A stretch of 64,000 bases of DNA from Arcobacter sp. CECT 8983 (GTDB taxonomy: Bacteria; Campylobacterota; Campylobacteria; Campylobacterales; Arcobacteraceae). Shown here in pieces: positions 1-64,000 of the stretch; the first letter of the stretch is position 1; each line of letters starts with the position of its first letter. A program made the position numbers and the translations under genes. Location: positions 1-64,000 of the forward strand of contig NZ_PDKF01000003.1 in the NCBI RefSeq assembly GCF_004118855.1. The letters are read 5' to 3'. The notes below the pieces were generated by a model, which saw only the letters and a program-made list of their open reading frames with translations, searched no databases and was not told the origin of the DNA.

Positions 1-3000
1 AGTACTGGAAAAATCACAGTACCAGCAGGAGTAACATCGTTTACAATTACAACACCAACAGTAGATGATGACTTAAAAGAAGATACAGAAGCGTATTCTA
101 TTTCTGTAGGTGGAGTAGATGCAACAGGAACAATCTTAGATAATGATGCTACACCAACAATTACTTTATCAGGAAGTGAAGTATCAGAAGTTACAGATGG
201 AACTGCAACAGGAAATAAAATAAAAGGTTTAGTTACTGCAACTATTGATGTAGCACTAAGTGAAGATTTAGTTATCACTTTAAGTAGTGGAGATACTATT
301 TTAATAGAAGCTGGTAAACTTACAGGAAGTACTGAAGTTGAAACATCAAGAGTAGATGATGCATATAAACAGGGAGAAACTAAAGAGACTATATCAATTA
401 CATCTACATCAAATGATGAAATAGATATTACTGGGAAAAAAGCAGTTATAACAATAAATGATGATAATGATCCAATTGACGTAACAGTTACAGCAGTTGC
501 TACTTCTCCAAAAGTAATTGATGTAGATACTGAATTTGGAGATGCAACAGGCGTAAATATTACTGCTTATGATACAAACGGAAATCCTGGAACTCTATCT
601 GTTGTAAAAGGAACAAATCATGATGGATTTGGTGTTGATGGAAATACTTCTGGTGGAGGAGCAAGATCTGAGTTAGGATATGGCTCTAATGGAACAAGTG
701 AAAAAATAGTTTTCGATTTTACTAATGATGTAGATTCTCTTGATGTTGCTTTTGCATGGAGAAATAACCATGAAACTGCAAAAATTACATTCTCAGATGA
801 TGGTCAAGCAATAGGTTATGCTACAGTTTCAGGTGGTGGATCAAACAAAGATGCCGTTGTTAGATATTATGATATGAATAATAAATTATTAAAAGAAGTT
901 AATGCACAAGGTGGAACAGACAGAGTTGATTTATCTTATACTTTTGAATTCCCAGATGCAAATGGTGAACCAATGGCATTTGATAAAGCAGAATTCTCAG
1001 CACCAGGGCATGATGATGATTATTTAATTCATAAAGTTTCATATACAGAAGTAATTGATCCTGAAATAACAGATATTAGTACATCTGAAGGTAAAGTTAC
1101 ATTTAATATCCAAGTTGATGAAAACTATCCACCTCAAGGAAGTGCAAAAGCAATCGTTGAAGTAAATGGTATTGAATATGAAGTAGATTTAAATGCAACA
1201 GGAAGAGGAACTTTAACTTTAGATGCAAAAGATTTCAGTGATTTATCAAAAGTAGAAATTAAAGTAAAAGATATAGTTGGAGGAAACTATGAAGATGTAA
1301 ATCCTTCTACTGATTCTTTTGATTTAAGTGGTTCTTTTACAGATGACTTTAGTTCAACTGATGATTCAATAACAATAAATGAAGATCAAACTTATGTTTT
1401 AACTGAAACAGATTTTGGAGAATATGGAGAGGCTGTAAAACAGTTCAAGATAACTGAACTTCCAAGTGAAGGTACTTTATATCTAATTGTTCACAAAGGT
1501 GAAATAATAATTGATAAAGAAGGAAACCCTCATACTGTAACAGAAGATACAAAAATTGAGATTACTGAAGGACAAATTGTATCTTTAGCAAATGTTGCAG
1601 CAGGTAATGTTGTTTATGAACCAAAAGAAAATAGTGATGCTGATACAAGTTTTAAATTCCAAATTGGTGATGAGAATGGAAACTTTAAAGATGTTGAATA
1701 TACAACAGATATAGAAGTAATAGCAGTTGCAGATGCACCAGAAGTAAGTATTGATGTAAAAATTGCAACTGAAAAAACTACAACTGTAGATAATAATGGT
1801 GGAAATAATGGATTTGGAAATGGAGATCAAAATGCTCCTGGAAATTCAGAACATAACAATAATGCCGAAAATGCAGGTGGAAACCAAGAGAATATAACTT
1901 TTGATTTAGTTAAAATTGGTGAAACAACATTCTCTATTGAAAATGCTTTACAAAATGTAAATACTCATGGTACTGAAGGCGATGATGTAATAACTTACAA
2001 TGATATTGCGGGTGGTTCAAATATAAATAGTAATGGTGGTAATGATATTATAGCAATCACTGGTGATATAAATGGAGGAGCTGTTGCAGGTGGTAGTGGG
2101 GTTGACCTACTTTATTTAGCAAAAGATGCTTCAAAATATGAATTTGTAAATTATAGTGGTCCTGAACAAGGTCATGATAATATAGATGCACGTATAAAAG
2201 ACTTAGATACAGGTAAAATCTTAACTGTTAATAATATAGAAGGAATAGTTTTTGGTGATGGTACAACAAAAGGTGATGCAGAAGTTCCTTCTTCTGATAC
2301 AAATGTAGAGTATGATATTGACTTTAGTGCTGAGCTAAAAGATTTAGATGGAAGTGAAAGCTTAACAGTAACAATTACAAATGTTCCAGAAGGAGCCGAA
2401 CTTACATCAACAAACTCTTCATATACATTAATAAATAATAATGATGGTACTTGGAGTGTAGAATTACCAGCTGGAACAAAAAGTATAAGCGACAATATTA
2501 AAATGACAGTTCCAAAAGGAACAGAAGATATTGATTTAGGTATCACAGCAAGAGCAACAGAAACAAGAGATAACGATGATGGTACAAACTTCAAAGAAGC
2601 AAATGATAGTGATTCATTAGTTTATACTGAAGATGAATCACAAACTTTAGATTTTGAAGCAAATACTGTAAAAAGTGATGAAAATATTATCATTGTATTA
2701 GATATTTCAGGAAGTATGAATGATGATGTACAACTAGAAGATGGTTCATGGACAACTAGATTAGCACTTGCAAAAGAAGCCTTAGAAAATATGATTGATA
2801 CTTATGAACAATACTCTAATATTAAAGTGAATTTAACAAAATTCTCAGCTACAGCAGATGACTTAGATGGTAGTGGTTCTGAAAATGGTTGGTATAGTCC
2901 AGAAGATGCATTAAATATTATCAATAATATGAGTGCGGGTGGAAAAACAAACTATGAAGATGCACTTGAAGAGACATATACAGATTATGTAGCGCCTGCA

Positions 3001-5148
3001 AATGGTGAAAAAGCTACTATTTACTTTATTTCAGATGGAAAACCAAATGTAGAAAATGATGATAGCCAATCAGGCTTAGGTGAACCTGGAATAATAGATA
3101 GTAGATATTTAGATAACTGGAAAGATTTCTTAGAAGATTATGCGAAAGAATTAAATGTTATAGGTATTGGAAAAGGTATTACTGATAGTACATATTTAGA
3201 TATGGTTGCACAAAGTGTAGGTAATGTAAAAACTAATGTAACAATTATTGAAGATGAAAATGAACTAAAAGATAAACTTGTAGAAAATATCTTTAAAAAA
3301 GTTGAGGGTAATATTCTTGACAATATTACAGGTGGCGATGGTGATATATCTATTGATTCAATTGTAGTTGATGGGGTTACTCATACACTATCTGAAGCTA
3401 CGAACAATATTCTTACTATACTAACTAGTTCTGGAGGAATATTAGAATTTAACTTTAAAACAGGTGAGTATTCATTTGGTGGATTAAGAAATAATATGGT
3501 TGAAGATAGTGAATCTTTCACTATAAATGTAAGTGATGAGGATGGAGATACTGCAAGTATTGATGTAAATATCAATATTGAAAACAGTATTGATACTACT
3601 GCAAGTGCACCTAGACTAAGTTTTAGTATAGAAGATAATGGAGAAATTCAAATTGCTGGTTCTTCTTCAATGGATTTAACTTTTGATGAATGGGATGGAA
3701 GTAATGCATCAGATAATTCATCAGTATTAAATAACTTAGGTTATCTTGATAATCATCTTGGTAGTTTTTCTGATGATAAAGTACTAATCAATAATAGTAT
3801 AGATGGTGATATTTATACATATTCAGGAGATGATGAAGTAGTTGTAGATGGTGATGTTCAATATAACAGTGATATAAAAACATCTTATGGAGAAGATAGT
3901 ATAACTGTAAAAGGAAATATATCTGGTGACATAAACACTGGTTCAGATGATGACAGAGTACAAATAGATGGTGATGTTCAATATAATAGTGATATCAAAA
4001 CATCATCAGGAAATGATCAAGTATATGTTGGTGGTAACATTGATGGCGACATAGATACAGGTTCAGATGATGATAAAGTACATATCAAAGGTGATGTAAC
4101 TTGGAATAGTGATATTTCTTTAGGTTCTGGTGATGATATGCTACAAATAGATGGAAAAGTTTATAGTAATAACCTATCAGGAGGATGGGGTAATGACTCT
4201 ATAATTTTAAATGGTTATACAAAAGAAGAGTATGATAATAATGTAGATAATATTCAAAATAAAGTAAAAGATTTTGAGAATATTAAAGTAGGAGATACTG
4301 TAGTAAAAGGTAATTCTGATGTATTTAATACATTACCTACATCTACAACAACAGCATACAGTTATACAATTACTTTAGCTGCAATGTTAGGTGACCTTGA
4401 TGGTAGTGAGACCTTATCTCAAATCACACTTGATAATATTCCTTCATCTGTGTCATCAATAAAAGATAGTGATGGAACGGAGTATACAGTTACTAATGGA
4501 ACAGTTACTTTACCAAATAATGTAGGGTATGAACATACTTATACTTTTGTATCGTCTGAAAGTTTATCATCATCGCAAATTAATTCTATGAGCGCAAGTG
4601 TAACTTCAACTGAAGAAGAAAATAATGACACAAATACTGTTACAGCAAATGCAAAATTAGAAGTTGAAGCTTCATCTAATATGACTGGAACTGACGCTGA
4701 TGAAAAATTTGATTCTCAAGGAAATTCAGCAATTATAAATGCAGGTGCTGGAGATGATGAAATTATCTATAATCCAAATGATATTATAGATGGACAAGAA
4801 GGTGAAGATACTCTTAAAATCTTAGGAGATGATGATATTGATTTATCAGATATTAAATCAAATATTAGCAATATAGAAGAAATTGATTTAACAAATGATT
4901 TAATAAATGAATTAATTGTAGATGAGCAAAGTATTGAAGACTTAACAGATAATGAAAATATCTTAAAAATCTTTGGTGATAGTGGTGATAAAGTAAAACT
5001 AGAAGGTGGAGCTGAAAACTGGGAAAGCAAAGGTACTGAAACTGATTCTGAAGGTAATACCTTTAATGTATATCAAGGTACAAGTTCTGCAACAGCAAAT
5101 GTAAAAGTACTTATAGATGATGATGTTTCAATAGAATCAGACATCTAA
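1..5148 (+). CDS. Giant RTX/VWA secreted adhesin, 3' part (start outside window)
   Basis: The reading frame is open from base 1, so this is the C-terminal 1,715 residues of a larger protein; the first ATG at 874 is not the start. Codons 1-160 show an Ig-like adhesin repeat ending ITINDDNDP. A von Willebrand A domain lies at about 2680-3300, with its MIDAS DISGS at 2701, a threonine in GGKTNYED and ISDG near 3031. Two related domains containing LxDLDGSExL (about 2299-2640 and 4340-4670) flank the VWA domain and a Gly/Asp-rich beta-roll (3780-4210). The end (4680-5148) has GAGDDEI and a low-Lys acidic tail. This order (Ig repeats, VWA, RTX roll, acidic C-terminus) is that of LapA/BpfA-type type I-secreted biofilm adhesins. 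Calcium binding and surface attachment are inferred. No type I secretion genes are in the window. Confidence 0.85.
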   Translation, partial: STGKITVPAGVTSFTITTPTVDDDLKEDTEAYSISVGGVDATGTILDNDATPTITLSGSEVSEVTDGTATGNKIKGLVTATIDVALSEDLVITLSSGDTILIEAGKLTGSTEVETSRVDDAYKQGETKETISITSTSNDEIDITGKKAVITINDDNDPIDVTVTAVATSPKVIDVDTEFGDATGVNITAYDTNGNPGTLSVVKGTNHDGFGVDGNTSGGGARSELGYGSNGTSEKIVFDFTNDVDSLDVAFAWRNNHETAKITFSDDGQAIGYATVSGGGSNKDAVVRYYDMNNKLLKEVNAQGGTDRVDLSYTFEFPDANGEPMAFDKAEFSAPGHDDDYLIHKVSYTEVIDPEITDISTSEGKVTFNIQVDENYPPQGSAKAIVEVNGIEYEVDLNATGRGTLTLDAKDFSDLSKVEIKVKDIVGGNYEDVNPSTDSFDLSGSFTDDFSSTDDSITINEDQTYVLTETDFGEYGEAVKQFKITELPSEGTLYLIVHKGEIIIDKEGNPHTVTEDTKIEITEGQIVSLANVAAGNVVYEPKENSDADTSFKFQIGDENGNFKDVEYTTDIEVIAVADAPEVSIDVKIATEKTTTVDNNGGNNGFGNGDQNAPGNSEHNNNAENAGGNQENITFDLVKIGETTFSIENALQNVNTHGTEGDDVITYNDIAGGSNINSNGGNDIIAITGDINGGAVAGGSGVDLLYLAKDASKYEFVNYSGPEQGHDNIDARIKDLDTGKILTVNNIEGIVFGDGTTKGDAEVPSSDTNVEYDIDFSAELKDLDGSESLTVTITNVPEGAELTSTNSSYTLINNNDGTWSVELPAGTKSISDNIKMTVPKGTEDIDLGITARATETRDNDDGTNFKEANDSDSLVYTEDESQTLDFEANTVKSDENIIIVLDISGSMNDDVQLEDGSWTTRLALAKEALENMIDTYEQYSNIKVNLTKFSATADDLDGSGSENGWYSPEDALNIINNMSAGGKTNYEDALEETYTDYVAPANGEKATIYFISDGKPNVENDDSQSGLGEPGIIDSRYLDNWKDFLEDYAKELNVIGIGKGITDSTYLDMVAQSVGNVKTNVTIIEDENELKDKLVENIFKKVEGNILDNITGGDGDISIDSIVVDGVTHTLSEATNNILTILTSSGGILEFNFKTGEYSFGGLRNNMVEDSESFTINVSDEDGDTASIDVNINIENSIDTTASAPRLSFSIEDNGEIQIAGSSSMDLTFDEWDGSNASDNSSVLNNLGYLDNHLGSFSDDKVLINNSIDGDIYTYSGDDEVVVDGDVQYNSDIKTSYGEDSITVKGNISGDINTGSDDDRVQIDGDVQYNSDIKTSSGNDQVYVGGNIDGDIDTGSDDDKVHIKGDVTWNSDISLGSGDDMLQIDGKVYSNNLSGGWGNDSIILNGYTKEEYDNNVDNIQNKVKDFENIKVGDTVVKGNSDVFNTLPTSTTTAYSYTITLAAMLGDLDGSETLSQITLDNIPSSVSSIKDSDGTEYTVTNGTVTLPNNVGYEHTYTFVSSESLSSSQINSMSASVTSTEEENNDTNTVTANAKLEVEASSNMTGTDADEKFDSQGNSAIINAGAGDDEIIYNPNDIIDGQEGEDTLKILGDDDIDLSDIKSNISNIEEIDLTNDLINELIVDEQSIEDLTDNENILKIFGDSGDKVKLEGGAENWESKGTETDSEGNTFNVYQGTSSATANVKVLIDDDVSIESDI
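3780..4210 (+). repeat. Tandem beta-roll repeats in adhesin (120-bp DNA period)
   Basis: About six consecutive units of 19-21 residues follow the pattern Gly-Asp/Asn-hydrophobic ... SDI ... Gly-x-Asp-Asp/Asn-x-hydrophobic. They alternate in pairs, giving a 40-residue higher-order unit. At the DNA level the segment starting near 3847 recurs almost unchanged 120 bases later at 3967. The units resemble RTX nonapeptides but often carry GSDDD instead of GGxGxD. Confidence 0.7.
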
Positions 5149-5187
5149 AAAAGAAAAGGACAAGTCCTTTTCTTTTAAGCTTTTTTT
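5149..5187 (+). terminator. Intrinsic terminator after the adhesin gene
   Basis: A perfect 13-bp stem (5149-5161 with 5164-5176) has only a two-base AA loop as drawn and is followed within four bases by a run of seven T. It starts directly after the TAA stop. Confidence 0.8.
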
Positions 5188-5265
5188 ACTTCAAATATCA
5201 TTTAACTATTTTTAGGTATAATCGCTCAAAATTAATCAACAAAACACACAATAATTAGGATAATT

Positions 5266-7176
5266 ATGTCAAAACAACTACTTCAAAAACAAGCAGATAC
5301 GATTAGGTTCTTAGCAGCTGATATGGTTCAAAAAGCAAATTCAGGACACCCAGGTGCACCAATGGGTATGGCTGATATTGCTACAGTTTTAAGTTCTCAC
5401 TTGAATTTAAATCCATCAAATGACAAATGGCTAAACAGAGATAGATTAGTTTTCTCAGGAGGACATGCAACTGGTTTAGTTTATTCTTTACTTCATCTAT
5501 GGGGATTTGATGTAAATTTAGCAGATATGAGAGAATTTAGACAACACAATTCTAGAACTCCAGGACACCCAGAATATGGACATACTCATGGTGTTGAAAT
5601 TACAACTGGACCATTAGGACAAGGTATTGCAAATGCAGTTGGTTTTGCAATGGCTTCAAAATATGCACAAAATGTTTTAGGTAAAGATGTTATCAATCAT
5701 AATGTATATTGTCTTTGTGGAGATGGAGATTTACAAGAAGGTATTTCTTATGAAGCATGTTCAATGGCAGGTCATTTAAATTTAGATAACTTAGTTGTTA
5801 TTTATGATTCAAATGAGATTACAATTGAAGGTGATACATCAATTGCATGGTCTGAAAATGTTAAAAAAAGATTCCAAGCAATTAACTTTGAAGTGTTTGA
5901 AATAGATGGACATAACTTTGATCAAATTGATAAAGCTATTGTTGCAGCAAAAGCTTCAGATAAGCCAGCACTTATTATTGCAAATACTGCAATTGGTAAA
6001 GGTGCTGCAACTTTAGAAGGAAGTCATCATACGCATGGTGCTCCATTAGGTGAAGATGAAATTAAAGCATCTAAAGTAAAAGCTGGGTTTGATCCAGAAG
6101 AGACTTTTGTTGTTCCTTATGATATCAAAGGTGCCTTTGATAAATTAATACAAGGTGTTGAGGCAGAAAATGCTTGGAATGAATCATTATCTGATGAAAC
6201 TAAAGCAAAAATAGAACAACTTCAAAATCCAGATTTTGATGCAATTAAATATCCAGAATTTGAAGTTGGAACTAAAGTTGCAACAAGAGGTTCAAATCAT
6301 AAAATACTAAATGCAATTGCACAGGCAGTTCCAGGTTTCTTAGGTGGTTCAGCAGACCTTGCTCCATCAAATAAAACAGAATTAGCTAATATGGGTGATT
6401 TTCCAAATGGAAGAAATGTTCACTTTGGAATTAGAGAACATGCAATGGCTGCAATGACAAATGCAATGAATTTATATGGATTATTTAGAGTATTCTCTGC
6501 TACGTTCTTTGTATTCTCTGATTATTTAAAACCTAGTGCAAGAATTGCAGCTTTAGCTTCAATTCCACAACACTTTGTATGGACTCATGATTCTATTGGT
6601 GTTGGAGAAGATGGACCAACTCACCAACCAATTGAGCATTTATCTCAATTTAGAGCTTTACCAAACTTTTATGTATTTAGACCAGCAGATGCAAATGAAA
6701 ATGTTGATTCATGGAAAGTAGCATTTAAAATGAATGCTCCTACTGCTTTTGTTTGTTCAAGACAAGATTTAGAAGTTCTTAAAAAAGAGAAAGCTTACGG
6801 TGATGTATCAAATGGTGGATATCTTTTAAAAGAAAGAGAAAATGCAACAGTTACTATTATGGCTTCAGGTTCTGAAGTTTCTTTAGCACTAAAAGCAGCT
6901 TGTCAGTTAGATAAAGATGGAATAAAAGCAAATATTGTTTCTGTTCCTTGTTTTGACCTTTTACTTGAGCAAGACAAAGAATATATCTCAAAAATCATTA
7001 AGCCTTCTACAAAAGTATTTGCAGTAGAAGCAGCAAGAGGATTAGAGTATTATAAATTTGCTGATGAAGTATTTGGAATGGATTCATTTGGTGCTTCAGG
7101 ACCAGCAGGTGAATTATTTAAAGAGTTTGGATTTACTGTTGAGTCTTTAGTTGAAAGAGTTAAAAACGAATTATAA
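5266..7176 (+). CDS. tkt: Transketolase
   Basis: A thiamine-diphosphate enzyme that moves two-carbon ketol units between sugar phosphates in the non-oxidative pentose phosphate pathway. The 636-residue length is slightly shorter than the usual 660. The cofactor motif GDGDLQEG is at residues 152-159, the catalytic glutamate lies in GIREHAM (about 387), and the pyrimidine-domain signature GEDGPTHQPIEHL is at about 447-459. ATG 5266 follows a TAGGA Shine-Dalgarno sequence. The gene stands alone between two intrinsic terminators. Transaldolase, which works in the same pathway, is about 47 kb downstream in this window. Confidence 0.97.
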   Translation: MSKQLLQKQADTIRFLAADMVQKANSGHPGAPMGMADIATVLSSHLNLNPSNDKWLNRDRLVFSGGHATGLVYSLLHLWGFDVNLADMREFRQHNSRTPGHPEYGHTHGVEITTGPLGQGIANAVGFAMASKYAQNVLGKDVINHNVYCLCGDGDLQEGISYEACSMAGHLNLDNLVVIYDSNEITIEGDTSIAWSENVKKRFQAINFEVFEIDGHNFDQIDKAIVAAKASDKPALIIANTAIGKGAATLEGSHHTHGAPLGEDEIKASKVKAGFDPEETFVVPYDIKGAFDKLIQGVEAENAWNESLSDETKAKIEQLQNPDFDAIKYPEFEVGTKVATRGSNHKILNAIAQAVPGFLGGSADLAPSNKTELANMGDFPNGRNVHFGIREHAMAAMTNAMNLYGLFRVFSATFFVFSDYLKPSARIAALASIPQHFVWTHDSIGVGEDGPTHQPIEHLSQFRALPNFYVFRPADANENVDSWKVAFKMNAPTAFVCSRQDLEVLKKEKAYGDVSNGGYLLKERENATVTIMASGSEVSLALKAACQLDKDGIKANIVSVPCFDLLLEQDKEYISKIIKPSTKVFAVEAARGLEYYKFADEVFGMDSFGASGPAGELFKEFGFTVESLVERVKNEL

Positions 7177-7181
7177 TAAAT

Positions 7182-7209
7182 AAAAAGTAGGATAATATTC
7201 CTACTTTTT
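7182..7209. terminator. Bidirectional terminator between tkt and the convergent cyclase gene
   Basis: An 11-bp perfect inverted repeat (7182-7192 with 7199-7209) has A-tracts on the left and T-tracts on the right, so it can end transcription from both sides. It overlaps the stop codon of the minus-strand gene. Confidence 0.75.
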
Positions 7210-9642
7210 ATAAATCTTCACACAATTTCTATTTGCTTCTTTTGCTTCATATAAAGCTTTATCAACATTGTTTAGACATTTGTTTCCATGTATATCTTTG
7301 CACTGTGTAACACCAAAACTTGCAGTTATATTTATATTATTATAAAATTTGCTTGTTTCAATAAACTTTCTTAATTTTTCAGCAAGGTTATAGGCATTTT
7401 GTTCATCTGTATTTGGAAGTATGATAAGAAATTCTTCTCCTCCCCATCTTCCAAAATAGTCTGTTTTTCTTAGATTATCTTTTACTATTTTAGCAAACTC
7501 TTGAAGGATTTTATCCCCTGTTAAGTGACCATAAATATCATTGATTTTTTTGAAAAAATCTATATCTATAAGAATAATACTTAAATCTTGACTGTATCTT
7601 TTTTTTCTATTAAGCTCTTGTTCCATTAGTGCATCAAGTTTAAAACGATTATAAACATTTGTTAATTTATCTGTTTGAGATAGTTTTCTCAATTTTTTAT
7701 TTGAGTTGTAAATAACATAAAAGATAATCAATGCAGATATAATCACAATAATAGTAATTATTTGTATAAATAGTTTAGTGTTTAGACCTTCTTTTTTTAT
7801 GATAGTAAGCCATTTATTTAATACTTGTTCTTTTTCTTCTTCTTTAACAGAGTTTATAGCTTTATTTAAAATACTTTGTAAAATAGGTTCATCATCTCTT
7901 ATTGCAATTTTTGCATCTATATTAATAGAAGTTTTACCTGTAATTTTTACGTTATTGATATTGTTTTTTTGAAGTGTTTGTGCAACAGCTGGAAAAAGCC
8001 CAACGAAAGCAAAAAAATCTCCTTTTTTTACGCCTTTTAATCCCTCTAAAGTATTATCTACTTCTACGATTTTTGTATCAGGATATTTTCTTTTTATTAA
8101 TTCAATAGTTGCATAATCTTTTACAATAGCAATTTTTTTGTTTTTAATATCTTCTAGAGAGTTGATAAATATTTCTGAATCTCTTGTAGCAATCACGTTA
8201 GAAAAAGTAAAATACTTTTTTGTAAAGTTAAGGTATTCAGTTCTTTTTGTAGTTTGAATAGAAAAAGGTAAGATATCACATAGATGGCTTTTTACTGCAT
8301 TTAAAGATGAACTCCATGACTCTTTTGCTAATATCTCAAATTTTATTCCAGAGTTTTTTGACATAGTTTCTATAAAATTTGCAATAATTCCTGAGTAATT
8401 ACCTTCTTTAGTTATAAATTCAAAGGGTTCAAAGTTTGGGTCAATACACATAGAAATAGATCCCTTTTTATTTAAGTAAGAAATCTCTTCTTTAGTAAAA
8501 AGATAGTTTCTACTTTTTTTCTTTGTTTCTTTAAATTTTCTAAACCATTTTTTATCTAACTCTTCAATATCTTTTTTTGAAATTAGCTTTTCTGCCTTTT
8601 GTATAATACTTTTTAATATAAGATTATCTTTATTATATGCAAAATAAAATCCAAATTCATCATCATTTGTATTTTTCATTGTTTTTAAATTTGATAAAAA
8701 ATGTTTATTGATATTGTAATCTAAAACTGATTTTAGACCATATGCTCCATCTGCTTTTCCTTGAGAAACTGCTTTCATCATTGTAATTGTGTTTGATGTA
8801 GGATAAATATTAATTTTTGGATAATCTTTTTTTACTCTATCATAACTATGGTAGCCCTTAACTAAAGCCATAGTTTCACCTTCCATTTCCTCAAAAGTAT
8901 GAACATCTTTATGCTCAATTCGTGTAAGCATTGCAAGGGGAGAGCTTACAAAAGGTTTATTTGAAAAAAGAAATCTTTCTTCTCTTTTTTTTGATTTTAA
9001 TACATTAATCATCAAATCAAGTTCTTTATTTTCTAACATATTCATAAAGTCATTCCATTTACCAGGAATAAATTTTAATTCTAAAGCTAATTCATTTGCA
9101 ATAAGTTCTAAATACTCTATAGCATATCCTGTAGGAATTCCATTTTCATTAAAGTTATAAGGAGGCAAACTTGCATCATTTTGTACTTTTAATACTTTTT
9201 TATTTTGTAAGTATTCAAGTTCTTTTTTTGAAAAGTTAATGGTTTTTTTAAAATATACTATCAAAGTAGCAATTTTTTTGCCTCTGATATCTTTTATCTC
9301 TTTTTCATAGAACTCATTTGTTTTATTAAAATTTAAAGAAAGTTCAATGTTTTTTAATAAAGTCATTACTTCCTCATCTCTATATGAACTATAAATAGTT
9401 TTATAATTATTTTTTATTTCAAATGCTGCAATTTTGTTATAGTTTTCATAATATATTTTAAATAAGTTGGAAATATAAATTTCTCTTTTTGATGTATTTG
9501 TTTGAAAATATAATTCAATTTGATTTGCTAAAATATCAATATTAGATTTTAAGTTATTTGATAGTCTCAAAGTGTTGCTAGCTTGGGAGCAACTTAATAG
9601 TATTATAAAAGTAAAAAATATTTTTATTGCATTTAGTGCCAT
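7201..9642 (-). CDS. Diguanylate cyclase with two periplasmic SBP_bac_3 sensor domains
   Basis: A predicted inner-membrane sensor that makes c-di-GMP in response to a small periplasmic ligand. Using ATG 9642 (813 residues), a signal segment at 1-21 is followed by two tandem solute-binding domains of the amino-acid type (about 148-370 and 393-616), one membrane helix (about 625-645) and a GGDEF domain (655-813). The active site reads GGEEF (734-738), a functional variant. An RxxD inhibitory site lies five residues before it (R725-D728), so product feedback is likely. I chose 9642 over the longer reading because AGGAA lies about nine bases upstream of it and the hydrophobic signal then sits at the N-terminus. 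The ligand is unknown. Confidence 0.9.
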   Translation of the reverse strand: MALNAIKIFFTFIILLSCSQASNTLRLSNNLKSNIDILANQIELYFQTNTSKREIYISNLFKIYYENYNKIAAFEIKNNYKTIYSSYRDEEVMTLLKNIELSLNFNKTNEFYEKEIKDIRGKKIATLIVYFKKTINFSKKELEYLQNKKVLKVQNDASLPPYNFNENGIPTGYAIEYLELIANELALELKFIPGKWNDFMNMLENKELDLMINVLKSKKREERFLFSNKPFVSSPLAMLTRIEHKDVHTFEEMEGETMALVKGYHSYDRVKKDYPKINIYPTSNTITMMKAVSQGKADGAYGLKSVLDYNINKHFLSNLKTMKNTNDDEFGFYFAYNKDNLILKSIIQKAEKLISKKDIEELDKKWFRKFKETKKKSRNYLFTKEEISYLNKKGSISMCIDPNFEPFEFITKEGNYSGIIANFIETMSKNSGIKFEILAKESWSSSLNAVKSHLCDILPFSIQTTKRTEYLNFTKKYFTFSNVIATRDSEIFINSLEDIKNKKIAIVKDYATIELIKRKYPDTKIVEVDNTLEGLKGVKKGDFFAFVGLFPAVAQTLQKNNINNVKITGKTSINIDAKIAIRDDEPILQSILNKAINSVKEEEKEQVLNKWLTIIKKEGLNTKLFIQIITIIVIISALIIFYVIYNSNKKLRKLSQTDKLTNVYNRFKLDALMEQELNRKKRYSQDLSIILIDIDFFKKINDIYGHLTGDKILQEFAKIVKDNLRKTDYFGRWGGEEFLIILPNTDEQNAYNLAEKLRKFIETSKFYNNINITASFGVTQCKDIHGNKCLNNVDKALYEAKEANRNCVKIYKK

Positions 9643-9748
9643 ATAATGGTTCCTGTGTCTAATATGTAAGAAGTATATAATAAGTTTAAATAGATGTAAA
9701 TTAATAGTATGAAATTTTCTTGTAATAATCACTATTAAATTATTTTTA

Positions 9749-9772
9749 ATATATCAAGATATATTGATATAT
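9749..9772. promoter_or_regulatory. ArsR-type operator upstream of arsR
   Basis: Two 9-bp inverted arms (ATATATCAA and its complement) are separated by six bases, giving the ATCAA-N6-TTGAT form typical of ArsR/SmtB operators. It lies 52-75 bp before the chosen arsR start. A closely related palindrome precedes arsB, which supports a shared regulator. Autorepression relieved by arsenite is inferred from the family. Confidence 0.75.
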
Positions 9773-9823
9773 AAGCTATATTTTGATACACTTACATCAA
9801 AGAAATTAAAAGGAACATTTTTT

Positions 9824-10132
9824 ATGGAGATCTTTTTAAAGTCTACATCAGCTTTAAATGATGAGACAAGAGTGAAGTTATTAAAATTTTTAAATATTCA
9901 TGGAAAATGTTGTGTATGTGATTTAGAAAACTCTTTTGATATGATTCAATCAAGATTATCAAGACACTTAAAGATACTAAAAGAAGCAGGATTTTTAAGA
10001 GTTGATAGGCAAGGGCGATGGGCTTATTATTCAGTTAGAACTCCCCTTGATGAATTTAGACAAAGTGCAATAAAAGAGATTATGACTTTAGATATAAAAT
10101 TACCAAATTTAACAAAGGCTTGTGATATATAA
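9824..10132 (+). CDS. arsR: ArsR-family arsenic-responsive repressor
   Basis: A 102-residue winged-helix repressor. The metalloid-binding motif CVCDL lies in the first recognition region (GKCCVCDL), as in E. coli ArsR where the two cysteines bind As(III). The helix-turn-helix follows (MIQSRLSRHLKILKEAG), then the wing (RVDRQGRWAYYSV). ATG 9824 was chosen because AAAGGA precedes it by about nine bases; the longer TTG reading at 9764 would begin inside the operator. It overlaps the next gene by one base (TAATG), so the two are co-translated. It probably controls its own operon and arsB. Confidence 0.92.
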   Translation: MEIFLKSTSALNDETRVKLLKFLNIHGKCCVCDLENSFDMIQSRLSRHLKILKEAGFLRVDRQGRWAYYSVRTPLDEFRQSAIKEIMTLDIKLPNLTKACDI

Positions 10133-10488
10133 TGACTGAAACACTATTTGTTTATGGAACACTTATGCCAAACTGTCCAAATGGACATGTTTTGGAAAAT
10201 ATTGTAGGTAAGTTTGTACCTGCAACAGTAAAAGGTCGTCTTATTGATGCTGGATGGTCAGCTTCAATGGGATATCCAGGAATAAGATTAGATGCAGGGA
10301 ATGACACAATTCACGGGTATCTATTTTATTCATCAAATTTAATAGATAATTGGGATTATTTAGATGAGTTTGAAGGACAAGAGTTTGAAAGAACTCCTGT
10401 AACAGTTGAGAGATATGATGAATTTGAAGTTGATACTTTTATTTATACTCTTAAGCAAGAAGTTTTAGATATGGAAGAGGACTCTTAG
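10132..10488 (+). CDS. Gamma-glutamylcyclotransferase (AIG2/GGCT-like) family protein
   Basis: A 118-residue protein with the family's FVYGTLM substrate-loop motif at residues 5-11 and the acidic segment LDEFEGQEFER (about 77-87), where the catalytic glutamate of GGCT enzymes lies. Family members cleave gamma-glutamyl-amino acids or gamma-glutamylamines to 5-oxoproline. The start overlaps the arsR stop by one base and a terminator-like hairpin follows, so it belongs to the arsR transcript. A thiol or gamma-glutamyl metabolism gene under arsenic control is unusual, and its substrate here is not known. Confidence 0.8.
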   Translation: MTETLFVYGTLMPNCPNGHVLENIVGKFVPATVKGRLIDAGWSASMGYPGIRLDAGNDTIHGYLFYSSNLIDNWDYLDEFEGQEFERTPVTVERYDEFEVDTFIYTLKQEVLDMEEDS

Positions 10489-10502
10489 GAGTTCTTTTTT
10501 TT
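10475..10502 (+). terminator. Putative terminator/attenuator between the GGCT gene and arsB
   Basis: The stem pairs AAGA and ACTC with GAGT and TCTT, with a two-base bulge and a four-base loop. It overlaps the TAG stop and runs into about eight T. It suggests that arsR-GGCT ends here and arsB uses its own promoter. Confidence 0.5.
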
Positions 10503-10511
10503 GATATTTTA

Positions 10512-10531
10512 ACATCAAGATATCTTGATGT
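10512..10531. promoter_or_regulatory. ArsR-type operator upstream of arsB
   Basis: A perfect 20-bp palindrome (arms ACATCAAGAT and complement) lies 25 bp before the arsB start. It contains ATCAA-N6-TTGAT, as does the site before arsR, and further TTGAT half-sites lie at 10501 and 10533. Confidence 0.78.
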
Positions 10532-10555
10532 ATTGATTTTAATATAGGAAAAATT

Positions 10556-11809
10556 ATGATATTAGCTAGTTCAATTTTTTTGATTACTTTAATATTTGTT
10601 ATTTGGCAACCAAAGGGTTTACAAATAGGAACAACAGCTGTTATAGGAGCAATAGTTGCACTAATAGCGGGTGTTGTTAGTTTTGAAGATGTATTAGTTG
10701 TAAGTGATATAGTTTGGGATGCAACTTTAGCCTTTATTGGAATTATAATTCTTTCAATGGTTTTAGATGAGATTGGCTTTTTTGAGTGGTGTGCTATTAA
10801 AATGGCGAAACTATCATGTGGAAATGGACATTTAATGTTTGTATATGCTTTGCTTCTTGGAAGTTTTGTTTCTGCACTTTTTGCAAATGATGGGGCAGCA
10901 TTAATCTTAACGCCAATTTTATTAGCAAAAATGAGAATACTAAAATTAAATGCAAAAACAATTTTAGCCTTTTTACTTGCTGGTGGTTTTATTAGTGATT
11001 CTGCTTCTTTACCTTTTGTTTTTTCAAACCTTACAAATATAGTAACAGCTAACTATTTTGATATAGGGTTCTTAGAGTATTTATCTCGTATGTTTGTTCC
11101 TTATGTAGTAAGTACAGTAGTTACTATCTCTTTTTTATGGGCTTTCTTACGAAAAGATATTCCAAGAGAAATAGATGTGAGTTTACTAAAAAATCCAGAT
11201 GAAGTATTAAAAAATAGAACTCTATTTAAATTTTCTTGGGTTTTTCTAGCTTTACTTTTAGTTGGATATTTTGTTGGAGACAATTATGATTTACCAGTTT
11301 CTGTATTTGCTTTAGGTGGTGGGTTGATTTTTTTAGCAATTGCAAGCTACACAAAAAGTGCGAGAGCTTGGCTTACAATTAAAACTGCACCTTGGCAAGT
11401 TGTGTGGTTTAGTATAGGTCTTTATATAGTAGTTTATGGTTTAAAAAATGCAGGTCTTACTGACTACTTAACAACTATTTTACAAGATTTAGTTCAAAGA
11501 GGTGATGTCATTGCTATTTTAGGAACAGGTTTTATCTCTGCTTTTTTAAGTGCTATTATGAATAATATGCCAACGGTTATGATTATGGATATTGCTTTAA
11601 CAGATATTCCTAATCAAACTTTAGCTTATGCAAATATTATTGGATGTAACTTGGGACCTAAAATGACACCATTTGGTTCTTTAGCAACTTTACTATGGCT
11701 TCATGTTTTATCTCAAAAGGGTGTGAAAATTGGTTTTTGGCAATATAGTAAATTTGGTTTAATAGTAACTCCACCTATTTTATTTGTTGTGCTATTAACT
11801 TTAGTATAG
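10556..11809 (+). CDS. arsB: Arsenite efflux permease ArsB
   Basis: A 417-residue polytopic inner-membrane carrier that expels As(III)/Sb(III), driven by the membrane potential or together with an ArsA ATPase (none is seen here). The sequence follows E. coli ArsB closely: the N-terminal IWQPKGL, the segment LFANDGAALILTPI, GFISDSASLP, and FLSAIMNNMPTVM near the C-terminus. ATG 10556 is preceded by AGGAAAAATT. The arsB-type carrier, not Acr3, is used here. Operator and terminator positions suggest a separate ArsR-controlled promoter. Confidence 0.95.
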   Translation: MILASSIFLITLIFVIWQPKGLQIGTTAVIGAIVALIAGVVSFEDVLVVSDIVWDATLAFIGIIILSMVLDEIGFFEWCAIKMAKLSCGNGHLMFVYALLLGSFVSALFANDGAALILTPILLAKMRILKLNAKTILAFLLAGGFISDSASLPFVFSNLTNIVTANYFDIGFLEYLSRMFVPYVVSTVVTISFLWAFLRKDIPREIDVSLLKNPDEVLKNRTLFKFSWVFLALLLVGYFVGDNYDLPVSVFALGGGLIFLAIASYTKSARAWLTIKTAPWQVVWFSIGLYIVVYGLKNAGLTDYLTTILQDLVQRGDVIAILGTGFISAFLSAIMNNMPTVMIMDIALTDIPNQTLAYANIIGCNLGPKMTPFGSLATLLWLHVLSQKGVKIGFWQYSKFGLIVTPPILFVVLLTLV

Positions 11810-11843
11810 AGTAGTTTAGTTTTATGTGAATAGAGATTTTATT

Positions 11844-12051
11844 GTAGTTTATTTTTACTAGAGCTTCACTTTGGGTACCCCAACATCAAAGATGTTGGCC
11901 CTAAAGTTCCAGAATCGTTCAAATAAACTTAATAAAATCTTTTGTGAGTAAGATGTTTTAAACTATTTGTTTGAATGTTTCTGCAACCAAAGGGTCAGAA
12001 TTTTAATTCTGGGGTACCCTTGGTGAAGCCATAATGAGAACAAGTAGTTTA
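11844..12051. repeat. Inverted-repeat element with two internal hairpins between arsB and arsC
   Basis: Two related segments of about 65 bp face each other (about 11861-11930 and the complement of about 11970-12030). Each carries CTTCAC, a GGGTACCC block, a hairpin (11868-11907 and 11986-12024) and then a similar TTCAAA-rich tail. Only the hairpin tips differ, and they do so in a compensating way. The 8-bp word GTAGTTTA lies at both edges (11844-11851 and 12044-12051), and a third copy is at 11811. The whole could fold into one long stem. It may be a MITE-like relic or a processing/terminator structure; no coding potential was seen. Confidence 0.65.
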
Positions 12052-12076
12052 GAACATATAAATAAAAGGAATAAAG

Positions 12077-12481
12077 ATGGATAAAAAAGTATTAATTTTA
12101 TGTACAGGAAATTCTTGCAGAAGTATTATTGCTGAAGCATTAATAAATGCAAAGTTAGATGGTGTAAGTTCAGATTCATCTGGGGTAAAAGCAAGTGGAA
12201 GAGTTAATCCAAATGCACAAAAACTATTAGAGCAAAAAGGTATCTGGAAAGAGGAATATCATTCAAAAACTATTGATAAGGTTTTAGACAATGAGTATGA
12301 TTTAGTAGTAACTGTTTGTGACCATGCAAATGAGACTTGCCCAATGTTCCCAAATGCAACTAAAATTATTCATGTTGGCTTTGAAGATCCAGATGGAAAA
12401 GATTTTGATGCATTTCTTAAAACATATGAAGAGATTGAAACTGAATTATTACCAAAAGTTAAAGAGGCTTTAGGTTTATAA
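12077..12481 (+). CDS. arsC: Arsenate reductase, thioredoxin-coupled (LMW-phosphatase fold)
   Basis: Reduces arsenate to arsenite so that ArsB can export it. The 134-residue protein has the P-loop CTGNSCRS near the N-terminus (CX5R) with the nucleophilic cysteine, plus the resolving pair in VCDHANETCP. This three-cysteine arrangement is that of the S. aureus/B. subtilis thioredoxin-linked class, not the glutaredoxin-linked E. coli class. AAAGGA precedes ATG 12077. The next gene starts one base after the stop, so arsC, the permease and the small thioredoxin probably form one unit. Confidence 0.95.
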   Translation: MDKKVLILCTGNSCRSIIAEALINAKLDGVSSDSSGVKASGRVNPNAQKLLEQKGIWKEEYHSKTIDKVLDNEYDLVVTVCDHANETCPMFPNATKIIHVGFEDPDGKDFDAFLKTYEEIETELLPKVKEALGL

Positions 12482-12482
12482 G

Positions 12483-13445
12483 ATGTTTTTTTATTGGGAA
12501 AAATTTGTAGATTTTTTGGTTTATGATTCATTGGGTCTTACAAAAGGAGAGCATTTAGCCGATGCACTTCATTTTTTCATTTATGATACAGTAAAGATAT
12601 TTATTCTTTTAGTGACTATTATTTATATTGTTAGCTTTTTAAGAAGCTATTTTCCTGTTGAGAAAATAAGAGATTATCTAAGTGGAAAACATAAACTAAT
12701 AGGTCATGTATTTGCTTCATTTTTTGGAATGTTGACTCCTTTTTGTTCTTGTAGTGCAATTCCACTTTTTTTAGGGTTTTTACAAGCAAGAATTCCTTTA
12801 GGCGTAACTTTTTCTTACCTTATTTCAGCACCACTTAGTGATGCGGTTGTTATTGCACTTTTGTTTTCTCTTTTTGGAGTTAAGATTACTCTTCTTTATA
12901 TTGGTACAGTAATTCTTTTAGCAATAATTGCAGGTCTATTAATAGGAAGTTTAAATTTAGAAAAAGAGGTTTTAATAGATGTAAAACCAGTTGAGTCTTG
13001 TTGTGGTAATACAAATGAAGAGAGTCAAAGTTTACAAAGTAGAGCAAAAGAAGCTTGGGCAGCTAGTACGGACATCTTTAAAAAGATTTATATTTATGTA
13101 ATAATAGGTATAGGAATTGGAGCATTTATCCATGGATATGTTCCAGCAGAAACTATTGTAAAGTATGCAAGCGGAGATGCTTGGTGGGCACCACTTATGG
13201 GTGTAATCATGGGAATACCTATGTATTCTAGTGCAGCAGGAATGTTACCTCTTATTGAAGTTCTTACTTCAAAGGGAATGTTACTTGGAACGGCTCTTTC
13301 ATTTATGATGGCAGTTGTTGCACTTAGTCTTCCAGAAGCATTGATTTTAAAAAGAGTATTGTCAATGAAGCTTATTTCAATATTTTTTTCAACTGTAGGT
13401 GCGGCAATATTTATAGTTGGAGTTGTTTTCAACTCTATTTTATAA
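12483..13445 (+). CDS. DUF318-family permease (ArsP-like)
   Basis: A 320-residue membrane protein of the PF03773 permease family with about eight hydrophobic segments. The family-typical PFCSCSAIPLF lies near residue 80, and a second CC pair (SCCGN) sits in the central cytoplasmic-looking loop. In Campylobacter a member of this family, ArsP, exports trivalent organoarsenicals. Its position directly behind arsC and before a CTKC mini-thioredoxin supports a metalloid or thiol-linked transport role, but the substrate cannot be read from the sequence. Confidence 0.8.
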   Translation: MFFYWEKFVDFLVYDSLGLTKGEHLADALHFFIYDTVKIFILLVTIIYIVSFLRSYFPVEKIRDYLSGKHKLIGHVFASFFGMLTPFCSCSAIPLFLGFLQARIPLGVTFSYLISAPLSDAVVIALLFSLFGVKITLLYIGTVILLAIIAGLLIGSLNLEKEVLIDVKPVESCCGNTNEESQSLQSRAKEAWAASTDIFKKIYIYVIIGIGIGAFIHGYVPAETIVKYASGDAWWAPLMGVIMGIPMYSSAAGMLPLIEVLTSKGMLLGTALSFMMAVVALSLPEALILKRVLSMKLISIFFSTVGAAIFIVGVVFNSIL

Positions 13446-13473
13446 AAAAGGTTATCTTTAAAAAGGAGAAAAA

Positions 13474-13704
13474 ATGAAAATTGAAATTTTAGGTACAGGT
13501 TGTACAAAATGTGAAGCATTGCTTCAAAATGTAAAACAAGCAGTTGCAGATGAAAAAATATTTGCACAAATAGAAAAAGTAGATGACCCAATCAAAATTA
13601 TGGAATATCAAGTTTTATCAACACCAGCATTAGTAGTAAATGGAACTGTTAAAAGTAGTGGAAAATTATTAAATAAAGAAGAAGTAAAAGAGTTTTTAAA
13701 ATAG
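13474..13704 (+). CDS. Small thioredoxin-family (redox-active disulfide) protein
   Basis: A 76-residue protein of the single-domain mini-thioredoxin type. It has the active site CTKC at residues 10-13, just after the first strand, and a cis-proline region STPALVVNG. AAAAAGGAGA gives a strong Shine-Dalgarno sequence before ATG 13474, 28 bases after the permease stop. Such proteins are often paired with DUF318 permeases. It might reduce ArsC or the permease's cysteines; that is inferred from the neighbours only. Confidence 0.85.
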   Translation: MKIEILGTGCTKCEALLQNVKQAVADEKIFAQIEKVDDPIKIMEYQVLSTPALVVNGTVKSSGKLLNKEEVKEFLK

Positions 13705-13763
13705 CAATTGTAACTTTCACTAGAATTTAGATATAGTTTCACAAAAATTATAAAGATAATATA

Positions 13764-14651
13764 TTGAGTGAAAATAGATTAGGGCAAATTTATGCCATAT
13801 TAGCATTTTTATTTTGGGGTGGTTTAGCCCCAATTTATTTTAAACAAGTTGCAAGTGTAGATGCTTTTGAAATTCTTATTTATAGAATACTTTTTTCTTT
13901 TTTTACACTTTTACCTTTTTTCTTTTTTAAAAAAGAGTTACAATCTCTTTTATTATCAATAAAAGATCTAAGAACAATAAAATATCTATTTTTTTCAACT
14001 TTTGTAATCTCATTAAATTGGCTGACTTTTATTTGGGCAATTACAAATGATAGAATATTAGAGGCTTCATTGGGATATTATATAAATCCTTTAGTAAATG
14101 TAGGACTTGGGTTTTTGATTTTTAATGAAAGAATAACAAGAAAGCAGTCTCTTGCAATTTCAATTGCTATTATAGCTGTTTTTTATCAGCTTTTTTCCCT
14201 TGGATATTTACCAATTGTTTCTTTGATACTTGCTTTTTCTTTTAGTTTTTATGGTGTTCTTAGAAAAAAAATAGATGTTGGTTCTATTACAGGACTTTTT
14301 ATTGAAGTAATTATTCTTTTACCTTTTGCTTTAGGATATCTGTTTTATTTATATCACTATGATGTGGTGGCTTTTTTTGAGTCAACTTCTTTTTATACTT
14401 CATTTATGCTTGCTCTTAGTGGTTTAGTTACTGTTATTCCTCTTTTATTATTTAATGGTGCAGCAAGAAGAATGAAACTTATTACTTTAGGTTTTTTTCA
14501 ATATTTAGCACCTACAGTTTCATTTTTTATTGCAATTTTTCTTTACAATGAGGAGTTTAACTTCGATAAATTAGTAACTTTTGTGCTAATTTGGATAGCT
14601 TTAATTATTTTTTCATCTGATTCTATAAAAAGAATTCTATTTAATAAATAG
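13764..14651 (+). CDS. rarD: RarD-like EamA/DMT-superfamily transporter
   Basis: A 295-residue protein with ten hydrophobic segments and the RarD pattern: LAFLFWGGLAPIYFK at the N-terminus, LNWLTFIWAI and LGYYINPLVNV in the middle, and a second EamA half ending with QYLAPTVSF. Start TTG 13764 is needed to place the first helix correctly; no good ATG exists and the ribosome site is weak. RarD proteins were named for chloramphenicol sensitivity, but their real substrate is unknown. It appears to have its own promoter and is not clearly part of the arsenic unit. Confidence 0.85.
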   Translation: MSENRLGQIYAILAFLFWGGLAPIYFKQVASVDAFEILIYRILFSFFTLLPFFFFKKELQSLLLSIKDLRTIKYLFFSTFVISLNWLTFIWAITNDRILEASLGYYINPLVNVGLGFLIFNERITRKQSLAISIAIIAVFYQLFSLGYLPIVSLILAFSFSFYGVLRKKIDVGSITGLFIEVIILLPFALGYLFYLYHYDVVAFFESTSFYTSFMLALSGLVTVIPLLLFNGAARRMKLITLGFFQYLAPTVSFFIAIFLYNEEFNFDKLVTFVLIWIALIIFSSDSIKRILFNK

Positions 14652-14658
14652 GCATAAC

Positions 14659-14693
14659 ATTAAAAGTAAAGAGTTTAACTCTTTACTTTTAAT
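14659..14693. promoter_or_regulatory. Large palindrome 1 (rarD terminator and/or operator of the MerR-type gene)
   Basis: Two perfect 17-bp arms (ATTAAAAGTAAAGAGTT and complement) surround a single central base. It could end rarD transcription, but it also overlaps a possible -35 box (14682-14687) of the following regulator, and a near-copy lies 38 bp further on. Confidence 0.7.
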
Positions 14694-14710
14694 TTAAATT
14701 TCTTTATACT
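14682..14710 (+). promoter_or_regulatory. Candidate promoter of the MerR-type regulator operon
   Basis: TATACT at 14705-14710 lies 17 bases after TTTACT at 14682-14687. The two boxes sit in and between the paired palindromes, which would place repressor sites on the -35 box and just past the start point. Confidence 0.45.
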
Positions 14711-14713
14711 TTC

Positions 14714-14742
14714 AAAAGTGAAGAGTTAAACTCTTTACTTTT
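14714..14742. promoter_or_regulatory. Large palindrome 2, ending at the ribosome binding site
   Basis: Two 14-bp arms with one mismatch repeat the core of palindrome 1 (AAAAGTRAAGAGTT). Its right arm ends just before the AGGAG of the regulator gene, so it could act as DNA operator or as an RNA hairpin next to the ribosome site. Confidence 0.65.
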
Positions 14743-14752
14743 AGGAGTAAAT

Positions 14753-15391
14753 ATGAAAATTATAAATGGAAAAATGTTTTATAAAATGAGTGAACTTGTA
14801 GAACAAGTAGAACTTAGTAATCATACAATTGCCTTTTATTATAAAAAAGGACTACTTCCAAATACAGTTAATACTTCAAAAAATATGAAGTATTACCCAG
14901 AAATCACAGTTACCGTTTTAAATTTGATTAAATATTTCAAAGATAATTTGAATTTTTCTATTGATTATATAAAAGAGTTATTTGATTATTATAGAATTGA
15001 TTTTGACGATAGAGCTGAACTTATTTTACAATCTATTCAGATGTTATCTAGTGAAATTAAAAATCCTATTTCAAAAAAGGATTTAGACAAACAGATTGTA
15101 GAAGAAGCAATTGAGCTGGACTTAGTTGATGATAAAGATATCTATTTTAAAACAGAATTAGAAGTTTTAAAAGTTTACGAAGAACTTAGAAGCTATGAAG
15201 TTGCAAGTGAACTTATAAAAGAGTATGTAACTACTAGTAAAAAACTAGCTTTACTTGAAAGAGAACTGAGTTCAAAAGTTTTAGAAAAAACAGGTTTTTT
15301 ACCAGAGGTTTTAATTCTTAATATTTTAAATTCATTTAAACCATACATTTTTAATAGACACACGATTATTGAGTTTAAAAAGGAAAGCTAA
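14753..15391 (+). CDS. MerR-like transcriptional regulator
   Basis: A 212-residue protein whose first 70 residues match the MerR winged-helix: YKMSELVEQVELSNHTIAFYYKKGLLP, then a tyrosine-rich wing. The rest is helical and has no recognised ligand domain or cysteine cluster. ATG 14753 follows AGGAG. It overlaps the next gene by one base (TAATG). Two large palindromes around its promoter suggest autoregulation. The following amidohydrolase and lipid-acylation fusion are the likely targets; its signal is unknown. Confidence 0.75.
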   Translation: MKIINGKMFYKMSELVEQVELSNHTIAFYYKKGLLPNTVNTSKNMKYYPEITVTVLNLIKYFKDNLNFSIDYIKELFDYYRIDFDDRAELILQSIQMLSSEIKNPISKKDLDKQIVEEAIELDLVDDKDIYFKTELEVLKVYEELRSYEVASELIKEYVTTSKKLALLERELSSKVLEKTGFLPEVLILNILNSFKPYIFNRHTIIEFKKES

Positions 15392-16389
15392 TGGAAACTA
15401 TCGACTTTCATGCACATTTATTGAATCCAAATGTATCTTTTTCAAGAGTTTATGACAAAGTAGCTATTTCACTTTTTGCAAAAAAACTTGGAGTTGAAAA
15501 AGATGATTTATTAAATAGAAAATATGACGCCTTTGTTGATGCTTTTATAAATAATATAAAAACATCAAAATATGTTAAAAAGTCTGTTGTACTTCCTGTG
15601 GATGCAAAAGTTGATAGTAAGGGAAGAGAAATATCAAGGGATAAAACTGTTTGCTCATCAAATGATGATGTTTTAAAAGAATACAAAAGATATCCAAAAG
15701 AAGTGATACCTTTTTTCTCTGTAAATCCAAATAGATTAGATGCTTTAGATTTACTTGATGAGTATTTTGAATCAGGATTTAAAGGGGCTAAATTTTTACA
15801 AAATTATTGGGATATAGATATTACAGATGAAAAGTATATTCCATATTTTGAAAAGATTAAAAAATATAATTTACCTATAATCATCCATACAGGAAGTGAA
15901 CATGCGATTGAATCAAATCCTATGTATGAAAAAGTAGAAGTTGCAAATATGGCAATAGAAGTAGGGTGTAAAGTTGTACTTGCACATTTTGGTGTAAACT
16001 CTATAATGGAGCATAGACCAACAAAAATTTTAAACAATTTTTCTTTTGATAATAAAAAGTTTGGAGATGACTATTTTAAAACAATAGAATATTTAGAAAG
16101 TCATGAAAATGTATATGCAGATTTATCTGCTATGGTGATGAATTTTAGATCAAAGATTATAAAAGATTTAGCCAAAAATCAAAGTCAAATTCATAATAAA
16201 CTTCTTTTTGGTACAGATTATCCTGTTCCTTTTTCTCCTATGTTTTCATATCATACCTTAGGATTAAAAAAGAGAAGAAAGTTAGAAAAAGTTGAAAATC
16301 CACTTGATAGAAATATCGAGTTTTTTAATGAATATTTTAAAGAAGATTCTTTAATTTATACAAATTGGCAGAAATTAATAAAGGAATAA
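15391..16389 (+). CDS. Amidohydrolase-2 (ACMSD-like) family metal hydrolase
   Basis: A 332-residue TIM-barrel protein of PF04909. The N-terminal metal ligands are in DFHAHL, a lysine is in FKGAKFLQ, further histidines are in IIIHTGSEH and VLAHFG, and the final aspartate is in FGTDYPVPF. This set is that of metal-dependent hydrolases or decarboxylases. It starts within the stop of the MerR-like gene, and the giant fusion begins three bases after it, so the three are one operon. The substrate is not known; the partner suggests something derived from lipids or fatty acids, which is inference. Confidence 0.8.
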   Translation: METIDFHAHLLNPNVSFSRVYDKVAISLFAKKLGVEKDDLLNRKYDAFVDAFINNIKTSKYVKKSVVLPVDAKVDSKGREISRDKTVCSSNDDVLKEYKRYPKEVIPFFSVNPNRLDALDLLDEYFESGFKGAKFLQNYWDIDITDEKYIPYFEKIKKYNLPIIIHTGSEHAIESNPMYEKVEVANMAIEVGCKVVLAHFGVNSIMEHRPTKILNNFSFDNKKFGDDYFKTIEYLESHENVYADLSAMVMNFRSKIIKDLAKNQSQIHNKLLFGTDYPVPFSPMFSYHTLGLKKRRKLEKVENPLDRNIEFFNEYFKEDSLIYTNWQKLIKE

Positions 16390-16392
16390 AAA

Positions 16393-19300
16393 ATGGAAAG
16401 GTTATCGAGTAATTTATTAATCATAAAACTATCATTTTTATGTGTTGTTTTTTGTAATGTTATTGTTGATGTGGCACATAAAGTACTTTTACAAAATATT
16501 GCATTTAAGATTTTTGATGGAAGTGAACAAGTTGTTTGGATATCTATTATAAATGCAATGATAATTATTCCTTTTTTACTTCTTTTTACTTTAAGTGGGT
16601 ATCTATCTGATAAATATAATAAAAAAGATATCTTAGTTTATGGAGCTGTTTCTTCTTTTTGTTTATCTGTGCTTATGGTGTTTTCTTATTTAAGTGGAAG
16701 TTTTTATTTGGCTATGTTAAACCTAATATTATTAGCTATTCAAAGTGCAATTTATTCTCCTGCTAAATTTGGTCTTATTATTAATATCTGGGGAAAGAAA
16801 AATTTAGCAAAAGGAAATGCTAGTTTACAAGCAGTTTCTATTATAGCAATCTTATTTTCCCTAGCAAGTGGTTCTTTTATTTTTGAGTCTTTTTATAATA
16901 CAAATAATTTAAGCTTATTAAGTACAAAAGAAGATTTACTTGATGCAATTTTACCCTTGACTTATTATATTGTGCCAGTTGCATTTTTAGAAATGTTATT
17001 ATCTTTAATAGTTTTAAAAAGAGTAAAAACAATATATGTAAAAAATGAGGAATTAGAATTAAATAGAAAAGAGTTTTTTCAAGGTAAACTTTTAAAGAGA
17101 AATATTAAAACAATTTTTGATAATAATATTATATTTTTATCTGTAGTTGGTTTATCAGTTTTTTGGGGTGTTTCTCAAGGGTTGATGGCAGTTTTTCCTT
17201 CTTTTGCAAAAGAGTATTTACAAATAGAGGATGTTTTTGTAATAAATGCAGTTATCGCTTCTTCGGGAATTGGTATTGCAATTGGATCAATTTTTTATTC
17301 AAAAATATCAAAACATTATATAGAAATTGGCACTATTCCTTTATCTGCAATTGGAATGACTTTTATGATTTACTTATCAACAGAAGTTTCTAGTGTCTTT
17401 TTATTGGGAATTTGTTTTTTAGTTTTTGGTATTTTTGGTGGATTATTTGTAGTGCCATTAAACTCTTTAATACAATTTAATGCTAAGAAAAAAAATCTAG
17501 GAACAATTTTAGCTGGAAATAATTGGTTTCATTCTTTGGCTATGTTTTTAATGTTATGTCTTACAACTTTTGTATCTTTGAATAATTTAGATCCTTTAAA
17601 TACAATATATTTAATTTTATTAATCACAATAGTTGGAATGTTTTATACAATATTTAAACTTCCCCAATCTCTTATTTTACTTTTCATGAAGTTTGTTGTT
17701 GGTTTAAAATATAAATTAGAAGTGCATGGAGTAAAAAATATCCCTTCTACTGGTGGCGTACTTCTTTTAGGTAATCATGTATCTTGGATAGATTGGGCCG
17801 TTATTTTAATGAGTAGTCCTAGACAAATAAAGTTTGTAATGCATAAACCAATATATGAAAAATGGTATCTAAATTGGATTTTGAGACTATTTAAAGCTAT
17901 ACCTATTTCAAATGCATCAAGTAAAGACACAATAAAAACAATTGCAAAGGAGCTTGATTTAGGTAATGTTGTTGTTCTTTTCCCTGAAGGTGGTATAACT
18001 AGAAATGGGCATTTAGGAGAGTTTAAGAGGGGATTTGAACTTATTTTGAAACAAACTAAAGAAGATATCCCTGTAATTGCCTTTTATATTAGAGGTTTAT
18101 GGGAATCTTTATTTAGTAGAGCTAATGAAAAGTATAAAAGAAGTAAAAGAACAAATAGTGTTACAGTCTCTTTTTCAAAGCTTATTAAAAAGCAAAATGC
18201 AAATGCAGTTTTTGTAAAACAAATAGTAAAAACTTTATCAACTGAATCTTGGAGAATGCATACTGAAAATATGGATACTATTCCTGAACTTGTTTTTGAT
18301 AGACTAAAACAAATAAAAAGTAATATGATTTATGCAGATACGACAGGAGTAGAGTTATCTGGATATAAGTTCTTAACAGCTTCAATTCTTTTTAAAGATT
18401 TACTAAAAGATAAAATAAAAGGAGAGAATATAGGACTTTTATTCCCTTCAAGTGCAGGGGGAGCTTTTTTTAATACTTCAGTTTTAATGTTAGGTAAAAC
18501 TGCTGTAAATTTAAACTTTACTGCTTCTATGAATACTTTAAAATTATCAGTAAAAAATGCAGAAATAAAAACAATAATTACATCAAAAAAATTTATTAAA
18601 AAGTTAAAAGAAAAAGGCATAGCCATTGATGAGGTTTTAAAAACTTCTCAAGTTTTATATGTAGAGGATTTAAAAGCCCAAATTACTAAAGCAAAAAGTT
18701 TAACAACTTTATTAAGTGTTATTTTACTTCCTACTTTTATTTTAAAAAACTTACATATTAAAAAACAAGATAAAGATTCAACGGCGGTAATATTATTTAG
18801 TAGTGGAAGTGAAGGTATTCCAAAAGGAATAGAACTTAGTCATAAAAATGTAGTTGGAAACTGTCAGCAAATAGCAGCAATAATTAATGTAAATGAAGAT
18901 GATATTTTTGTAGGTTCACTTCCATTTTTTCATGCTTTTGGAACTGTAGTTACTTTATTTATGCCAATAATTGAAGGAATTGGATGTGTTGCACATCCTG
19001 ATCCAACAGATGGCTTTGCAATAGGTAAATTAGTTGAAAAATATAAAGCAACAATTATGTTAGGTACTTCTACATTTTTTAGACTTTATACTAAAAATCC
19101 AAAGGTACAAAAAAAGATGTTTGAGAGTTTAAGGCTAGTTGTTGCAGGAGCTGAAAAATTATCTCAAAAAGTAAGAGAGGATTTTAAAGTAAAATTTGAT
19201 AAAGAGATTTTAGAAGGTTATGGAGTAACAGAAACTACTCCTGTAGCTTGTTGTAACTTACCTAATGTAAAGACTTTTGATGGAGTTCAAATAGGAAATA

Positions 19301-19866
19301 AAATAGGTAGTGTGGGAATGCCAATACCAGGAACAAAAATCAAAATAGTAAATCCTAAAACAAATAATGAACTTCCCGTTGGAGAAGAGGGGATGATATT
19401 AATATGTGGAGTTCAAGTGATGAAAGGTTATTTAAAAGATGAGAAAAAAACTAAAGAGGCTTTAATCACTTTAAACAAAGAGACATATTATATAACAGGA
19501 GATAAAGGAAGAGTTGATGAAGATGGTTTTTTAACTATAGTTGATAGATATTCAAGGTTTGCAAAACTTGGTGGAGAGATGATTAGTCTTGGTGCAGTTG
19601 AACAAAACATAGAAAAGCTAATTACAAATGAAGAGATAGAATTTATAGCAACAACTAAAGAAGATGAAAAAAAAGGTGAAAAGATTATCCTCTTAATTTC
19701 AAATATAAAAGAAGAAGAGTTAGAAAAATTAAAAAAAGATATAATAGAAAAATTTGATAATAATCTTATGATTCCCTCACTATATAAAATAGTAGATGAA
19801 ATACCAAAGTTAGGAAGTGGGAAGTTAGATTTTAAAGAAGCAAAAAAAATTGTAGAAAGTTTATAG
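16393..19866 (+). CDS. MFS transporter / PlsC acyltransferase / acyl-ACP synthetase fusion (LplT-Aas type)
   Basis: A 1,157-residue three-part protein. Residues 1-425 form an MFS carrier like LplT, which flips lysophospholipids inward. Residues about 435-640 are a PlsC acyltransferase with the HX4D motif (H462-D467) and FPEGG. Residues about 640-1157 are an AMP-binding ligase with SSGSEGIPKG near 805, EGYGVTETTP and ITGDKGRVDEDG. In E. coli the same steps are done by the separate proteins LplT and Aas, which together re-acylate lysophosphatidylethanolamine. ATG 16393 follows AAGGAATAA. It lies in the MerR-amidohydrolase operon, which hints that its expression is conditional. Confidence 0.92.
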   Translation: MERLSSNLLIIKLSFLCVVFCNVIVDVAHKVLLQNIAFKIFDGSEQVVWISIINAMIIIPFLLLFTLSGYLSDKYNKKDILVYGAVSSFCLSVLMVFSYLSGSFYLAMLNLILLAIQSAIYSPAKFGLIINIWGKKNLAKGNASLQAVSIIAILFSLASGSFIFESFYNTNNLSLLSTKEDLLDAILPLTYYIVPVAFLEMLLSLIVLKRVKTIYVKNEELELNRKEFFQGKLLKRNIKTIFDNNIIFLSVVGLSVFWGVSQGLMAVFPSFAKEYLQIEDVFVINAVIASSGIGIAIGSIFYSKISKHYIEIGTIPLSAIGMTFMIYLSTEVSSVFLLGICFLVFGIFGGLFVVPLNSLIQFNAKKKNLGTILAGNNWFHSLAMFLMLCLTTFVSLNNLDPLNTIYLILLITIVGMFYTIFKLPQSLILLFMKFVVGLKYKLEVHGVKNIPSTGGVLLLGNHVSWIDWAVILMSSPRQIKFVMHKPIYEKWYLNWILRLFKAIPISNASSKDTIKTIAKELDLGNVVVLFPEGGITRNGHLGEFKRGFELILKQTKEDIPVIAFYIRGLWESLFSRANEKYKRSKRTNSVTVSFSKLIKKQNANAVFVKQIVKTLSTESWRMHTENMDTIPELVFDRLKQIKSNMIYADTTGVELSGYKFLTASILFKDLLKDKIKGENIGLLFPSSAGGAFFNTSVLMLGKTAVNLNFTASMNTLKLSVKNAEIKTIITSKKFIKKLKEKGIAIDEVLKTSQVLYVEDLKAQITKAKSLTTLLSVILLPTFILKNLHIKKQDKDSTAVILFSSGSEGIPKGIELSHKNVVGNCQQIAAIINVNEDDIFVGSLPFFHAFGTVVTLFMPIIEGIGCVAHPDPTDGFAIGKLVEKYKATIMLGTSTFFRLYTKNPKVQKKMFESLRLVVAGAEKLSQKVREDFKVKFDKEILEGYGVTETTPVACCNLPNVKTFDGVQIGNKIGSVGMPIPGTKIKIVNPKTNNELPVGEEGMILICGVQVMKGYLKDEKKTKEALITLNKETYYITGDKGRVDEDGFLTIVDRYSRFAKLGGEMISLGAVEQNIEKLITNEEIEFIATTKEDEKKGEKIILLISNIKEEELEKLKKDIIEKFDNNLMIPSLYKIVDEIPKLGSGKLDFKEAKKIVESL

Positions 19867-19889
19867 TAAAGAGTTAATTCTCTTTACTA
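19864..19889. terminator. Bidirectional terminator between the fusion gene and glnD
   Basis: A 10-bp perfect stem (19864-19873 with 19880-19889) and six-base loop cover both stop codons of the convergent genes. Confidence 0.65.
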
Positions 19890-22414
19890 TTATTACATAA
19901 TTGTTTTATAATCTCATCTTGCTGGCTACAGAAGCTTCCATTTTTCTCAATTAAAAATAAATCTTTTGCCATACCTTTTATTGAACTAAGTTTTGCAGTT
20001 TCAATCTCTATATTAAACTCATCAAAAATATTTGCAATATATGCAAATAAACCTTTTTGATCTTTTGCTGTAACTTGCATAGAAGCTAAATATGTTGTAT
20101 GGTTGCAGTTGATACTTATACCTTTTTCTTCGATTTCTGGAATTAATAATTTTGTTTTTTTACTCATATCAAATGAGTTTTGTATTATTTGTTCAATATA
20201 TGGAATATCTTCATCATCAACTCTTTCAGAGAAGTTTATTTCAAAGAATTTCTTTTCATCAAAAAGTTTAAAAATATTCATTGTAGAGATATTTAAAAAC
20301 TCTAGTTTACCAAGTAAGAATCCAAGATTTAAAGGAATAGCTCTAATAATTTTAATTGATAATTGTTCTTCATTGATCACTTTATAGGTGAAATCTTTAA
20401 CATCATACGCTCTTAAAGCAATATCAATTATTTCATTTGCTTTACATTTTAAGAAAATTTGATTTGAAGAGATATAAGTTATTTTTTTCTTCATAATATT
20501 AGAAAGATTTTTATATTTTTCAAGTTTTTTAATTCTATTTTGTTTTGCATTTCTTCTTGCATTTTCACTTAATAAAGATGTATTATTAAATGCAGGTAAA
20601 GATTGTAAATAAAGCTGTTTTAATAATGATGCAGTTGAACTTTTATAAACAGATTCTCCCACTGCAGAAATATCAGCATAAGTTACTACATAAAGCATTT
20701 TAAGTGCTAATTGTGTTTGTAATAAAGCAGTAAAAGATAAAATAATTTTTTCTGAATAGATATCTTCACTTGAAGCAACTTTACTCATCATATTATGATT
20801 TCTAACTAAAAGCGCACCTAATTGAATATGATCTTTATCTAAATCAAAAGATGTCATCATATTTTTAAATAGTTTTTCTCCTGCAATATGGTGGTCTGTA
20901 ATTCTACCTTTACCTACATCATGGAATAAACAAACAAGTCTAACTAAGGTTTTTTCTTTTGTATCAAAAGAGTTAAAGATATCTTTTACATAGTCATCTT
21001 TTATATTTGTTAACTTTTTAAGTGTTCTAATTGAGTGAATATCAACAGGATGTTGATGATAGCCATCAAATTGTGGCTGATGTACAATCTTTTTTGTTAC
21101 TGGTAATACAGATTGAAAGAGTCTTGCATTATATAAAAGCTTTATAATAGGATAAAGGTTTCGTTTGTAAAGAAGCTGTTTAATAGTTTTTTTTAACTCT
21201 TTAGTTTGTTTATTAGGGAGTTTTGTTCTACTAGCATACTCAACATATGACCTATCAAAATGTTTTACATCCCTTGGAAGTGAAATTAACTCTTTTAATA
21301 GATTGTTTAATGTTTTTGGTTTTGCATTAAATGAAGTAAATAGTTTATTTTCAAAAAGATAAAGGTTCTTTTTGATTCTAAACTTTTTTAATCTTGAAAT
21401 ATTTTTAGGATCAAATAAAACTTTTCTCGTAAATTTTTTTACCATAATCGTTGAGAAAAAATGTACATTATGTAAAGATTCCAGAAGTTTTGACATACAC
21501 TGTCTCTCTTTTGTAAGTCTAGGTCTGTTTTTAAACCCCATTTTAGAACTTAGTTCAGGTAAAACATCAAAGTTTACAACATCAAGTTTCTTTTTTGAAA
21601 TACTATGTAAATAGTTTCTTACTCTAAAGATGTATTCTAGTGAACTTCTGTATCTTTTATACTCTTCTTCTGAAAACTCTTTTCCCATAAGCTGTTTTAT
21701 ATCACTAACACCATAGGCAATAGTAGCAGTCCAGAAAATCATATTTGATTCTCTCATTCCACCATAACCATCTTTTATATTAGGTTCCATTTTTAGTGGA
21801 TGTTTTAAAAGTCTTTTTTTATGTTCATCAAGTTTTTCTAGTACAAATTCTCTTTGGTTTGTATTTCTAATTTTGTTTAAAATATTTTGGTATGAATACC
21901 AAAGATGTTTAGAACCATAAATCATCCTTGATTCTAAAATTGAAGATTTAATTGTAATATCTTCTTGAACTGATAGTTCAATCTCTTTTATTTCATGAAC
22001 TCTAGAACCTAATTTAAGCCCACAATCCCAAGCTAAGGTTACAAGCTCTTCCATGATAGCTTTTAAGTTATAACCTTTTATATCTTCATAAAGAATCATT
22101 AAATCAACATCTGAATAAATACATAACTGTTCTCTTCCATAACTTCCTAATGCAATTAAAGAGATTGGAACGGCAGTACTCATTGGTTGATAATCACCGA
22201 AATGTTTTCTTAGGATATATTTGTATAAAAGGATAATAAATCTATCTGTATGTTTTGTATGTTTTACAAAGAAGTCTTTTCCGCCTGTTGTTTCTAATAC
22301 TTCATCAATAGAGTTTACATAAGATTTAAAATAGGTTTTAAATATTTTTGAAATTTCAAAGTCTTCAGCCCCTTTTGTTATTAACTCTTCAATTTGTATG
22401 TTTAGTTCAGTCAT
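19874..22414 (-). CDS. glnD: [Protein-PII] uridylyltransferase / uridylyl-removing enzyme
   Basis: Senses glutamine and adds UMP to, or removes it from, PII proteins (two glnK genes are nearby). The 846 residues include the nucleotidyltransferase motif GSYGR...SDVD (90-104), an HD phosphohydrolase domain (QHPVDIH about 455, FHDVGKG with HD at 498-499) and a C-terminal ACT domain (about 775-835). The first ACT repeat of longer homologues is weak. ATG 22414 overlaps the upstream gene by 8 bases and has AAAGG. It is the last gene of a three-gene minus-strand unit. Confidence 0.95.
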   Translation of the reverse strand: MTELNIQIEELITKGAEDFEISKIFKTYFKSYVNSIDEVLETTGGKDFFVKHTKHTDRFIILLYKYILRKHFGDYQPMSTAVPISLIALGSYGREQLCIYSDVDLMILYEDIKGYNLKAIMEELVTLAWDCGLKLGSRVHEIKEIELSVQEDITIKSSILESRMIYGSKHLWYSYQNILNKIRNTNQREFVLEKLDEHKKRLLKHPLKMEPNIKDGYGGMRESNMIFWTATIAYGVSDIKQLMGKEFSEEEYKRYRSSLEYIFRVRNYLHSISKKKLDVVNFDVLPELSSKMGFKNRPRLTKERQCMSKLLESLHNVHFFSTIMVKKFTRKVLFDPKNISRLKKFRIKKNLYLFENKLFTSFNAKPKTLNNLLKELISLPRDVKHFDRSYVEYASRTKLPNKQTKELKKTIKQLLYKRNLYPIIKLLYNARLFQSVLPVTKKIVHQPQFDGYHQHPVDIHSIRTLKKLTNIKDDYVKDIFNSFDTKEKTLVRLVCLFHDVGKGRITDHHIAGEKLFKNMMTSFDLDKDHIQLGALLVRNHNMMSKVASSEDIYSEKIILSFTALLQTQLALKMLYVVTYADISAVGESVYKSSTASLLKQLYLQSLPAFNNTSLLSENARRNAKQNRIKKLEKYKNLSNIMKKKITYISSNQIFLKCKANEIIDIALRAYDVKDFTYKVINEEQLSIKIIRAIPLNLGFLLGKLEFLNISTMNIFKLFDEKKFFEINFSERVDDEDIPYIEQIIQNSFDMSKKTKLLIPEIEEKGISINCNHTTYLASMQVTAKDQKGLFAYIANIFDEFNIEIETAKLSSIKGMAKDLFLIEKNGSFCSQQDEIIKQLCNNSKEN

Positions 22415-23165
22415 CTAAAAAACCTTTATGTATATCAAGTTTTTTTCTTAGAGTTATTCTATTTAAACCTAGATGTTTAGCCATTTGTACTTGTGATTTG
22501 TATTTCTTTTTTGCAGCTTTTAATAAAGGAACTTCAAAAAGATAAACAAACTCTTTATATGAGTTGTCCCCTTTTAAATTAGAGAACATATAGTTTTCCA
22601 TAAACATCAAAATCTCATCTTCTCCTATGGTTTCAAAAAGATAAGAAAAATAAATAGATTTTCTAAGACTATGCGCATTATTTGATAAGTTTATCATAAG
22701 TTTAGATGGAAGTACAGGCTCCAAATCTAAAGTTTTACTAGCTTCCTTTGAAAACTTAGTGATAAGCTGTTTTACATCTTCTTCTCTATCTTTTAAAGAA
22801 GGAAGCTCTATTGTGATTGAAAATAAATCAGATAATTTAGAGTTTAGTTCATGTTTTAATGTTGTTGCAATTACTCTAATATTATTATCATTTATCCAGC
22901 TTATTACTAAATCTATATTTGTGATATTTTCTATTTTATCTAAGATTATTGCTTCATTTTGCAAAGATATAATATTATCACTAATATCTTGTTGTAGAGT
23001 TTTTGCTTTATAAATTTTTACATTGGGTAATATATATTTAGCTAAAGACTTTTTTCCAACACCTGGTTCTCCTGTAATTAAAGCATTAATTTCAACACTT
23101 TGTAGTAGCTGAGCAGAGTTTAAGATCTCTTTAGAGTTTTTTGATTTTGCTATATATTCTTCCAT
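22407..23165 (-). CDS. Degenerate NtrC-like AAA+ protein with Fis-type DNA-binding domain
   Basis: A 252-residue protein. It has a Walker A motif GEPGVGKKS (32-40), a Walker-B-like strand IILDKIEN lacking the usual glutamate after Asp, LPSLKDREEDV (121-131, matching the NtrC LPPLRxRxEDI) and a Fis-type helix-turn-helix MAKHLGLNRITLRKKL (about 227-242). The region between the Walker motifs is too short and lacks GAFTGA, which sigma-54 activators need. No receiver domain is present. It lies directly before glnD with an 8-base overlap, so a role in nitrogen control is plausible, as a DNA binder or partner and not as a sigma-54 activator. Confidence 0.75.
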   Translation of the reverse strand: MEEYIAKSKNSKEILNSAQLLQSVEINALITGEPGVGKKSLAKYILPNVKIYKAKTLQQDISDNIISLQNEAIILDKIENITNIDLVISWINDNNIRVIATTLKHELNSKLSDLFSITIELPSLKDREEDVKQLITKFSKEASKTLDLEPVLPSKLMINLSNNAHSLRKSIYFSYLFETIGEDEILMFMENYMFSNLKGDNSYKEFVYLFEVPLLKAAKKKYKSQVQMAKHLGLNRITLRKKLDIHKGFLDD

Positions 23166-23174
23166 TTTTTAATC

Positions 23175-24038
23175 CTAGTTCTTTTTCTTTGTTAAAAATA
23201 TAAATATTGACAATGCAATTAATATCATAGAAATACCAGTTATTAGATATAAAGCATTAATCATCTTATCGTAATCTGTAAGTGCTATTTTAAACACAAC
23301 CATAAGTGCTTCAATAGATAAAGCAATTGTAATTGCAATAAGAAACTTTGTAATAATTTTTGTTTCTACTTTAGAGTTTTTAGAATAACTTTTAAAATAT
23401 ACTTCTTGCTCCAATATTGTTTTGGCAAGGTCAAAGATAGCAATACCTAAAGTTAAAGCAATAACTGGTTTGAATATTGCATCTAAATCAAATATTCCTT
23501 TAACTAAAAAAGAGTGAGCAAAGTCATAAATTGAATAAGAGACTATAAATAGTGCTAGTAAAAACATTGAATACCCAGCTATTAAATAAAAACTCTTAGT
23601 AAGAGTATGAAAGGGTTTATTTAATTCAATTAAGTTTAGTCTTTCAAGAAGCGTTTCTATTTTAAAATCAAAAAAGACAATATCATCACCTTCTTTTACT
23701 GAAACAGTAATACAGTTGTGTCTAGTTGCGCTACTTATATAAGGAGAACTAAAAGCAATTTTAGAGTTTTCTTTAAAGTGTAGTTTTGAGATTAAATATT
23801 CTCGTGAAATATCTTTTTCTTTTTTATCTTCTTTAAATCTATGATAGTTAGGTGAGGTTTGTATCCTAGTTTCTTTGTTTACAATATAAACAAGTTCTAA
23901 AGATGGAAAAATCTTAAATAAAGTCTTAAATTTACTTGATTTATGATTTTTTACTTCACCAAATTTATTTAAACTTTCTTCTATAAACTCTTCAATTTTA
24001 TCTTGATTTTGAATATATACTTCAAAGTATTCTTTCAT
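23175..24038 (-). CDS. Membrane protein with PDC-like sensor region
   Basis: A 287-residue protein, first gene of the glnD operon. Residues 1-145 are soluble and resemble a PDC/Cache-like fold (SLELVYIVN, then SSPYISSATRHNCITVSV). About four hydrophobic helices follow (about 150-175, 190-205, 230-250, 262-283). There is no kinase, GGDEF or methyl-accepting domain and no clear signal peptide. ATG 24038 was chosen because AGGAG lies six bases before it; the longer reading would start with TTG inside that spacer. A sensory or structural role is only a guess. Confidence 0.65.
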   Translation of the reverse strand: MKEYFEVYIQNQDKIEEFIEESLNKFGEVKNHKSSKFKTLFKIFPSLELVYIVNKETRIQTSPNYHRFKEDKKEKDISREYLISKLHFKENSKIAFSSPYISSATRHNCITVSVKEGDDIVFFDFKIETLLERLNLIELNKPFHTLTKSFYLIAGYSMFLLALFIVSYSIYDFAHSFLVKGIFDLDAIFKPVIALTLGIAIFDLAKTILEQEVYFKSYSKNSKVETKIITKFLIAITIALSIEALMVVFKIALTDYDKMINALYLITGISMILIALSIFIFLTKKKN

Positions 24039-24069
24039 TAACAACTCCTAATATGGGTATGTGTAATAA

Positions 24070-24075
24070 ATTATA
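24070..24075 (-). promoter_or_regulatory. Promoter -10 of the PDC-glnD operon
   Basis: On the minus strand TATAAT is preceded by TGT (extended -10), about 32 bases before ATG 24038. Confidence 0.55.
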
Positions 24076-24278
24076 ACATATAAAGAAAAAAGTATATGTA
24101 TAAAAAATAAACAATTATTTAAAAAATATTTATTTGTAAAAAATATTAATTTTTTGTAAATTTTTTAAATATTTGTAAGCTACCCAAAAATAGGAATAAA
24201 TTCAATAAAAAGTATAAAAAACCTCAATACTATGTATAAAATATATACAACTAAAATGTTTATTTGCTTTTTGAAATC

Positions 24279-24287
24279 TGTTACAAT
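24279..24287 (+). promoter_or_regulatory. Candidate extended -10 promoter of amtB1
   Basis: TGTTACAAT matches the TGnTAnAAT extended -10 form and lies 30 bases before ATG 24318. The 279-base region between the divergent genes is otherwise very AT-rich and shows no other clear site. Confidence 0.45.
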
Positions 24288-24317
24288 TTCTGCATATTTA
24301 CTTTGAAAAGGAAGAAT

Positions 24318-25532
24318 ATGGAAAATTTTAACGACTTAAAATACATATTAGATGGTTTTCTATTTGTATTTTCAGGTGTATTAGTAATGTGGATGGCTGC
24401 AGGTTTTGCAATGCTTGAGTCTGGTTTAACAAGATCAAAAAATAATGCAACAGTATTAACAAAGAATATTGCACTATTTGCAATCTCTTGTATTATGTAT
24501 TATTTTGTAGGATATAACTTAATGTATGGAGACGGTTCTTCTTTTATGGGAAGCTTCTCAATAATTAGTATGGAAAATGGTGCTGATGCTTCTTATCCAG
24601 CTGCTGCAGACTTTTTCTTCCAAGTTATGTTCGTTGCAACTGCTGCATCAGTTATTTCTGGTACTGTGGCTGAAAGAATGAAATTATGGCCATTTTTAAT
24701 TTTTGTTGTTGTTTTAAGTGGTGTGATTTATCCAATTCAAGGTCACTGGACATGGGGTGGAACTGAGCTTGGTGGTTTAATTGCTGGATTCTCTGACTTT
24801 GCTGGTTCAACAATCGTTCACTCTGTTGGTGGATGGGCTGCATTAGCAGGTGTACTAATTCTTGGTGCTAGAAAAGGGAAGTATGGTAAAGATGGTAAAG
24901 TAAGACCAATTCCAGGTTCAAACTTAACTCTTGCAACATTAGGTACATTCATTTTATGGATGGGATGGTTTGGATTTAATGGTGGTTCTCAATTAGCATT
25001 AGGTTCAAAAGCTGATATCGATGGAATTGCTTTAGTTGTTGCAGATACAAATATGGCAGCAGCAGCTGGTGCTATCATGGCAGCAATTTTAACTCAACTT
25101 CTATACAAAAAAGTTGATTTAACTATGGTTCTTAATGGTGCATTAGCAGGACTTGTTTCTTGTACTGCTGGACCAGACTTAGGTATGATGGTTGCCTTTA
25201 TTGAAGGTATTGTTGGTGGTGCTTTAGTAGTATTTGCTGTACCATTCTTTGATAAGTTAAAAATTGATGATCCTGTTGGTGCTTTATCAGTTCACTTAGT
25301 GGCAGGTATCTGGGGAACATTAGCTGTTGGTATTTTCAATCCAGAAGTTACAATTTTAGCACAAATTAAAGGTATCGTAGTAATTGGAGCATTTGTATTC
25401 ATTGTTTCATTTATTGTTTGGAAAATCTTAGACTTAGTTGTTGGACTAAGAGTAGATGAAGAAACTGAAATTACAGGATTAGATATTCATGAAACTGGTT
25501 TAGAATGTTATCCTGAATTCAAAAAAGCTTAA
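24318..25532 (+). CDS. amtB: Ammonium transporter AmtB, copy 1
   Basis: A trimeric membrane channel for ammonium/ammonia. The 404-residue reading from ATG 24318 (AAAAGGAAG upstream) starts at the first helix; the longer ORF adds an unrelated 18 residues. Family signatures are AMLESGL, the twin-histidine pore residues in STIVHSVGGWAAL and LSVHLVAGIWGTL, and WFGFNGGS. No cleavable signal peptide is obvious. A PII gene follows after 19 bases, the classic amtB-glnK pairing in which GlnK plugs the channel when nitrogen is plentiful. Confidence 0.96.
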   Translation: MENFNDLKYILDGFLFVFSGVLVMWMAAGFAMLESGLTRSKNNATVLTKNIALFAISCIMYYFVGYNLMYGDGSSFMGSFSIISMENGADASYPAAADFFFQVMFVATAASVISGTVAERMKLWPFLIFVVVLSGVIYPIQGHWTWGGTELGGLIAGFSDFAGSTIVHSVGGWAALAGVLILGARKGKYGKDGKVRPIPGSNLTLATLGTFILWMGWFGFNGGSQLALGSKADIDGIALVVADTNMAAAAGAIMAAILTQLLYKKVDLTMVLNGALAGLVSCTAGPDLGMMVAFIEGIVGGALVVFAVPFFDKLKIDDPVGALSVHLVAGIWGTLAVGIFNPEVTILAQIKGIVVIGAFVFIVSFIVWKILDLVVGLRVDEETEITGLDIHETGLECYPEFKKA

Positions 25533-25539
25533 TAAATAA

Positions 25540-25890
<351 letters not shown>

Positions 25891-25894
25891 AATA

Positions 25895-25929
25895 TTAAAT
25901 CAAAGAGGAGCTTTTCTTCTTTGATTTAA
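25895..25929 (+). terminator. Hairpin after glnK1
   Basis: A 12-bp inverted repeat (25895-25906 with 25918-25929), extendable by three weaker pairs, lies 5 bases after the stop. There is no good T-run behind it, so termination is likely but not certain. Confidence 0.5.
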
Positions 25930-25991
25930 ATCTTATACTACCTGTATACTTTTTATACAACACTTATCTATATAAACTTTTTAAAAAAATA

Positions 25992-25997
25992 TATAAT
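25992..25997 (+). promoter_or_regulatory. Promoter -10 of amtB2
   Basis: TATAAT follows an AT-rich tract and lies 33 bases before ATG 26030. The Shine-Dalgarno sequence AGGAAGGG lies between them. Confidence 0.55.
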
Positions 25998-26029
25998 GCT
26001 TCTTGAGAAAAACTTAGGAAGGGTTAAAT

Positions 26030-27217
26030 ATGGACTTACAATCAATTAGTTATGTAATTGATACATTCTTTGCAATCTTTGCAATGACACTTATTATTTT
26101 TATGGTTCCAGGTTTTGCTATGCTTGAAGCAGGACTTGTAAGAACTAAAAACGTTTCGGCAGTATTAATGGTAAATACAATGATTTATGCAGTTGCATCA
26201 TTGGCATTTTTACTTGTTGGTTATTCAATTGCTTTTGGAGACTTTGGAAGTGATTCAATGTCAAAGTGGGCAGCATTTTTATTTCAAATGGCATTTGTTG
26301 GTAAAGTAATTAATATTATGTCTGGTGGGGTTAGTGAAAGGGCAAAAGTTTTACCTTTAGCTTTATTTACTGTAATCATGGGAGGATTTATTTATCCAAT
26401 AGTAGTTAACTGGTCATGGGGAAGTGACATGTTAGCTGGAACATTTTTAGATTTATCTATGTATGATTTAGCAGGTTCTACAGTTATTCACTCAACTGGT
26501 GGATGGGCATTATTAGCTGCAATCTTAATTATTGGTGCAAGACGTGGAAGATATCCGAAAGAGGGTGGTGTAAGAGTCATTCCAGCATCAAATATTCCTC
26601 TTGTAACATTAGGTGCCTTTCTTTTATGGATTGGTTGGTTTGGATTTAATGGTGGTTCCGTAGGTTCAATTGCTTCAAAAGAGAGTGCAGATGCAGTTGC
26701 TTTAACTATAATGAATACAAATACTGCTGGTTTATCAGGAGCTATTATTGTTGGTGCTTTTATGTATTTTAGATATAAAAAACTTGATATTACTATGGTA
26801 CTAAATGGTGCATTAGGTGGATTAGTTGCTATTACAGCAGGTCCAGATTTATATGATATTTATACTCCAATTTTAATTGGTGCTATTGGTGGAGCACTTG
26901 TTGTATTTGGTGTATCATTTTTTGATAGATTAAAACTTGATGATCCTGTAGGGGCTTTATCAGTTCACTTATTAAATGGTATTTGGGGAACATTAGCCGT
27001 TGGTATTTTTGCAAGTAACGGGGACGATATCACATTTTTAGGACAATTAAAAGGTGTAATAGTAGTTGCAATATTTGCTTTTTTAGTTTCATACATTGTA
27101 TTATTTATTATTAATAAAGTAGCACCATTAAGAGCTCACAATGATGAAGAAATGCAAGGTTTAGATGTTGAAGAGTGTGGTCTAGAAGCTTATCCTGAGT
27201 TTAAAAGAGCATTTTAG
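26030..27217 (+). CDS. amtB: Ammonium transporter AmtB, copy 2
   Basis: A 395-residue paralogue of the preceding ammonium channel. It shares the AMLEAGLVRTKN signature, the pore histidines in STVIHSTGGWALL and LSVHLLNGIWGTL, and WFGFNGGS. ATG 26030 follows a strong AGGAAGGG. It has its own promoter and is followed 61 bases later by a second PII gene. The two copies are clearly diverged in protein sequence, so they may differ in affinity or regulation; this is inferred. Confidence 0.95.
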   Translation: MDLQSISYVIDTFFAIFAMTLIIFMVPGFAMLEAGLVRTKNVSAVLMVNTMIYAVASLAFLLVGYSIAFGDFGSDSMSKWAAFLFQMAFVGKVINIMSGGVSERAKVLPLALFTVIMGGFIYPIVVNWSWGSDMLAGTFLDLSMYDLAGSTVIHSTGGWALLAAILIIGARRGRYPKEGGVRVIPASNIPLVTLGAFLLWIGWFGFNGGSVGSIASKESADAVALTIMNTNTAGLSGAIIVGAFMYFRYKKLDITMVLNGALGGLVAITAGPDLYDIYTPILIGAIGGALVVFGVSFFDRLKLDDPVGALSVHLLNGIWGTLAVGIFASNGDDITFLGQLKGVIVVAIFAFLVSYIVLFIINKVAPLRAHNDEEMQGLDVEECGLEAYPEFKRAF

Positions 27218-27266
27218 ATTATAATTTGATTTTAAATATATTTTGTTAAAATATAAAGATTAATAA

Positions 27267-27617
<351 letters not shown>

Positions 27618-27618
27618 T

Positions 27619-28644
27619 ATGGATACTTTTGAAATAGACTCTGCTTTGGATATGCACCTTCACTTGCGTGATGGTGAAATGCTAAAACTAGTTGGGCCTT
27701 TAACATCTGAAACTTTTAGTGGTGCATTAGTTATGCCTAACTTAGTTCCTCCTGTTACAACTAAAGAAGCAATGTTAGCATATAAACAAAGAATTAATGA
27801 AGCATGCAGTGAAGATAAGTTTGAACCATATTTAACACTATTTTTTCAAAATGACTACTCATATGAGTTTTTAGAAGATATCAAAGATGATATTATAGGT
27901 ATTAAACTTTATCCTGCAGGTATCACAACAAATTCTGAAACAGGTGTTGCTTCAATGGATGTTGAAGTATTAAGACCAACACTAGAGTCTATGAGTAAAT
28001 TAGGTATTCCTCTTTGTATCCATGGTGAAACAAATGGCTTTGTTATGGATAGAGAAAAAGAGTTTATGCCTATATATGAGTCTATTGCACAGGCTTTCCC
28101 TAATTTAAAAATTATTATGGAACATATTACTACAAAAGATGCAGTTGAGCTTCTTGATAAGTATGACAATCTTTATGCAACGGTAACATTACATCATTTA
28201 TTAATTACTCTTGATGATGTTGCTGGTGGAATGTTAAATCCACATCTTTTTTGTAAACCAATTGCAAAAAGACCTGAAGATAGAGATGCTTTATTAGATG
28301 CAGCATTAAAAGCACATCCAAAACTAATGTTTGGAAGTGATTCAGCTCCTCATCCAAAGCATAAAAAAGAGTGTTGTGGTTGTGCAGCAGGTGTATTTAC
28401 ATCACCAATTGCATTACAAGTATTAACGCAACTTTTTGAAGAGAATGATTCTTTAGATAATTTAAATGCTTTTATAAGTTTAAATGCAAGAAAAATTTAT
28501 AATTTAAACCCTGTAAAAAAGAGTATAAAATTAGTGAAGAAGAACTTTGTTGTTCCAGCTTCATATAATTATAAAGGTGAAAATGTAGTTCCAATGTATG
28601 CTGGTGAAGTGTTAAATTGGTCTATTCAATCAATTGAAGACTAA
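27619..28644 (+). CDS. pyrC: Dihydroorotase
   Basis: Third step of pyrimidine synthesis: interconverts carbamoyl aspartate and dihydroorotate. The 341-residue type II enzyme has metal ligands in DMHLHLRDG (near residue 10), the carboxylated lysine in IKLYPAG, CIHGE, MEHITTK, and the catalytic aspartate in [16 protein letters not shown] 27619 was chosen because the longer reading runs back into glnK2. The gap to glnK2 is one base, which links pyrimidine synthesis, using glutamine-derived nitrogen, to a PII transcript. Confidence 0.95.
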
Positions 28645-28650
28645 GGAAAA

Positions 28651-29751
28651 TTAATATCTTCCTTGTCTTTCTTGAAGAAGCCGTTTTATATTTTCAGAAG
28701 ACTCTTTGGCTTTTTTAATTCTTTCTTCTCTCATCTCTCTTAACGTATCAAGCGTCTCTTGTTTTTCATGGTCAATATTAGACTCTATTTGAATAGCTTT
28801 TCTATTGTTTTGAATACCAGATACTGCTGCAAATTTTTCAGTATTATTGATATAAACTTTTGCTGATGGTGATGTTGCATTTTTATTAAATACAATTACA
28901 TCTTCTGCTTTTAAACCTAGCAGTTCAGATACTGTCATTTCTGTTTCTGCCATAATTGCTTCAATACTCATTTTAGCACCAGATATAAGTGTTGTAATAT
29001 CTCTTTTTCTACTAGCTTTTTTATTTCTACCTTCTGAGAAGATTTTTTCAACAATTTTATTTAAAAGTGTTTCAATATATGATATTGGATAACAAATTGA
29101 TAAGAATCCTGATTCTTCATCAATTGTAATCTCAAGTACAACTAGTAAAACAATTTCGTGGTCAGAAATAATTTGAATTGCATTTGCATTTGTATCCCTT
29201 GACTCAATTTTGAAGTTTAAAGTTGTAACTTCATCCCAAGCTTTATACATATGTTTAACAAACATTTTATAAAAGTGTTCAAAAATATTTACTTCAATTT
29301 CTGTTAATTCTCTATCAAGATTATCACTTGCAGCAACCGCTCCACTTCCTAGTAGTTCAGCAATAATTTTGTGGGAAATACCAGGGTTGCACTCAATTAC
29401 AATTCTTCCTTCTAAAGGTTTTATTGATAGTGTGTTTAAAGAAGTAAGTTGAGGAATAGAAAGAATAAACTCTCCGTATGTCATTTGTTCAATAGAGTAT
29501 AATTTAATATCAACAATCTTTCTAAGCATTGCAGAAAGGTCTGTAATTAAATCCCTTAACATTTTATCATGTAAAGTAGAGAAAGCTTTGAACTGTTCAT
29601 TAGATATTCTGTTTGGCTTTTTGAAATCATAAATAGAGTAGTTTTTTTCTTTTGATACAATCTGCTCTTCAGCTGCCGTTTCAATCTCTTCACCGGCATC
29701 TGCAATATCTAAAAGTGCATCAATTTCATCTTGACTTAAAAATTCAGCCAT
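28651..29751 (-). CDS. fliM: Flagellar motor switch protein FliM
   Basis: C-ring component that binds phosphorylated CheY and sets rotation direction. The 366-residue protein starts with the CheY-binding peptide LSQDEIDALL at residues 5-14. The middle domain follows, and a SpoA-type domain fills the C-terminal part (SELLGLKAEDVIVFNK). The last 50 residues are charged and helical, longer than usual. AGAGGATA precedes ATG 29751. It begins one base after flgI ends on the same strand, so the two form an operon. Confidence 0.95.
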   Translation of the reverse strand: MAEFLSQDEIDALLDIADAGEEIETAAEEQIVSKEKNYSIYDFKKPNRISNEQFKAFSTLHDKMLRDLITDLSAMLRKIVDIKLYSIEQMTYGEFILSIPQLTSLNTLSIKPLEGRIVIECNPGISHKIIAELLGSGAVAASDNLDRELTEIEVNIFEHFYKMFVKHMYKAWDEVTTLNFKIESRDTNANAIQIISDHEIVLLVVLEITIDEESGFLSICYPISYIETLLNKIVEKIFSEGRNKKASRKRDITTLISGAKMSIEAIMAETEMTVSELLGLKAEDVIVFNKNATSPSAKVYINNTEKFAAVSGIQNNRKAIQIESNIDHEKQETLDTLREMREERIKKAKESSENIKRLLQERQGRY

Positions 29752-29752
29752 A

Positions 29753-30808
29753 TTATCCTCTTATCTCTAATTCAACATCTAAAGCACCAAGGTCTTTGAT
29801 CATTTTTAAGGTATCAATTATTTCTGTAATTGGTAATTTCATAACTTTCATCGCTCTTACTAAATCAGAAACTGTAGGTTGTTTTTTTGTATTCATAAGT
29901 GTATTATCAATATTTACAGCAACAGGTTTATTATCTAATCTTACATCATCACCTATGTCTTGACCTCTATTTACTTTTTTATCATCCCACTGCGCATCAG
30001 TAAGTTCAGATTTTTTAATTCTAATAGTAAAATCATTTTTAGCAACTGTTACTGGTCCAATTGGAATATCAAGTCCGGCAATTATAGTTTCTCTTGCAAC
30101 ATCTATAATGATTTTCTTTTTAAATGTTGAATCTAAAGGAATACTTTGAACATCTGATAAAAACTTAACAATTGAGCTAGTTGGTGGTTTTTTTACAAAA
30201 ATTGTTCTTGTATCAAGTGCTACAGCAAGGGGTTTATTAAAAAAATCATTGATTTTTTTCTCAACTAAATATGCTTGTTTAGCATCATTTTTTAATAAAC
30301 TTAATTTAATGCTATCTTCATTTTTAAGTGAATATTCTACTTCATTTTCAACTGTTGCTCCTTCATAAATGAAACCAGTAGTTTCATTTTGACTATCTGC
30401 AACAATAGAACCTTGAGCAAGTGCATAAACCTGTCCATCAACTGCTTTTAATTGAGTTAGCAGTAGTTCACCATTGTCAATAGATTTTGCATCCCCAATA
30501 GCTGAAATTTTTACTTTAATCTTGTCCCCTTGTCTTGCAAAAGGAGGAAGTTCCGCTGTTACCATAACAGCTGCAATATTTTTTGATTTAATTGATGATG
30601 CTGGTATTTTTATATATGAGTTTCGAAGAAGGTTTTGTAAACTTTGCATAGTAAATTGTGATTTGTCTCCAGAGCCTGCAAGCCCCACAACAAGACCATA
30701 TCCAATAAGTTGGTTATCTCTTATTCCTACAACATTTGAAATATCTTTAATAGTTACAGCATAAATACTTTGTAAAAAAAATAATAAAACTATAAAAAAC
30801 TTCAACAC
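29753..30808 (-). CDS. flgI: Flagellar P-ring protein FlgI
   Basis: Forms the peptidoglycan-layer bushing around the flagellar rod. The 351-residue precursor has a signal peptide ending near Ala-17 (LLFFLQSIYA). The family N-terminus follows (ISNVVGIRDNQLIGYGLVVGLAGSGDKS), and the end reads LGALDVELEIRG. The start is GTG 30808 or TTG 30805; AGAGG upstream fits the TTG slightly better. The matching L-ring gene flgH is in the divergent operon. Confidence 0.95.
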   Translation of the reverse strand: MLKFFIVLLFFLQSIYAVTIKDISNVVGIRDNQLIGYGLVVGLAGSGDKSQFTMQSLQNLLRNSYIKIPASSIKSKNIAAVMVTAELPPFARQGDKIKVKISAIGDAKSIDNGELLLTQLKAVDGQVYALAQGSIVADSQNETTGFIYEGATVENEVEYSLKNEDSIKLSLLKNDAKQAYLVEKKINDFFNKPLAVALDTRTIFVKKPPTSSIVKFLSDVQSIPLDSTFKKKIIIDVARETIIAGLDIPIGPVTVAKNDFTIRIKKSELTDAQWDDKKVNRGQDIGDDVRLDNKPVAVNIDNTLMNTKKQPTVSDLVRAMKVMKLPITEIIDTLKMIKDLGALDVELEIRG

Positions 30809-30861
30809 TACACCTCTTTGATAATTGAAAATATTTTATCTAAAATTTTATAAAAACAAGG

Positions 30862-30867
30862 TATAAT
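30862..30867 (+). promoter_or_regulatory. Promoter -10 of the acidic protein-fliQ-flgH operon
   Basis: TATAAT in the context AAGGTATAATTTT lies 31 bases before the TTG start at 30898, with TTTAGGG as ribosome site between them. Confidence 0.55.
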
Positions 30868-30897
30868 TTTTTTTAAAAATAATTTTAGGGCAATCTT

Positions 30898-32082
30898 TTG
30901 ACTATATACATCTACGGTAGTGAAAGTTTTAAAAATGAAATAAATGATATTTTAAGACATTCAAACATAAAATTTAGACTCGATGACAAGGGTGAAGTAA
31001 AAGAGTTAAAGAGTTTGGATCAATTAAAAGCAGCAATAGAAGATAACCCTAATAATATATATTTAATTGATGACTCAAAAATTATAAAAAAGAATATATT
31101 TACTGATAAAATAAATTTTTTTAAGCCTAAAGATGGAATAGAGCAAGAATATCTTTTAGACCATGGAATAGGTGATGTTTCTGTTGATTCTATTGATGAA
31201 CTATCTAAACATATAATTAGAAGATTAGATTCAATAGTTGGAAAAGAAGATAATATTGATGATATTCAAGACTCTATTATTGAAATTGTAGAAGATGCTT
31301 ATCATGAATCTAACTCAGATAATACAGATGAGTATTTATTGGATCAAGTACAAGAAGTAAATCCTGATGAAGAGACTTCAAAAGATGATATTGAAGAAGT
31401 AACCTTAGATGATGAATTAAGTGCTTTATTGTCTTCTTCAAAAGATGAAGATTCTTATTTTTATGATGAGGAAGAAAACGAATCAGAAATGAGTGATGAA
31501 GAAGCCCTTGCAGATATTTTAAATCAAGTTGAAGAAGTTGAGATACCAAAAAAAGAAGAGTCAGATTTTGATCCAGCTTCAAATTTAGATGATTTGTTAG
31601 TACAATTAGAAGAAAGTCATAATGAGCAAATAGATGAAAAACCTGAAACTGATGAAGAAAAAAGTGATTCACAAGACTTGCAAGATGTTTTAGACCAAAT
31701 AGAAGAAAGTTCTATTCCATTAAAAGAAGATAAAGAAGCTACAGATCCATTAATAAATTTGAGTTTTGATGATAATTTAGATAATATTAATATTAATGAA
31801 TCGAGTATTGATGTAAAAAAAGATAGTAATACTCAAGGAGAAAATATGTCAGATGAGTTTTCAGAGTTTGATACTCTGAGTGAGAATGATATTCTTGCTG
31901 CATTAAATAATGTAGATAATGTAACTGTTACAAAAGATAATGAAGATACAAAAAATGTACAATCTGATAATTCATCAAATGCCCTTGATGTAAATTCAGC
32001 AAATACAGATGATATTGCTAAGTTAATTACACAATTATTAAACAATAAGACTTTAGAAATAACAATTAAAGTTAAAGAGTAG
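30898..32082 (+). CDS. Acidic, repeat-containing protein of the flagellar operon (unknown function)
   Basis: I do not recognise this 394-residue protein as a named family. Residues 1-120 look like a small alpha/beta domain (TIYIYGSESF at the start, NIYLIDDSKI near 55). The rest is extremely Asp/Glu-rich and probably disordered. Inside it, short amphipathic motifs recur: DELSALL, EALADILNQVEE, LDDLLVQLEE, LQDVLDQIEE, ENDILAALNN and DIAKLITQLL. Start TTG 30898 has AGGG seven bases before it. fliQ begins one base after its stop, so it is translated with export and motor genes. A role as a flexible scaffold for flagellar parts is inference. Confidence 0.7.
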   Translation: MTIYIYGSESFKNEINDILRHSNIKFRLDDKGEVKELKSLDQLKAAIEDNPNNIYLIDDSKIIKKNIFTDKINFFKPKDGIEQEYLLDHGIGDVSVDSIDELSKHIIRRLDSIVGKEDNIDDIQDSIIEIVEDAYHESNSDNTDEYLLDQVQEVNPDEETSKDDIEEVTLDDELSALLSSSKDEDSYFYDEEENESEMSDEEALADILNQVEEVEIPKKEESDFDPASNLDDLLVQLEESHNEQIDEKPETDEEKSDSQDLQDVLDQIEESSIPLKEDKEATDPLINLSFDDNLDNININESSIDVKKDSNTQGENMSDEFSEFDTLSENDILAALNNVDNVTVTKDNEDTKNVQSDNSSNALDVNSANTDDIAKLITQLLNNKTLEITIKVKE

Positions 32083-32083
32083 T

Positions 32084-32344
32084 ATGGATCTAATAGCTAT
32101 TGCAGAAAATACGGTAAAAATAATTCTTATTTTAGGATTACCGTCATTGATTGTAAGTATGGTAATTGGACTTATAATCTCAATTTTTCAGGCAGTAACG
32201 CAAGTTTCAGATGCTTCTTTAACTTTTGTACCTAAAGTTATAGTTGTATCTATTTTTGTTTTAATTACTTTACCTTGGGTAGGTGATCATATTACTACAT
32301 ATACAAAAGACCTTTGGGATTTAATGTTGGTTTTTGGAGAGTGA
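32084..32344 (+). CDS. fliQ: Flagellar export apparatus protein FliQ
   Basis: An 86-residue inner-membrane subunit of the flagellar type III export gate. Two hydrophobic helices carry the typical sequences LPSLIVSMVIGLIISIFQAVTQV and VPKVIVVSIFVLI. It is one base behind the acidic protein gene and three bases before the FliJ-like gene. Confidence 0.95.
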   Translation: MDLIAIAENTVKIILILGLPSLIVSMVIGLIISIFQAVTQVSDASLTFVPKVIVVSIFVLITLPWVGDHITTYTKDLWDLMLVFGE

Positions 32345-32347
32345 TTT

Positions 32348-32752
32348 ATGATTGATCAATTATATAATTTGAAGAAACTTCAATCTGATCAAAAATTTAT
32401 GGAAAGAGCTCAGTTACAGTCAAAAATAAATCAATTAGATGCAGAGATTATGTTAACACATAATCAAATCAATAGTGCTTGTGTTCAAAAGTTTGGTGCT
32501 ATTTCAGATTTTGCAGTTTTAGAAATGCATAAAAATACAATGAAAGAACATGTAAAAAAATTAGAAGCTGAAAAATTTGGAGTTGCTACAAAAATGCAAA
32601 AAGTTATTGAAGAAATAGTAGAACTTCAAAAAGAGACTGAGCAATATGAGTATATGCTTGATGAAATTAAGCAAGAGAAACAATTGAAAATACTAAAAGC
32701 AGAAATGGAAGCTTCAGAAGAGTACGTTCAAAGTAAATATATAAATAGATAA
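32348..32752 (+). CDS. fliJ: FliJ-like flagellar export chaperone/coiled-coil protein
   Basis: A 134-residue, almost wholly helical protein, rich in Lys, Glu and Gln, with one long coiled coil broken near residue 50 and ending EASEEYVQSKYINR. Length, shape and position behind fliQ fit FliJ, which links the export ATPase to the gate. Sequence identity in this family is low, so the name rests mainly on context. Confidence 0.65.
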   Translation: MIDQLYNLKKLQSDQKFMERAQLQSKINQLDAEIMLTHNQINSACVQKFGAISDFAVLEMHKNTMKEHVKKLEAEKFGVATKMQKVIEEIVELQKETEQYEYMLDEIKQEKQLKILKAEMEASEEYVQSKYINR

Positions 32753-32761
32753 GGAGAGTAT

Positions 32762-33259
32762 TTGTTAAAAATTGTAATTTTATTTTTAATATCAACAATA
32801 GTTTTAAATGCTCAAGAAGATAGAGTAACTAGTGCAGCTTTAATTAAACAAAAAATTGAAGTAAAAGAATTAAAAAAAGAGCTTAATATTTTTTATAATA
32901 AGAAAGAAAAAGAGTATCAAGAAAGAAAAAAAGAGTTACTTGATTTAATAAAAAAAGTTGAAAATGAGAAAAAAGCAATTGCTAAAATAAGAGATGAAAA
33001 TCTTCAACTTTTAAAAGATATAAATGGAGAAGTTGAAGGGAAAACTTCAAAAATTTACAATAAGATGAAACCAAAAGTAGCAGCTTCAATATTTAATGAA
33101 ATGATTAATAGTGGAAAAGTTGAAGATGTTTTTGATATAATCTTAAGATTAAAAGAGAACAATGTTACATCATTAATGAAATTTTTAAGCCCAAAAAATG
33201 CAGCAATGCTAACATTAATGCTAAAAGACTATAGGGCAAAAAATCAGGACGAAGGATAA
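32762..33259 (+). CDS. MotE/PDP-like periplasmic flagellar protein (MgtE_N-type)
   Basis: A 165-residue protein with a signal peptide (ILFLISTIVLNA, about 1-17), then a coiled coil (residues 35-90) and a C-terminal MgtE_N-like fold (YNKMKPKVAASIFNEMI, then FLSPKNAAMLTLML). Similar proteins in Campylobacterota (PDP/MotE) are needed for motor-stator assembly. Start TTG 32762 has AAGGAGAG directly upstream. The gene runs directly into fliL. Confidence 0.75.
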   Translation: MLKIVILFLISTIVLNAQEDRVTSAALIKQKIEVKELKKELNIFYNKKEKEYQERKKELLDLIKKVENEKKAIAKIRDENLQLLKDINGEVEGKTSKIYNKMKPKVAASIFNEMINSGKVEDVFDIILRLKENNVTSLMKFLSPKNAAMLTLMLKDYRAKNQDEG

Positions 33260-33261
33260 TT

Positions 33262-33783
33262 ATGGCAGAAGAAAATGGCGAAACTAAAGCTGGTGGTGGA
33301 AAAGGTTTAATGATAGTGCTTATAGCACTGATTGTTATTTTATTGCTTGCAGTAGGTGTTGGTGGTTATTTGCTAGTTAGTAGTGGAGTATTAAATGGTC
33401 AACAAACAGAACAACAAGTACAAAAAGCAGAAGCTGGCGATTCAAATGAAATGTATAAAACAGCAATTAATGATTTAGTACTTAATATTACTAATGCAAA
33501 AGGTAGAGAAAAACTAATGAAACTATCTTTTCATATAAAAAGTACAGAACCTACAATTGAAAAAATAGTTGAAGAGTATAAACCAGAAATAGTAGATGCT
33601 GTTATTGCACAAATTAGTTCAAGAAGTTCAGAAGAGTTATTAACTGTAGGTGGCAAAGCACTTTTAAAAGAAGAGCTAATGGAAGATATTAATAATATTA
33701 TTAATGAAGTAACATCAGGTAATGATGATGTAAAAAGAAATAATGTTAAAAATATTTTATTTACAACTTTTGTAATTAAATAA
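33262..33783 (+). CDS. fliL: Flagellar basal body-associated protein FliL
   Basis: A 173-residue single-pass inner-membrane protein that surrounds and supports the stators. It has a short cytoplasmic tail, one helix (about 14-38, MIVLIALIVILLLAVGVGGYLLV) and a periplasmic stomatin-like domain starting at about 65 (AINDLVLNITNAKGREKLMKLSFHI). It starts two bases after the previous stop. Confidence 0.92.
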   Translation: MAEENGETKAGGGKGLMIVLIALIVILLLAVGVGGYLLVSSGVLNGQQTEQQVQKAEAGDSNEMYKTAINDLVLNITNAKGREKLMKLSFHIKSTEPTIEKIVEEYKPEIVDAVIAQISSRSSEELLTVGGKALLKEELMEDINNIINEVTSGNDDVKRNNVKNILFTTFVIK

Positions 33784-33784
33784 A

Positions 33785-34216
33785 ATGATAGTTGCAGTTA
33801 AAACTAATAATAAAAAAAGACTTTTAATAAAAGTAGCTTCTGCAATTGCAGTTGTAGTAATGTTTATTGCTTATTATTTTCATATGAGTAATGAATTTGC
33901 TATGCAACAGAAGAAAGAGCAAGAACAGAAATTAAAAGCAATTGAAATAGATAATCAAAAAGCTATGCAAAAAAAGTTAGAAAGAATTATTTATAGAGAA
34001 GTTGAAACTGCAGTTGATTTAATTGGACAAAGAAATATCCAAGATGTTAAAATTATCTCAGATAAAGTTTTGATTTTAGCAGATGTTGGGACTAACTTAG
34101 AGGCACTAAAAGTTAGATATGGAAGTACAGCTTTAATAAAAAAAGATTTAAAAAATATAAAAATTGCTATTGATTTAAAATATGTAATTGAGAGTAAAAT
34201 GAATGAAATTAAGTAA
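33785..34216 (+). CDS. Small membrane-anchored protein of the flagellar operon (unknown)
   Basis: A 143-residue protein of unknown function. One helix (about 15-31, VASAIAVVVMFIAYYF) is followed by a coiled coil (about 40-75) and a small periplasmic-looking alpha/beta domain (DVKIISDKVLILADVGTNLEALKVRYG). It starts one base after fliL and overlaps flgH by 14 bases, so it is fixed in the operon between motor and L-ring genes. A part in motor or disk assembly is likely from context only. Confidence 0.7.
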   Translation: MIVAVKTNNKKRLLIKVASAIAVVVMFIAYYFHMSNEFAMQQKKEQEQKLKAIEIDNQKAMQKKLERIIYREVETAVDLIGQRNIQDVKIISDKVLILADVGTNLEALKVRYGSTALIKKDLKNIKIAIDLKYVIESKMNEIK

Positions 34217-34913
34217 ATATCTATTATTAACAATTTTACCATTTTTATTGGCAGGATGTGTTGAACAACCTGAAATAAAGTTTGAAAAACCAGCTCTTCA
34301 AATTCCTAAAAAAGAGCCAGTAGTTCAAAAGAAAAAAGGTTCTTTATATTCAATGAGAGGACCTTCATTATTTGCAGATAAAAAAGATTTACAAATTGGA
34401 GATATAATCCAAGTTAAAATTAGTGAATCATTAAATTCAAAAACAAATACAAAAAGAGAAATAAGTTCAGACAGAAACTCTAACTTAGGTGGTGGACTGG
34501 TCTCGCAAATGGATGCTAATATTCCTCTATCTTCTACCGTACAAAAAGCAGCAGATAAGTTTAACTCTTATGCAGGTGTGAATTTTGGAACTAAAAGCAA
34601 AAGTGAAAATACTGGGGAAGTAAAAACTAATCTTAGTGAAACATTTACTACTAGTGTTTCTGCTATAATTGAAGAGACATATCAAAATGGTAACTATTTA
34701 ATTCGTGCACAAAAAGAGATGTTAATTGATGGGCAAAAGCAATCATTAGTTTTAACTGGAGTAATAAGACCTTATGATATAACCCCTGAAAATTCAGTAA
34801 CTTCATCACAAGTTGCAAATTTGAAGATATTATATATAAAAGATGGTGAAGAGCAAGATGTTATGAGAACCCCTTGGGCAACTAGGATTCTACAGACTTT
34901 CTGGCCTTTTTAA
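34203..34913 (+). CDS. flgH: Flagellar L-ring lipoprotein FlgH
   Basis: Outer-membrane bushing for the flagellar rod. The 236-residue precursor has a lipoprotein signal with lipobox LLAGC (Cys-19). The family core follows: GSLYSMRGPSLFADKKDLQIGDIIQVKISESL. The C-terminus is VIRPYDITPENSVTSSQVANLKI. ATG 34203 lies inside the end of the preceding gene. It is the last gene of the unit before the flgK promoter region. Confidence 0.95.
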   Translation: MKLSKYLLLTILPFLLAGCVEQPEIKFEKPALQIPKKEPVVQKKKGSLYSMRGPSLFADKKDLQIGDIIQVKISESLNSKTNTKREISSDRNSNLGGGLVSQMDANIPLSSTVQKAADKFNSYAGVNFGTKSKSENTGEVKTNLSETFTTSVSAIIEETYQNGNYLIRAQKEMLIDGQKQSLVLTGVIRPYDITPENSVTSSQVANLKILYIKDGEEQDVMRTPWATRILQTFWPF

Positions 34914-34971
34914 TCTAATTTTAAGAAATGTAATGTGATAATTAGTAAAAGTATCACAAAAAGGAGTAATT

Positions 34972-37584
34972 ATGCTAAATTCATTACATGTGGCACAGAG
35001 TGGTCTTTATGCCTCAAAAAAAGCCATAGAAAATGTATCAAACAACATAGCTAATGAAAATACTCCAGGGTATAAAAAAAGAGTTGTACAATTAAGTGAA
35101 TTAGAATTAACTGATGCTCAATTTACGGGACGTGGAGTAAAAGCTGATTCAGCCTATAGAATCACCTCTCAATATATGTATGACAACTTAATGAATGAAA
35201 ATACTAAAATGAATTACTATGATACTATTTCAAGTATAACTGGAAATATAGAAATTATGTTTGAAGAAACAGATGAAAGTGGTTTTTCAAGTGATTTAGA
35301 TAGATATTTTCAAGCAATTGAGAACTTAAGAACAAATCCAAATTCAGAAATATATAGAACAACATATAAAACACAAGGTAGAGTATTAGTAGAGTCTTTA
35401 CAAAACCTATATTCAAATATTGAAAAAGAAGAAAAATTAATAAAAGTTTCTTTAGAAGAGAATGTAAAAAAAGTTAACAACTTAATTAATGAAATTGGTG
35501 AAATAAATCAACAACTTGGACAACATAAAGAAGCTTCAAATGATTTACTAGATAAAAGAGATCAACTTGAAAAAGAGTTATCTAAATATGTAGATATTGA
35601 AGTTGATAGAAGCAATAATGAATATATGTTAAAAGTTGGTGGCGAAATTGCAGTTAGATATAACACAAATATTCGTGAAATAAATTTAGTTGAGGAAAAC
35701 TCTCCTCAAATAGATAGATTTTCAACAAATCCTCCTTCAGGCAAACCTGGCGATGCTATTGCAGAAAATTATGATATAGGTCCTGGTGACAAAATATCAT
35801 ACAAATTCAATAATGAGTTTGAAGTATCTGTTGAAATAGGTAGTAATACTTATAAAGATAATGAAGGTAATGAATATAAAATTGATTTTGATGAAGATGG
35901 TGTAGCAGATACTGTAGATGAAACAAATTATATTAGAGCCTTATCTTTTGCAATTAATAGTAATAAAGATATTTCTGAGCATGTAACAGCATATAATGGT
36001 GATTATTCTGTTGATGAACAAGGTAATATCATTGATAATACTGGAAAAGATGAGTTTTTAAGAGTACAAGCAAATGTTGATGGAGAAGATGGTAAGTTTC
36101 AAGGAAGAATTGTTGTAGAAGAGGCTTATAATCCAACTTATGAAGGTAAAAATACAGTTGCTCCAGCAGATAGAGTTGATAGTGATTTGTCTAAACCAGT
36201 TGAAGGATATAAACATATTGTTATTGATGGAGAAGGCTTTAGTGCATTAGAAGGGGATTTCTCAGTTTTAGCAAGTGCACTTAATGGAAGTCCTACTTTT
36301 TCACCTACAAGTTATGACGCTACTTCAGAAACATTAACTATTAATGGTACTTCTTTTTCAACGGCAGGAAAAACATTTGATGATTTAGTAGCTGATATAA
36401 ATGCAGATGGTACTTATACAGCAGCAGAAGGTAATGCATTTGTAGTAAATAATAAGAAATTTATTACTGCTGGAGAAGATTTTGCAGCATTAGCAACTGA
36501 AATAAATTCTGACCCTAATTTTGTAGCTTCTTATAATGCAGTTACTGAGCAGTTATCAATAAATGGGCATAATTTTTCAACTGCTGCACCTGCAACTTAT
36601 AGAGATGTTGCAACAGTAATTAATAATAATACTTCGTTTACTGCTTCAACAGAAATTAGAGGTTCTATTAGCATAACAGTAGATGGGGAAGAGAAAAAGT
36701 TTAACATTACTGATACTACTACATATGCTCAACTTGTAGATAAAATAAATGCGGATCCAGATTTAAATGCTTCTGTAACTGAAGATGGAAAATTCACAAT
36801 TTCAAATCTAAAAAATAGAAATGAAACTTTAGAAATAGTTGAAGATTTACCAACACCTTTAGGAATAGAACAAGTTAATAAAAATAATGGTTCTATATTT
36901 AAAAATGAGCAACAAAGTAAAGAGGCAGAAGATAAAGTATATTTATCAGTTTATGATAAAGAGATAACTTTAAAATCAGGAATATTAAAAGGTCAAACAG
37001 AAAATTTAACAACAAATTCACCTAATAATAAGATTATTGATTATAAAGAAAAGTTAGACAATTTTGCAAGAACATTAAGTGATGTATATGATAAATTTGT
37101 TAAAACAAGTGCTACTGGTGATTATATTTATGGGCATGTAGCAACTGACAAATATAATGGTGATAGAGAAGTTAAAAATTTAAATCTTTTTAGTGGTATG
37201 GATGTAATGTCTTTAAAATTTAATGAAGAAGCTGTAAATGATCTTAATCAAGTAGATTTAGATTATATGGCAACCATGCAATGGAAAAAAGATTTAGAAT
37301 TTGATGGTTTTGAGCAAGATGCATCTAGTTTAAACATTACATCTTTATCAGAATATTTTCAAGAGATTAGAGTAAATATCTCTTCTGATAAAGAAAATAA
37401 TGATTTCTTACTTGAAACACAAGAAACTGTATATCAAGCAATACAGTTTAAGTTCGAACAACTAACAAAAGTTGATTCAGATGAAGAGATGATTAATTTA
37501 ATGCAATTTCAAGCAGCATATACAGCAAATGCAAAGATTATTACTGCTGTAGATGAGATGATCCAAACTCTTCTTGGAATGTAA
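34972..37584 (+). CDS. flgK: Flagellar hook-associated protein FlgK with enlarged central region
   Basis: First hook-filament junction protein. The 870-residue length exceeds the typical 550-620. The N-terminus (LHVAQSGLYASKKAIENVSNNIANENTPGYKKR) and C-terminus (NLMQFQAAYTANAKIITAVDEMIQTLLGM) are canonical. Residues about 413-561 hold four tandem copies of a module (INGxxFSTAGxxFxxLAxxIN), and residues 562-614 hold a Flagellin_IN-type motif. Similar modules occur in the next gene, fliD. AAAAAGGAG precedes ATG 34972; a small hairpin with a TGTGATAAT extended -10 (34934-34942) may be its promoter. Confidence 0.95.
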   Translation: MLNSLHVAQSGLYASKKAIENVSNNIANENTPGYKKRVVQLSELELTDAQFTGRGVKADSAYRITSQYMYDNLMNENTKMNYYDTISSITGNIEIMFEETDESGFSSDLDRYFQAIENLRTNPNSEIYRTTYKTQGRVLVESLQNLYSNIEKEEKLIKVSLEENVKKVNNLINEIGEINQQLGQHKEASNDLLDKRDQLEKELSKYVDIEVDRSNNEYMLKVGGEIAVRYNTNIREINLVEENSPQIDRFSTNPPSGKPGDAIAENYDIGPGDKISYKFNNEFEVSVEIGSNTYKDNEGNEYKIDFDEDGVADTVDETNYIRALSFAINSNKDISEHVTAYNGDYSVDEQGNIIDNTGKDEFLRVQANVDGEDGKFQGRIVVEEAYNPTYEGKNTVAPADRVDSDLSKPVEGYKHIVIDGEGFSALEGDFSVLASALNGSPTFSPTSYDATSETLTINGTSFSTAGKTFDDLVADINADGTYTAAEGNAFVVNNKKFITAGEDFAALATEINSDPNFVASYNAVTEQLSINGHNFSTAAPATYRDVATVINNNTSFTASTEIRGSISITVDGEEKKFNITDTTTYAQLVDKINADPDLNASVTEDGKFTISNLKNRNETLEIVEDLPTPLGIEQVNKNNGSIFKNEQQSKEAEDKVYLSVYDKEITLKSGILKGQTENLTTNSPNNKIIDYKEKLDNFARTLSDVYDKFVKTSATGDYIYGHVATDKYNGDREVKNLNLFSGMDVMSLKFNEEAVNDLNQVDLDYMATMQWKKDLEFDGFEQDASSLNITSLSEYFQEIRVNISSDKENNDFLLETQETVYQAIQFKFEQLTKVDSDEEMINLMQFQAAYTANAKIITAVDEMIQTLLGM
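36211..36815 (+). repeat. Tandem surface modules in FlgK
   Basis: Four degenerate 35-40-residue copies share the core [I/V][N/D]G/NxxFxTAGxxFxxLAxxINxxxxFxA. They are followed by one Flagellin_IN-like unit (GSISITVDGEEKKF ... LVDKINADPDLNA). They are seen by eye as repeated protein patterns; the DNA copies are diverged. Confidence 0.65.
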
Positions 37585-37595
37585 AGGAGGCAATT

Positions 37596-39470
37596 ATGGC
37601 TGAAGGAATCTTAGGATTAGGAAGTTCTAGTTTAAACCAAGAGCTTTTTGATAAATTAAAAGAAGCAGATAGAGCTGCAAGAGTACAACCAATTGAAGAC
37701 CGACTTAATGCTATTACAGAAGAAGGTGGTGAAAGTGATGCACTAAAAGCTATTATAGAACAAGTTAATATATTCTTAGATAGTGTAAAACCTTTTGACC
37801 TTTTTGTTAAAGGTGGAATAAATGCTTTTAATCAAAAATCAGCAAATGTTGTAGGTACTTCTGCTGTTTTTGATGCAGTTAATGTTGGAAAAATTAGTGA
37901 AGGTACAACAGAAGTTTTTGTAGAGCAGTTAGCAAAAAAAGATGTTTTTCAATCTAATACTTTTACTGATAAGGATGCAAAAATACCTACAGATAATAGT
38001 ATTGTAATTAATGGGAAAACTTTTACTACTGATGATGAAAACTATGGAGCTTTAGCACAAGCAATCAATGATGAGGGAACAATGACTGCTACATATGATG
38101 CTGCTGCACATACTTTAACTCTTAATGATAATGCAGGAAGTGGAGATGTTGTTTTTTTAACTGCTGAGAAATCATATAGACAGTTAGCTTCTGAAATTAA
38201 TGAAGAAGATAGTTTTACTTCTTTTGTTACTAAACCTATATCTGATGATATTTTAACATTGTCTCAGCCAGGTAAACCTGTTTACCAAAGTGATGTTATG
38301 GTATATGGTAAAGAAATAGTTGATGCTGATGGTGGAACTATAACAGTGACTGTAGATGGTGTAGATAAAGAGTTTACTGTTAGTGCAGAGACTACTTATG
38401 ATGATTTAATCAAAGAAATAAATTTAGATGAAGATCTTGATGCAAGATTAACTTCTGAAGGTAGGTTATCAATATCTCATGCTGATAGAGAAACAGAAAT
38501 AACTGTAACTGAATCTTTAACTTCAGAAACTTTAGGAATGTCATTAGGTGAAAAATTTTCTACTGCTAATATCACATATGAGCAATTAGCAAAAAAAATA
38601 AGCAATAATAGTAGTTATAATGCAAATATTGAAAAAGTAGGAGTTGATTCAAATAGATTAGTTATTAAAAGTGTTGAGTCTGGACTTGAACATGCAATTA
38701 CTATTACTCAAACTGGGATAACAGACTTAGGTTATGGTGAAGCTGCAAACCATACAGTAGAAGCACAAAATTTAAAAGCAACTGTGGATGGTATTAATTA
38801 TAATGTTTCTTCAAATGTTATAGTTGTTGATGGTGGATTAAAAATAACTGCAGTTGAAGAAAACGAACCAGGAGAGTTTTCAGCAATTTCTATTGAGAAA
38901 GATGTTTCTACAGTTCAACCTATGGTACAAGAATTTGTTACACAATACAATGCTTTAATATCTAAAATTGATGATGAATTATATTCTGCTGATAGTAAAA
39001 TACAAGATAAGTCAGTCCTTAGAACTATAGTTGAAGGGGTTAAAAAAGAACTTTTTGGGGAATATGGAGAAGATGAAGATTTAAGTATCTTTAATTTTGG
39101 TTTTGAAATTGATAAAAGTGGTGTTTTAAGTTTAGATAGTGAAAAGTTTAATGAAGCACTAGAAAACGATATTGATTCTTTAAAAAATCTTTTTATTGGA
39201 GCAGCTGAGAAGCCTGGATTAGGAACTCAATTAAAAGAGTATGTTGATTCATTAGACTCTTTTGAAGGTTTGCTAACTAAATATGAAGAGAATATGAATT
39301 CAAGAAAAGAATCTTTAGAAGAAGATGTTGAAGAAGCACAAGAATCTTTAGATAGTAGATATGCATTATTATCACAGCAATTTGCATCATATGGTGCAGT
39401 AATTGCACAGTTTGAAAACCAATTCTCAGGTCTAAAAATGATGATTGAACAATCAACATCAAGTAACTAG
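37596..39470 (+). CDS. fliD: Flagellar filament cap protein FliD
   Basis: Caps the filament and folds flagellin at the tip. The 624-residue protein starts with the FliD D0 region and AARVQPIEDRLNAI, and ends with a long coiled coil (YEENMNSRKESLEEDVEEAQESLDSR) and FENQFSGLKMMIEQ. The central part contains three copies of the FlgK-type module (residues about 137-211 and 320-358) and one Flagellin_IN-type unit (247-295). AAAGGAGG precedes ATG 37596, 11 bases after flgK. Confidence 0.94.
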   Translation: MAEGILGLGSSSLNQELFDKLKEADRAARVQPIEDRLNAITEEGGESDALKAIIEQVNIFLDSVKPFDLFVKGGINAFNQKSANVVGTSAVFDAVNVGKISEGTTEVFVEQLAKKDVFQSNTFTDKDAKIPTDNSIVINGKTFTTDDENYGALAQAINDEGTMTATYDAAAHTLTLNDNAGSGDVVFLTAEKSYRQLASEINEEDSFTSFVTKPISDDILTLSQPGKPVYQSDVMVYGKEIVDADGGTITVTVDGVDKEFTVSAETTYDDLIKEINLDEDLDARLTSEGRLSISHADRETEITVTESLTSETLGMSLGEKFSTANITYEQLAKKISNNSSYNANIEKVGVDSNRLVIKSVESGLEHAITITQTGITDLGYGEAANHTVEAQNLKATVDGINYNVSSNVIVVDGGLKITAVEENEPGEFSAISIEKDVSTVQPMVQEFVTQYNALISKIDDELYSADSKIQDKSVLRTIVEGVKKELFGEYGEDEDLSIFNFGFEIDKSGVLSLDSEKFNEALENDIDSLKNLFIGAAEKPGLGTQLKEYVDSLDSFEGLLTKYEENMNSRKESLEEDVEEAQESLDSRYALLSQQFASYGAVIAQFENQFSGLKMMIEQSTSSN

Positions 39471-39487
39471 AATTAGTTCAACTTAAG

Positions 39488-39515
39488 TAAAATTATAATA
39501 TACTTTTCGAATATT
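39488..39515 (+). promoter_or_regulatory. Candidate promoter(s) of fliS
   Basis: TATAAT at 39494-39499 fits a vegetative -10. The same stretch also holds TAAA (39488) and CGAATATT (39508) with a 16-base gap, close to the TAAA-N15-17-CGAT form of sigma-28 promoters. Which one is used cannot be told from the sequence. Confidence 0.35.
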
Positions 39516-39529
39516 AATTGGAGAATTTA

Positions 39530-39889
39530 ATGGGAATTGAAGCATATCAGCAACAAGGCGCAGTATCAAATGACCCTTACATGCTTGTACTAAAGTTATA
39601 TGAAGGAAGTATAAAATATTTATCTTTTGTAAAGCATGCAATGGAGACAGGTGACGTAGAATCTAAGTTCACTAATATTAATAAAACAGTAGCTATTTTT
39701 GATGAATTACGAAATGTACTTGATTTTGATAGTGGAGGAGATGTTTCTTATTATTTAGACGGCTTATATTTATATCAAATAGAAACATTGTTCACAGCAG
39801 GTGTTGATGATAATATCAACGCAGTAGAACAAGTAATGAAAGTTGTTCAAGGTTTAATTGACGCATGGAAAGAAGAGACAGGTCTTTAA
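39530..39889 (+). CDS. fliS: Flagellin export chaperone FliS
   Basis: A 119-residue helical chaperone that holds flagellin unfolded until export. It has the N-terminal YQQQGAVSNDPYMLVLKLYEGSIKYL and the four-helix pattern of the family. ATG 39530 was chosen because TTGGAGA precedes it; the longer reading would begin on that ribosome site. It sits directly behind fliD, as in most flagellated bacteria. Confidence 0.93.
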   Translation: MGIEAYQQQGAVSNDPYMLVLKLYEGSIKYLSFVKHAMETGDVESKFTNINKTVAIFDELRNVLDFDSGGDVSYYLDGLYLYQIETLFTAGVDDNINAVEQVMKVVQGLIDAWKEETGL

Positions 39890-40128
39890 AGGCATTAGAT
39901 GAGTTAATATATATTGACTCTTTAGACTCTTACGAAAGAGCAGACGCTCTTGTAAGATGGTATGAGAAGTATTTAAGTAATGGAGACATTACTAACTTTG
40001 ATTTAGAACTTGAAGACTTAAAAAAACTTCAAGAACTTTTTTATAAAAGTGTAGATTTTTTAAAAACTCACAAAGAAATTACAAGAAAAGAGATTGTTGA
40101 AAATAGAAAAGTAAGAAAGTTTACTTAA
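39865..40128 (+). CDS. FliT-position small helical protein
   Basis: An 87-residue, charged, helical protein whose start overlaps the end of fliS by 25 bases. It has no recognised motif (ALDELIYIDSLDSYERADALV, then ELEDLKKLQELFYKSVDFLK). Position after fliD-fliS and size are those of FliT, the FliD chaperone, but FliT proteins are too variable for a firm call. Its end overlaps the convergent tilS by four bases. Confidence 0.55.
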   Translation: MERRDRSLKALDELIYIDSLDSYERADALVRWYEKYLSNGDITNFDLELEDLKKLQELFYKSVDFLKTHKEITRKEIVENRKVRKFT

Positions 40129-41117
40129 GCTATTTTCTCTAATATTTCTTTTATATCCAAAAAATTAAAAATATAAAATCTTACATTTTTAGGAATCTTA
40201 TTTATTCTACAAATTTCTTTAAACTCTTTTGTTAAAACAATATTTTTAATATAAGGGCAAATATAAATATAATTTTCAAAAATAGTTACTACTATTTTAT
40301 GTGAAACAACTAACTCTTTTTGAGCTAATATTTCTTTTCTTTGTTTTTTTGTAAGAAGTATTCCTCTTCTTTTTAAACTTTCATCAATGATTTTAATATT
40401 TAAATTATCATCTTTAGTATTTTTGAAAATCTCTAAATCTTTTTCTTTATAAAGCAAGGAATTTGTATTTTTCAATGATTTTAAATCTTCTTCTAAGTAT
40501 TCAAAACTATTACTGATTCCTTCTTCAAACTCTTTTATAAGTCTATTTGAAAAATGTTTTCTAAAATAATTTCTCTTAAATTTTTCATTATCATTTGAAC
40601 TATCAATAAAATACTTAATATCATGCTTTTTTAAGTAGCATTCTAATTCATTTCTTGATGTGTTAATAAGAGGTTTAAATACTTTGTAGTTATTTCTAGT
40701 TGATTGTAATTCGAAAGATAGAATCTCATTTAAGCCAGCTCCTTTAGTAAACTGCATTAAAAACCACTCTAACTTGTCATTTAGTTGATGTGCAGTAATT
40801 AGAGACTCATAGTTGTCTTTTTCAATTATCTCATCAAAAAAACCATATCTAATATCTCTTGCTTTTTTTTCAAAATTTGAAGTATTGTCTAAAACAACTT
40901 CTTTTAAAAAAATCTTTTTATTGTATTTTTTTGCTAATTCTTTTGCATAGGCGACTTCTTCTTTAGACTCTTTTCTAAAGTTATAATCTACAATGGCAAT
41001 ATCAAAGGAAATATCTTTTTTTAGTAAAAGAAAAAAAAGAGCAGAAGAATCAACACCTCCTGAAAATCCTAATAGATTTTTTTTTGTGTTGATTACTTCA
41101 AAGTTTTTAGTTTGCAT
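40125..41117 (-). CDS. tilS: tRNA(Ile)-lysidine synthetase
   Basis: Converts cytidine 34 of the AUA-reading isoleucine tRNA to lysidine using ATP and lysine. The 330-residue protein has the PP-loop SGGVDSSALF (19-28) and the N-type ATPase core (ESLITAHQLNDKLEWFLMQF). It lacks the long C-terminal domains of E. coli TilS, as in other Campylobacterota. It overlaps rimO by 11 bases, so it is downstream in the same transcript. Confidence 0.93.
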   Translation of the reverse strand: MQTKNFEVINTKKNLLGFSGGVDSSALFFLLLKKDISFDIAIVDYNFRKESKEEVAYAKELAKKYNKKIFLKEVVLDNTSNFEKKARDIRYGFFDEIIEKDNYESLITAHQLNDKLEWFLMQFTKGAGLNEILSFELQSTRNNYKVFKPLINTSRNELECYLKKHDIKYFIDSSNDNEKFKRNYFRKHFSNRLIKEFEEGISNSFEYLEEDLKSLKNTNSLLYKEKDLEIFKNTKDDNLNIKIIDESLKRRGILLTKKQRKEILAQKELVVSHKIVVTIFENYIYICPYIKNIVLTKEFKEICRINKIPKNVRFYIFNFLDIKEILEKIA

Positions 41118-42471
41118 ATTCTTTTGTAACAGTTGCTAGTAGTTTGTCTCCTACTAATTCTGTAATTTTAACTCTGTATTTACCACCAAATTCAATCTGT
41201 TTTGCTTCACTGTTTTCATCTAGTAGTTCATTGTCGTTAATATAAATTTCTCCATCAATTTCTGGAGCCCAAGCTACTTTTCTTGCACTTAATAAATACT
41301 CATGTTCATCACTTTCTCCATCAACATAAACATCAAACTCATTTCCGATCTCTTGTGCTAGTGATTCAAGTGTAGTCTCTTTTATAATCTCACCTAGAAT
41401 TTCAGCTCTTGCATCTATAATCTCTTGTGGAACTTTATCTAACATATCATATGCACTTGTTCCTTCTTCATCTGAGTACGAGAATACATTTGCTCGGTCA
41501 AACTTATAGTTTCTAACAAAATCACATAACTCTTCAAAGTCTTCTTGAGATTCTCCAGGATGTCCTACAATAAATGTTGTTCTTACAAAAGAGTTTGGTA
41601 CTGCTTTCATTGAGTTCATTAGCTCTTTTAATTTTTCAACACCTTTTCCTCTTTTCATAATTTTTAAGATATTAGAAGAGATATGTTGTAAAGGCATATC
41701 AAAATAGTTTTCAAATACAGTTGAGTTTTTAATTTTTTCTATTAGCTTTAAAGTTGTTGTACTTGGATATAAATAAAGAATTCTTGCACTTTGAACTCCT
41801 TTGATTTTTTCAACTTCTTCAATAAGCTTTTCAAGTCCATTATTAATATTCAAATCTCTTAAATAAGAAGATGAGTCTTGTGAAACAAATGAGAAATCTT
41901 TATATCCATTAGAAACTAGATTTTTAACCTCTTTTACAAGTGATTCTAAAGTTCTAGAATGAAGTTTACCTTTAAAACTAGGAATAGCACAAAATGAACA
42001 GGTTTGATTACACCCTTCACTTAGCTTGATATATGCATGGTAAGAAGAACCTGTAATAACTCTATCATTTGATTCATCTAATAAGAATACTTCATCAGTA
42101 AAAGCAGATCTTTTTTCATTTACAAGTTTGTCTATTTTGTCATAGTCTCCAACTCCTGTAAAAATATCAATTTCAGGAAGCTCCTTTTGTAGCTCTTCTT
42201 GATATCTTTGTGTTAGACATCCTGCCATTACTAAAACAGACTCTTCTTTTCTTTCATCATGTAAATTTAAAATTGTATTAATACTCTCTTCTTTTGCACT
42301 ATCAATAAATCCACAAGTATTTACGATAATTACATCAGCAATAGTAGGATCATTGATTATTTCATACTCTTTTAGTTTTCCTAACATGATTTCTGAATCA
42401 ACAAGGTTTTTAGTACACCCAAGGCTAACTAAATGTAAAGTTTTTGTAGGTTTTGTTTCGCTAAATCTCAT
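41107..42471 (-). CDS. rimO: Ribosomal protein S12 methylthiotransferase
   Basis: A radical-SAM enzyme that adds a methylthio group to an aspartate of ribosomal protein S12. The 454 residues include the N-terminal MTTase domain with LVSLGCTKNLVDSE, the radical-SAM cluster EGCNQTCSFCAIP, and a C-terminal TRAM domain. RimO is distinguished from MiaB by GCTKNLVDSE. ATG 42471 starts the operon with tilS; about 148 bases separate it from panC. Confidence 0.95.
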   Translation of the reverse strand: MRFSETKPTKTLHLVSLGCTKNLVDSEIMLGKLKEYEIINDPTIADVIIVNTCGFIDSAKEESINTILNLHDERKEESVLVMAGCLTQRYQEELQKELPEIDIFTGVGDYDKIDKLVNEKRSAFTDEVFLLDESNDRVITGSSYHAYIKLSEGCNQTCSFCAIPSFKGKLHSRTLESLVKEVKNLVSNGYKDFSFVSQDSSSYLRDLNINNGLEKLIEEVEKIKGVQSARILYLYPSTTTLKLIEKIKNSTVFENYFDMPLQHISSNILKIMKRGKGVEKLKELMNSMKAVPNSFVRTTFIVGHPGESQEDFEELCDFVRNYKFDRANVFSYSDEEGTSAYDMLDKVPQEIIDARAEILGEIIKETTLESLAQEIGNEFDVYVDGESDEHEYLLSARKVAWAPEIDGEIYINDNELLDENSEAKQIEFGGKYRVKITELVGDKLLATVTKEYAN

Positions 42472-42592
42472 TCTTTTTTATCTTTTTAAATTTTTTGCGA
42501 ATTTTAGCATAATATCAGGTTTTTGTAAATTATATTAGCTGAAAGTTTTATATTAATTTTGTATTGTAATTATAAAAATAGAAGTATTCTTT

Positions 42593-42620
42593 AAAGGTGT
42601 ACTTTAATTAGTACACCTTT
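42593..42620 (-). terminator. Hairpin at the end of panC
   Basis: A 10-bp perfect stem (42593-42602 with 42611-42620) overlaps the panC stop codon. The T-run after it on the minus strand is short (TTTAAAG), so termination is likely but moderate. Confidence 0.5.
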
Positions 42621-43441
42621 TATAACCAAATATTATCAAGAAGTCTTGTGTTACCAAATCTAGCAACTACAAGTATAATAGAATTTTTTAATTCAATCTC
42701 TTGGATTTCATTAAAGTTTCTATCTACAATAGCAATATATTCTACATCTAAGGTCTGCATTATTTCTTGCATTTTTCCTTTTATAATAGAAGCTGTTCTT
42801 TCACCTTTCCCAACTTGTGAAGCTGCTAAATATAAAGCTTTAGAAATAAGTAAAGCATCTTTTCTTTGAATATCATCTAAATAAATATTTCTAGAACTAA
42901 GTGCTAAACCATCTTTTTCTCTTACTATCTCACAAGGTATTATTTCTATTGGCAAGAATAGATTTTTAACCATTTTTTGAATAAGTGTTAATTGTTGAGC
43001 ATCTTTTTTTCCAAAATATGCACGTGTAGGTTGAACTAAATTAAAAAGTTTTAAAACAACTTGTAAAACACCATCAAAATGTCCAGGTCTAGATTTGCCT
43101 TCTAAAACATAACTATTATTACAAGCTTTAATTAGAATTTCTTCATTTGTGTACATTGAAGAAATTTCAGGCATAAATAGATAATCAACCTTGCACATTT
43201 CACATATTTTTTTATCTGCCTCAGTTCGTCTTGGATAAGCATCTAAATCTTCACCTGGAAGAAATTGTGTTGGATTTACAAAGATAGAAACTACAACTAC
43301 TTCATTTTCATTTCTTGCTTGTTTTATTAAAGAGATGTGTCCATCATGAAGTGCTCCCATAGTAGGAACAAAACCTGTAGTTTTACTTTTATTAGAAGAA
43401 GTTACTTCTTGAAGTTCTTCTATAGTTTTTAAAATTTTCAA
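42620..43441 (-). CDS. panC: Pantothenate synthetase
   Basis: Joins pantoate and beta-alanine with ATP in coenzyme A synthesis. The 273-residue protein has [16 protein letters not shown] (nucleotide motif HxGH), [20 protein letters not shown] and LSSRN. The start is TTG 43441 with AGGAAAG upstream; no nearby ATG fits. panB and panD are not in the window. It lies 57 bases behind the permease gene on the same strand. Confidence 0.95.
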
Positions 43442-43498
43442 GACTTTCCTTATAAAGTTTCTTTTTTTGAAGTTTATTACAAAATTGCTTATGTTTTA

Positions 43499-44458
43499 TT
43501 ATTTTGCATCGTAATTTGGGTTTAGTTTTAATAATATTAAATCAGCGATCATATTTCCAAGAAGTGTAAGTAAAGCACCAATTATAAGTATTCCCATAAT
43601 AACGGGGTAATCATGGCTTAAGGCACTTTGGAAGAATAATAAGCCCATTCCATTTATTGAGAAAATTGATTCTAATATTACACTTCCTCCAATTATTCCA
43701 GGAAGAGATAATCCAAGTAAGGTTATAACAGGAGGATAAAGATTTGGTAAAATATAGTATTTAAGGATTTGACTTTTTGTAAGTCCTCTTGCTTTTGCAA
43801 AAAAGATATAATCAGATTTTAAAATCTCAATTACAAGTGACCTAACATAAAGAGTTAAACTTCCAATTCCTGCAAAAGTGATTATAGAAATTGGTAAAAT
43901 CAAGTGCCATGCATAATCTAAATAGTAAGTTAAACTTCCATCATCTGCAACGGAGTGAAGTCCAGCAATAGGAAGGATTTCTAAGTGAATAGAAAAAACC
44001 ATTATTGCAATTAACGCTAAATAAAAAGAAGGCATGGAAAAGCTTACTAGTGAAAGTTGACTAGCAAACTTGTCAAATAAGGAATTTTTATTTAAAGCTG
44101 CTTTTATACCTAAATAAAGAGAAATTATAAAGATTAAAAACATTGAAATGATATTTAGTGTTAAAGTTACAGGTAGTCTTTGTAATATTTCATTTTTTAC
44201 TAGCTCTCCACTTGCAAAAGATATTCCGAAATCAAGATGTAAAATTGCCCATATCCAAGAAAAAAATTGTACATAAAGAGGTTTATCTAAGCCATAAATA
44301 GCTTTTAGTTGCTCAATAGACTCTTTTGTGATGTTTGGATTTAGTTCTCCACTTGCAAAAAAAGAGTTAGGAGCTAGATTTATAGCTATAAAAGAAATAA
44401 GACTTATAATAAAAAGCATAATGATTAAATATAATATTTTTTGTAGAAAAAGTTTCAT
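43499..44458 (-). CDS. Dipeptide/oligopeptide-type ABC transporter permease (DppB/OppB family)
   Basis: A 319-residue inner-membrane permease of the binding-protein-dependent peptide importer family. It has the N-terminal helix plus LAPNSFFASGELNP loop, and the EAA-like cytoplasmic segment near FFAKARGLTKSQILKYYILPNLYPP. The other parts of such importers (second permease, ATPases, binding protein) are not next to it. Its partner set may lie elsewhere, or its function may have changed. Confidence 0.88.
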   Translation of the reverse strand: MKLFLQKILYLIIMLFIISLISFIAINLAPNSFFASGELNPNITKESIEQLKAIYGLDKPLYVQFFSWIWAILHLDFGISFASGELVKNEILQRLPVTLTLNIISMFLIFIISLYLGIKAALNKNSLFDKFASQLSLVSFSMPSFYLALIAIMVFSIHLEILPIAGLHSVADDGSLTYYLDYAWHLILPISIITFAGIGSLTLYVRSLVIEILKSDYIFFAKARGLTKSQILKYYILPNLYPPVITLLGLSLPGIIGGSVILESIFSINGMGLLFFQSALSHDYPVIMGILIIGALLTLLGNMIADLILLKLNPNYDAK

Positions 44459-44593
44459 ATTGCTTCAAGCCTTGTATAAATTCATTATGAAATAATATCA
44501 AAAAGTTTGTTATATAAAAACAATAATTAAAAAATTTATATAGATATTAAAAATTACAAGGTAAAATATATCCATTAAAGCTCAAGGATTTAT

Positions 44594-47500
44594 ATGTCAA
44601 AAGACGATTTAGTAGTTGTTGGAATTGGTTCAAGTGCAGGAGGTTTGGAAGCTTTACAAACTATGCTTTCAAATTTAGGTGAAGTTGACAATTGTGCTTT
44701 TGTAATTGCACAACATTTAAGTCCTACCCATAAAAGTATGATGGTTGACTTGTTATCAAGAACTACAAATATTCCAGTAATTGAAGTAAAAAATGCTCTT
44801 AAAATTAAAGCAAAAACTATTTATATGACTCCTGAAAATACTGATATATGTGTAAAAAATGGTAAATTATTTTTAAAAACACTTGAACAATCCTTTGGTC
44901 CTAAACCTTCAGTAAACTATTTCTTTTCATCTTTAGCAAGAGACTTTAAAGAGAATGCAATAGGAATTATTCTTTCTGGAACAGGAAGTGATGGAGCCCA
45001 TGGAATTAGAGCTATAAAAGCAGAAGGTGGAATAACAATAGCCCAAGCTCCAACAACTGCAAAATATGATGGTATGCCTTTTTCGGCAATTAATACAGGA
45101 AAAGTTGACCTTGTCGTTTCTATTGAAAAATTAGGTTCAGAGATAAGTGATATAGTAGCATCTTTAGATGAAAAACTAGAGTTATCAGTAAATGATAGAA
45201 TTTTACAGCAAATTTATAGATTACTTTTTAATGAATTTGGTGTTGACTTCTCTTTATATAAAAAAAATACTTTAATAAGAAGAATAGAAAGAAGATTAGC
45301 AGCTTTAAAGCTTAAATCTTTGCAAGAGTATATTAAAATATTATCTGATTCAAATGATGAACTAAACAATCTTTATCATGATATCTTAATTGGAGTAACT
45401 GCATTTTTTAGAGATAAAGAAGCATTTGAAAAATTAGAAGCTCAGATTAAAACAATTATGTCTAAAAAAGAGCAAGGTGAAGAGATAAGATTTTGGTCAA
45501 TTGGTTGTTCAACAGGAGAAGAAGCATATTCTGTAGCTATTCTTTTATCAGAAATTCTAAAAGAGAAAATATCTAAGTACAAAATTAAAATCTTTGCAAC
45601 GGATATAGATGATGAATCTTTAAAAATAGCAAGAACTGGTATTTATCCAGAAACTTCATTTGAAGGTGTAGATAAAGAGATAATAAAAAAATATTTTACT
45701 GTACAAAAGAATCATTTTGAGATAAAAAAATCACTTCGAGAATTAGTAATATTTTCTAAACACAATATTATTAGTGACTCACCTTTTTTAAGACTTGATT
45801 TAATAACCTGTAGAAATATGCTTATATATTTTAGTAATGATTTGCAAAATAAATTCTTTCCAATTATTCATTATGCACTTCGTGACAATGGAATATTATT
45901 TCTAGGAAAATCAGAATCAATTGGACAACATATTGATTTATTTAGTTTAATTGATAAATCATCAAAAATTTTTAAAGCACAGTTTACTGGAATAAAAGAA
46001 CCTCCAAAACTGTATAACTATTCTTCTGGCTATAAAAAAGCCGAACTAATTGAAAGTAATAGTTTAAAAATAAGAAATGAAGAAGAATTTTTAGAAAGTG
46101 TTGTTACTGATGCTTTAAAAGAAGTTTTATTAAAAAGTTGTGTAGTAGTAAACTCTTCGAATGATATTGTTTATATAAAAGGTGATATTCCTTATATAAA
46201 ACCAAGAGAAGGAAAGATAAGTAATAATATTTTCAAATTGTTAAATGATGATATTTCCTTAGATTTAAGAAATGCCTTAAACAAATCATCAAAGGGAAAA
46301 ACTGTACAAACAACTCAATTTAGATCAGTAATTCTTTTTGAAGATATTGTTAGATACGTAAGACTTATAGTAACTCCAATTAAAGATGAAAAAAGTGATG
46401 ATTGGTTATATACTATATTTTTCCAGTCAGAAGAGTCTCATGATATAAAGGAAAATATAGTTTATGAAGGTAATGAAAATGAGTTAATTCAAAAGCTAAC
46501 ACAAGAATTAGATAGTACAAAATCACATTTACAAAATGTTATTGAAGAGTTAGAAACTTCATATGAAGAGATGCAAAGTTTAAATGAAGAATTACAAAGT
46601 TCAAACGAGGAGCTACAAAGTTCAAATGAAGAATTAGAAACAACTAATGAAGAACTACAAAGTACAAATGAAGAGTTACAAACTGCATATTCTGAATTAA
46701 GAGTTTTATATGAAGATAAGGACAAAAGAGCAAAACAACTTGAAGAATTAACTTCTAAATTAGGAAATAAAACAGAAGAGTATAGAAAACAAAAAGAGAT
46801 TACAGAATTAATTTTAAATACAGCTCCCATTGCAATAACAATGGTTGATAATCATGGAAAACTAACTTTTGCTAATGATTTTGCACTGGAATTATTTGAT
46901 ATAAGTAAGAGTGAAATTTTAAATAGAACCTACGATAGTAAAGAATGGAAAATTAAAACTTTTTCAGGGGAGGATTTTTTAGAAGAAGAACTGCCTTTTT
47001 TTGTTATAAAAAGAACATTTGAACCCATTTATAATGTAAACCAATCAATACAAAGAGGAAATAAAAGAATTTTCTTATCAGTAAGTGGTTCTCCTCAATT
47101 TGATTTTGATGGGAATTTCCAAGGCGCAGTATTTTGTATAGAAAATTTAACAGAAAACCATACCTTACAAAATAATATTAGCCAATATGAACAAAGATTA
47201 AGTCATAAAAATAAAAACTTATTTGAAAATAGTAGTTTAAGTCTTTTTGAGACATCTTTATTAGATATTAATTCAAGTATTAGAAATCTTTTAGGGGAAC
47301 TTTCTTTACAGTTAAATAGTATAGAAGGAAATGAAAAAGAACTTACTTTAGGCAATAAAAAAATAAATCTTATTTCATCAATATTGGAGGAAAAAATAAA
47401 CTTTTACACTAATGATATACACTTTAAAGAAGAATCCTTATTTAATAGTGTAAATAGTTTTTTAAATAGTTTTGATAATGAAATAATTTATTGTAAAAAC

Positions 47501-47788
47501 AGAGTTAAAAATCATAGTGAAAAGATAGTTGGTGTTAAAAAACTCTATGAAAATATGTATGGTATTTTTGATTTTTATGTGAAACTTTCAACGGGACTTG
47601 GTTTGAATACTGTATCTTTAGAGTTAAGTGAAAAAGATGTTAAAGGTATTTCTTACTTAGTGATAAAGTCAAATATAAAGATAAATACAAAAGATGAAAT
47701 CTCTTTTTTAAATAAACTTCTTGAGGTTTTTTCTTTCAAGTTTGATTATAGTTATAAAGAGCAATTAACTATTTCAATTCAAATTTAA
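44594..47788 (+). CDS. CheB-CheR-PAS fusion protein with degenerate kinase-like C-terminus
   Basis: A 1,064-residue cytoplasmic protein. It begins with a CheB methylesterase without receiver (GSSAGG 12-17, His-41, GTGSDG 129-134). A CheR methyltransferase follows (about 200-475, SIGCSTGEEAYS). Next come an atypical PAS region, a long coiled coil of EELQSSNEEL-type repeats (46540-46720), and a PAS domain (about 735-850). The last 200 residues look like a histidine-kinase dimer/ATPase region without H, N or G boxes. CheB/CheR-PAS hybrids are known, usually with an active kinase. AAGGAT precedes ATG 44594. The PAS-GGDEF-EAL gene follows after nine bases. Confidence 0.88.
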   Translation: MSKDDLVVVGIGSSAGGLEALQTMLSNLGEVDNCAFVIAQHLSPTHKSMMVDLLSRTTNIPVIEVKNALKIKAKTIYMTPENTDICVKNGKLFLKTLEQSFGPKPSVNYFFSSLARDFKENAIGIILSGTGSDGAHGIRAIKAEGGITIAQAPTTAKYDGMPFSAINTGKVDLVVSIEKLGSEISDIVASLDEKLELSVNDRILQQIYRLLFNEFGVDFSLYKKNTLIRRIERRLAALKLKSLQEYIKILSDSNDELNNLYHDILIGVTAFFRDKEAFEKLEAQIKTIMSKKEQGEEIRFWSIGCSTGEEAYSVAILLSEILKEKISKYKIKIFATDIDDESLKIARTGIYPETSFEGVDKEIIKKYFTVQKNHFEIKKSLRELVIFSKHNIISDSPFLRLDLITCRNMLIYFSNDLQNKFFPIIHYALRDNGILFLGKSESIGQHIDLFSLIDKSSKIFKAQFTGIKEPPKLYNYSSGYKKAELIESNSLKIRNEEEFLESVVTDALKEVLLKSCVVVNSSNDIVYIKGDIPYIKPREGKISNNIFKLLNDDISLDLRNALNKSSKGKTVQTTQFRSVILFEDIVRYVRLIVTPIKDEKSDDWLYTIFFQSEESHDIKENIVYEGNENELIQKLTQELDSTKSHLQNVIEELETSYEEMQSLNEELQSSNEELQSSNEELETTNEELQSTNEELQTAYSELRVLYEDKDKRAKQLEELTSKLGNKTEEYRKQKEITELILNTAPIAITMVDNHGKLTFANDFALELFDISKSEILNRTYDSKEWKIKTFSGEDFLEEELPFFVIKRTFEPIYNVNQSIQRGNKRIFLSVSGSPQFDFDGNFQGAVFCIENLTENHTLQNNISQYEQRLSHKNKNLFENSSLSLFETSLLDINSSIRNLLGELSLQLNSIEGNEKELTLGNKKINLISSILEEKINFYTNDIHFKEESLFNSVNSFLNSFDNEIIYCKNRVKNHSEKIVGVKKLYENMYGIFDFYVKLSTGLGLNTVSLELSEKDVKGISYLVIKSNIKINTKDEISFLNKLLEVFSFKFDYSYKEQLTISIQI

Positions 47789-47797
47789 GGTTAAAAA

Positions 47798-50164
47798 ATG
47801 AATCTTGTTAATTTGATAGTACAAAATAATAATACTAAAGATAGCTATAAAAAATTATTGAAATTAAGAGATTATGAAATTAATAAAATGTTTATACTAT
47901 GTGAGGAACCTTGTACATTAAATGGGAAGCTCTCAATAATTGATATAGAAGATAAACAAGGAGTATTAAATTTATCAAATATTAGTTTTAAAGAAGAAGG
48001 AGTTTTTATACTTATCTCTCCTTTTTCTCAAAAACAAATTCAGGTACCAAAAGAGTTTCTAAATCAAAAAATTTTTTATTTAACAAAACCTATAGATATA
48101 TTTAAATTTGATACCATATTAAAAGATTCATCAAAACAAACAAATAAAGGTAAATATTTAAAGAGTATAGAAAAGACAATAATTGATGCAGTTGATAATA
48201 CTTCATTAAGTATTGCTATATACAATAACAAAGGTTTTTTAGTTTATGCAAACACTCTTTACAAAAAGTCAAATAAAATTGAAAATAAGAAAATATTTCA
48301 TTTTGATGATATAAAAAACTGTGAAATAGATTTTACTTCAATTATTCAAAACCTGAAAACAAAAGAGATTTATACTATACAGAAAAAGCAAAATAATCAA
48401 TGGTTTAAATCTTTTTTTTATAAGACCTCTGGAAAAAATATTGTTCATTTTTGTATGAACAATACTAAAGAAAAAGAGTATATAGAAAACTTAAAAAGAT
48501 CAGCAAAGTTTTTTGAACATAGTAATGAAGGTGTTTTAATAACAGATAATGAGAATAAGATAATAACTATTAACGATGCCTTTTGTAAAATAACGGGATA
48601 TACCAAAGATGAGGTTATAGGTAAAACTCCAAAGATATTGAGATCAGGAGTACATGAAAAATATTTCTATGAAAATTTATGGGATTCTCTAATACATCTT
48701 GGTTCATGGCAAGGAGAAATCTGGAACAGACGAAAAAATGGGGAAGTTTATCCAGAATGGTTATCTATCACAAAGGTAATAGATAAAAATACAAATGAGT
48801 TAAACTATATGGCAATTTTTACTGATATTTCTTCTTTAAAAGAGACAGATAAAAAACTTCAATTTTATGCAAACCATGACCATTTGACTGGACTTTTAAA
48901 TAAAGCGCAGTTTGAAAATATGTTAAATAAAACAATAGCAAAAGCAGTGCGAAATACTAGAAAATTTGCTTTATTGTTTATTGATTTAGACAATTTCAAA
49001 CAAGTAAATGACACAGCAGGTCATGATATAGGAGACTTAGTATTAAAAGAGCTTTCTTCACGTTTTCAAAAAATCCTAAGAAAAGAAGATATTATTGCAA
49101 GAATAGGTGGAGATGAATTTAATGTAATAATTGACAATATCACAGAATTAAGTGATGTTATTTTAATTTCTAAAAAATTAAATGATGAAATAAATAAGCC
49201 ATTTTTAATAAAGAATAAAACATTTTATCTCTCTTTATCTATAGGAATTTCCATTTTCCCAACTCATGGGTTAAATGCAAGTGATTTATCAAAGAATGCA
49301 GATTCAGCAATGTATGAAGTGAAAAAAAATGGAAGAAACTCTGTAATGGTTTATAATAAAACTATGACAGAAGATTTGATGGAAAAAGTATCCTTATATA
49401 CAGATTTAAAAGAAGTAACTAAACATAAAAAATTTGAATTATATTATCAGTTAGTGGTAGATACAAAAAAAGAGAATGTAATAGGAGCTGAAGCACTAAT
49501 TAGATGGAAACATCCTGAAAAAGGATTTATTAGTCCTGAGGTTTTTATTGAATCTGCAGAACATCATGGTTTTATAGAAGAGATTGGTGAGTTTGTATTA
49601 AAAAAAGCTTGTGAGAGCCTACCTACTTTATTAAATAAATTTGGTAAAGATTTTGTATTAAGTGTAAATGTCTCTGCACAAGAATTGATTGTGAAAAATT
49701 ATTTTGAAAAAGTGAAGACTATATTAAATGATTTTAATATTTCTTCCAAAAACATTGAATTAGAAATTACAGAAACATCAGTAATGAAAGATAGTGAAAA
49801 AGCAATAGAAGTACTTAAAAAGCTTAAAAAAGAAGGTTTAAGTATTGCAATAGATGATTTTGGTACAGGTTACTCTTCTTTGAGTTATTTAAAAAAGCTT
49901 CCCGTTAATAAAATTAAGATAGATAAATCATTTATTTTAGATATGATAAATGATAATGATGATAATGATATGGTAAAAGCAATAGTTAATATTGCAAATA
50001 TATTTAAATATGAAATACAAGCTGAAGGTGTTGAAACTTTAGAACATACAAAACTATTAAAAAAACTTAATGTTGATGTTGCACAAGGTTATTATTACTG
50101 TAAGCCTAGTCCAATCGAATATATTATCCAAAATGATTGGAGTTTTAAAAATGAATATAAATAA
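47798..50164 (+). CDS. PAS-GGDEF-EAL c-di-GMP signalling protein
   Basis: A 788-residue cytoplasmic protein. Residues 1-130 are an unrecognised region (possibly a degenerate receiver). A weak PAS lies near 135-225, a clear PAS at about 235-350 (ITDNENKIITINDAFCKITGY), GGDEF at 355-520 with intact GGDEF 437-441 and an RxxD site before it, and EAL at 530-785 (EAL 565-567, DDFGTGYSSL, VNKIKIDKSF). Both catalytic halves look complete, so it may make and degrade c-di-GMP. It is nine bases behind the CheB-CheR fusion and overlaps the next gene by 14 bases. Confidence 0.93.
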   Translation: MNLVNLIVQNNNTKDSYKKLLKLRDYEINKMFILCEEPCTLNGKLSIIDIEDKQGVLNLSNISFKEEGVFILISPFSQKQIQVPKEFLNQKIFYLTKPIDIFKFDTILKDSSKQTNKGKYLKSIEKTIIDAVDNTSLSIAIYNNKGFLVYANTLYKKSNKIENKKIFHFDDIKNCEIDFTSIIQNLKTKEIYTIQKKQNNQWFKSFFYKTSGKNIVHFCMNNTKEKEYIENLKRSAKFFEHSNEGVLITDNENKIITINDAFCKITGYTKDEVIGKTPKILRSGVHEKYFYENLWDSLIHLGSWQGEIWNRRKNGEVYPEWLSITKVIDKNTNELNYMAIFTDISSLKETDKKLQFYANHDHLTGLLNKAQFENMLNKTIAKAVRNTRKFALLFIDLDNFKQVNDTAGHDIGDLVLKELSSRFQKILRKEDIIARIGGDEFNVIIDNITELSDVILISKKLNDEINKPFLIKNKTFYLSLSIGISIFPTHGLNASDLSKNADSAMYEVKKNGRNSVMVYNKTMTEDLMEKVSLYTDLKEVTKHKKFELYYQLVVDTKKENVIGAEALIRWKHPEKGFISPEVFIESAEHHGFIEEIGEFVLKKACESLPTLLNKFGKDFVLSVNVSAQELIVKNYFEKVKTILNDFNISSKNIELEITETSVMKDSEKAIEVLKKLKKEGLSIAIDDFGTGYSSLSYLKKLPVNKIKIDKSFILDMINDNDDNDMVKAIVNIANIFKYEIQAEGVETLEHTKLLKKLNVDVAQGYYYCKPSPIEYIIQNDWSFKNEYK

Positions 50165-51188
50165 ACGGAAAAAAGTTTATGAAGCTTTAAAAAGACACTC
50201 TTTTGAAATAACAATGGATTTAGAAGAACAAATAAGAAATTCAAAATTGCCAATGATAAAAGATACTTTACATATAATACATGAAAGTGAGATACATTAC
50301 ATAATAAAATATCACTTTAAAATGATTTTAGTAGCTTTTTATTTTGAAAAAGCTACTTTTTTCTTAGAGTATCAGCTTTGGCTTTATAGAGTCTATTTTT
50401 TTAAAGAAGTTAATTTAGATTTTTTTATTTTCTTAAATAGACTTTTTGAAGAAGTATGTAAAAAATATATACTTAAAAAAGATTGTCTTGAAATTGAATC
50501 ATTGTCAAATGAACTTGAAAATGAACATGAAAATCTAAAGAAAGAAGCTTCATATAAAAGATATATTCTAGAAGATACGCAAGCTGAGGATTTTGCAAAA
50601 AATCTAATAATTGGAAATAATCATTATATAACAGATTTTTTTAATAAAAAAGTCTCAAATATTAATGAATTTCTAGAAATTTATAACACTACAATATCAA
50701 ATGCAATGAAATATGTTGGGTTTAAATGGGAAGCAAATGAAATCTCAGTTGCTAAAGAACATATAGCAACAAATACATTAGAAGAGGTAATTTTAAGTAT
50801 TATTGAGAATTTAAAGGAGTCTGAAGATAAAGATAAACATATCTTTTTAACAGCAGCACCCCATGAATATCATGGACTTGCTATAAAAATAGCAGCATTA
50901 GTATATAGAAAACTTGGATATAAAGTCACTTCTTTAGGAACAAGTATGCCAACAAAAGAAATAAAAAAAGCAATTATGGAGTTTAAACCTGATTACATTA
51001 TTTTTTCTGCTACTTTAAAGGCAAGTTTGATCGATATAGCTTTAATTATTGATGAAATAAAAAAAGATAAAAAGATCTTTCCTCAAAACTTAGTAATAGG
51101 AATTGCAGGGGCTGCTTTCGAAAATATTATAAATCCTTCAAAACTTTTTAAAACAGATTTTTATTTAAATAAGTTAGAAGAGATTTAA
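50151..51188 (+). CDS. Cobalamin-binding-domain-like regulatory protein
   Basis: A 345-residue protein from ATG 50151 (TGGAG upstream; the longer reading runs back into the previous gene). Residues 1-140 are helical and unrecognised, with a coiled coil near 115-130. Residues about 145-235 fit the helical cap of B12-binding proteins (EHIATNTLEEVI). Residues 235-345 fit the Rossmann B12 domain (FLTAAPHEYHGLAIKIAALVYRKLGYKVTSLGTSMP; His-241 at the cobalt-ligand position). The usual DxHxxG reads ExHGLA, so binding is plausible but unproven. It is co-translated with the c-di-GMP enzyme. There is no DNA-binding domain. Confidence 0.75.
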   Translation: MNINKRKKVYEALKRHSFEITMDLEEQIRNSKLPMIKDTLHIIHESEIHYIIKYHFKMILVAFYFEKATFFLEYQLWLYRVYFFKEVNLDFFIFLNRLFEEVCKKYILKKDCLEIESLSNELENEHENLKKEASYKRYILEDTQAEDFAKNLIIGNNHYITDFFNKKVSNINEFLEIYNTTISNAMKYVGFKWEANEISVAKEHIATNTLEEVILSIIENLKESEDKDKHIFLTAAPHEYHGLAIKIAALVYRKLGYKVTSLGTSMPTKEIKKAIMEFKPDYIIFSATLKASLIDIALIIDEIKKDKKIFPQNLVIGIAGAAFENIINPSKLFKTDFYLNKLEEI

Positions 51189-52870
51189 TAATATTTAGGA
51201 AACCTTATTGTAAAGCAAACTCCATCTTCAAAATTACAAACTTTTATACTAGATGTAAATTTTTTTACTATCTGTTCACAAAGATAAAGACCTATTCCTG
51301 TTCCTTTACTGCTACTTTTAGTTGTGAAGTTTAAATCAAATAATTTAGGTAAATTATCTTCATGTACTCCCCCTGCATTATCTACATATTTTAAAATATG
51401 ATTTTTATTATCTTCTTCAAAAAATATAGTTATCTTTCTATCTTCTATATTATTTTCATTGAAAGCATCCCTTGTGTTAGTCAAAAGATTTATAAGTACA
51501 TGTTTAAATTGGTTTTCAATAACTTTAACTTTGAAATCTTTTTCATACTCTATTTCTACTATTATTCTATTTTTTGTTAATTCATCTTTTAATAAAACTA
51601 AAACTGAATCTATCAAGACTTTCATAGAAATTAATTCAGAGTTTTTATCAGGTCTAAAAAAAGATCTAAATTCATTTAAGGTATCAACTAAATGCTTTGT
51701 TTGTCTATCTATCTCCCCTAAGTCATAAGCTATATTATCTAATTGTTCAATTCTATTTTCTATTTCACTTATTGTTATACCACTATTTTGAGCATAAAGG
51801 CGAATTATCGTTAAAGGATTTAGCCATTGATGTGCTATTATATCAATCATTTCACCCATTGATGCAAGCTTTGCTTGTTTTTCTATAAACTTTTCTTGGC
51901 TTATTCTTTTCTCTAACTCTTCTTGTACTTTTACTTCAAGGTTACTTTTTATTTCATACTCTTCTTGTATATCCACAAGAGAAAGCATAATTAATGAGTT
52001 ATCTAACATATATTCTTTAGCATTAAATTTAAATCGTCTTCTATTTCCAAACTTGCAAAGAACATCAATCTCAATGGGAAATTTTTTATAATCTTTATTA
52101 ACTATCCAAGATATTATTTTCTGGATATTATTTCTTTTAATATAAAAAAACAAAGACTTAATCATTAATTTTGAATTTGAAATTCCTAAATATTCATCTG
52201 CAAGGTGATTAAATCTTTTAATCTCTAAATTAGAATCAATTAGTAAATATGGAATAGGAGCATCTAAAAATAAAGATGAGAATTCTTCATTTAATGCTTG
52301 TAGATTTTTATCTTTTTGAATTAATTCATCATTTTGAGCTAATAGTTCTGCTTGGTAAATATTTAGTTCTTGGATTAATGAATCAGAATCAATTTTTGAA
52401 GAAGATTGAGTAAATTCATTAAAAATTCTATTTGTAACTTGGTCTTCATATAATGGCTTTGATTTTATTCTATAGCTACTTTTACTTATATCTTTTTGAA
52501 TTCCTAAAAAAAATTTTAATAATCCAGTTTTTTTATCAAAGATTGGACTTACTTTTACTTCATTATATATAAGTTCACCATTTTTTGTATAGTTTCTTAA
52601 AACAGTTTGAGCTTCTGATTGTGTATTAATAGCATCTCTTATAATTTCAAGATTTGCTTGGTCTTTATCAGTTCCTTGTAAAAACCTACAGTTTTTACCT
52701 ACTGCTTCATCAAAACTATATTCAAAGGTTTCTGTGAAAGCTTTATTTACATAAATTAAAGGATTGTCTTCTTGATTAGGATCACTTATTGTAATACCAT
52801 TTCTAGCTTGATCTATTATTTCAAAGAAATGTTCTTCAAGCTCACTCTTAATTTTATCTTTATTTTTCAT
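51185..52870 (-). CDS. LOV-domain (blue-light) PAS histidine kinase
   Basis: A 561-residue soluble kinase. Residues about 20-130 are a LOV photosensor: GKNCRFLQG (58-66) with the FMN-adduct cysteine Cys-61, followed by the conserved Asn in NYTKNG, the Asn in YNEVKVSP and the Gln in GIQKDIS. A coiled coil and a second PAS follow (about 205-310). The kinase core has MGEMIDIIAHQW (phospho-acceptor His-347), an N box LLTNTRDAF, DNAGG (497-501) and GTGIGL (523-528). No membrane segment or receiver is present. ATG 52870 has AGGACG upstream. It ends four bases inside the convergent B12-like gene. Confidence 0.9.
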   Translation of the reverse strand: MKNKDKIKSELEEHFFEIIDQARNGITISDPNQEDNPLIYVNKAFTETFEYSFDEAVGKNCRFLQGTDKDQANLEIIRDAINTQSEAQTVLRNYTKNGELIYNEVKVSPIFDKKTGLLKFFLGIQKDISKSSYRIKSKPLYEDQVTNRIFNEFTQSSSKIDSDSLIQELNIYQAELLAQNDELIQKDKNLQALNEEFSSLFLDAPIPYLLIDSNLEIKRFNHLADEYLGISNSKLMIKSLFFYIKRNNIQKIISWIVNKDYKKFPIEIDVLCKFGNRRRFKFNAKEYMLDNSLIMLSLVDIQEEYEIKSNLEVKVQEELEKRISQEKFIEKQAKLASMGEMIDIIAHQWLNPLTIIRLYAQNSGITISEIENRIEQLDNIAYDLGEIDRQTKHLVDTLNEFRSFFRPDKNSELISMKVLIDSVLVLLKDELTKNRIIVEIEYEKDFKVKVIENQFKHVLINLLTNTRDAFNENNIEDRKITIFFEEDNKNHILKYVDNAGGVHEDNLPKLFDLNFTTKSSSKGTGIGLYLCEQIVKKFTSSIKVCNFEDGVCFTIRFPKYY

Positions 52871-52993
52871 ACTAACGTCCTAAATATATAAATATTTTAT
52901 ATAAGTAGATATTAACAATAACTTAAATAATGATTTATTTATTAATTCAGGACTATAAAGAGTACTCATTTTGAAAACTAACATATAAAAAAG

Positions 52994-53007
52994 TATAATT
53001 TTATAAT
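52994..53007 (+). promoter_or_regulatory. Overlapping -10 boxes of acpS
   Basis: Two TATAAT hexamers (52994-52999 and 53002-53007) lie 12-25 bases before ATG 53019, followed by AAAGGTT. The leader would be very short. Confidence 0.5.
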
Positions 53008-53018
53008 AAAGGTTAAAA

Positions 53019-53369
53019 ATGATAGGAATAGATATAGTTTCAATTGATAGAATCAAAAATATGTATGAAAAGTTTGGGCGAAAAGCTTATGAAAGATTTC
53101 TAAAGGATGAAGAAATTGAATTAATAAAAAGATTTGAAACAGCAGCTGGTTTTTGGGCTGCAAAAGAAGCAGCAAGTAAAGCAATAGGTACAGGCATTGG
53201 GAAAGAGTGTTCCTTTCATGATATAAAAATTAAAAAAAGCAAAAAAGGAGCACCTAAATTAAAGTACTCTAAGGCATTGAGAAAAAAATATAATATTAAA
53301 AAAACATCCCTTTCAATAACACATGATAAAGGTGTTGCAATAGCAGCAGTATATAATTTAATTAAATAA
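53019..53369 (+). CDS. acpS: Holo-[acyl-carrier-protein] synthase
   Basis: Transfers phosphopantetheine from coenzyme A to acyl carrier protein. The 116-residue protein has the metal-binding [12 protein letters not shown] at the N-terminus and [15 protein letters not shown] at about 45-60, both diagnostic, plus [13 protein letters not shown]. It is a single gene with its own promoter, convergent with ruvX. Confidence 0.95.
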
Positions 53370-53374
53370 AGAGA

Positions 53375-53755
53375 TTAATTTTTATTAAGGTATCTTTCTA
53401 AAATAATTTTTGCAGCAAGGGAATCAACTCTACCATCTCTTTTGTATTTGATATCGCCTTTCATCAAATCTTCTGCTTCTATTGAGCTCATATTCTCTTC
53501 TTGAAAGATAACTTCTTTTTTAAAATCAAGCAAATTTACAAAATGTTTTATTCTTTTTTGCATATCTTCACTTGCACTAGGAAATCCAACTATTAAAGTG
53601 TCAATTTCCCACTCATTTAAAGTTTTTAAAACATCATTAGAAGCTTGGTTTCTATTTTTTCTTAAGATTGCAGGAAGTGGTGTAACAATATCACCTTGCA
53701 GGCAAATTGCAAGTCCTATTCTTTTAAGTCCAATATCAATGCAAGCTAACTTCAA
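53375..53755 (-). CDS. ruvX: Putative pre-16S rRNA nuclease / Holliday junction resolvase-like YqgF (RuvX)
   Basis: A 126-residue RNase H-fold protein. Acidic residues are in ACIDIGLKRIGLA (about 4-16), in EENMSSIEAED and in DGRVDSLAAKIIL. Family members act in ribosomal RNA end processing, possibly also in recombination. The start is TTG 53755 with AAAGGAAAC upstream. A minus-strand TATAAT at 53786-53791 is its likely promoter. Confidence 0.88.
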   Translation of the reverse strand: MKLACIDIGLKRIGLAICLQGDIVTPLPAILRKNRNQASNDVLKTLNEWEIDTLIVGFPSASEDMQKRIKHFVNLLDFKKEVIFQEENMSSIEAEDLMKGDIKYKRDGRVDSLAAKIILERYLNKN

Positions 53756-53785
53756 TCAGTTTCCTTTAGTAAAATTTGGATAATA

Positions 53786-53791
53786 TTATAA
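53786..53791 (-). promoter_or_regulatory. Promoter -10 of ruvX
   Basis: TATAAT on the minus strand lies about 31 bases before the TTG start, in the gap shared with the divergent serB. Confidence 0.5.
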
Positions 53792-53821
53792 CCTTAAAAG
53801 AATAAAAGTAGGAAAATGTAT

Positions 53822-54442
53822 ATGAAATTAGCTGTATTTGATTTCGATTCAACCTTAATGGATGGCGAGACCATAGACTTTTTAGCTAAACCTTTAGGTT
53901 TAGAACAAAAAGTTGCAAGTATTACTGAAAAAGCTATGGCAGGAGAGCTTGACTTTTTTGAATCTTTAGTTGAAAGAGTATCTTTACTAAAAGGTTTAGA
54001 ATATGCAAAAGCTGTAGAAATTTGCAAAGATTTACCACTTATGCCAGGTGCTTTTGAGTTAATTTCTGAACTTAAAAAACAAGACTATAAAGTAGTTTGT
54101 TTCTCAGGAGGTTTTAGAATTGGAACAGGTCCAGCAAAAGAGAAACTAGGAATAGATGCAGACTTTTCTAATATTTTACATGAAAAAGATGGAATTTTAA
54201 CTGGTCTTGTTGGTGGAGATATGATGTTTGGTTTTAGTAAAGGGGACATGATACAAAGAGTTCAAGCTATGCTTGGAGTATCACCAGAAAGTACTTTAGT
54301 AGCAGGCGATGGAGCAAATGATGTTTCAATGTTCCCTTATGCAGCAAAAAAAGTTGCATTTTGTGCTAAAGATATACTAAAAAAAGAGGCTAATATCATT
54401 GTTGATGAAAAAGATTTAACAAAAATATTAAAATATATCTAA
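53822..54442 (+). CDS. serB: Phosphoserine phosphatase
   Basis: Last step of serine synthesis. The 206-residue HAD-superfamily protein has the nucleophile motif FDFDSTLMDGET at residues 6-17, CFSGGF (motif II) and VAGDGANDVSMF (motif IV). ATG 53822 was chosen over the ATG at 53816 because AGGA (53810-53813) is then eight bases away instead of two. No regulatory ACT domain is present, as in short SerB types. Confidence 0.92.
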   Translation: MKLAVFDFDSTLMDGETIDFLAKPLGLEQKVASITEKAMAGELDFFESLVERVSLLKGLEYAKAVEICKDLPLMPGAFELISELKKQDYKVVCFSGGFRIGTGPAKEKLGIDADFSNILHEKDGILTGLVGGDMMFGFSKGDMIQRVQAMLGVSPESTLVAGDGANDVSMFPYAAKKVAFCAKDILKKEANIIVDEKDLTKILKYI

Positions 54443-54460
54443 TAGGAATTTATTTCCTAT
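54442..54460 (+). terminator. Hairpin after serB
   Basis: A 7-bp stem (54442-54448 with 54454-54460) and five-base loop begin at the stop codon. No strong T-run follows. Confidence 0.4.
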
Positions 54461-54519
54461 ACTAAAAGAAGATATAAAAGAAAAAGTCTCTTTTAATAGG
54501 GACTATAAAAGGAGAAAAC

Positions 54520-55521
54520 ATGAGTTTAAAAGAAGATATTAATTACTCTTTATGGTGTGATTTTATAGAAAGAGATTTTTTAGAAAATAAATTTCAGGAT
54601 ATTATTAAAGATGAAGTAATTCATGGAGCAACTTCGAATCCAGCAATCTTTGAATCTTCTATTACAAATTCAGCAGCATATGATCAACAACTTCAAATGC
54701 TAAAAGCAAATGAAGCAAAAACTATTTATGAAGAGTTAGCAGTTTCTGATATTAGAAGGGCTGCTGAACTTTTATATGATTTACATTTAGAAGATAATAA
54801 TGATGGGTTTATTTCAATTGAAGTTGATCCAACACTTTGTGATGATACAAAAGGTACTGTAGAAGAAGGAATGAGACTAAATTCTTTAATCGGTGAAGAC
54901 AATGTTATGATTAAAGTACCAGCTACTGAAGCTGGTTATGAAGCAATGAAAGAGCTTACAAGTGCAGGTATTCATGTAAATGCAACATTGATTTTTTCTC
55001 CAGAACAAGCTATTAAATGTGCACAAGCACTTGATGCAGGAATTAAGGCTTCAAATAAAGATATTAAAGCTGTTATCTCTGTATTTGTTTCAAGACTTGA
55101 TAGAATGTGCGATAATAGAATGATTTCAAAAGGTTTAGAAACAGCAAAACTTGGAATAATAAATGCAACTAAGTGTTACCATGAAGTTGAAAAGTTTGAA
55201 AATAAAAATATAAGAACACTTTTTGCAAGTACAGGAGTTAAGGGTGATGAGTTAAGAGCAAGTTATTATATTGATACTTTAATTTATCCTCACTCAGTAA
55301 ATACAGCTCCATTAGCTACAATTGAAGATTGGTTAGAAAATGGTCAAAAAACACCTTCTAAGATAATAAGTGAAGAAGAGTGTAACAAATACTTTAAACT
55401 ATTAGAATCAAAAGGTATTGATGTAAAAGAAGTATATATAAAGCTTTTAAATGATGGTTTAGAAGCATTTAAAAACTCTTTTGCAGATCTACTAAATAAA
55501 CTATCAAGAAAAGCAGATTAA
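54520..55521 (+). CDS. tal: Transaldolase
   Basis: Moves a three-carbon dihydroxyacetone unit between sugar phosphates in the pentose phosphate pathway; partner of the transketolase encoded at 5266. The 333-residue protein has GATSNPAIFESSI near residue 40 and the Schiff-base lysine Lys-132 in VMIKVPAT. AAAAGGAG precedes ATG 54520. It is flanked by hairpins, so it is probably a single-gene transcript. Confidence 0.95.
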   Translation: MSLKEDINYSLWCDFIERDFLENKFQDIIKDEVIHGATSNPAIFESSITNSAAYDQQLQMLKANEAKTIYEELAVSDIRRAAELLYDLHLEDNNDGFISIEVDPTLCDDTKGTVEEGMRLNSLIGEDNVMIKVPATEAGYEAMKELTSAGIHVNATLIFSPEQAIKCAQALDAGIKASNKDIKAVISVFVSRLDRMCDNRMISKGLETAKLGIINATKCYHEVEKFENKNIRTLFASTGVKGDELRASYYIDTLIYPHSVNTAPLATIEDWLENGQKTPSKIISEEECNKYFKLLESKGIDVKEVYIKLLNDGLEAFKNSFADLLNKLSRKAD

Positions 55522-55540
55522 AGTAGTTTTACTACTTTAA
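55518..55540 (+). terminator. Terminator after tal
   Basis: A 9-bp perfect stem (55518-55526 with 55532-55540) with loop TTTTA overlaps the stop codon. The T-run is short. Confidence 0.55.
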
Positions 55541-55618
55541 TCCTTCCCATTTTCCAGTCAACTTAAAGTTCTTTTTGGATAAAATTTTTCCAATTTCAAT
55601 AGTAAAAAAGGTTATAGA

Positions 55619-56971
55619 ATGAAAGCTTGGAGTCCAAATAGCTGGAGAGATTTCCCTATTAAGCAACAACCAACATATAAAGATTTAGAAAAATTGAAAA
55701 AAGTTGAGAGTGAATTAGCTTCTTATCCTCCACTGATTTTTGCAGAGGAAGCAAGAAATCTAAAAGCACAACTAGCTAATGTAGTAAATGGAAAATCATT
55801 TTTATTACAAGGTGGAGACTGTGCTGAATCATTTAATGCTTTTAACGCAAATAATATAAAAGATTTATTTAAAGTAATGATGCAAATGGCGATTGTTTTA
55901 ACTTTTTCAGGGGGATGCCCCGTTGTAAAAGTAGGAAGAATTGCAGGTCAATTTGCAAAGCCAAGATCTGCAGACTTTGAAGAAGTAAATGGAATTGCTT
56001 TACCTTCATATAGAGGTGATATTGTTAATAATATGGGCTTTAATGAAAAAGATAGAGCGCCAAAAGCAAAAAAACTATTAAAAGCATATAATCAAAGTGC
56101 TGCAACACTTAACCTTTTAAGAGCATTTGCAAGGGGTGGTATGGCTGATTTAAATAAAGTTCATTCGTGGAACCTTGATTTTGTAAAAGATAATACATTG
56201 GGTGAAATGTATGAAAACTTAGCAAATAAGATTTCTGAAACTTTAGATTTTATGCAATCATGTGGAATCACTGCTGAAAATACAGCTCAATTAAAAGAGA
56301 CTGTTTTATATACTTCTCATGAAGCATTACTTCTAAATTATGAAGAAGCTCTTACAAGAAAAGATTCATTAACTGGTGATTGGTATGATTGTTCTGCTCA
56401 TATGTTATGGATAGGTGATAGAACAAGAGAGCTTGATGGTGCACATTTGGAGTATTTTAGAGGTATCAAAAATCCTATTGGATGTAAAGTTGGTCCTTCA
56501 ATGCAAGAAGATGAGTTAATTAAACTAATTGATGCATTAAACCCAGAAAATGAAGCAGGAAGATTAAATCTAATTGTTAGAATGGGTAACGAAAAAATTG
56601 CTGATAAATTCCCAAATTTACTTAAAAGAGTAAAAGAAGAAGGGAAAAATGTATTATGGTCATCTGATCCAATGCATGGTAATACTATTAAAACTGATAA
56701 TGGATATAAAACAAGAGATTTTGAATCTATTTTAGGGGAAGTAAAACAATTCTTCCAAATTCACAAAGCTGAAGGAACTTATGCAGGTGGAATTCACTTA
56801 GAAATGACTGGACAAAATGTAACAGAATGTACAGGAAGTTCAAGTTCTGCTATTACAGCTGAAGGTCTATCTAGTAGATACCATACTCAATGTGATCCAA
56901 GACTAAATGCTGATCAAGCATTAGAATTATCATTTATGATTGCTGAAACTTTAAAGGAAGCAAGAGCTTAA
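55619..56971 (+). CDS. 3-deoxy-D-arabino-heptulosonate 7-phosphate synthase, class II
   Basis: First step of the shikimate pathway, condensing phosphoenolpyruvate and erythrose 4-phosphate; the latter comes from the transketolase/transaldolase pathway. The 450-residue protein is of the plant-like class II type: [15 protein letters not shown] at the start, [37 protein letters not shown] and [15 protein letters not shown]. It is preceded by AAAAAGGTT and has hairpins on both sides. Confidence 0.96.
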
Positions 56972-56974
56972 TAC

Positions 56975-57006
56975 TTTATAAGAAGAGTTAAAACTCTTCT
57001 TATAAA
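56975..57006 (+). terminator. Hairpin after the DAHP synthase gene
   Basis: A perfect 15-bp stem (56975-56989 with 56992-57006) and two-base loop begin four bases after the stop. The run after it is A-rich, not T-rich. Confidence 0.5.
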
Positions 57007-57032
57007 TAAACAACAATTCAATATTCTTTTTG

Positions 57033-57038
57033 TATAAT
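57033..57038 (+). promoter_or_regulatory. Promoter -10 of the membrane protein gene
   Basis: TATAAT after a T-rich stretch lies 31 bases before ATG 57069. Confidence 0.5.
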
Positions 57039-57068
57039 CAATATAATTATTTTTTAAGGATAATATAT

Positions 57069-58136
57069 ATGTATAAAGAGATATTTAAAAGAACATTAGA
57101 TTTATTAGTTGCGAAGAAAAATATTTTAATAAAAGCTTTGATTATTCCTTTTATTATTTTAACAATAATTGAGAACTATTTTCCTATTGATATGCGAAGT
57201 ATTACTTTAGGTGCAGAAAATACTTTTAGTAATAGTTTACTACCGCTTATTTTAATTTTACTTTCTTTTTTAATAAGTGTTCTAATGTCAATAACAGTTC
57301 ATAGAATACTTTTACTACCTGAAAATAAAACTCCCACTTTTGGAATCCTAACTTTATCAAAAAGAGAACTTACTTTTATGTTAAAAGTAATTTATATGAC
57401 AATCTTTTTAGTGCTATTTGCTTTGATATTGTATGTTGGATTACTATTTCTAGCAAAAGCTATTTTTGATGCATTATTTGGTTCTTTTGTAGCAAATATT
57501 TTTGCTACAGCAAGTATTGTTATTATTGGTATTTCTGTATTAATTTTATTTTCAAGAATGTCTTTAACTTTTCCTACAATAGCAGTTGATAAGCCAATAG
57601 GACTTTTTGATTCTTTAACTTTAACGAAAAACCATAAGACTTTAGTTTTTTTTACAGTTGTGGTTATACCTTTAATATTAGCTACATTACTTAGTTTTGT
57701 TTATGGATTGGTAATTGAATTTTTAATGGCTTTAATCTCACAAAAGCTTTCTGTTTTATACTCTTTATTAAATGTTTTTATAACAGTTCTAATAATAGCT
57801 TTTATCTCTGTTACATATGAATATTTAATTAATCATCAACCTATAAAAGAAGAAAAAACACTTAGCGAACCTGAAATTACAAGATCTGATAATAGTTTTA
57901 AAATTAGTATTGATGACAGATACAATTTAAGTTTTGAGAGTTTAAAAGAAGAGTTATTTAATCAGTATAATAAAATGGGTTTTAAAAATATTGTTATAGA
58001 TAAACCAAATAGTTGGATGTTAAAAAATATAGAGTCTGATAAGGCATATATTATGTTATCACATAAAGACAATTTTTATGAAGTAGAAACTTTTAATATA
58101 GAAAAAGAACCTATTTTAGATATAAAGAGACTATAA
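57069..58136 (+). CDS. Polytopic membrane protein of unknown function
   Basis: I do not recognise a named family. The 355-residue protein from ATG 57069 (AAGGA eight bases upstream) has about six hydrophobic segments in residues 18-260. They include an N-terminal helix, a pair near 55-85 and 105-130, and RMSLTFPTIAVDKPIGLFDSLTLTKNHK between later ones. A soluble C-terminal domain of about 85 residues follows (SIDDRYNLSFESLKEELFNQYNKMGFKNIVI). The membrane part recalls DUF-type glycerophosphoryl-diester or YciC-like proteins, but only weakly. The longer reading would start inside the promoter. Confidence 0.65.
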   Translation: MYKEIFKRTLDLLVAKKNILIKALIIPFIILTIIENYFPIDMRSITLGAENTFSNSLLPLILILLSFLISVLMSITVHRILLLPENKTPTFGILTLSKRELTFMLKVIYMTIFLVLFALILYVGLLFLAKAIFDALFGSFVANIFATASIVIIGISVLILFSRMSLTFPTIAVDKPIGLFDSLTLTKNHKTLVFFTVVVIPLILATLLSFVYGLVIEFLMALISQKLSVLYSLLNVFITVLIIAFISVTYEYLINHQPIKEEKTLSEPEITRSDNSFKISIDDRYNLSFESLKEELFNQYNKMGFKNIVIDKPNSWMLKNIESDKAYIMLSHKDNFYEVETFNIEKEPILDIKRL

Positions 58137-58151
58137 AAAGGTCTCTTTATA
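58121..58151. terminator. Bidirectional terminator between convergent genes
   Basis: An 11-bp perfect stem (58121-58131 with 58141-58151) with a nine-base loop lies across the six-base overlap of the two gene ends. Confidence 0.6.
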
Positions 58152-58472
58152 AAGCTCTTCATTAAAACCTATCATTACATCATCATTGTATTCAATAACA
58201 GGTCTTTTTAAAAGCATTGGTTCTTTAATAAGCCACTCAAGTTTTCCAGAATCATCTAAATTTAATTCTTTTAATTTTAGAGTTCTATATTTAGTTCCTT
58301 TTGAGTTAAAAGCAATATTTATTCCAGCTTTTTGTGCCCAAGTAGTGATTGATTGAGCTGAAGGAGCATCTTTTCTTATATCAGAAAACTCTACTTCTAT
58401 ATTATTGTCTTTAAAAAACTTTAATGCATTTCTTACTGAATTACAAGTTTTTATTCCATAAACTTTTATCAT
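58131..58472 (-). CDS. ArsC/Spx/YffB-family thioredoxin-fold protein
   Basis: A 113-residue protein of the glutaredoxin-type ArsC family (PF03960). It has KVYGIKTCNSVRNALKFF with Cys-10 (no CXXC partner) and KRPVIEYNDDVMIGF near the C-terminus. These features match YffB-like proteins, which lack proven arsenate reductase activity. It lies 45 kb from the ars island and next to gatC, with GGAG before ATG 58472. Arsenate reduction is therefore not assumed. Confidence 0.8.
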   Translation of the reverse strand: MIKVYGIKTCNSVRNALKFFKDNNIEVEFSDIRKDAPSAQSITTWAQKAGINIAFNSKGTKYRTLKLKELNLDDSGKLEWLIKEPMLLKRPVIEYNDDVMIGFNEELYKETFL

Positions 58473-58487
58473 ATAGGTGCTCCTTTA

Positions 58488-58778
58488 TTATTCAATGATT
58501 TTAGGTACTATAAAGTATCCATCTTCACTTTTGGGAGCATTATCTAAAATATAATTAGATAGTTCTAAATCTTGCTTTGCTTCATCTTCTCTTAAAGGAG
58601 TTCCACCTTCTACAGTGTTGAAAGTAGCTTCAATATTTGATACGTCAATTTCATTTAGATTTTCAACAAAGTTAATAATATCAGCTAGTTCTGATTTTAG
58701 GTTCTCTTTTCTAGAGTCTTCAATTTCTAAGCTTGATAATTTTGATAATTTTTCAATTAATTTATCATCTACAGTCAT
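58488..58778 (-). CDS. gatC: Aspartyl/glutamyl-tRNA amidotransferase subunit C
   Basis: A 96-residue small subunit of the GatCAB enzyme, which converts Glu-tRNA(Gln) and Asp-tRNA(Asn) to the amide forms. It has the family pattern LIEKLSKLSSLEIEDSRKENLKSELADIINFVENLNEID and GTPLREDEA. AAGGAAAATT precedes ATG 58778. gatA and gatB are not in the window. It is co-oriented and close to the YffB-like gene. Confidence 0.92.
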   Translation of the reverse strand: MTVDDKLIEKLSKLSSLEIEDSRKENLKSELADIINFVENLNEIDVSNIEATFNTVEGGTPLREDEAKQDLELSNYILDNAPKSEDGYFIVPKIIE

Positions 58779-58898
58779 AATTTTCCTTAACTTGTAAAGT
58801 GGTCAAATTATAACTAAAAAGAGTTTTAGAATAATTAAATAGAAAAAACAGATTGTTTTCCTTAGTTTTAGTAAACTCTTTTGTTCTTATAAAAAGGT

Positions 58899-59036
58899 GA
58901 ATTTCAAAAGAAAACAAGATTTACTAAGTATGTTGATGATAAACTTCAAAAAGACATGAAAGATATTGAAAAAGAAAAAGGAATAAATAGTGATGAAGAT
59001 AAAAGAGAAAAAACAATTGAAAAAAGCATCAATTGA
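58899..59036 (+). pseudogene. Possible small gene remnant without usable start
   Basis: A 45-codon open stretch of charged, coding-like sequence (FQKKTRFTKYVDDKLQKDMKDIEKEK, read in frame from 58902) ends at TGA 59034-59036. It has no ATG, GTG or TTG until Met at 58956. A good ribosome site (AAAAAGG, 58891-58897) with GTG 58897 exists, but in another frame. It may be a decayed gene, a shifted reading frame, or no gene at all. Confidence 0.3.
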
Positions 59037-59107
59037 TAAAACTTTAATTGTATTAATTGTTTTAGTATTATTTTTTTCTTACTTAGTAATTAAAAACTTT
59101 ATGATGT

Positions 59108-59109
<2 letters not shown>
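58993..59109 (+). CDS. Small single-pass membrane protein (38 aa)
   Basis: A short ORF encoding a basic N-terminus (MKIKEKKQLKKASIDK) and one strong membrane helix (TLIVLIVLVLFFSYLVI). AGGA lies ten bases before ATG 58993, or seven before an in-frame GTG at 58990. The stop is followed by a strong terminator. Such lysine-rich, one-helix proteins are typical bacterial small membrane proteins; the function is unknown. It overlaps the preceding open stretch in another frame. Confidence 0.55.
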
Positions 59110-60323
<1,214 letters not shown>

Positions 60324-60325
60324 TC

Positions 60326-61753
60326 ATGAAAAAGATATTAGTTATTCTTGATGGTATTGTTGCAAAAAAATTAATGAAAAGAATTGTTGAGTCAAATACG
60401 ACAGAAAACAATTATGATGTAGTTTATATGAATGATGCAATATTGCCTGAGCAAAAACCTTCAAACTTTACATTTTATAAGTTTGACCCAACATCAGAAT
60501 CTAAGTTAGCTATGGTACTTGATAAAGATATTCATATTCAAGCATTAGTAGCTCTTAACTCAAAAGATGAGATGTTAAATGTAATTAAAAATATAAAGGC
60601 ACGAAAAAATACTTTGCATATTTCTATTTTAGATTACTGGGGGATTGAAATAGAAGATCCATATTTAAATATCTATAAAGGTATTGAAGTATTGGCAAAT
60701 GGTATGGTTGAAAGACTTCCAAATATACCTGTTATGGCTCAAAACATAGGGTTAAAGCAAGGTGAAATTATGGAAATAAAAATTCCATTTGGTAGTTCAT
60801 ATGCCTATAGATATATTGGTTCTATTGAACAAAATGAGTGGAAAATATTTGGTCTATATAGAAATGAAAGATTAATAAATATTAAACCTTCACTTATTTT
60901 AAAACCAAATGACATAATTTTAGTAATTGGGAAACCACGAGTTTTAATGCAAGTATATAATGCAATAGGAAAATCACAAGGTCAATTTCCTATGCCTTTT
61001 GGACATCATTTATATTTTTATTTGGATATGTATATTGAGTCAAAACAAAGAATATTAGATGTGATCAAAGAAGTGAAGTATTTAAACAACATGTTTAAAA
61101 GTACAAAAATGATTATTAGAATAACTAGACCAACTAATGTTGGAGTACTTGATTTAATCAAAGAAAGTTTTAAAGATGATGATTCTGTTTTAATTAGAAT
61201 GGATTATCACTATGAACCTATGAAAAAACAACTTAAAAATGATATGAAAAAGTATGATATTGGTATGGTTATTCTTACAAATGAAATGTTCAAAGTAAAA
61301 GAGTATGCAAAAGAGATTAAAACTCTAACAATACCAATTTATAAGCTAGGAGATGAACTAACAGGAAGTATCAAAAAAACAACTGTTTTAGTAAATGATA
61401 TAAACTCTTATGAGCAAATTTCTCCTGTAATATTTGATGTTGCAAGTCAATTAAAAACAAAAACAAAAATTTTTGATATGGATCCAATTGGTGAAGAAGA
61501 GGATAAAACTACTTTATTAAATCACTTTGAAAATTTAGCAAAGATATTTAATCAAAAAGTTGAGATTATCTCAAATGATAATAATCCAATTAGAGAGCTT
61601 AAAAAACAAACGAATACTTTACAGATTTTACCGTTAAAAAATGAGATGTTTAAACAAAGATTCTCTTGGAAATTTTTATATACGAATCCTGATTTAATAT
61701 CTTTTGATATGAAAAAATATAGTCAATTATTAATACCAGTTATTGAGGAATAA
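60326..61753 (+). CDS. TrkA-like (COG3400-type) nucleotide-binding/RCK-related protein
   Basis: A 475-residue soluble protein. Residues 1-125 look like a Rossmann/TrkA-N-type fold (MKKILVILDGIVAKKLMKRI). Residues about 140-215 match a TrkA-C/RCK-C domain (GEIMEIKIPFGSSYAYRYIG, LILKPNDIILVIG). The second half has a diverged repeat of the alpha/beta fold. Such proteins bind nucleotides and in some cases gate potassium uptake; no channel gene is adjacent. It begins a run of genes ending in murC, an order common in Campylobacterota. Confidence 0.75.
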   Translation: MKKILVILDGIVAKKLMKRIVESNTTENNYDVVYMNDAILPEQKPSNFTFYKFDPTSESKLAMVLDKDIHIQALVALNSKDEMLNVIKNIKARKNTLHISILDYWGIEIEDPYLNIYKGIEVLANGMVERLPNIPVMAQNIGLKQGEIMEIKIPFGSSYAYRYIGSIEQNEWKIFGLYRNERLINIKPSLILKPNDIILVIGKPRVLMQVYNAIGKSQGQFPMPFGHHLYFYLDMYIESKQRILDVIKEVKYLNNMFKSTKMIIRITRPTNVGVLDLIKESFKDDDSVLIRMDYHYEPMKKQLKNDMKKYDIGMVILTNEMFKVKEYAKEIKTLTIPIYKLGDELTGSIKKTTVLVNDINSYEQISPVIFDVASQLKTKTKIFDMDPIGEEEDKTTLLNHFENLAKIFNQKVEIISNDNNPIRELKKQTNTLQILPLKNEMFKQRFSWKFLYTNPDLISFDMKKYSQLLIPVIEE

Positions 61754-61761
61754 GGAAAAAA

Positions 61762-62892
61762 ATGAGATTTGAAAAATACCCTTTTGAGAAGTTAAGTGAA
61801 CTTTTAAAAGATATTACACCAAATGCAGATTACGAGCTATCAGCTTTAACAATTGGTGAACCAAAATTTGATACACCACAGTTTATTCAAGATGAGTTAA
61901 AAAACACAACTTCTTTTTTACAAAAATATCCAGCAAGTGCAGGATTACCAGAACTAAAAGAAGCAATGCTTTCTTTTGTAAAAAATAGATTTAATGTTGA
62001 ATTACAAATGAGTGAAATTATACCAACTTTTGGTACGAGAGAAGTTTTATTTAACTTCCCTCAATTTGCACTTTTTGATAAGGAAAATCCAGTTATAGCT
62101 TTTACTAATCCTTTTTATCAAATCTATGAAGGTGCAGCAATTGCAAGTAGGGCAGAAGTTATTCATATTGATTTAACTAAGCAGAATAATTTTAAAGCAA
62201 CACTTAGTGATGAAGAGTTAAAAAGATGTGACTTAGTGATTTTAAATTATCCAAATAATCCTACATCAGCAGAGATGACAAAGGAAGAGTTAGGGCAATG
62301 GGTTAAAAAGGCATTAGAGTTTGATTTTATTTTAGTAAATGATGAGTGCTACTCAGAGATTTATTTTGATGAAAAAGATAAACCTGTATCACTGCTTGAA
62401 GCAAGTGTTGAGGTTGGAAATACATCTTTTAAAAATGTACTTGTAATGAACTCTATTTCAAAAAGAAGTTCTGCTCCAGGTCTTAGAAGTGGATTTATTG
62501 CAGGAGATAAAGAGATTTTAGAAGAGTATATGCAATATAGAACATATGTTGGATGTGCAAGTCCGGTTCCTCTACAAAAAACAGCAGCCTTAGCTTGGAG
62601 TGAAACTTCTCATGTAGATGGATTTAGAAAAATATATAAAAGAAATTTTGAATTAGCACAAGAAATTTTAGGAATAAAACCTCCAAAAGCAACTTTTTAT
62701 ATCTGGCTTGAAGTAGAAGATGAATTAGAGTTTACAAAAAATCTTTATAAAGAAAAACACATAAAAGTATTACCTGGAAGTTTCCTTGGTAGAAATGGCA
62801 TTGGAAAAGGTTATGTAAGAATTGCTTTAGTTGAGAATGAAGAAAGAACAAAAGAAGTATTAACTAGATTAAAGGACTTTATTGATGGATAA
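61762..62892 (+). CDS. PLP-dependent class I/II aminotransferase (succinyl-diaminopimelate type likely)
   Basis: A 376-residue aminotransferase with NYPNNPTSAEM, NDECYSEIYF and the PLP-lysine Lys-234 in SISKRSSAPGLRSG. Orthologues next to murC in Campylobacterota are commonly annotated as succinyldiaminopimelate transaminase (DapC role), which would supply lysine and the cell-wall precursor meso-diaminopimelate. That substrate is inferred from context. AAGGAAAAA precedes ATG 61762. Confidence 0.85.
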   Translation: MRFEKYPFEKLSELLKDITPNADYELSALTIGEPKFDTPQFIQDELKNTTSFLQKYPASAGLPELKEAMLSFVKNRFNVELQMSEIIPTFGTREVLFNFPQFALFDKENPVIAFTNPFYQIYEGAAIASRAEVIHIDLTKQNNFKATLSDEELKRCDLVILNYPNNPTSAEMTKEELGQWVKKALEFDFILVNDECYSEIYFDEKDKPVSLLEASVEVGNTSFKNVLVMNSISKRSSAPGLRSGFIAGDKEILEEYMQYRTYVGCASPVPLQKTAALAWSETSHVDGFRKIYKRNFELAQEILGIKPPKATFYIWLEVEDELEFTKNLYKEKHIKVLPGSFLGRNGIGKGYVRIALVENEERTKEVLTRLKDFIDG

Positions 62893-63466
62893 ACAAGAGT
62901 TACAAGAAGCTAGAACTAATCCAGAATTTTTGGATTATTTAGAGACAACAAGAATCAATGCAATAGCAGCGAAAGATATTGCAGCACTTTATGAAGTTTT
63001 AGATTCAATGTTGATTCTAGATTTAGATGAAGAAAAAATAAACTCTGTTTATCAAACAATCTTAGAAACATCATTTGAAAAAGTAGAAGTTATTGTAAAT
63101 AATAATCAAAAATTATCTTTAGAAAATGACCAATTATTTTATGTAAGAGCACTTTATGAGCATGGTATTGAAAAGTGGAGTTATGATAATTTTGATGGTG
63201 CGAAGGATTTATTATTTGTATTATCAAATATTGTTGAAGATGAAACTTTAAAAGAGTCTTTACTAGTTCATATTATAGCTTTAACAAATAAAGTCTCACT
63301 AGAGGATTTTTATGAAAAAGAAGTGAATTTAAATGCTTGCAATAGTGAAGAGAAATACGGATATTTTATTACAAGTTTCAATAATGACATTAAAACTTTG
63401 TTAGAAGATAATAGTGAACTTCTAAAAAAAGAGTTTGAAAATTTAAAACATTTATTGGAATCTTAA
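62885..63466 (+). CDS. Conserved hypothetical helical protein
   Basis: A 193-residue, acidic, almost wholly helical protein without recognised domain. The pattern of short helices (AALYEVLDSMLILDLDEEKINSVYQTIL) suggests a TPR-like or alpha-solenoid fold. ATG 62885 (AAAGGA eight bases upstream) overlaps the aminotransferase end by eight bases, and its stop overlaps the murC start by one base. It is therefore tightly tied to cell-wall precursor genes. The function is unknown. Confidence 0.7.
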   Translation: MDKQELQEARTNPEFLDYLETTRINAIAAKDIAALYEVLDSMLILDLDEEKINSVYQTILETSFEKVEVIVNNNQKLSLENDQLFYVRALYEHGIEKWSYDNFDGAKDLLFVLSNIVEDETLKESLLVHIIALTNKVSLEDFYEKEVNLNACNSEEKYGYFITSFNNDIKTLLEDNSELLKKEFENLKHLLES

Positions 63467-64000
63467 TGAAAGTACATTTTATTGGTATTGGTGGAATAGG
63501 GCTTTCAGCCCTTGCAAGATTTTTAAAAAATGATGGTTATGATGTTTGTGGTTCTGATATAAAAAGTTCTCCTATTACAAAAGCATTAGAAAGTGAAGGC
63601 ATTAAAGTTTTTTGTCCACAAGATGCAAAAAATATTAGCGATGATTTAGATATTGTTATTTATTCAGCTGCTGTTACAGATGAAAATCCTGAGTTAATTG
63701 AAGCAAGATTAAAACAAATAAGAACTATTTCAAGAAAAGAGGCTTTACCTATTATTTTAGGGGATAAGAAAAACTATTGTGTAGCAGGAGCACATGGTAA
63801 ATCAACTACAACAGCAATCTTAGCTTCTATCTTAGAAAGTTCTGCACTAATTGGAGCTATTTCTAAAGATTTTGGTTCTAACTTTAGATATATAAATGAT
63901 TTAGTTGCTTTTGAAGCTGATGAATCAGATGCTTCTTTTTTACTTTCAAATCCTTATTGCTCAATTGTTACAAATGCTGAACCAGAACATATGGAATACT
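63466..64000 (+). CDS. murC: UDP-N-acetylmuramate--L-alanine ligase, 5' part (runs off window)
   Basis: Adds the first amino acid to the peptidoglycan precursor. The 178 residues present include the dinucleotide-like VHFIGIGGIGLSALARFL at the N-terminus, the ATP loop VAGAHGKSTTTAIL (about 102-115) and FEADESDASFL. The start ATG 63466 overlaps the preceding stop (TAATG). The rest of the gene lies beyond base 64000. Confidence 0.95.
   Translation, partial: MKVHFIGIGGIGLSALARFLKNDGYDVCGSDIKSSPITKALESEGIKVFCPQDAKNISDDLDIVIYSAAVTDENPELIEARLKQIRTISRKEALPIILGDKKNYCVAGAHGKSTTTAILASILESSALIGAISKDFGSNFRYINDLVAFEADESDASFLLSNPYCSIVTNAEPEHMEY

Follow-up and report, generated by a model that had tools for sequence, protein, structure and literature searches.

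The stretch of DNA that was analysed, here called the window, comprises 64,000 nucleotides of the Arcobacter sp. CECT 8983 genome, and positions 44594 to 52870 hold four closely packed genes for signalling proteins, three on the forward strand and one facing them:

44594–47788, + strand: gene 1, CheB-CheR-PAS (CheBR-PAS) fusion, 1064 aa (Pfam CheB 6e-53, CheR 7e-56, CheR_N, PAS_8)
47798–50164, + strand: gene 2, PAS-GGDEF-EAL c-di-GMP enzyme, 788 aa (Pfam, motifs)
47798–48157, + strand: receiver-like N-terminal domain of gene 2 (profile match, invariant residues)
50151–51188, + strand: gene 3, putative photocobilin, 345 aa (AlphaFold (AF2) model, Foldseek, B12 signature)
50151–50570, + strand: phycobiliprotein/photoglobin-like domain of gene 3, residues 1–140 (AF2, fold matches)
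50727–50873, + strand: B12 photoreceptor signature of gene 3 (GFKW193, E203-H204, H241; alignment of relatives)
50937–50951, + strand: GxxxP motif of gene 3 (GTSMP), following the B12 photoreceptor signature
51185–52870, − strand: LOV-PAS-histidine kinase, 561 aa (Pfam, YtvA/phototropin matches, residues)

Genes 1 and 2 are separated by 9 bases, genes 2 and 3 overlap by 14, and gene 3 meets the LOV kinase gene tail-to-tail with an overlap of 4. An initial annotation, made from the sequence alone, had described the same four frames and spacings, which the ORF coordinates confirm, and its domain calls (CheB-CheR-PAS, PAS-GGDEF-EAL, B12 and LOV kinase) agree with Pfam and with residue checks.

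The gene 1 protein carries the CheB residues S14, H41 and D133 and the CheR SAM motif, followed by a coiled coil, a PAS domain and a poorly conserved C-terminus, the last 200 residues of which show only 18–26% conservation and no kinase boxes. In gene 2, the RxxD, GGDEF and EAL motifs are intact. A profile built from its first 120 residues and those of eight relatives matched, along the entire domain, the CheY-like structure 3i42 (3.3e-10), and four of the nine members matched Pfam Response_reg. D49, K97 and P98 are invariant among the relatives, and the phospho-accepting D49, S74 and K97 are all kept in the window protein. The canonical five-residue receiver set (DD, D, S/T, K) is incomplete: the Mg-binding acidic pair has become Q9-N10, and is lost in the sister species as well, while some other operon carriers retain acidic residues at this site. 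Since this pair is replaced, the domain is regarded as a pseudo-receiver (as defined in PMC12632262). In denying a response regulator here, the initial annotation was therefore inexact: the 788-aa protein starts with a receiver-like domain, albeit one that is a pseudo-receiver in the window. The facing kinase was identified as a LOV protein by matches to YtvA and phototropin and by an intact GKNC(61)RFLQ motif, with Pfam matches to PAS, HisKA and HATPase. It has the adduct-forming Cys61, the flavin-contacting Gln125, the phospho-accepting His347, an N box (NLLTNTRDA) and a G2 box (GTGIGLY), as predicted for a LOV histidine kinase. With the CheB, CheR, GGDEF, RxxD, EAL, LOV Cys and kinase-box residues present, each enzyme could be active.

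Gene 3 matched Pfam B12-binding_2 above the cut-off and B12-binding at 30.0 bits, just below its cut-off of 32.1, and among solved structures the photocobilin of 8j2w/8j2x is the nearest to it in sequence (4e-12; 5e-23 with a profile). In CarH, a W-x9-EH pocket holds the adenosyl group while a separate His is the cobalt ligand; this pocket is reported to separate light-responsive from other B12 domains, and a light signature of GxxW, EH, GxxH and GxxxP has been published (PMC11796333). The corresponding residues of gene 3 are GFKW193, E203-H204, H241 and GTSMP, and its sole deviation is the G of GxxH, which reads HxxH. In the alignment of 12 relatives, W193, H204 (preceded by E, once by Q), E239 and H241 are kept, so that W-x9-(E/Q)H and E-x-H are common to all of them, even though the full-length ones are, the sister species aside, only 22–31% identical to the window protein. 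A reading of HEYHG as loss of the cobalt-ligand His was rejected, since aligning the protein with 8j2w and 11 relatives showed that it retains E-x-H. The AF2 model of the whole protein reached a pLDDT of 90.0, and the best Foldseek matches of this model include the B12 domains of CtMerR, SasPcob and AbPcob (8j2w/8j2y) at an rmsd of 2.5–3.1 Å. The predicted fold of the B12 domain is thus closest to light-sensing B12 domains.

No CarH-type MerR DNA-binding domain was found at the N-terminus of gene 3, which is formed by a globin-like helical domain, and a Pfam scan of the protein gave no HTH match. Modelled alone, residues 1–143 gave a pLDDT of 91.6, and all 50 of the PDB fold matches listed were phycobiliproteins or phycobilisome proteins (among them allophycocyanins and phycocyanins), the ApcE bilin domain or smURFP (TM 0.6–0.72, probability 0.99–1.00, with modest E-values of 0.03–0.34). 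The domain is accordingly predicted to be closest to bilin-binding globins. Pfam assigned no relevant family to this part and a direct profile search against PDB sequences returned nothing significant; the 8j2x globin gave a weak profile match. In that weak register, W77 corresponds to Trp296 of SasPcob (chain numbering 5 below that of the paper), and the biliverdin-binding Asp270 of SasPcob corresponds to I51, no Asp being found at the aligned site. AbPcob likewise lacks the biliverdin-binding Asp and binds biliverdin weakly (PMC10979010), and bilin binding by gene 3 is therefore uncertain. As photocobilins are defined by a B12 domain together with a phycobiliprotein-type globin (PMC10979010), the CarH-type signature and the predicted globin make gene 3 a putative photocobilin. 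The initial description of this protein as B12-like was right about the B12 domain and understated the rest, namely the CarH-type signature and the phycobiliprotein-like globin. Inside the same gene, a terminator-like hairpin of 11 pairs followed by a T run was seen at 50330–50357 on the + strand; its stem is mostly kept in the sister species, where a T-A pair has become C-G through changes on both sides at synonymous sites, and it is not obvious in three other relatives.

The order CheB-CheR-PAS, GGDEF-EAL, photocobilin recurs, with B12 proteins of 22–32% identity, in 10 loci from three families of the order, which shows that the grouping of these three genes is not due to chance. Seven loci lie within the family (the window, the sister species, G071, G036, G006, G001 and G017) and three outside it (one in G399, two in G430), the carriers including three species of genus g2, Sulfurimonas UBA6014 and, with two loci, Campylobacteraceae LaCa_MAG_18. 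The G071 operon is split over two contigs, those of G017 and of one G430 locus are cut by contig ends, and the CheBR gene of the latter was not seen. An overlap of genes 2 and 3 is seen at most loci. Gene 3 is rare, with a match in 11 of 104 family genomes including its own, and all seven CheBR orthologs above 57% identity in these 104 genomes lie inside the operon. Searching genome contigs with the B12 protein alone gave no match, and a profile made from the alignment of closer relatives found five loci (Sulfurimonas sp. UBA6014, two in Campylobacteraceae LaCa_MAG_18 and an Aliarcobacter MAG among them), four of which were operon loci already found. Matches of 1e-13 to 1e-15 from the order's other families were set aside, because the majority fall in frames of roughly 1,160 aa, which is the length of methionine synthase. 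Separately, a broken B12 gene with 10 stops inside the match (L009 / L020:9345-10028), in a genome lacking a CheBR ortholog, is likely a relic of operon loss.

The association of the LOV kinase with the operon is looser. The initial annotation had proposed that the grouping would be chance if related genomes rarely kept the four genes together; the three-gene operon is kept throughout, whereas the kinase adjoins it in three of the 10 loci, representing two lineages with different gene orientation, and is encoded away from it in a fourth carrier (G006). In G071 it comes immediately after the B12 gene, with the same orientation, and a PAS-PAS-HD-GYP gene comes next. At a cut-off of E <= 1e-90, kinase orthologs were found in four of the 104 family genomes (the window, the sister species, G071 and G006), all of them operon carriers, and full scoring of the other carriers revealed no further ortholog. 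Such co-occurrence has a probability of 8e-6; counting the sister pair once raises the value to 1e-4, both figures being otherwise uncorrected for phylogeny. The direct neighbours of B12 proteins of the gene 3 family also include histidine kinases (in G068, in G064 and at a second G063 locus) and, in G075, a regulator-kinase pair. In a kinase-core tree, whose inner branches are weak, the kinases of G068, G064 and G063 fall with the LOV kinase into a well-supported 12-row clade, the only firm one among the deeper groups. Short B12-domain proteins without a globin were also observed at L023:9036-10906 and L022:7772-9654, each overlapping a histidine kinase gene and with no regulator seen adjoining.

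A comparable cassette occurs with another photoreceptor. A congener (G059, L115:1556-9894) encodes, in this order, heme oxygenase, a bacteriophytochrome, CheBR-PAS and PAS-GGDEF-EAL, faced by a kinase that is related to the LOV kinase and ends tail-to-tail one base away. The order of the CheBR and c-di-GMP genes is thus shared with the window, but heme oxygenase and a PAS-GAF-PHY phytochrome without output domain replace the photocobilin (there is no relative of gene 3 in this genome), the kinase lacks a LOV domain, and the CheBR proteins are only about 39% identical. This phytochrome-bearing counterpart argues for light as the input. In G071 another CheBR gene adjoins a phytochrome gene, and in G090, from the same family, a single protein of 1656 aa (L132:4501-9471, − strand) combines REC, CheB, CheR, three PAS domains, GGDEF and EAL. 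At the level of gene and domain arrangement, these three associations independently argue that CheBR and GGDEF-EAL proteins work together and that light is the input. Heme oxygenase and phytochrome genes are also adjacent in three further family genomes (L094, L095 and L096), in two of them beside a histidine kinase as well. Upstream of CheBR, G061 and G034 have Cache-PAS genes whose reading as LOV was rejected for lack of the Cys; these were not counted as photoreceptors.

As to where the chromophores come from, 13 genomes carrying gene 3-type B12 proteins yielded neither a BtuR- nor a PduO-type adenosyltransferase, the controls being positive. The window's own genome contains a 1,162-aa frame with a B12 domain, by its size a methionine synthase, and, on contig C8 (L101:1669-9456), three adjacent genes resembling those of glutamate mutase MutL, MutE and MutS, near TonB-receptor and BtuF-like genes. 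From this resemblance, the genes are read as an adenosylcobalamin (AdoCbl)-dependent glutamate mutase with BtuB/BtuF-like uptake; if the mutase reading is right, AdoCbl must be available in this host. The same genome yielded no classical heme oxygenase, only a HugZ-like partial match that fell below the cut-off.

The closest described proteins are SasPcob and AbDPcob (PMC10979010; PDB 8j2w, 8j2x, 8j2y), which share with gene 3 the CarH-type B12 domain with W-x9-EH and the cobalt-ligand His, the bilin-type globin with a conserved Trp at the chromophore interface, and a link to c-di-GMP synthesis. In contrast to these cyclase-fused proteins, gene 3 has its globin at the N-terminus, no biliverdin-binding Asp was found in it, and it stands alone next to a GGDEF-EAL enzyme, its other partners being CheBR and a kinase. 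CarH shares the AdoCbl-pocket signature and B12 domain fold, whereas gene 3 lacks a DNA-binding domain and belongs to a signalling operon and not to transcriptional repression. The globin-B12 pairing also recalls photoglobins, which, according to papers that cite Schneider et al. 2022, were proposed there as light-sensing bundles in signal transduction. The window kinase resembles YtvA-type LOV domains and LOV histidine kinases in its adduct Cys and in a kinase core with all boxes, but has an extra PAS domain between LOV and kinase and adjoins a photocobilin operon. All domains, and the sensor and enzyme types, are thus known, while their wiring was not found described: searches of the open literature yielded no account of the operon, of photocobilins in the Arcobacter/Sulfurimonas group or of CheBR grouped into one unit with a photoreceptor and c-di-GMP enzymes, although a prior listing in Schneider et al. 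2022 is possible.

The best reading of the cassette is that it makes c-di-GMP responsive to light (or to AdoCbl) through interchangeable photoreceptors. The light- or cobalamin-controlled c-di-GMP switch suggested initially gains support from the CarH signature, the phycobiliprotein-like globin, the conserved operon and the phytochrome counterpart in the genus. Specifically, we consider it probable, with considerable room for doubt, that the operon is a light-signalling unit in which a photocobilin acts in trans on the c-di-GMP enzyme, with the LOV kinase as a second input. Genes 1–3 would be co-transcribed as one unit, and AdoCbl in the CarH-type domain of gene 3 would be photolysed by green light, longer wavelengths being effective only if a bilin occupies the globin. 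Photolysis would change the oligomeric state or shape of the protein. Its target in trans would be the GGDEF-EAL protein, whose gene is translationally coupled to gene 3: with the CheBR-PAS protein taking part, a signal entering by the pseudo-receiver/PAS N-terminus would shift the balance of c-di-GMP synthesis versus breakdown. Isolated photocobilins in their light state raise diguanylate cyclase activity both in cis and in trans (PMC10979010), and by analogy the simplest reading here is action in trans, with the c-di-GMP enzyme as target. The LOV kinase would provide a blue-light input to the same circuit and would probably phosphorylate an orphan regulator elsewhere. The analysis establishes gene content, motifs, predicted folds, the conservation of the operon, its recurrent pairing with kinases and the existence of a phytochrome-bearing counterpart; from these we infer chromophore binding, the light response, the direction of the c-di-GMP change, the CheBR role and a possible coupling of the LOV kinase to the operon.

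Several observations count against this explanation: no known adenosyltransferase was found, although the host has genes resembling an AdoCbl-dependent mutase and cobalamin uptake; the biliverdin-binding Asp appears to be replaced and no classical heme oxygenase was found in the genome; GxxH reads HxxH; the LOV kinase adjoins only three of the 10 loci; and it is precisely in the species with the adjoining kinase that the pseudo-receiver has lost the acidic residues for Mg binding. Alternatively, two independent units may simply abut, the photocobilin operon acting on c-di-GMP and the LOV kinase serving an unrelated two-component pathway, a serious though less probable arrangement. It would account for a kinase that was not seen beside seven of the 10 operon loci (some contig-cut), that lies elsewhere in G006 and that has no adjoining partner regulator; it sits less well with orthologs confined to operon carriers, with adjacency in two lineages in different orientation, and with the presence of members of the kinase's clade next to other B12 genes. 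More doubtful, though still worth weighing, is that gene 3 is a cobalamin sensor, reporting the availability or form of cobalamin (AdoCbl versus others) to the c-di-GMP enzymes, with light incidental. Cobalamin probably comes from outside, since no adenosyltransferase was found; a BtuB/BtuF-like cluster is present. AdoCbl binding alone lowers cyclase activity in the characterised fusion (PMC10979010). Yet the W-x9-EH adenosyl pocket reported to distinguish light-responsive B12 domains (PMC11796333) is kept, and light is also suggested by the presence of a bilin-type globin in the protein and by the counterpart that bears a phytochrome. The intact CheB and CheR catalytic motifs would also suit a chemotaxis adaptation unit, in which methyl-accepting chemoreceptors would be the targets of CheBR, itself tuned by the proteins encoded downstream. 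This is improbable, as no chemoreceptor or CheA/CheW gene was recognised among the ORFs around the operon, and the constant partner of CheBR is a c-di-GMP enzyme, in one genome fused with it into a single protein.

Beyond the light-signalling unit itself, it may tentatively be proposed that CheBR-PAS fusions form a light-signalling hub outside chemotaxis, placed between interchangeable photoreceptors (photocobilin or phytochrome) and a c-di-GMP enzyme, and that in this lineage the LOV kinase and the photocobilin feed one c-di-GMP circuit. The function of stand-alone photocobilins has been described as less clear (PMC10979010), and becomes directly testable with one locked in a conserved operon beside its likely target, the GGDEF-EAL enzyme. 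The finding would give a role to CheBR-PAS fusion proteins and would bring light biology to the Arcobacter/Sulfurimonas group, for which the literature searches found no described photoreceptor system. If the hub proposal is true, it would mean multi-colour light control in a non-photosynthetic member of the Campylobacterota.
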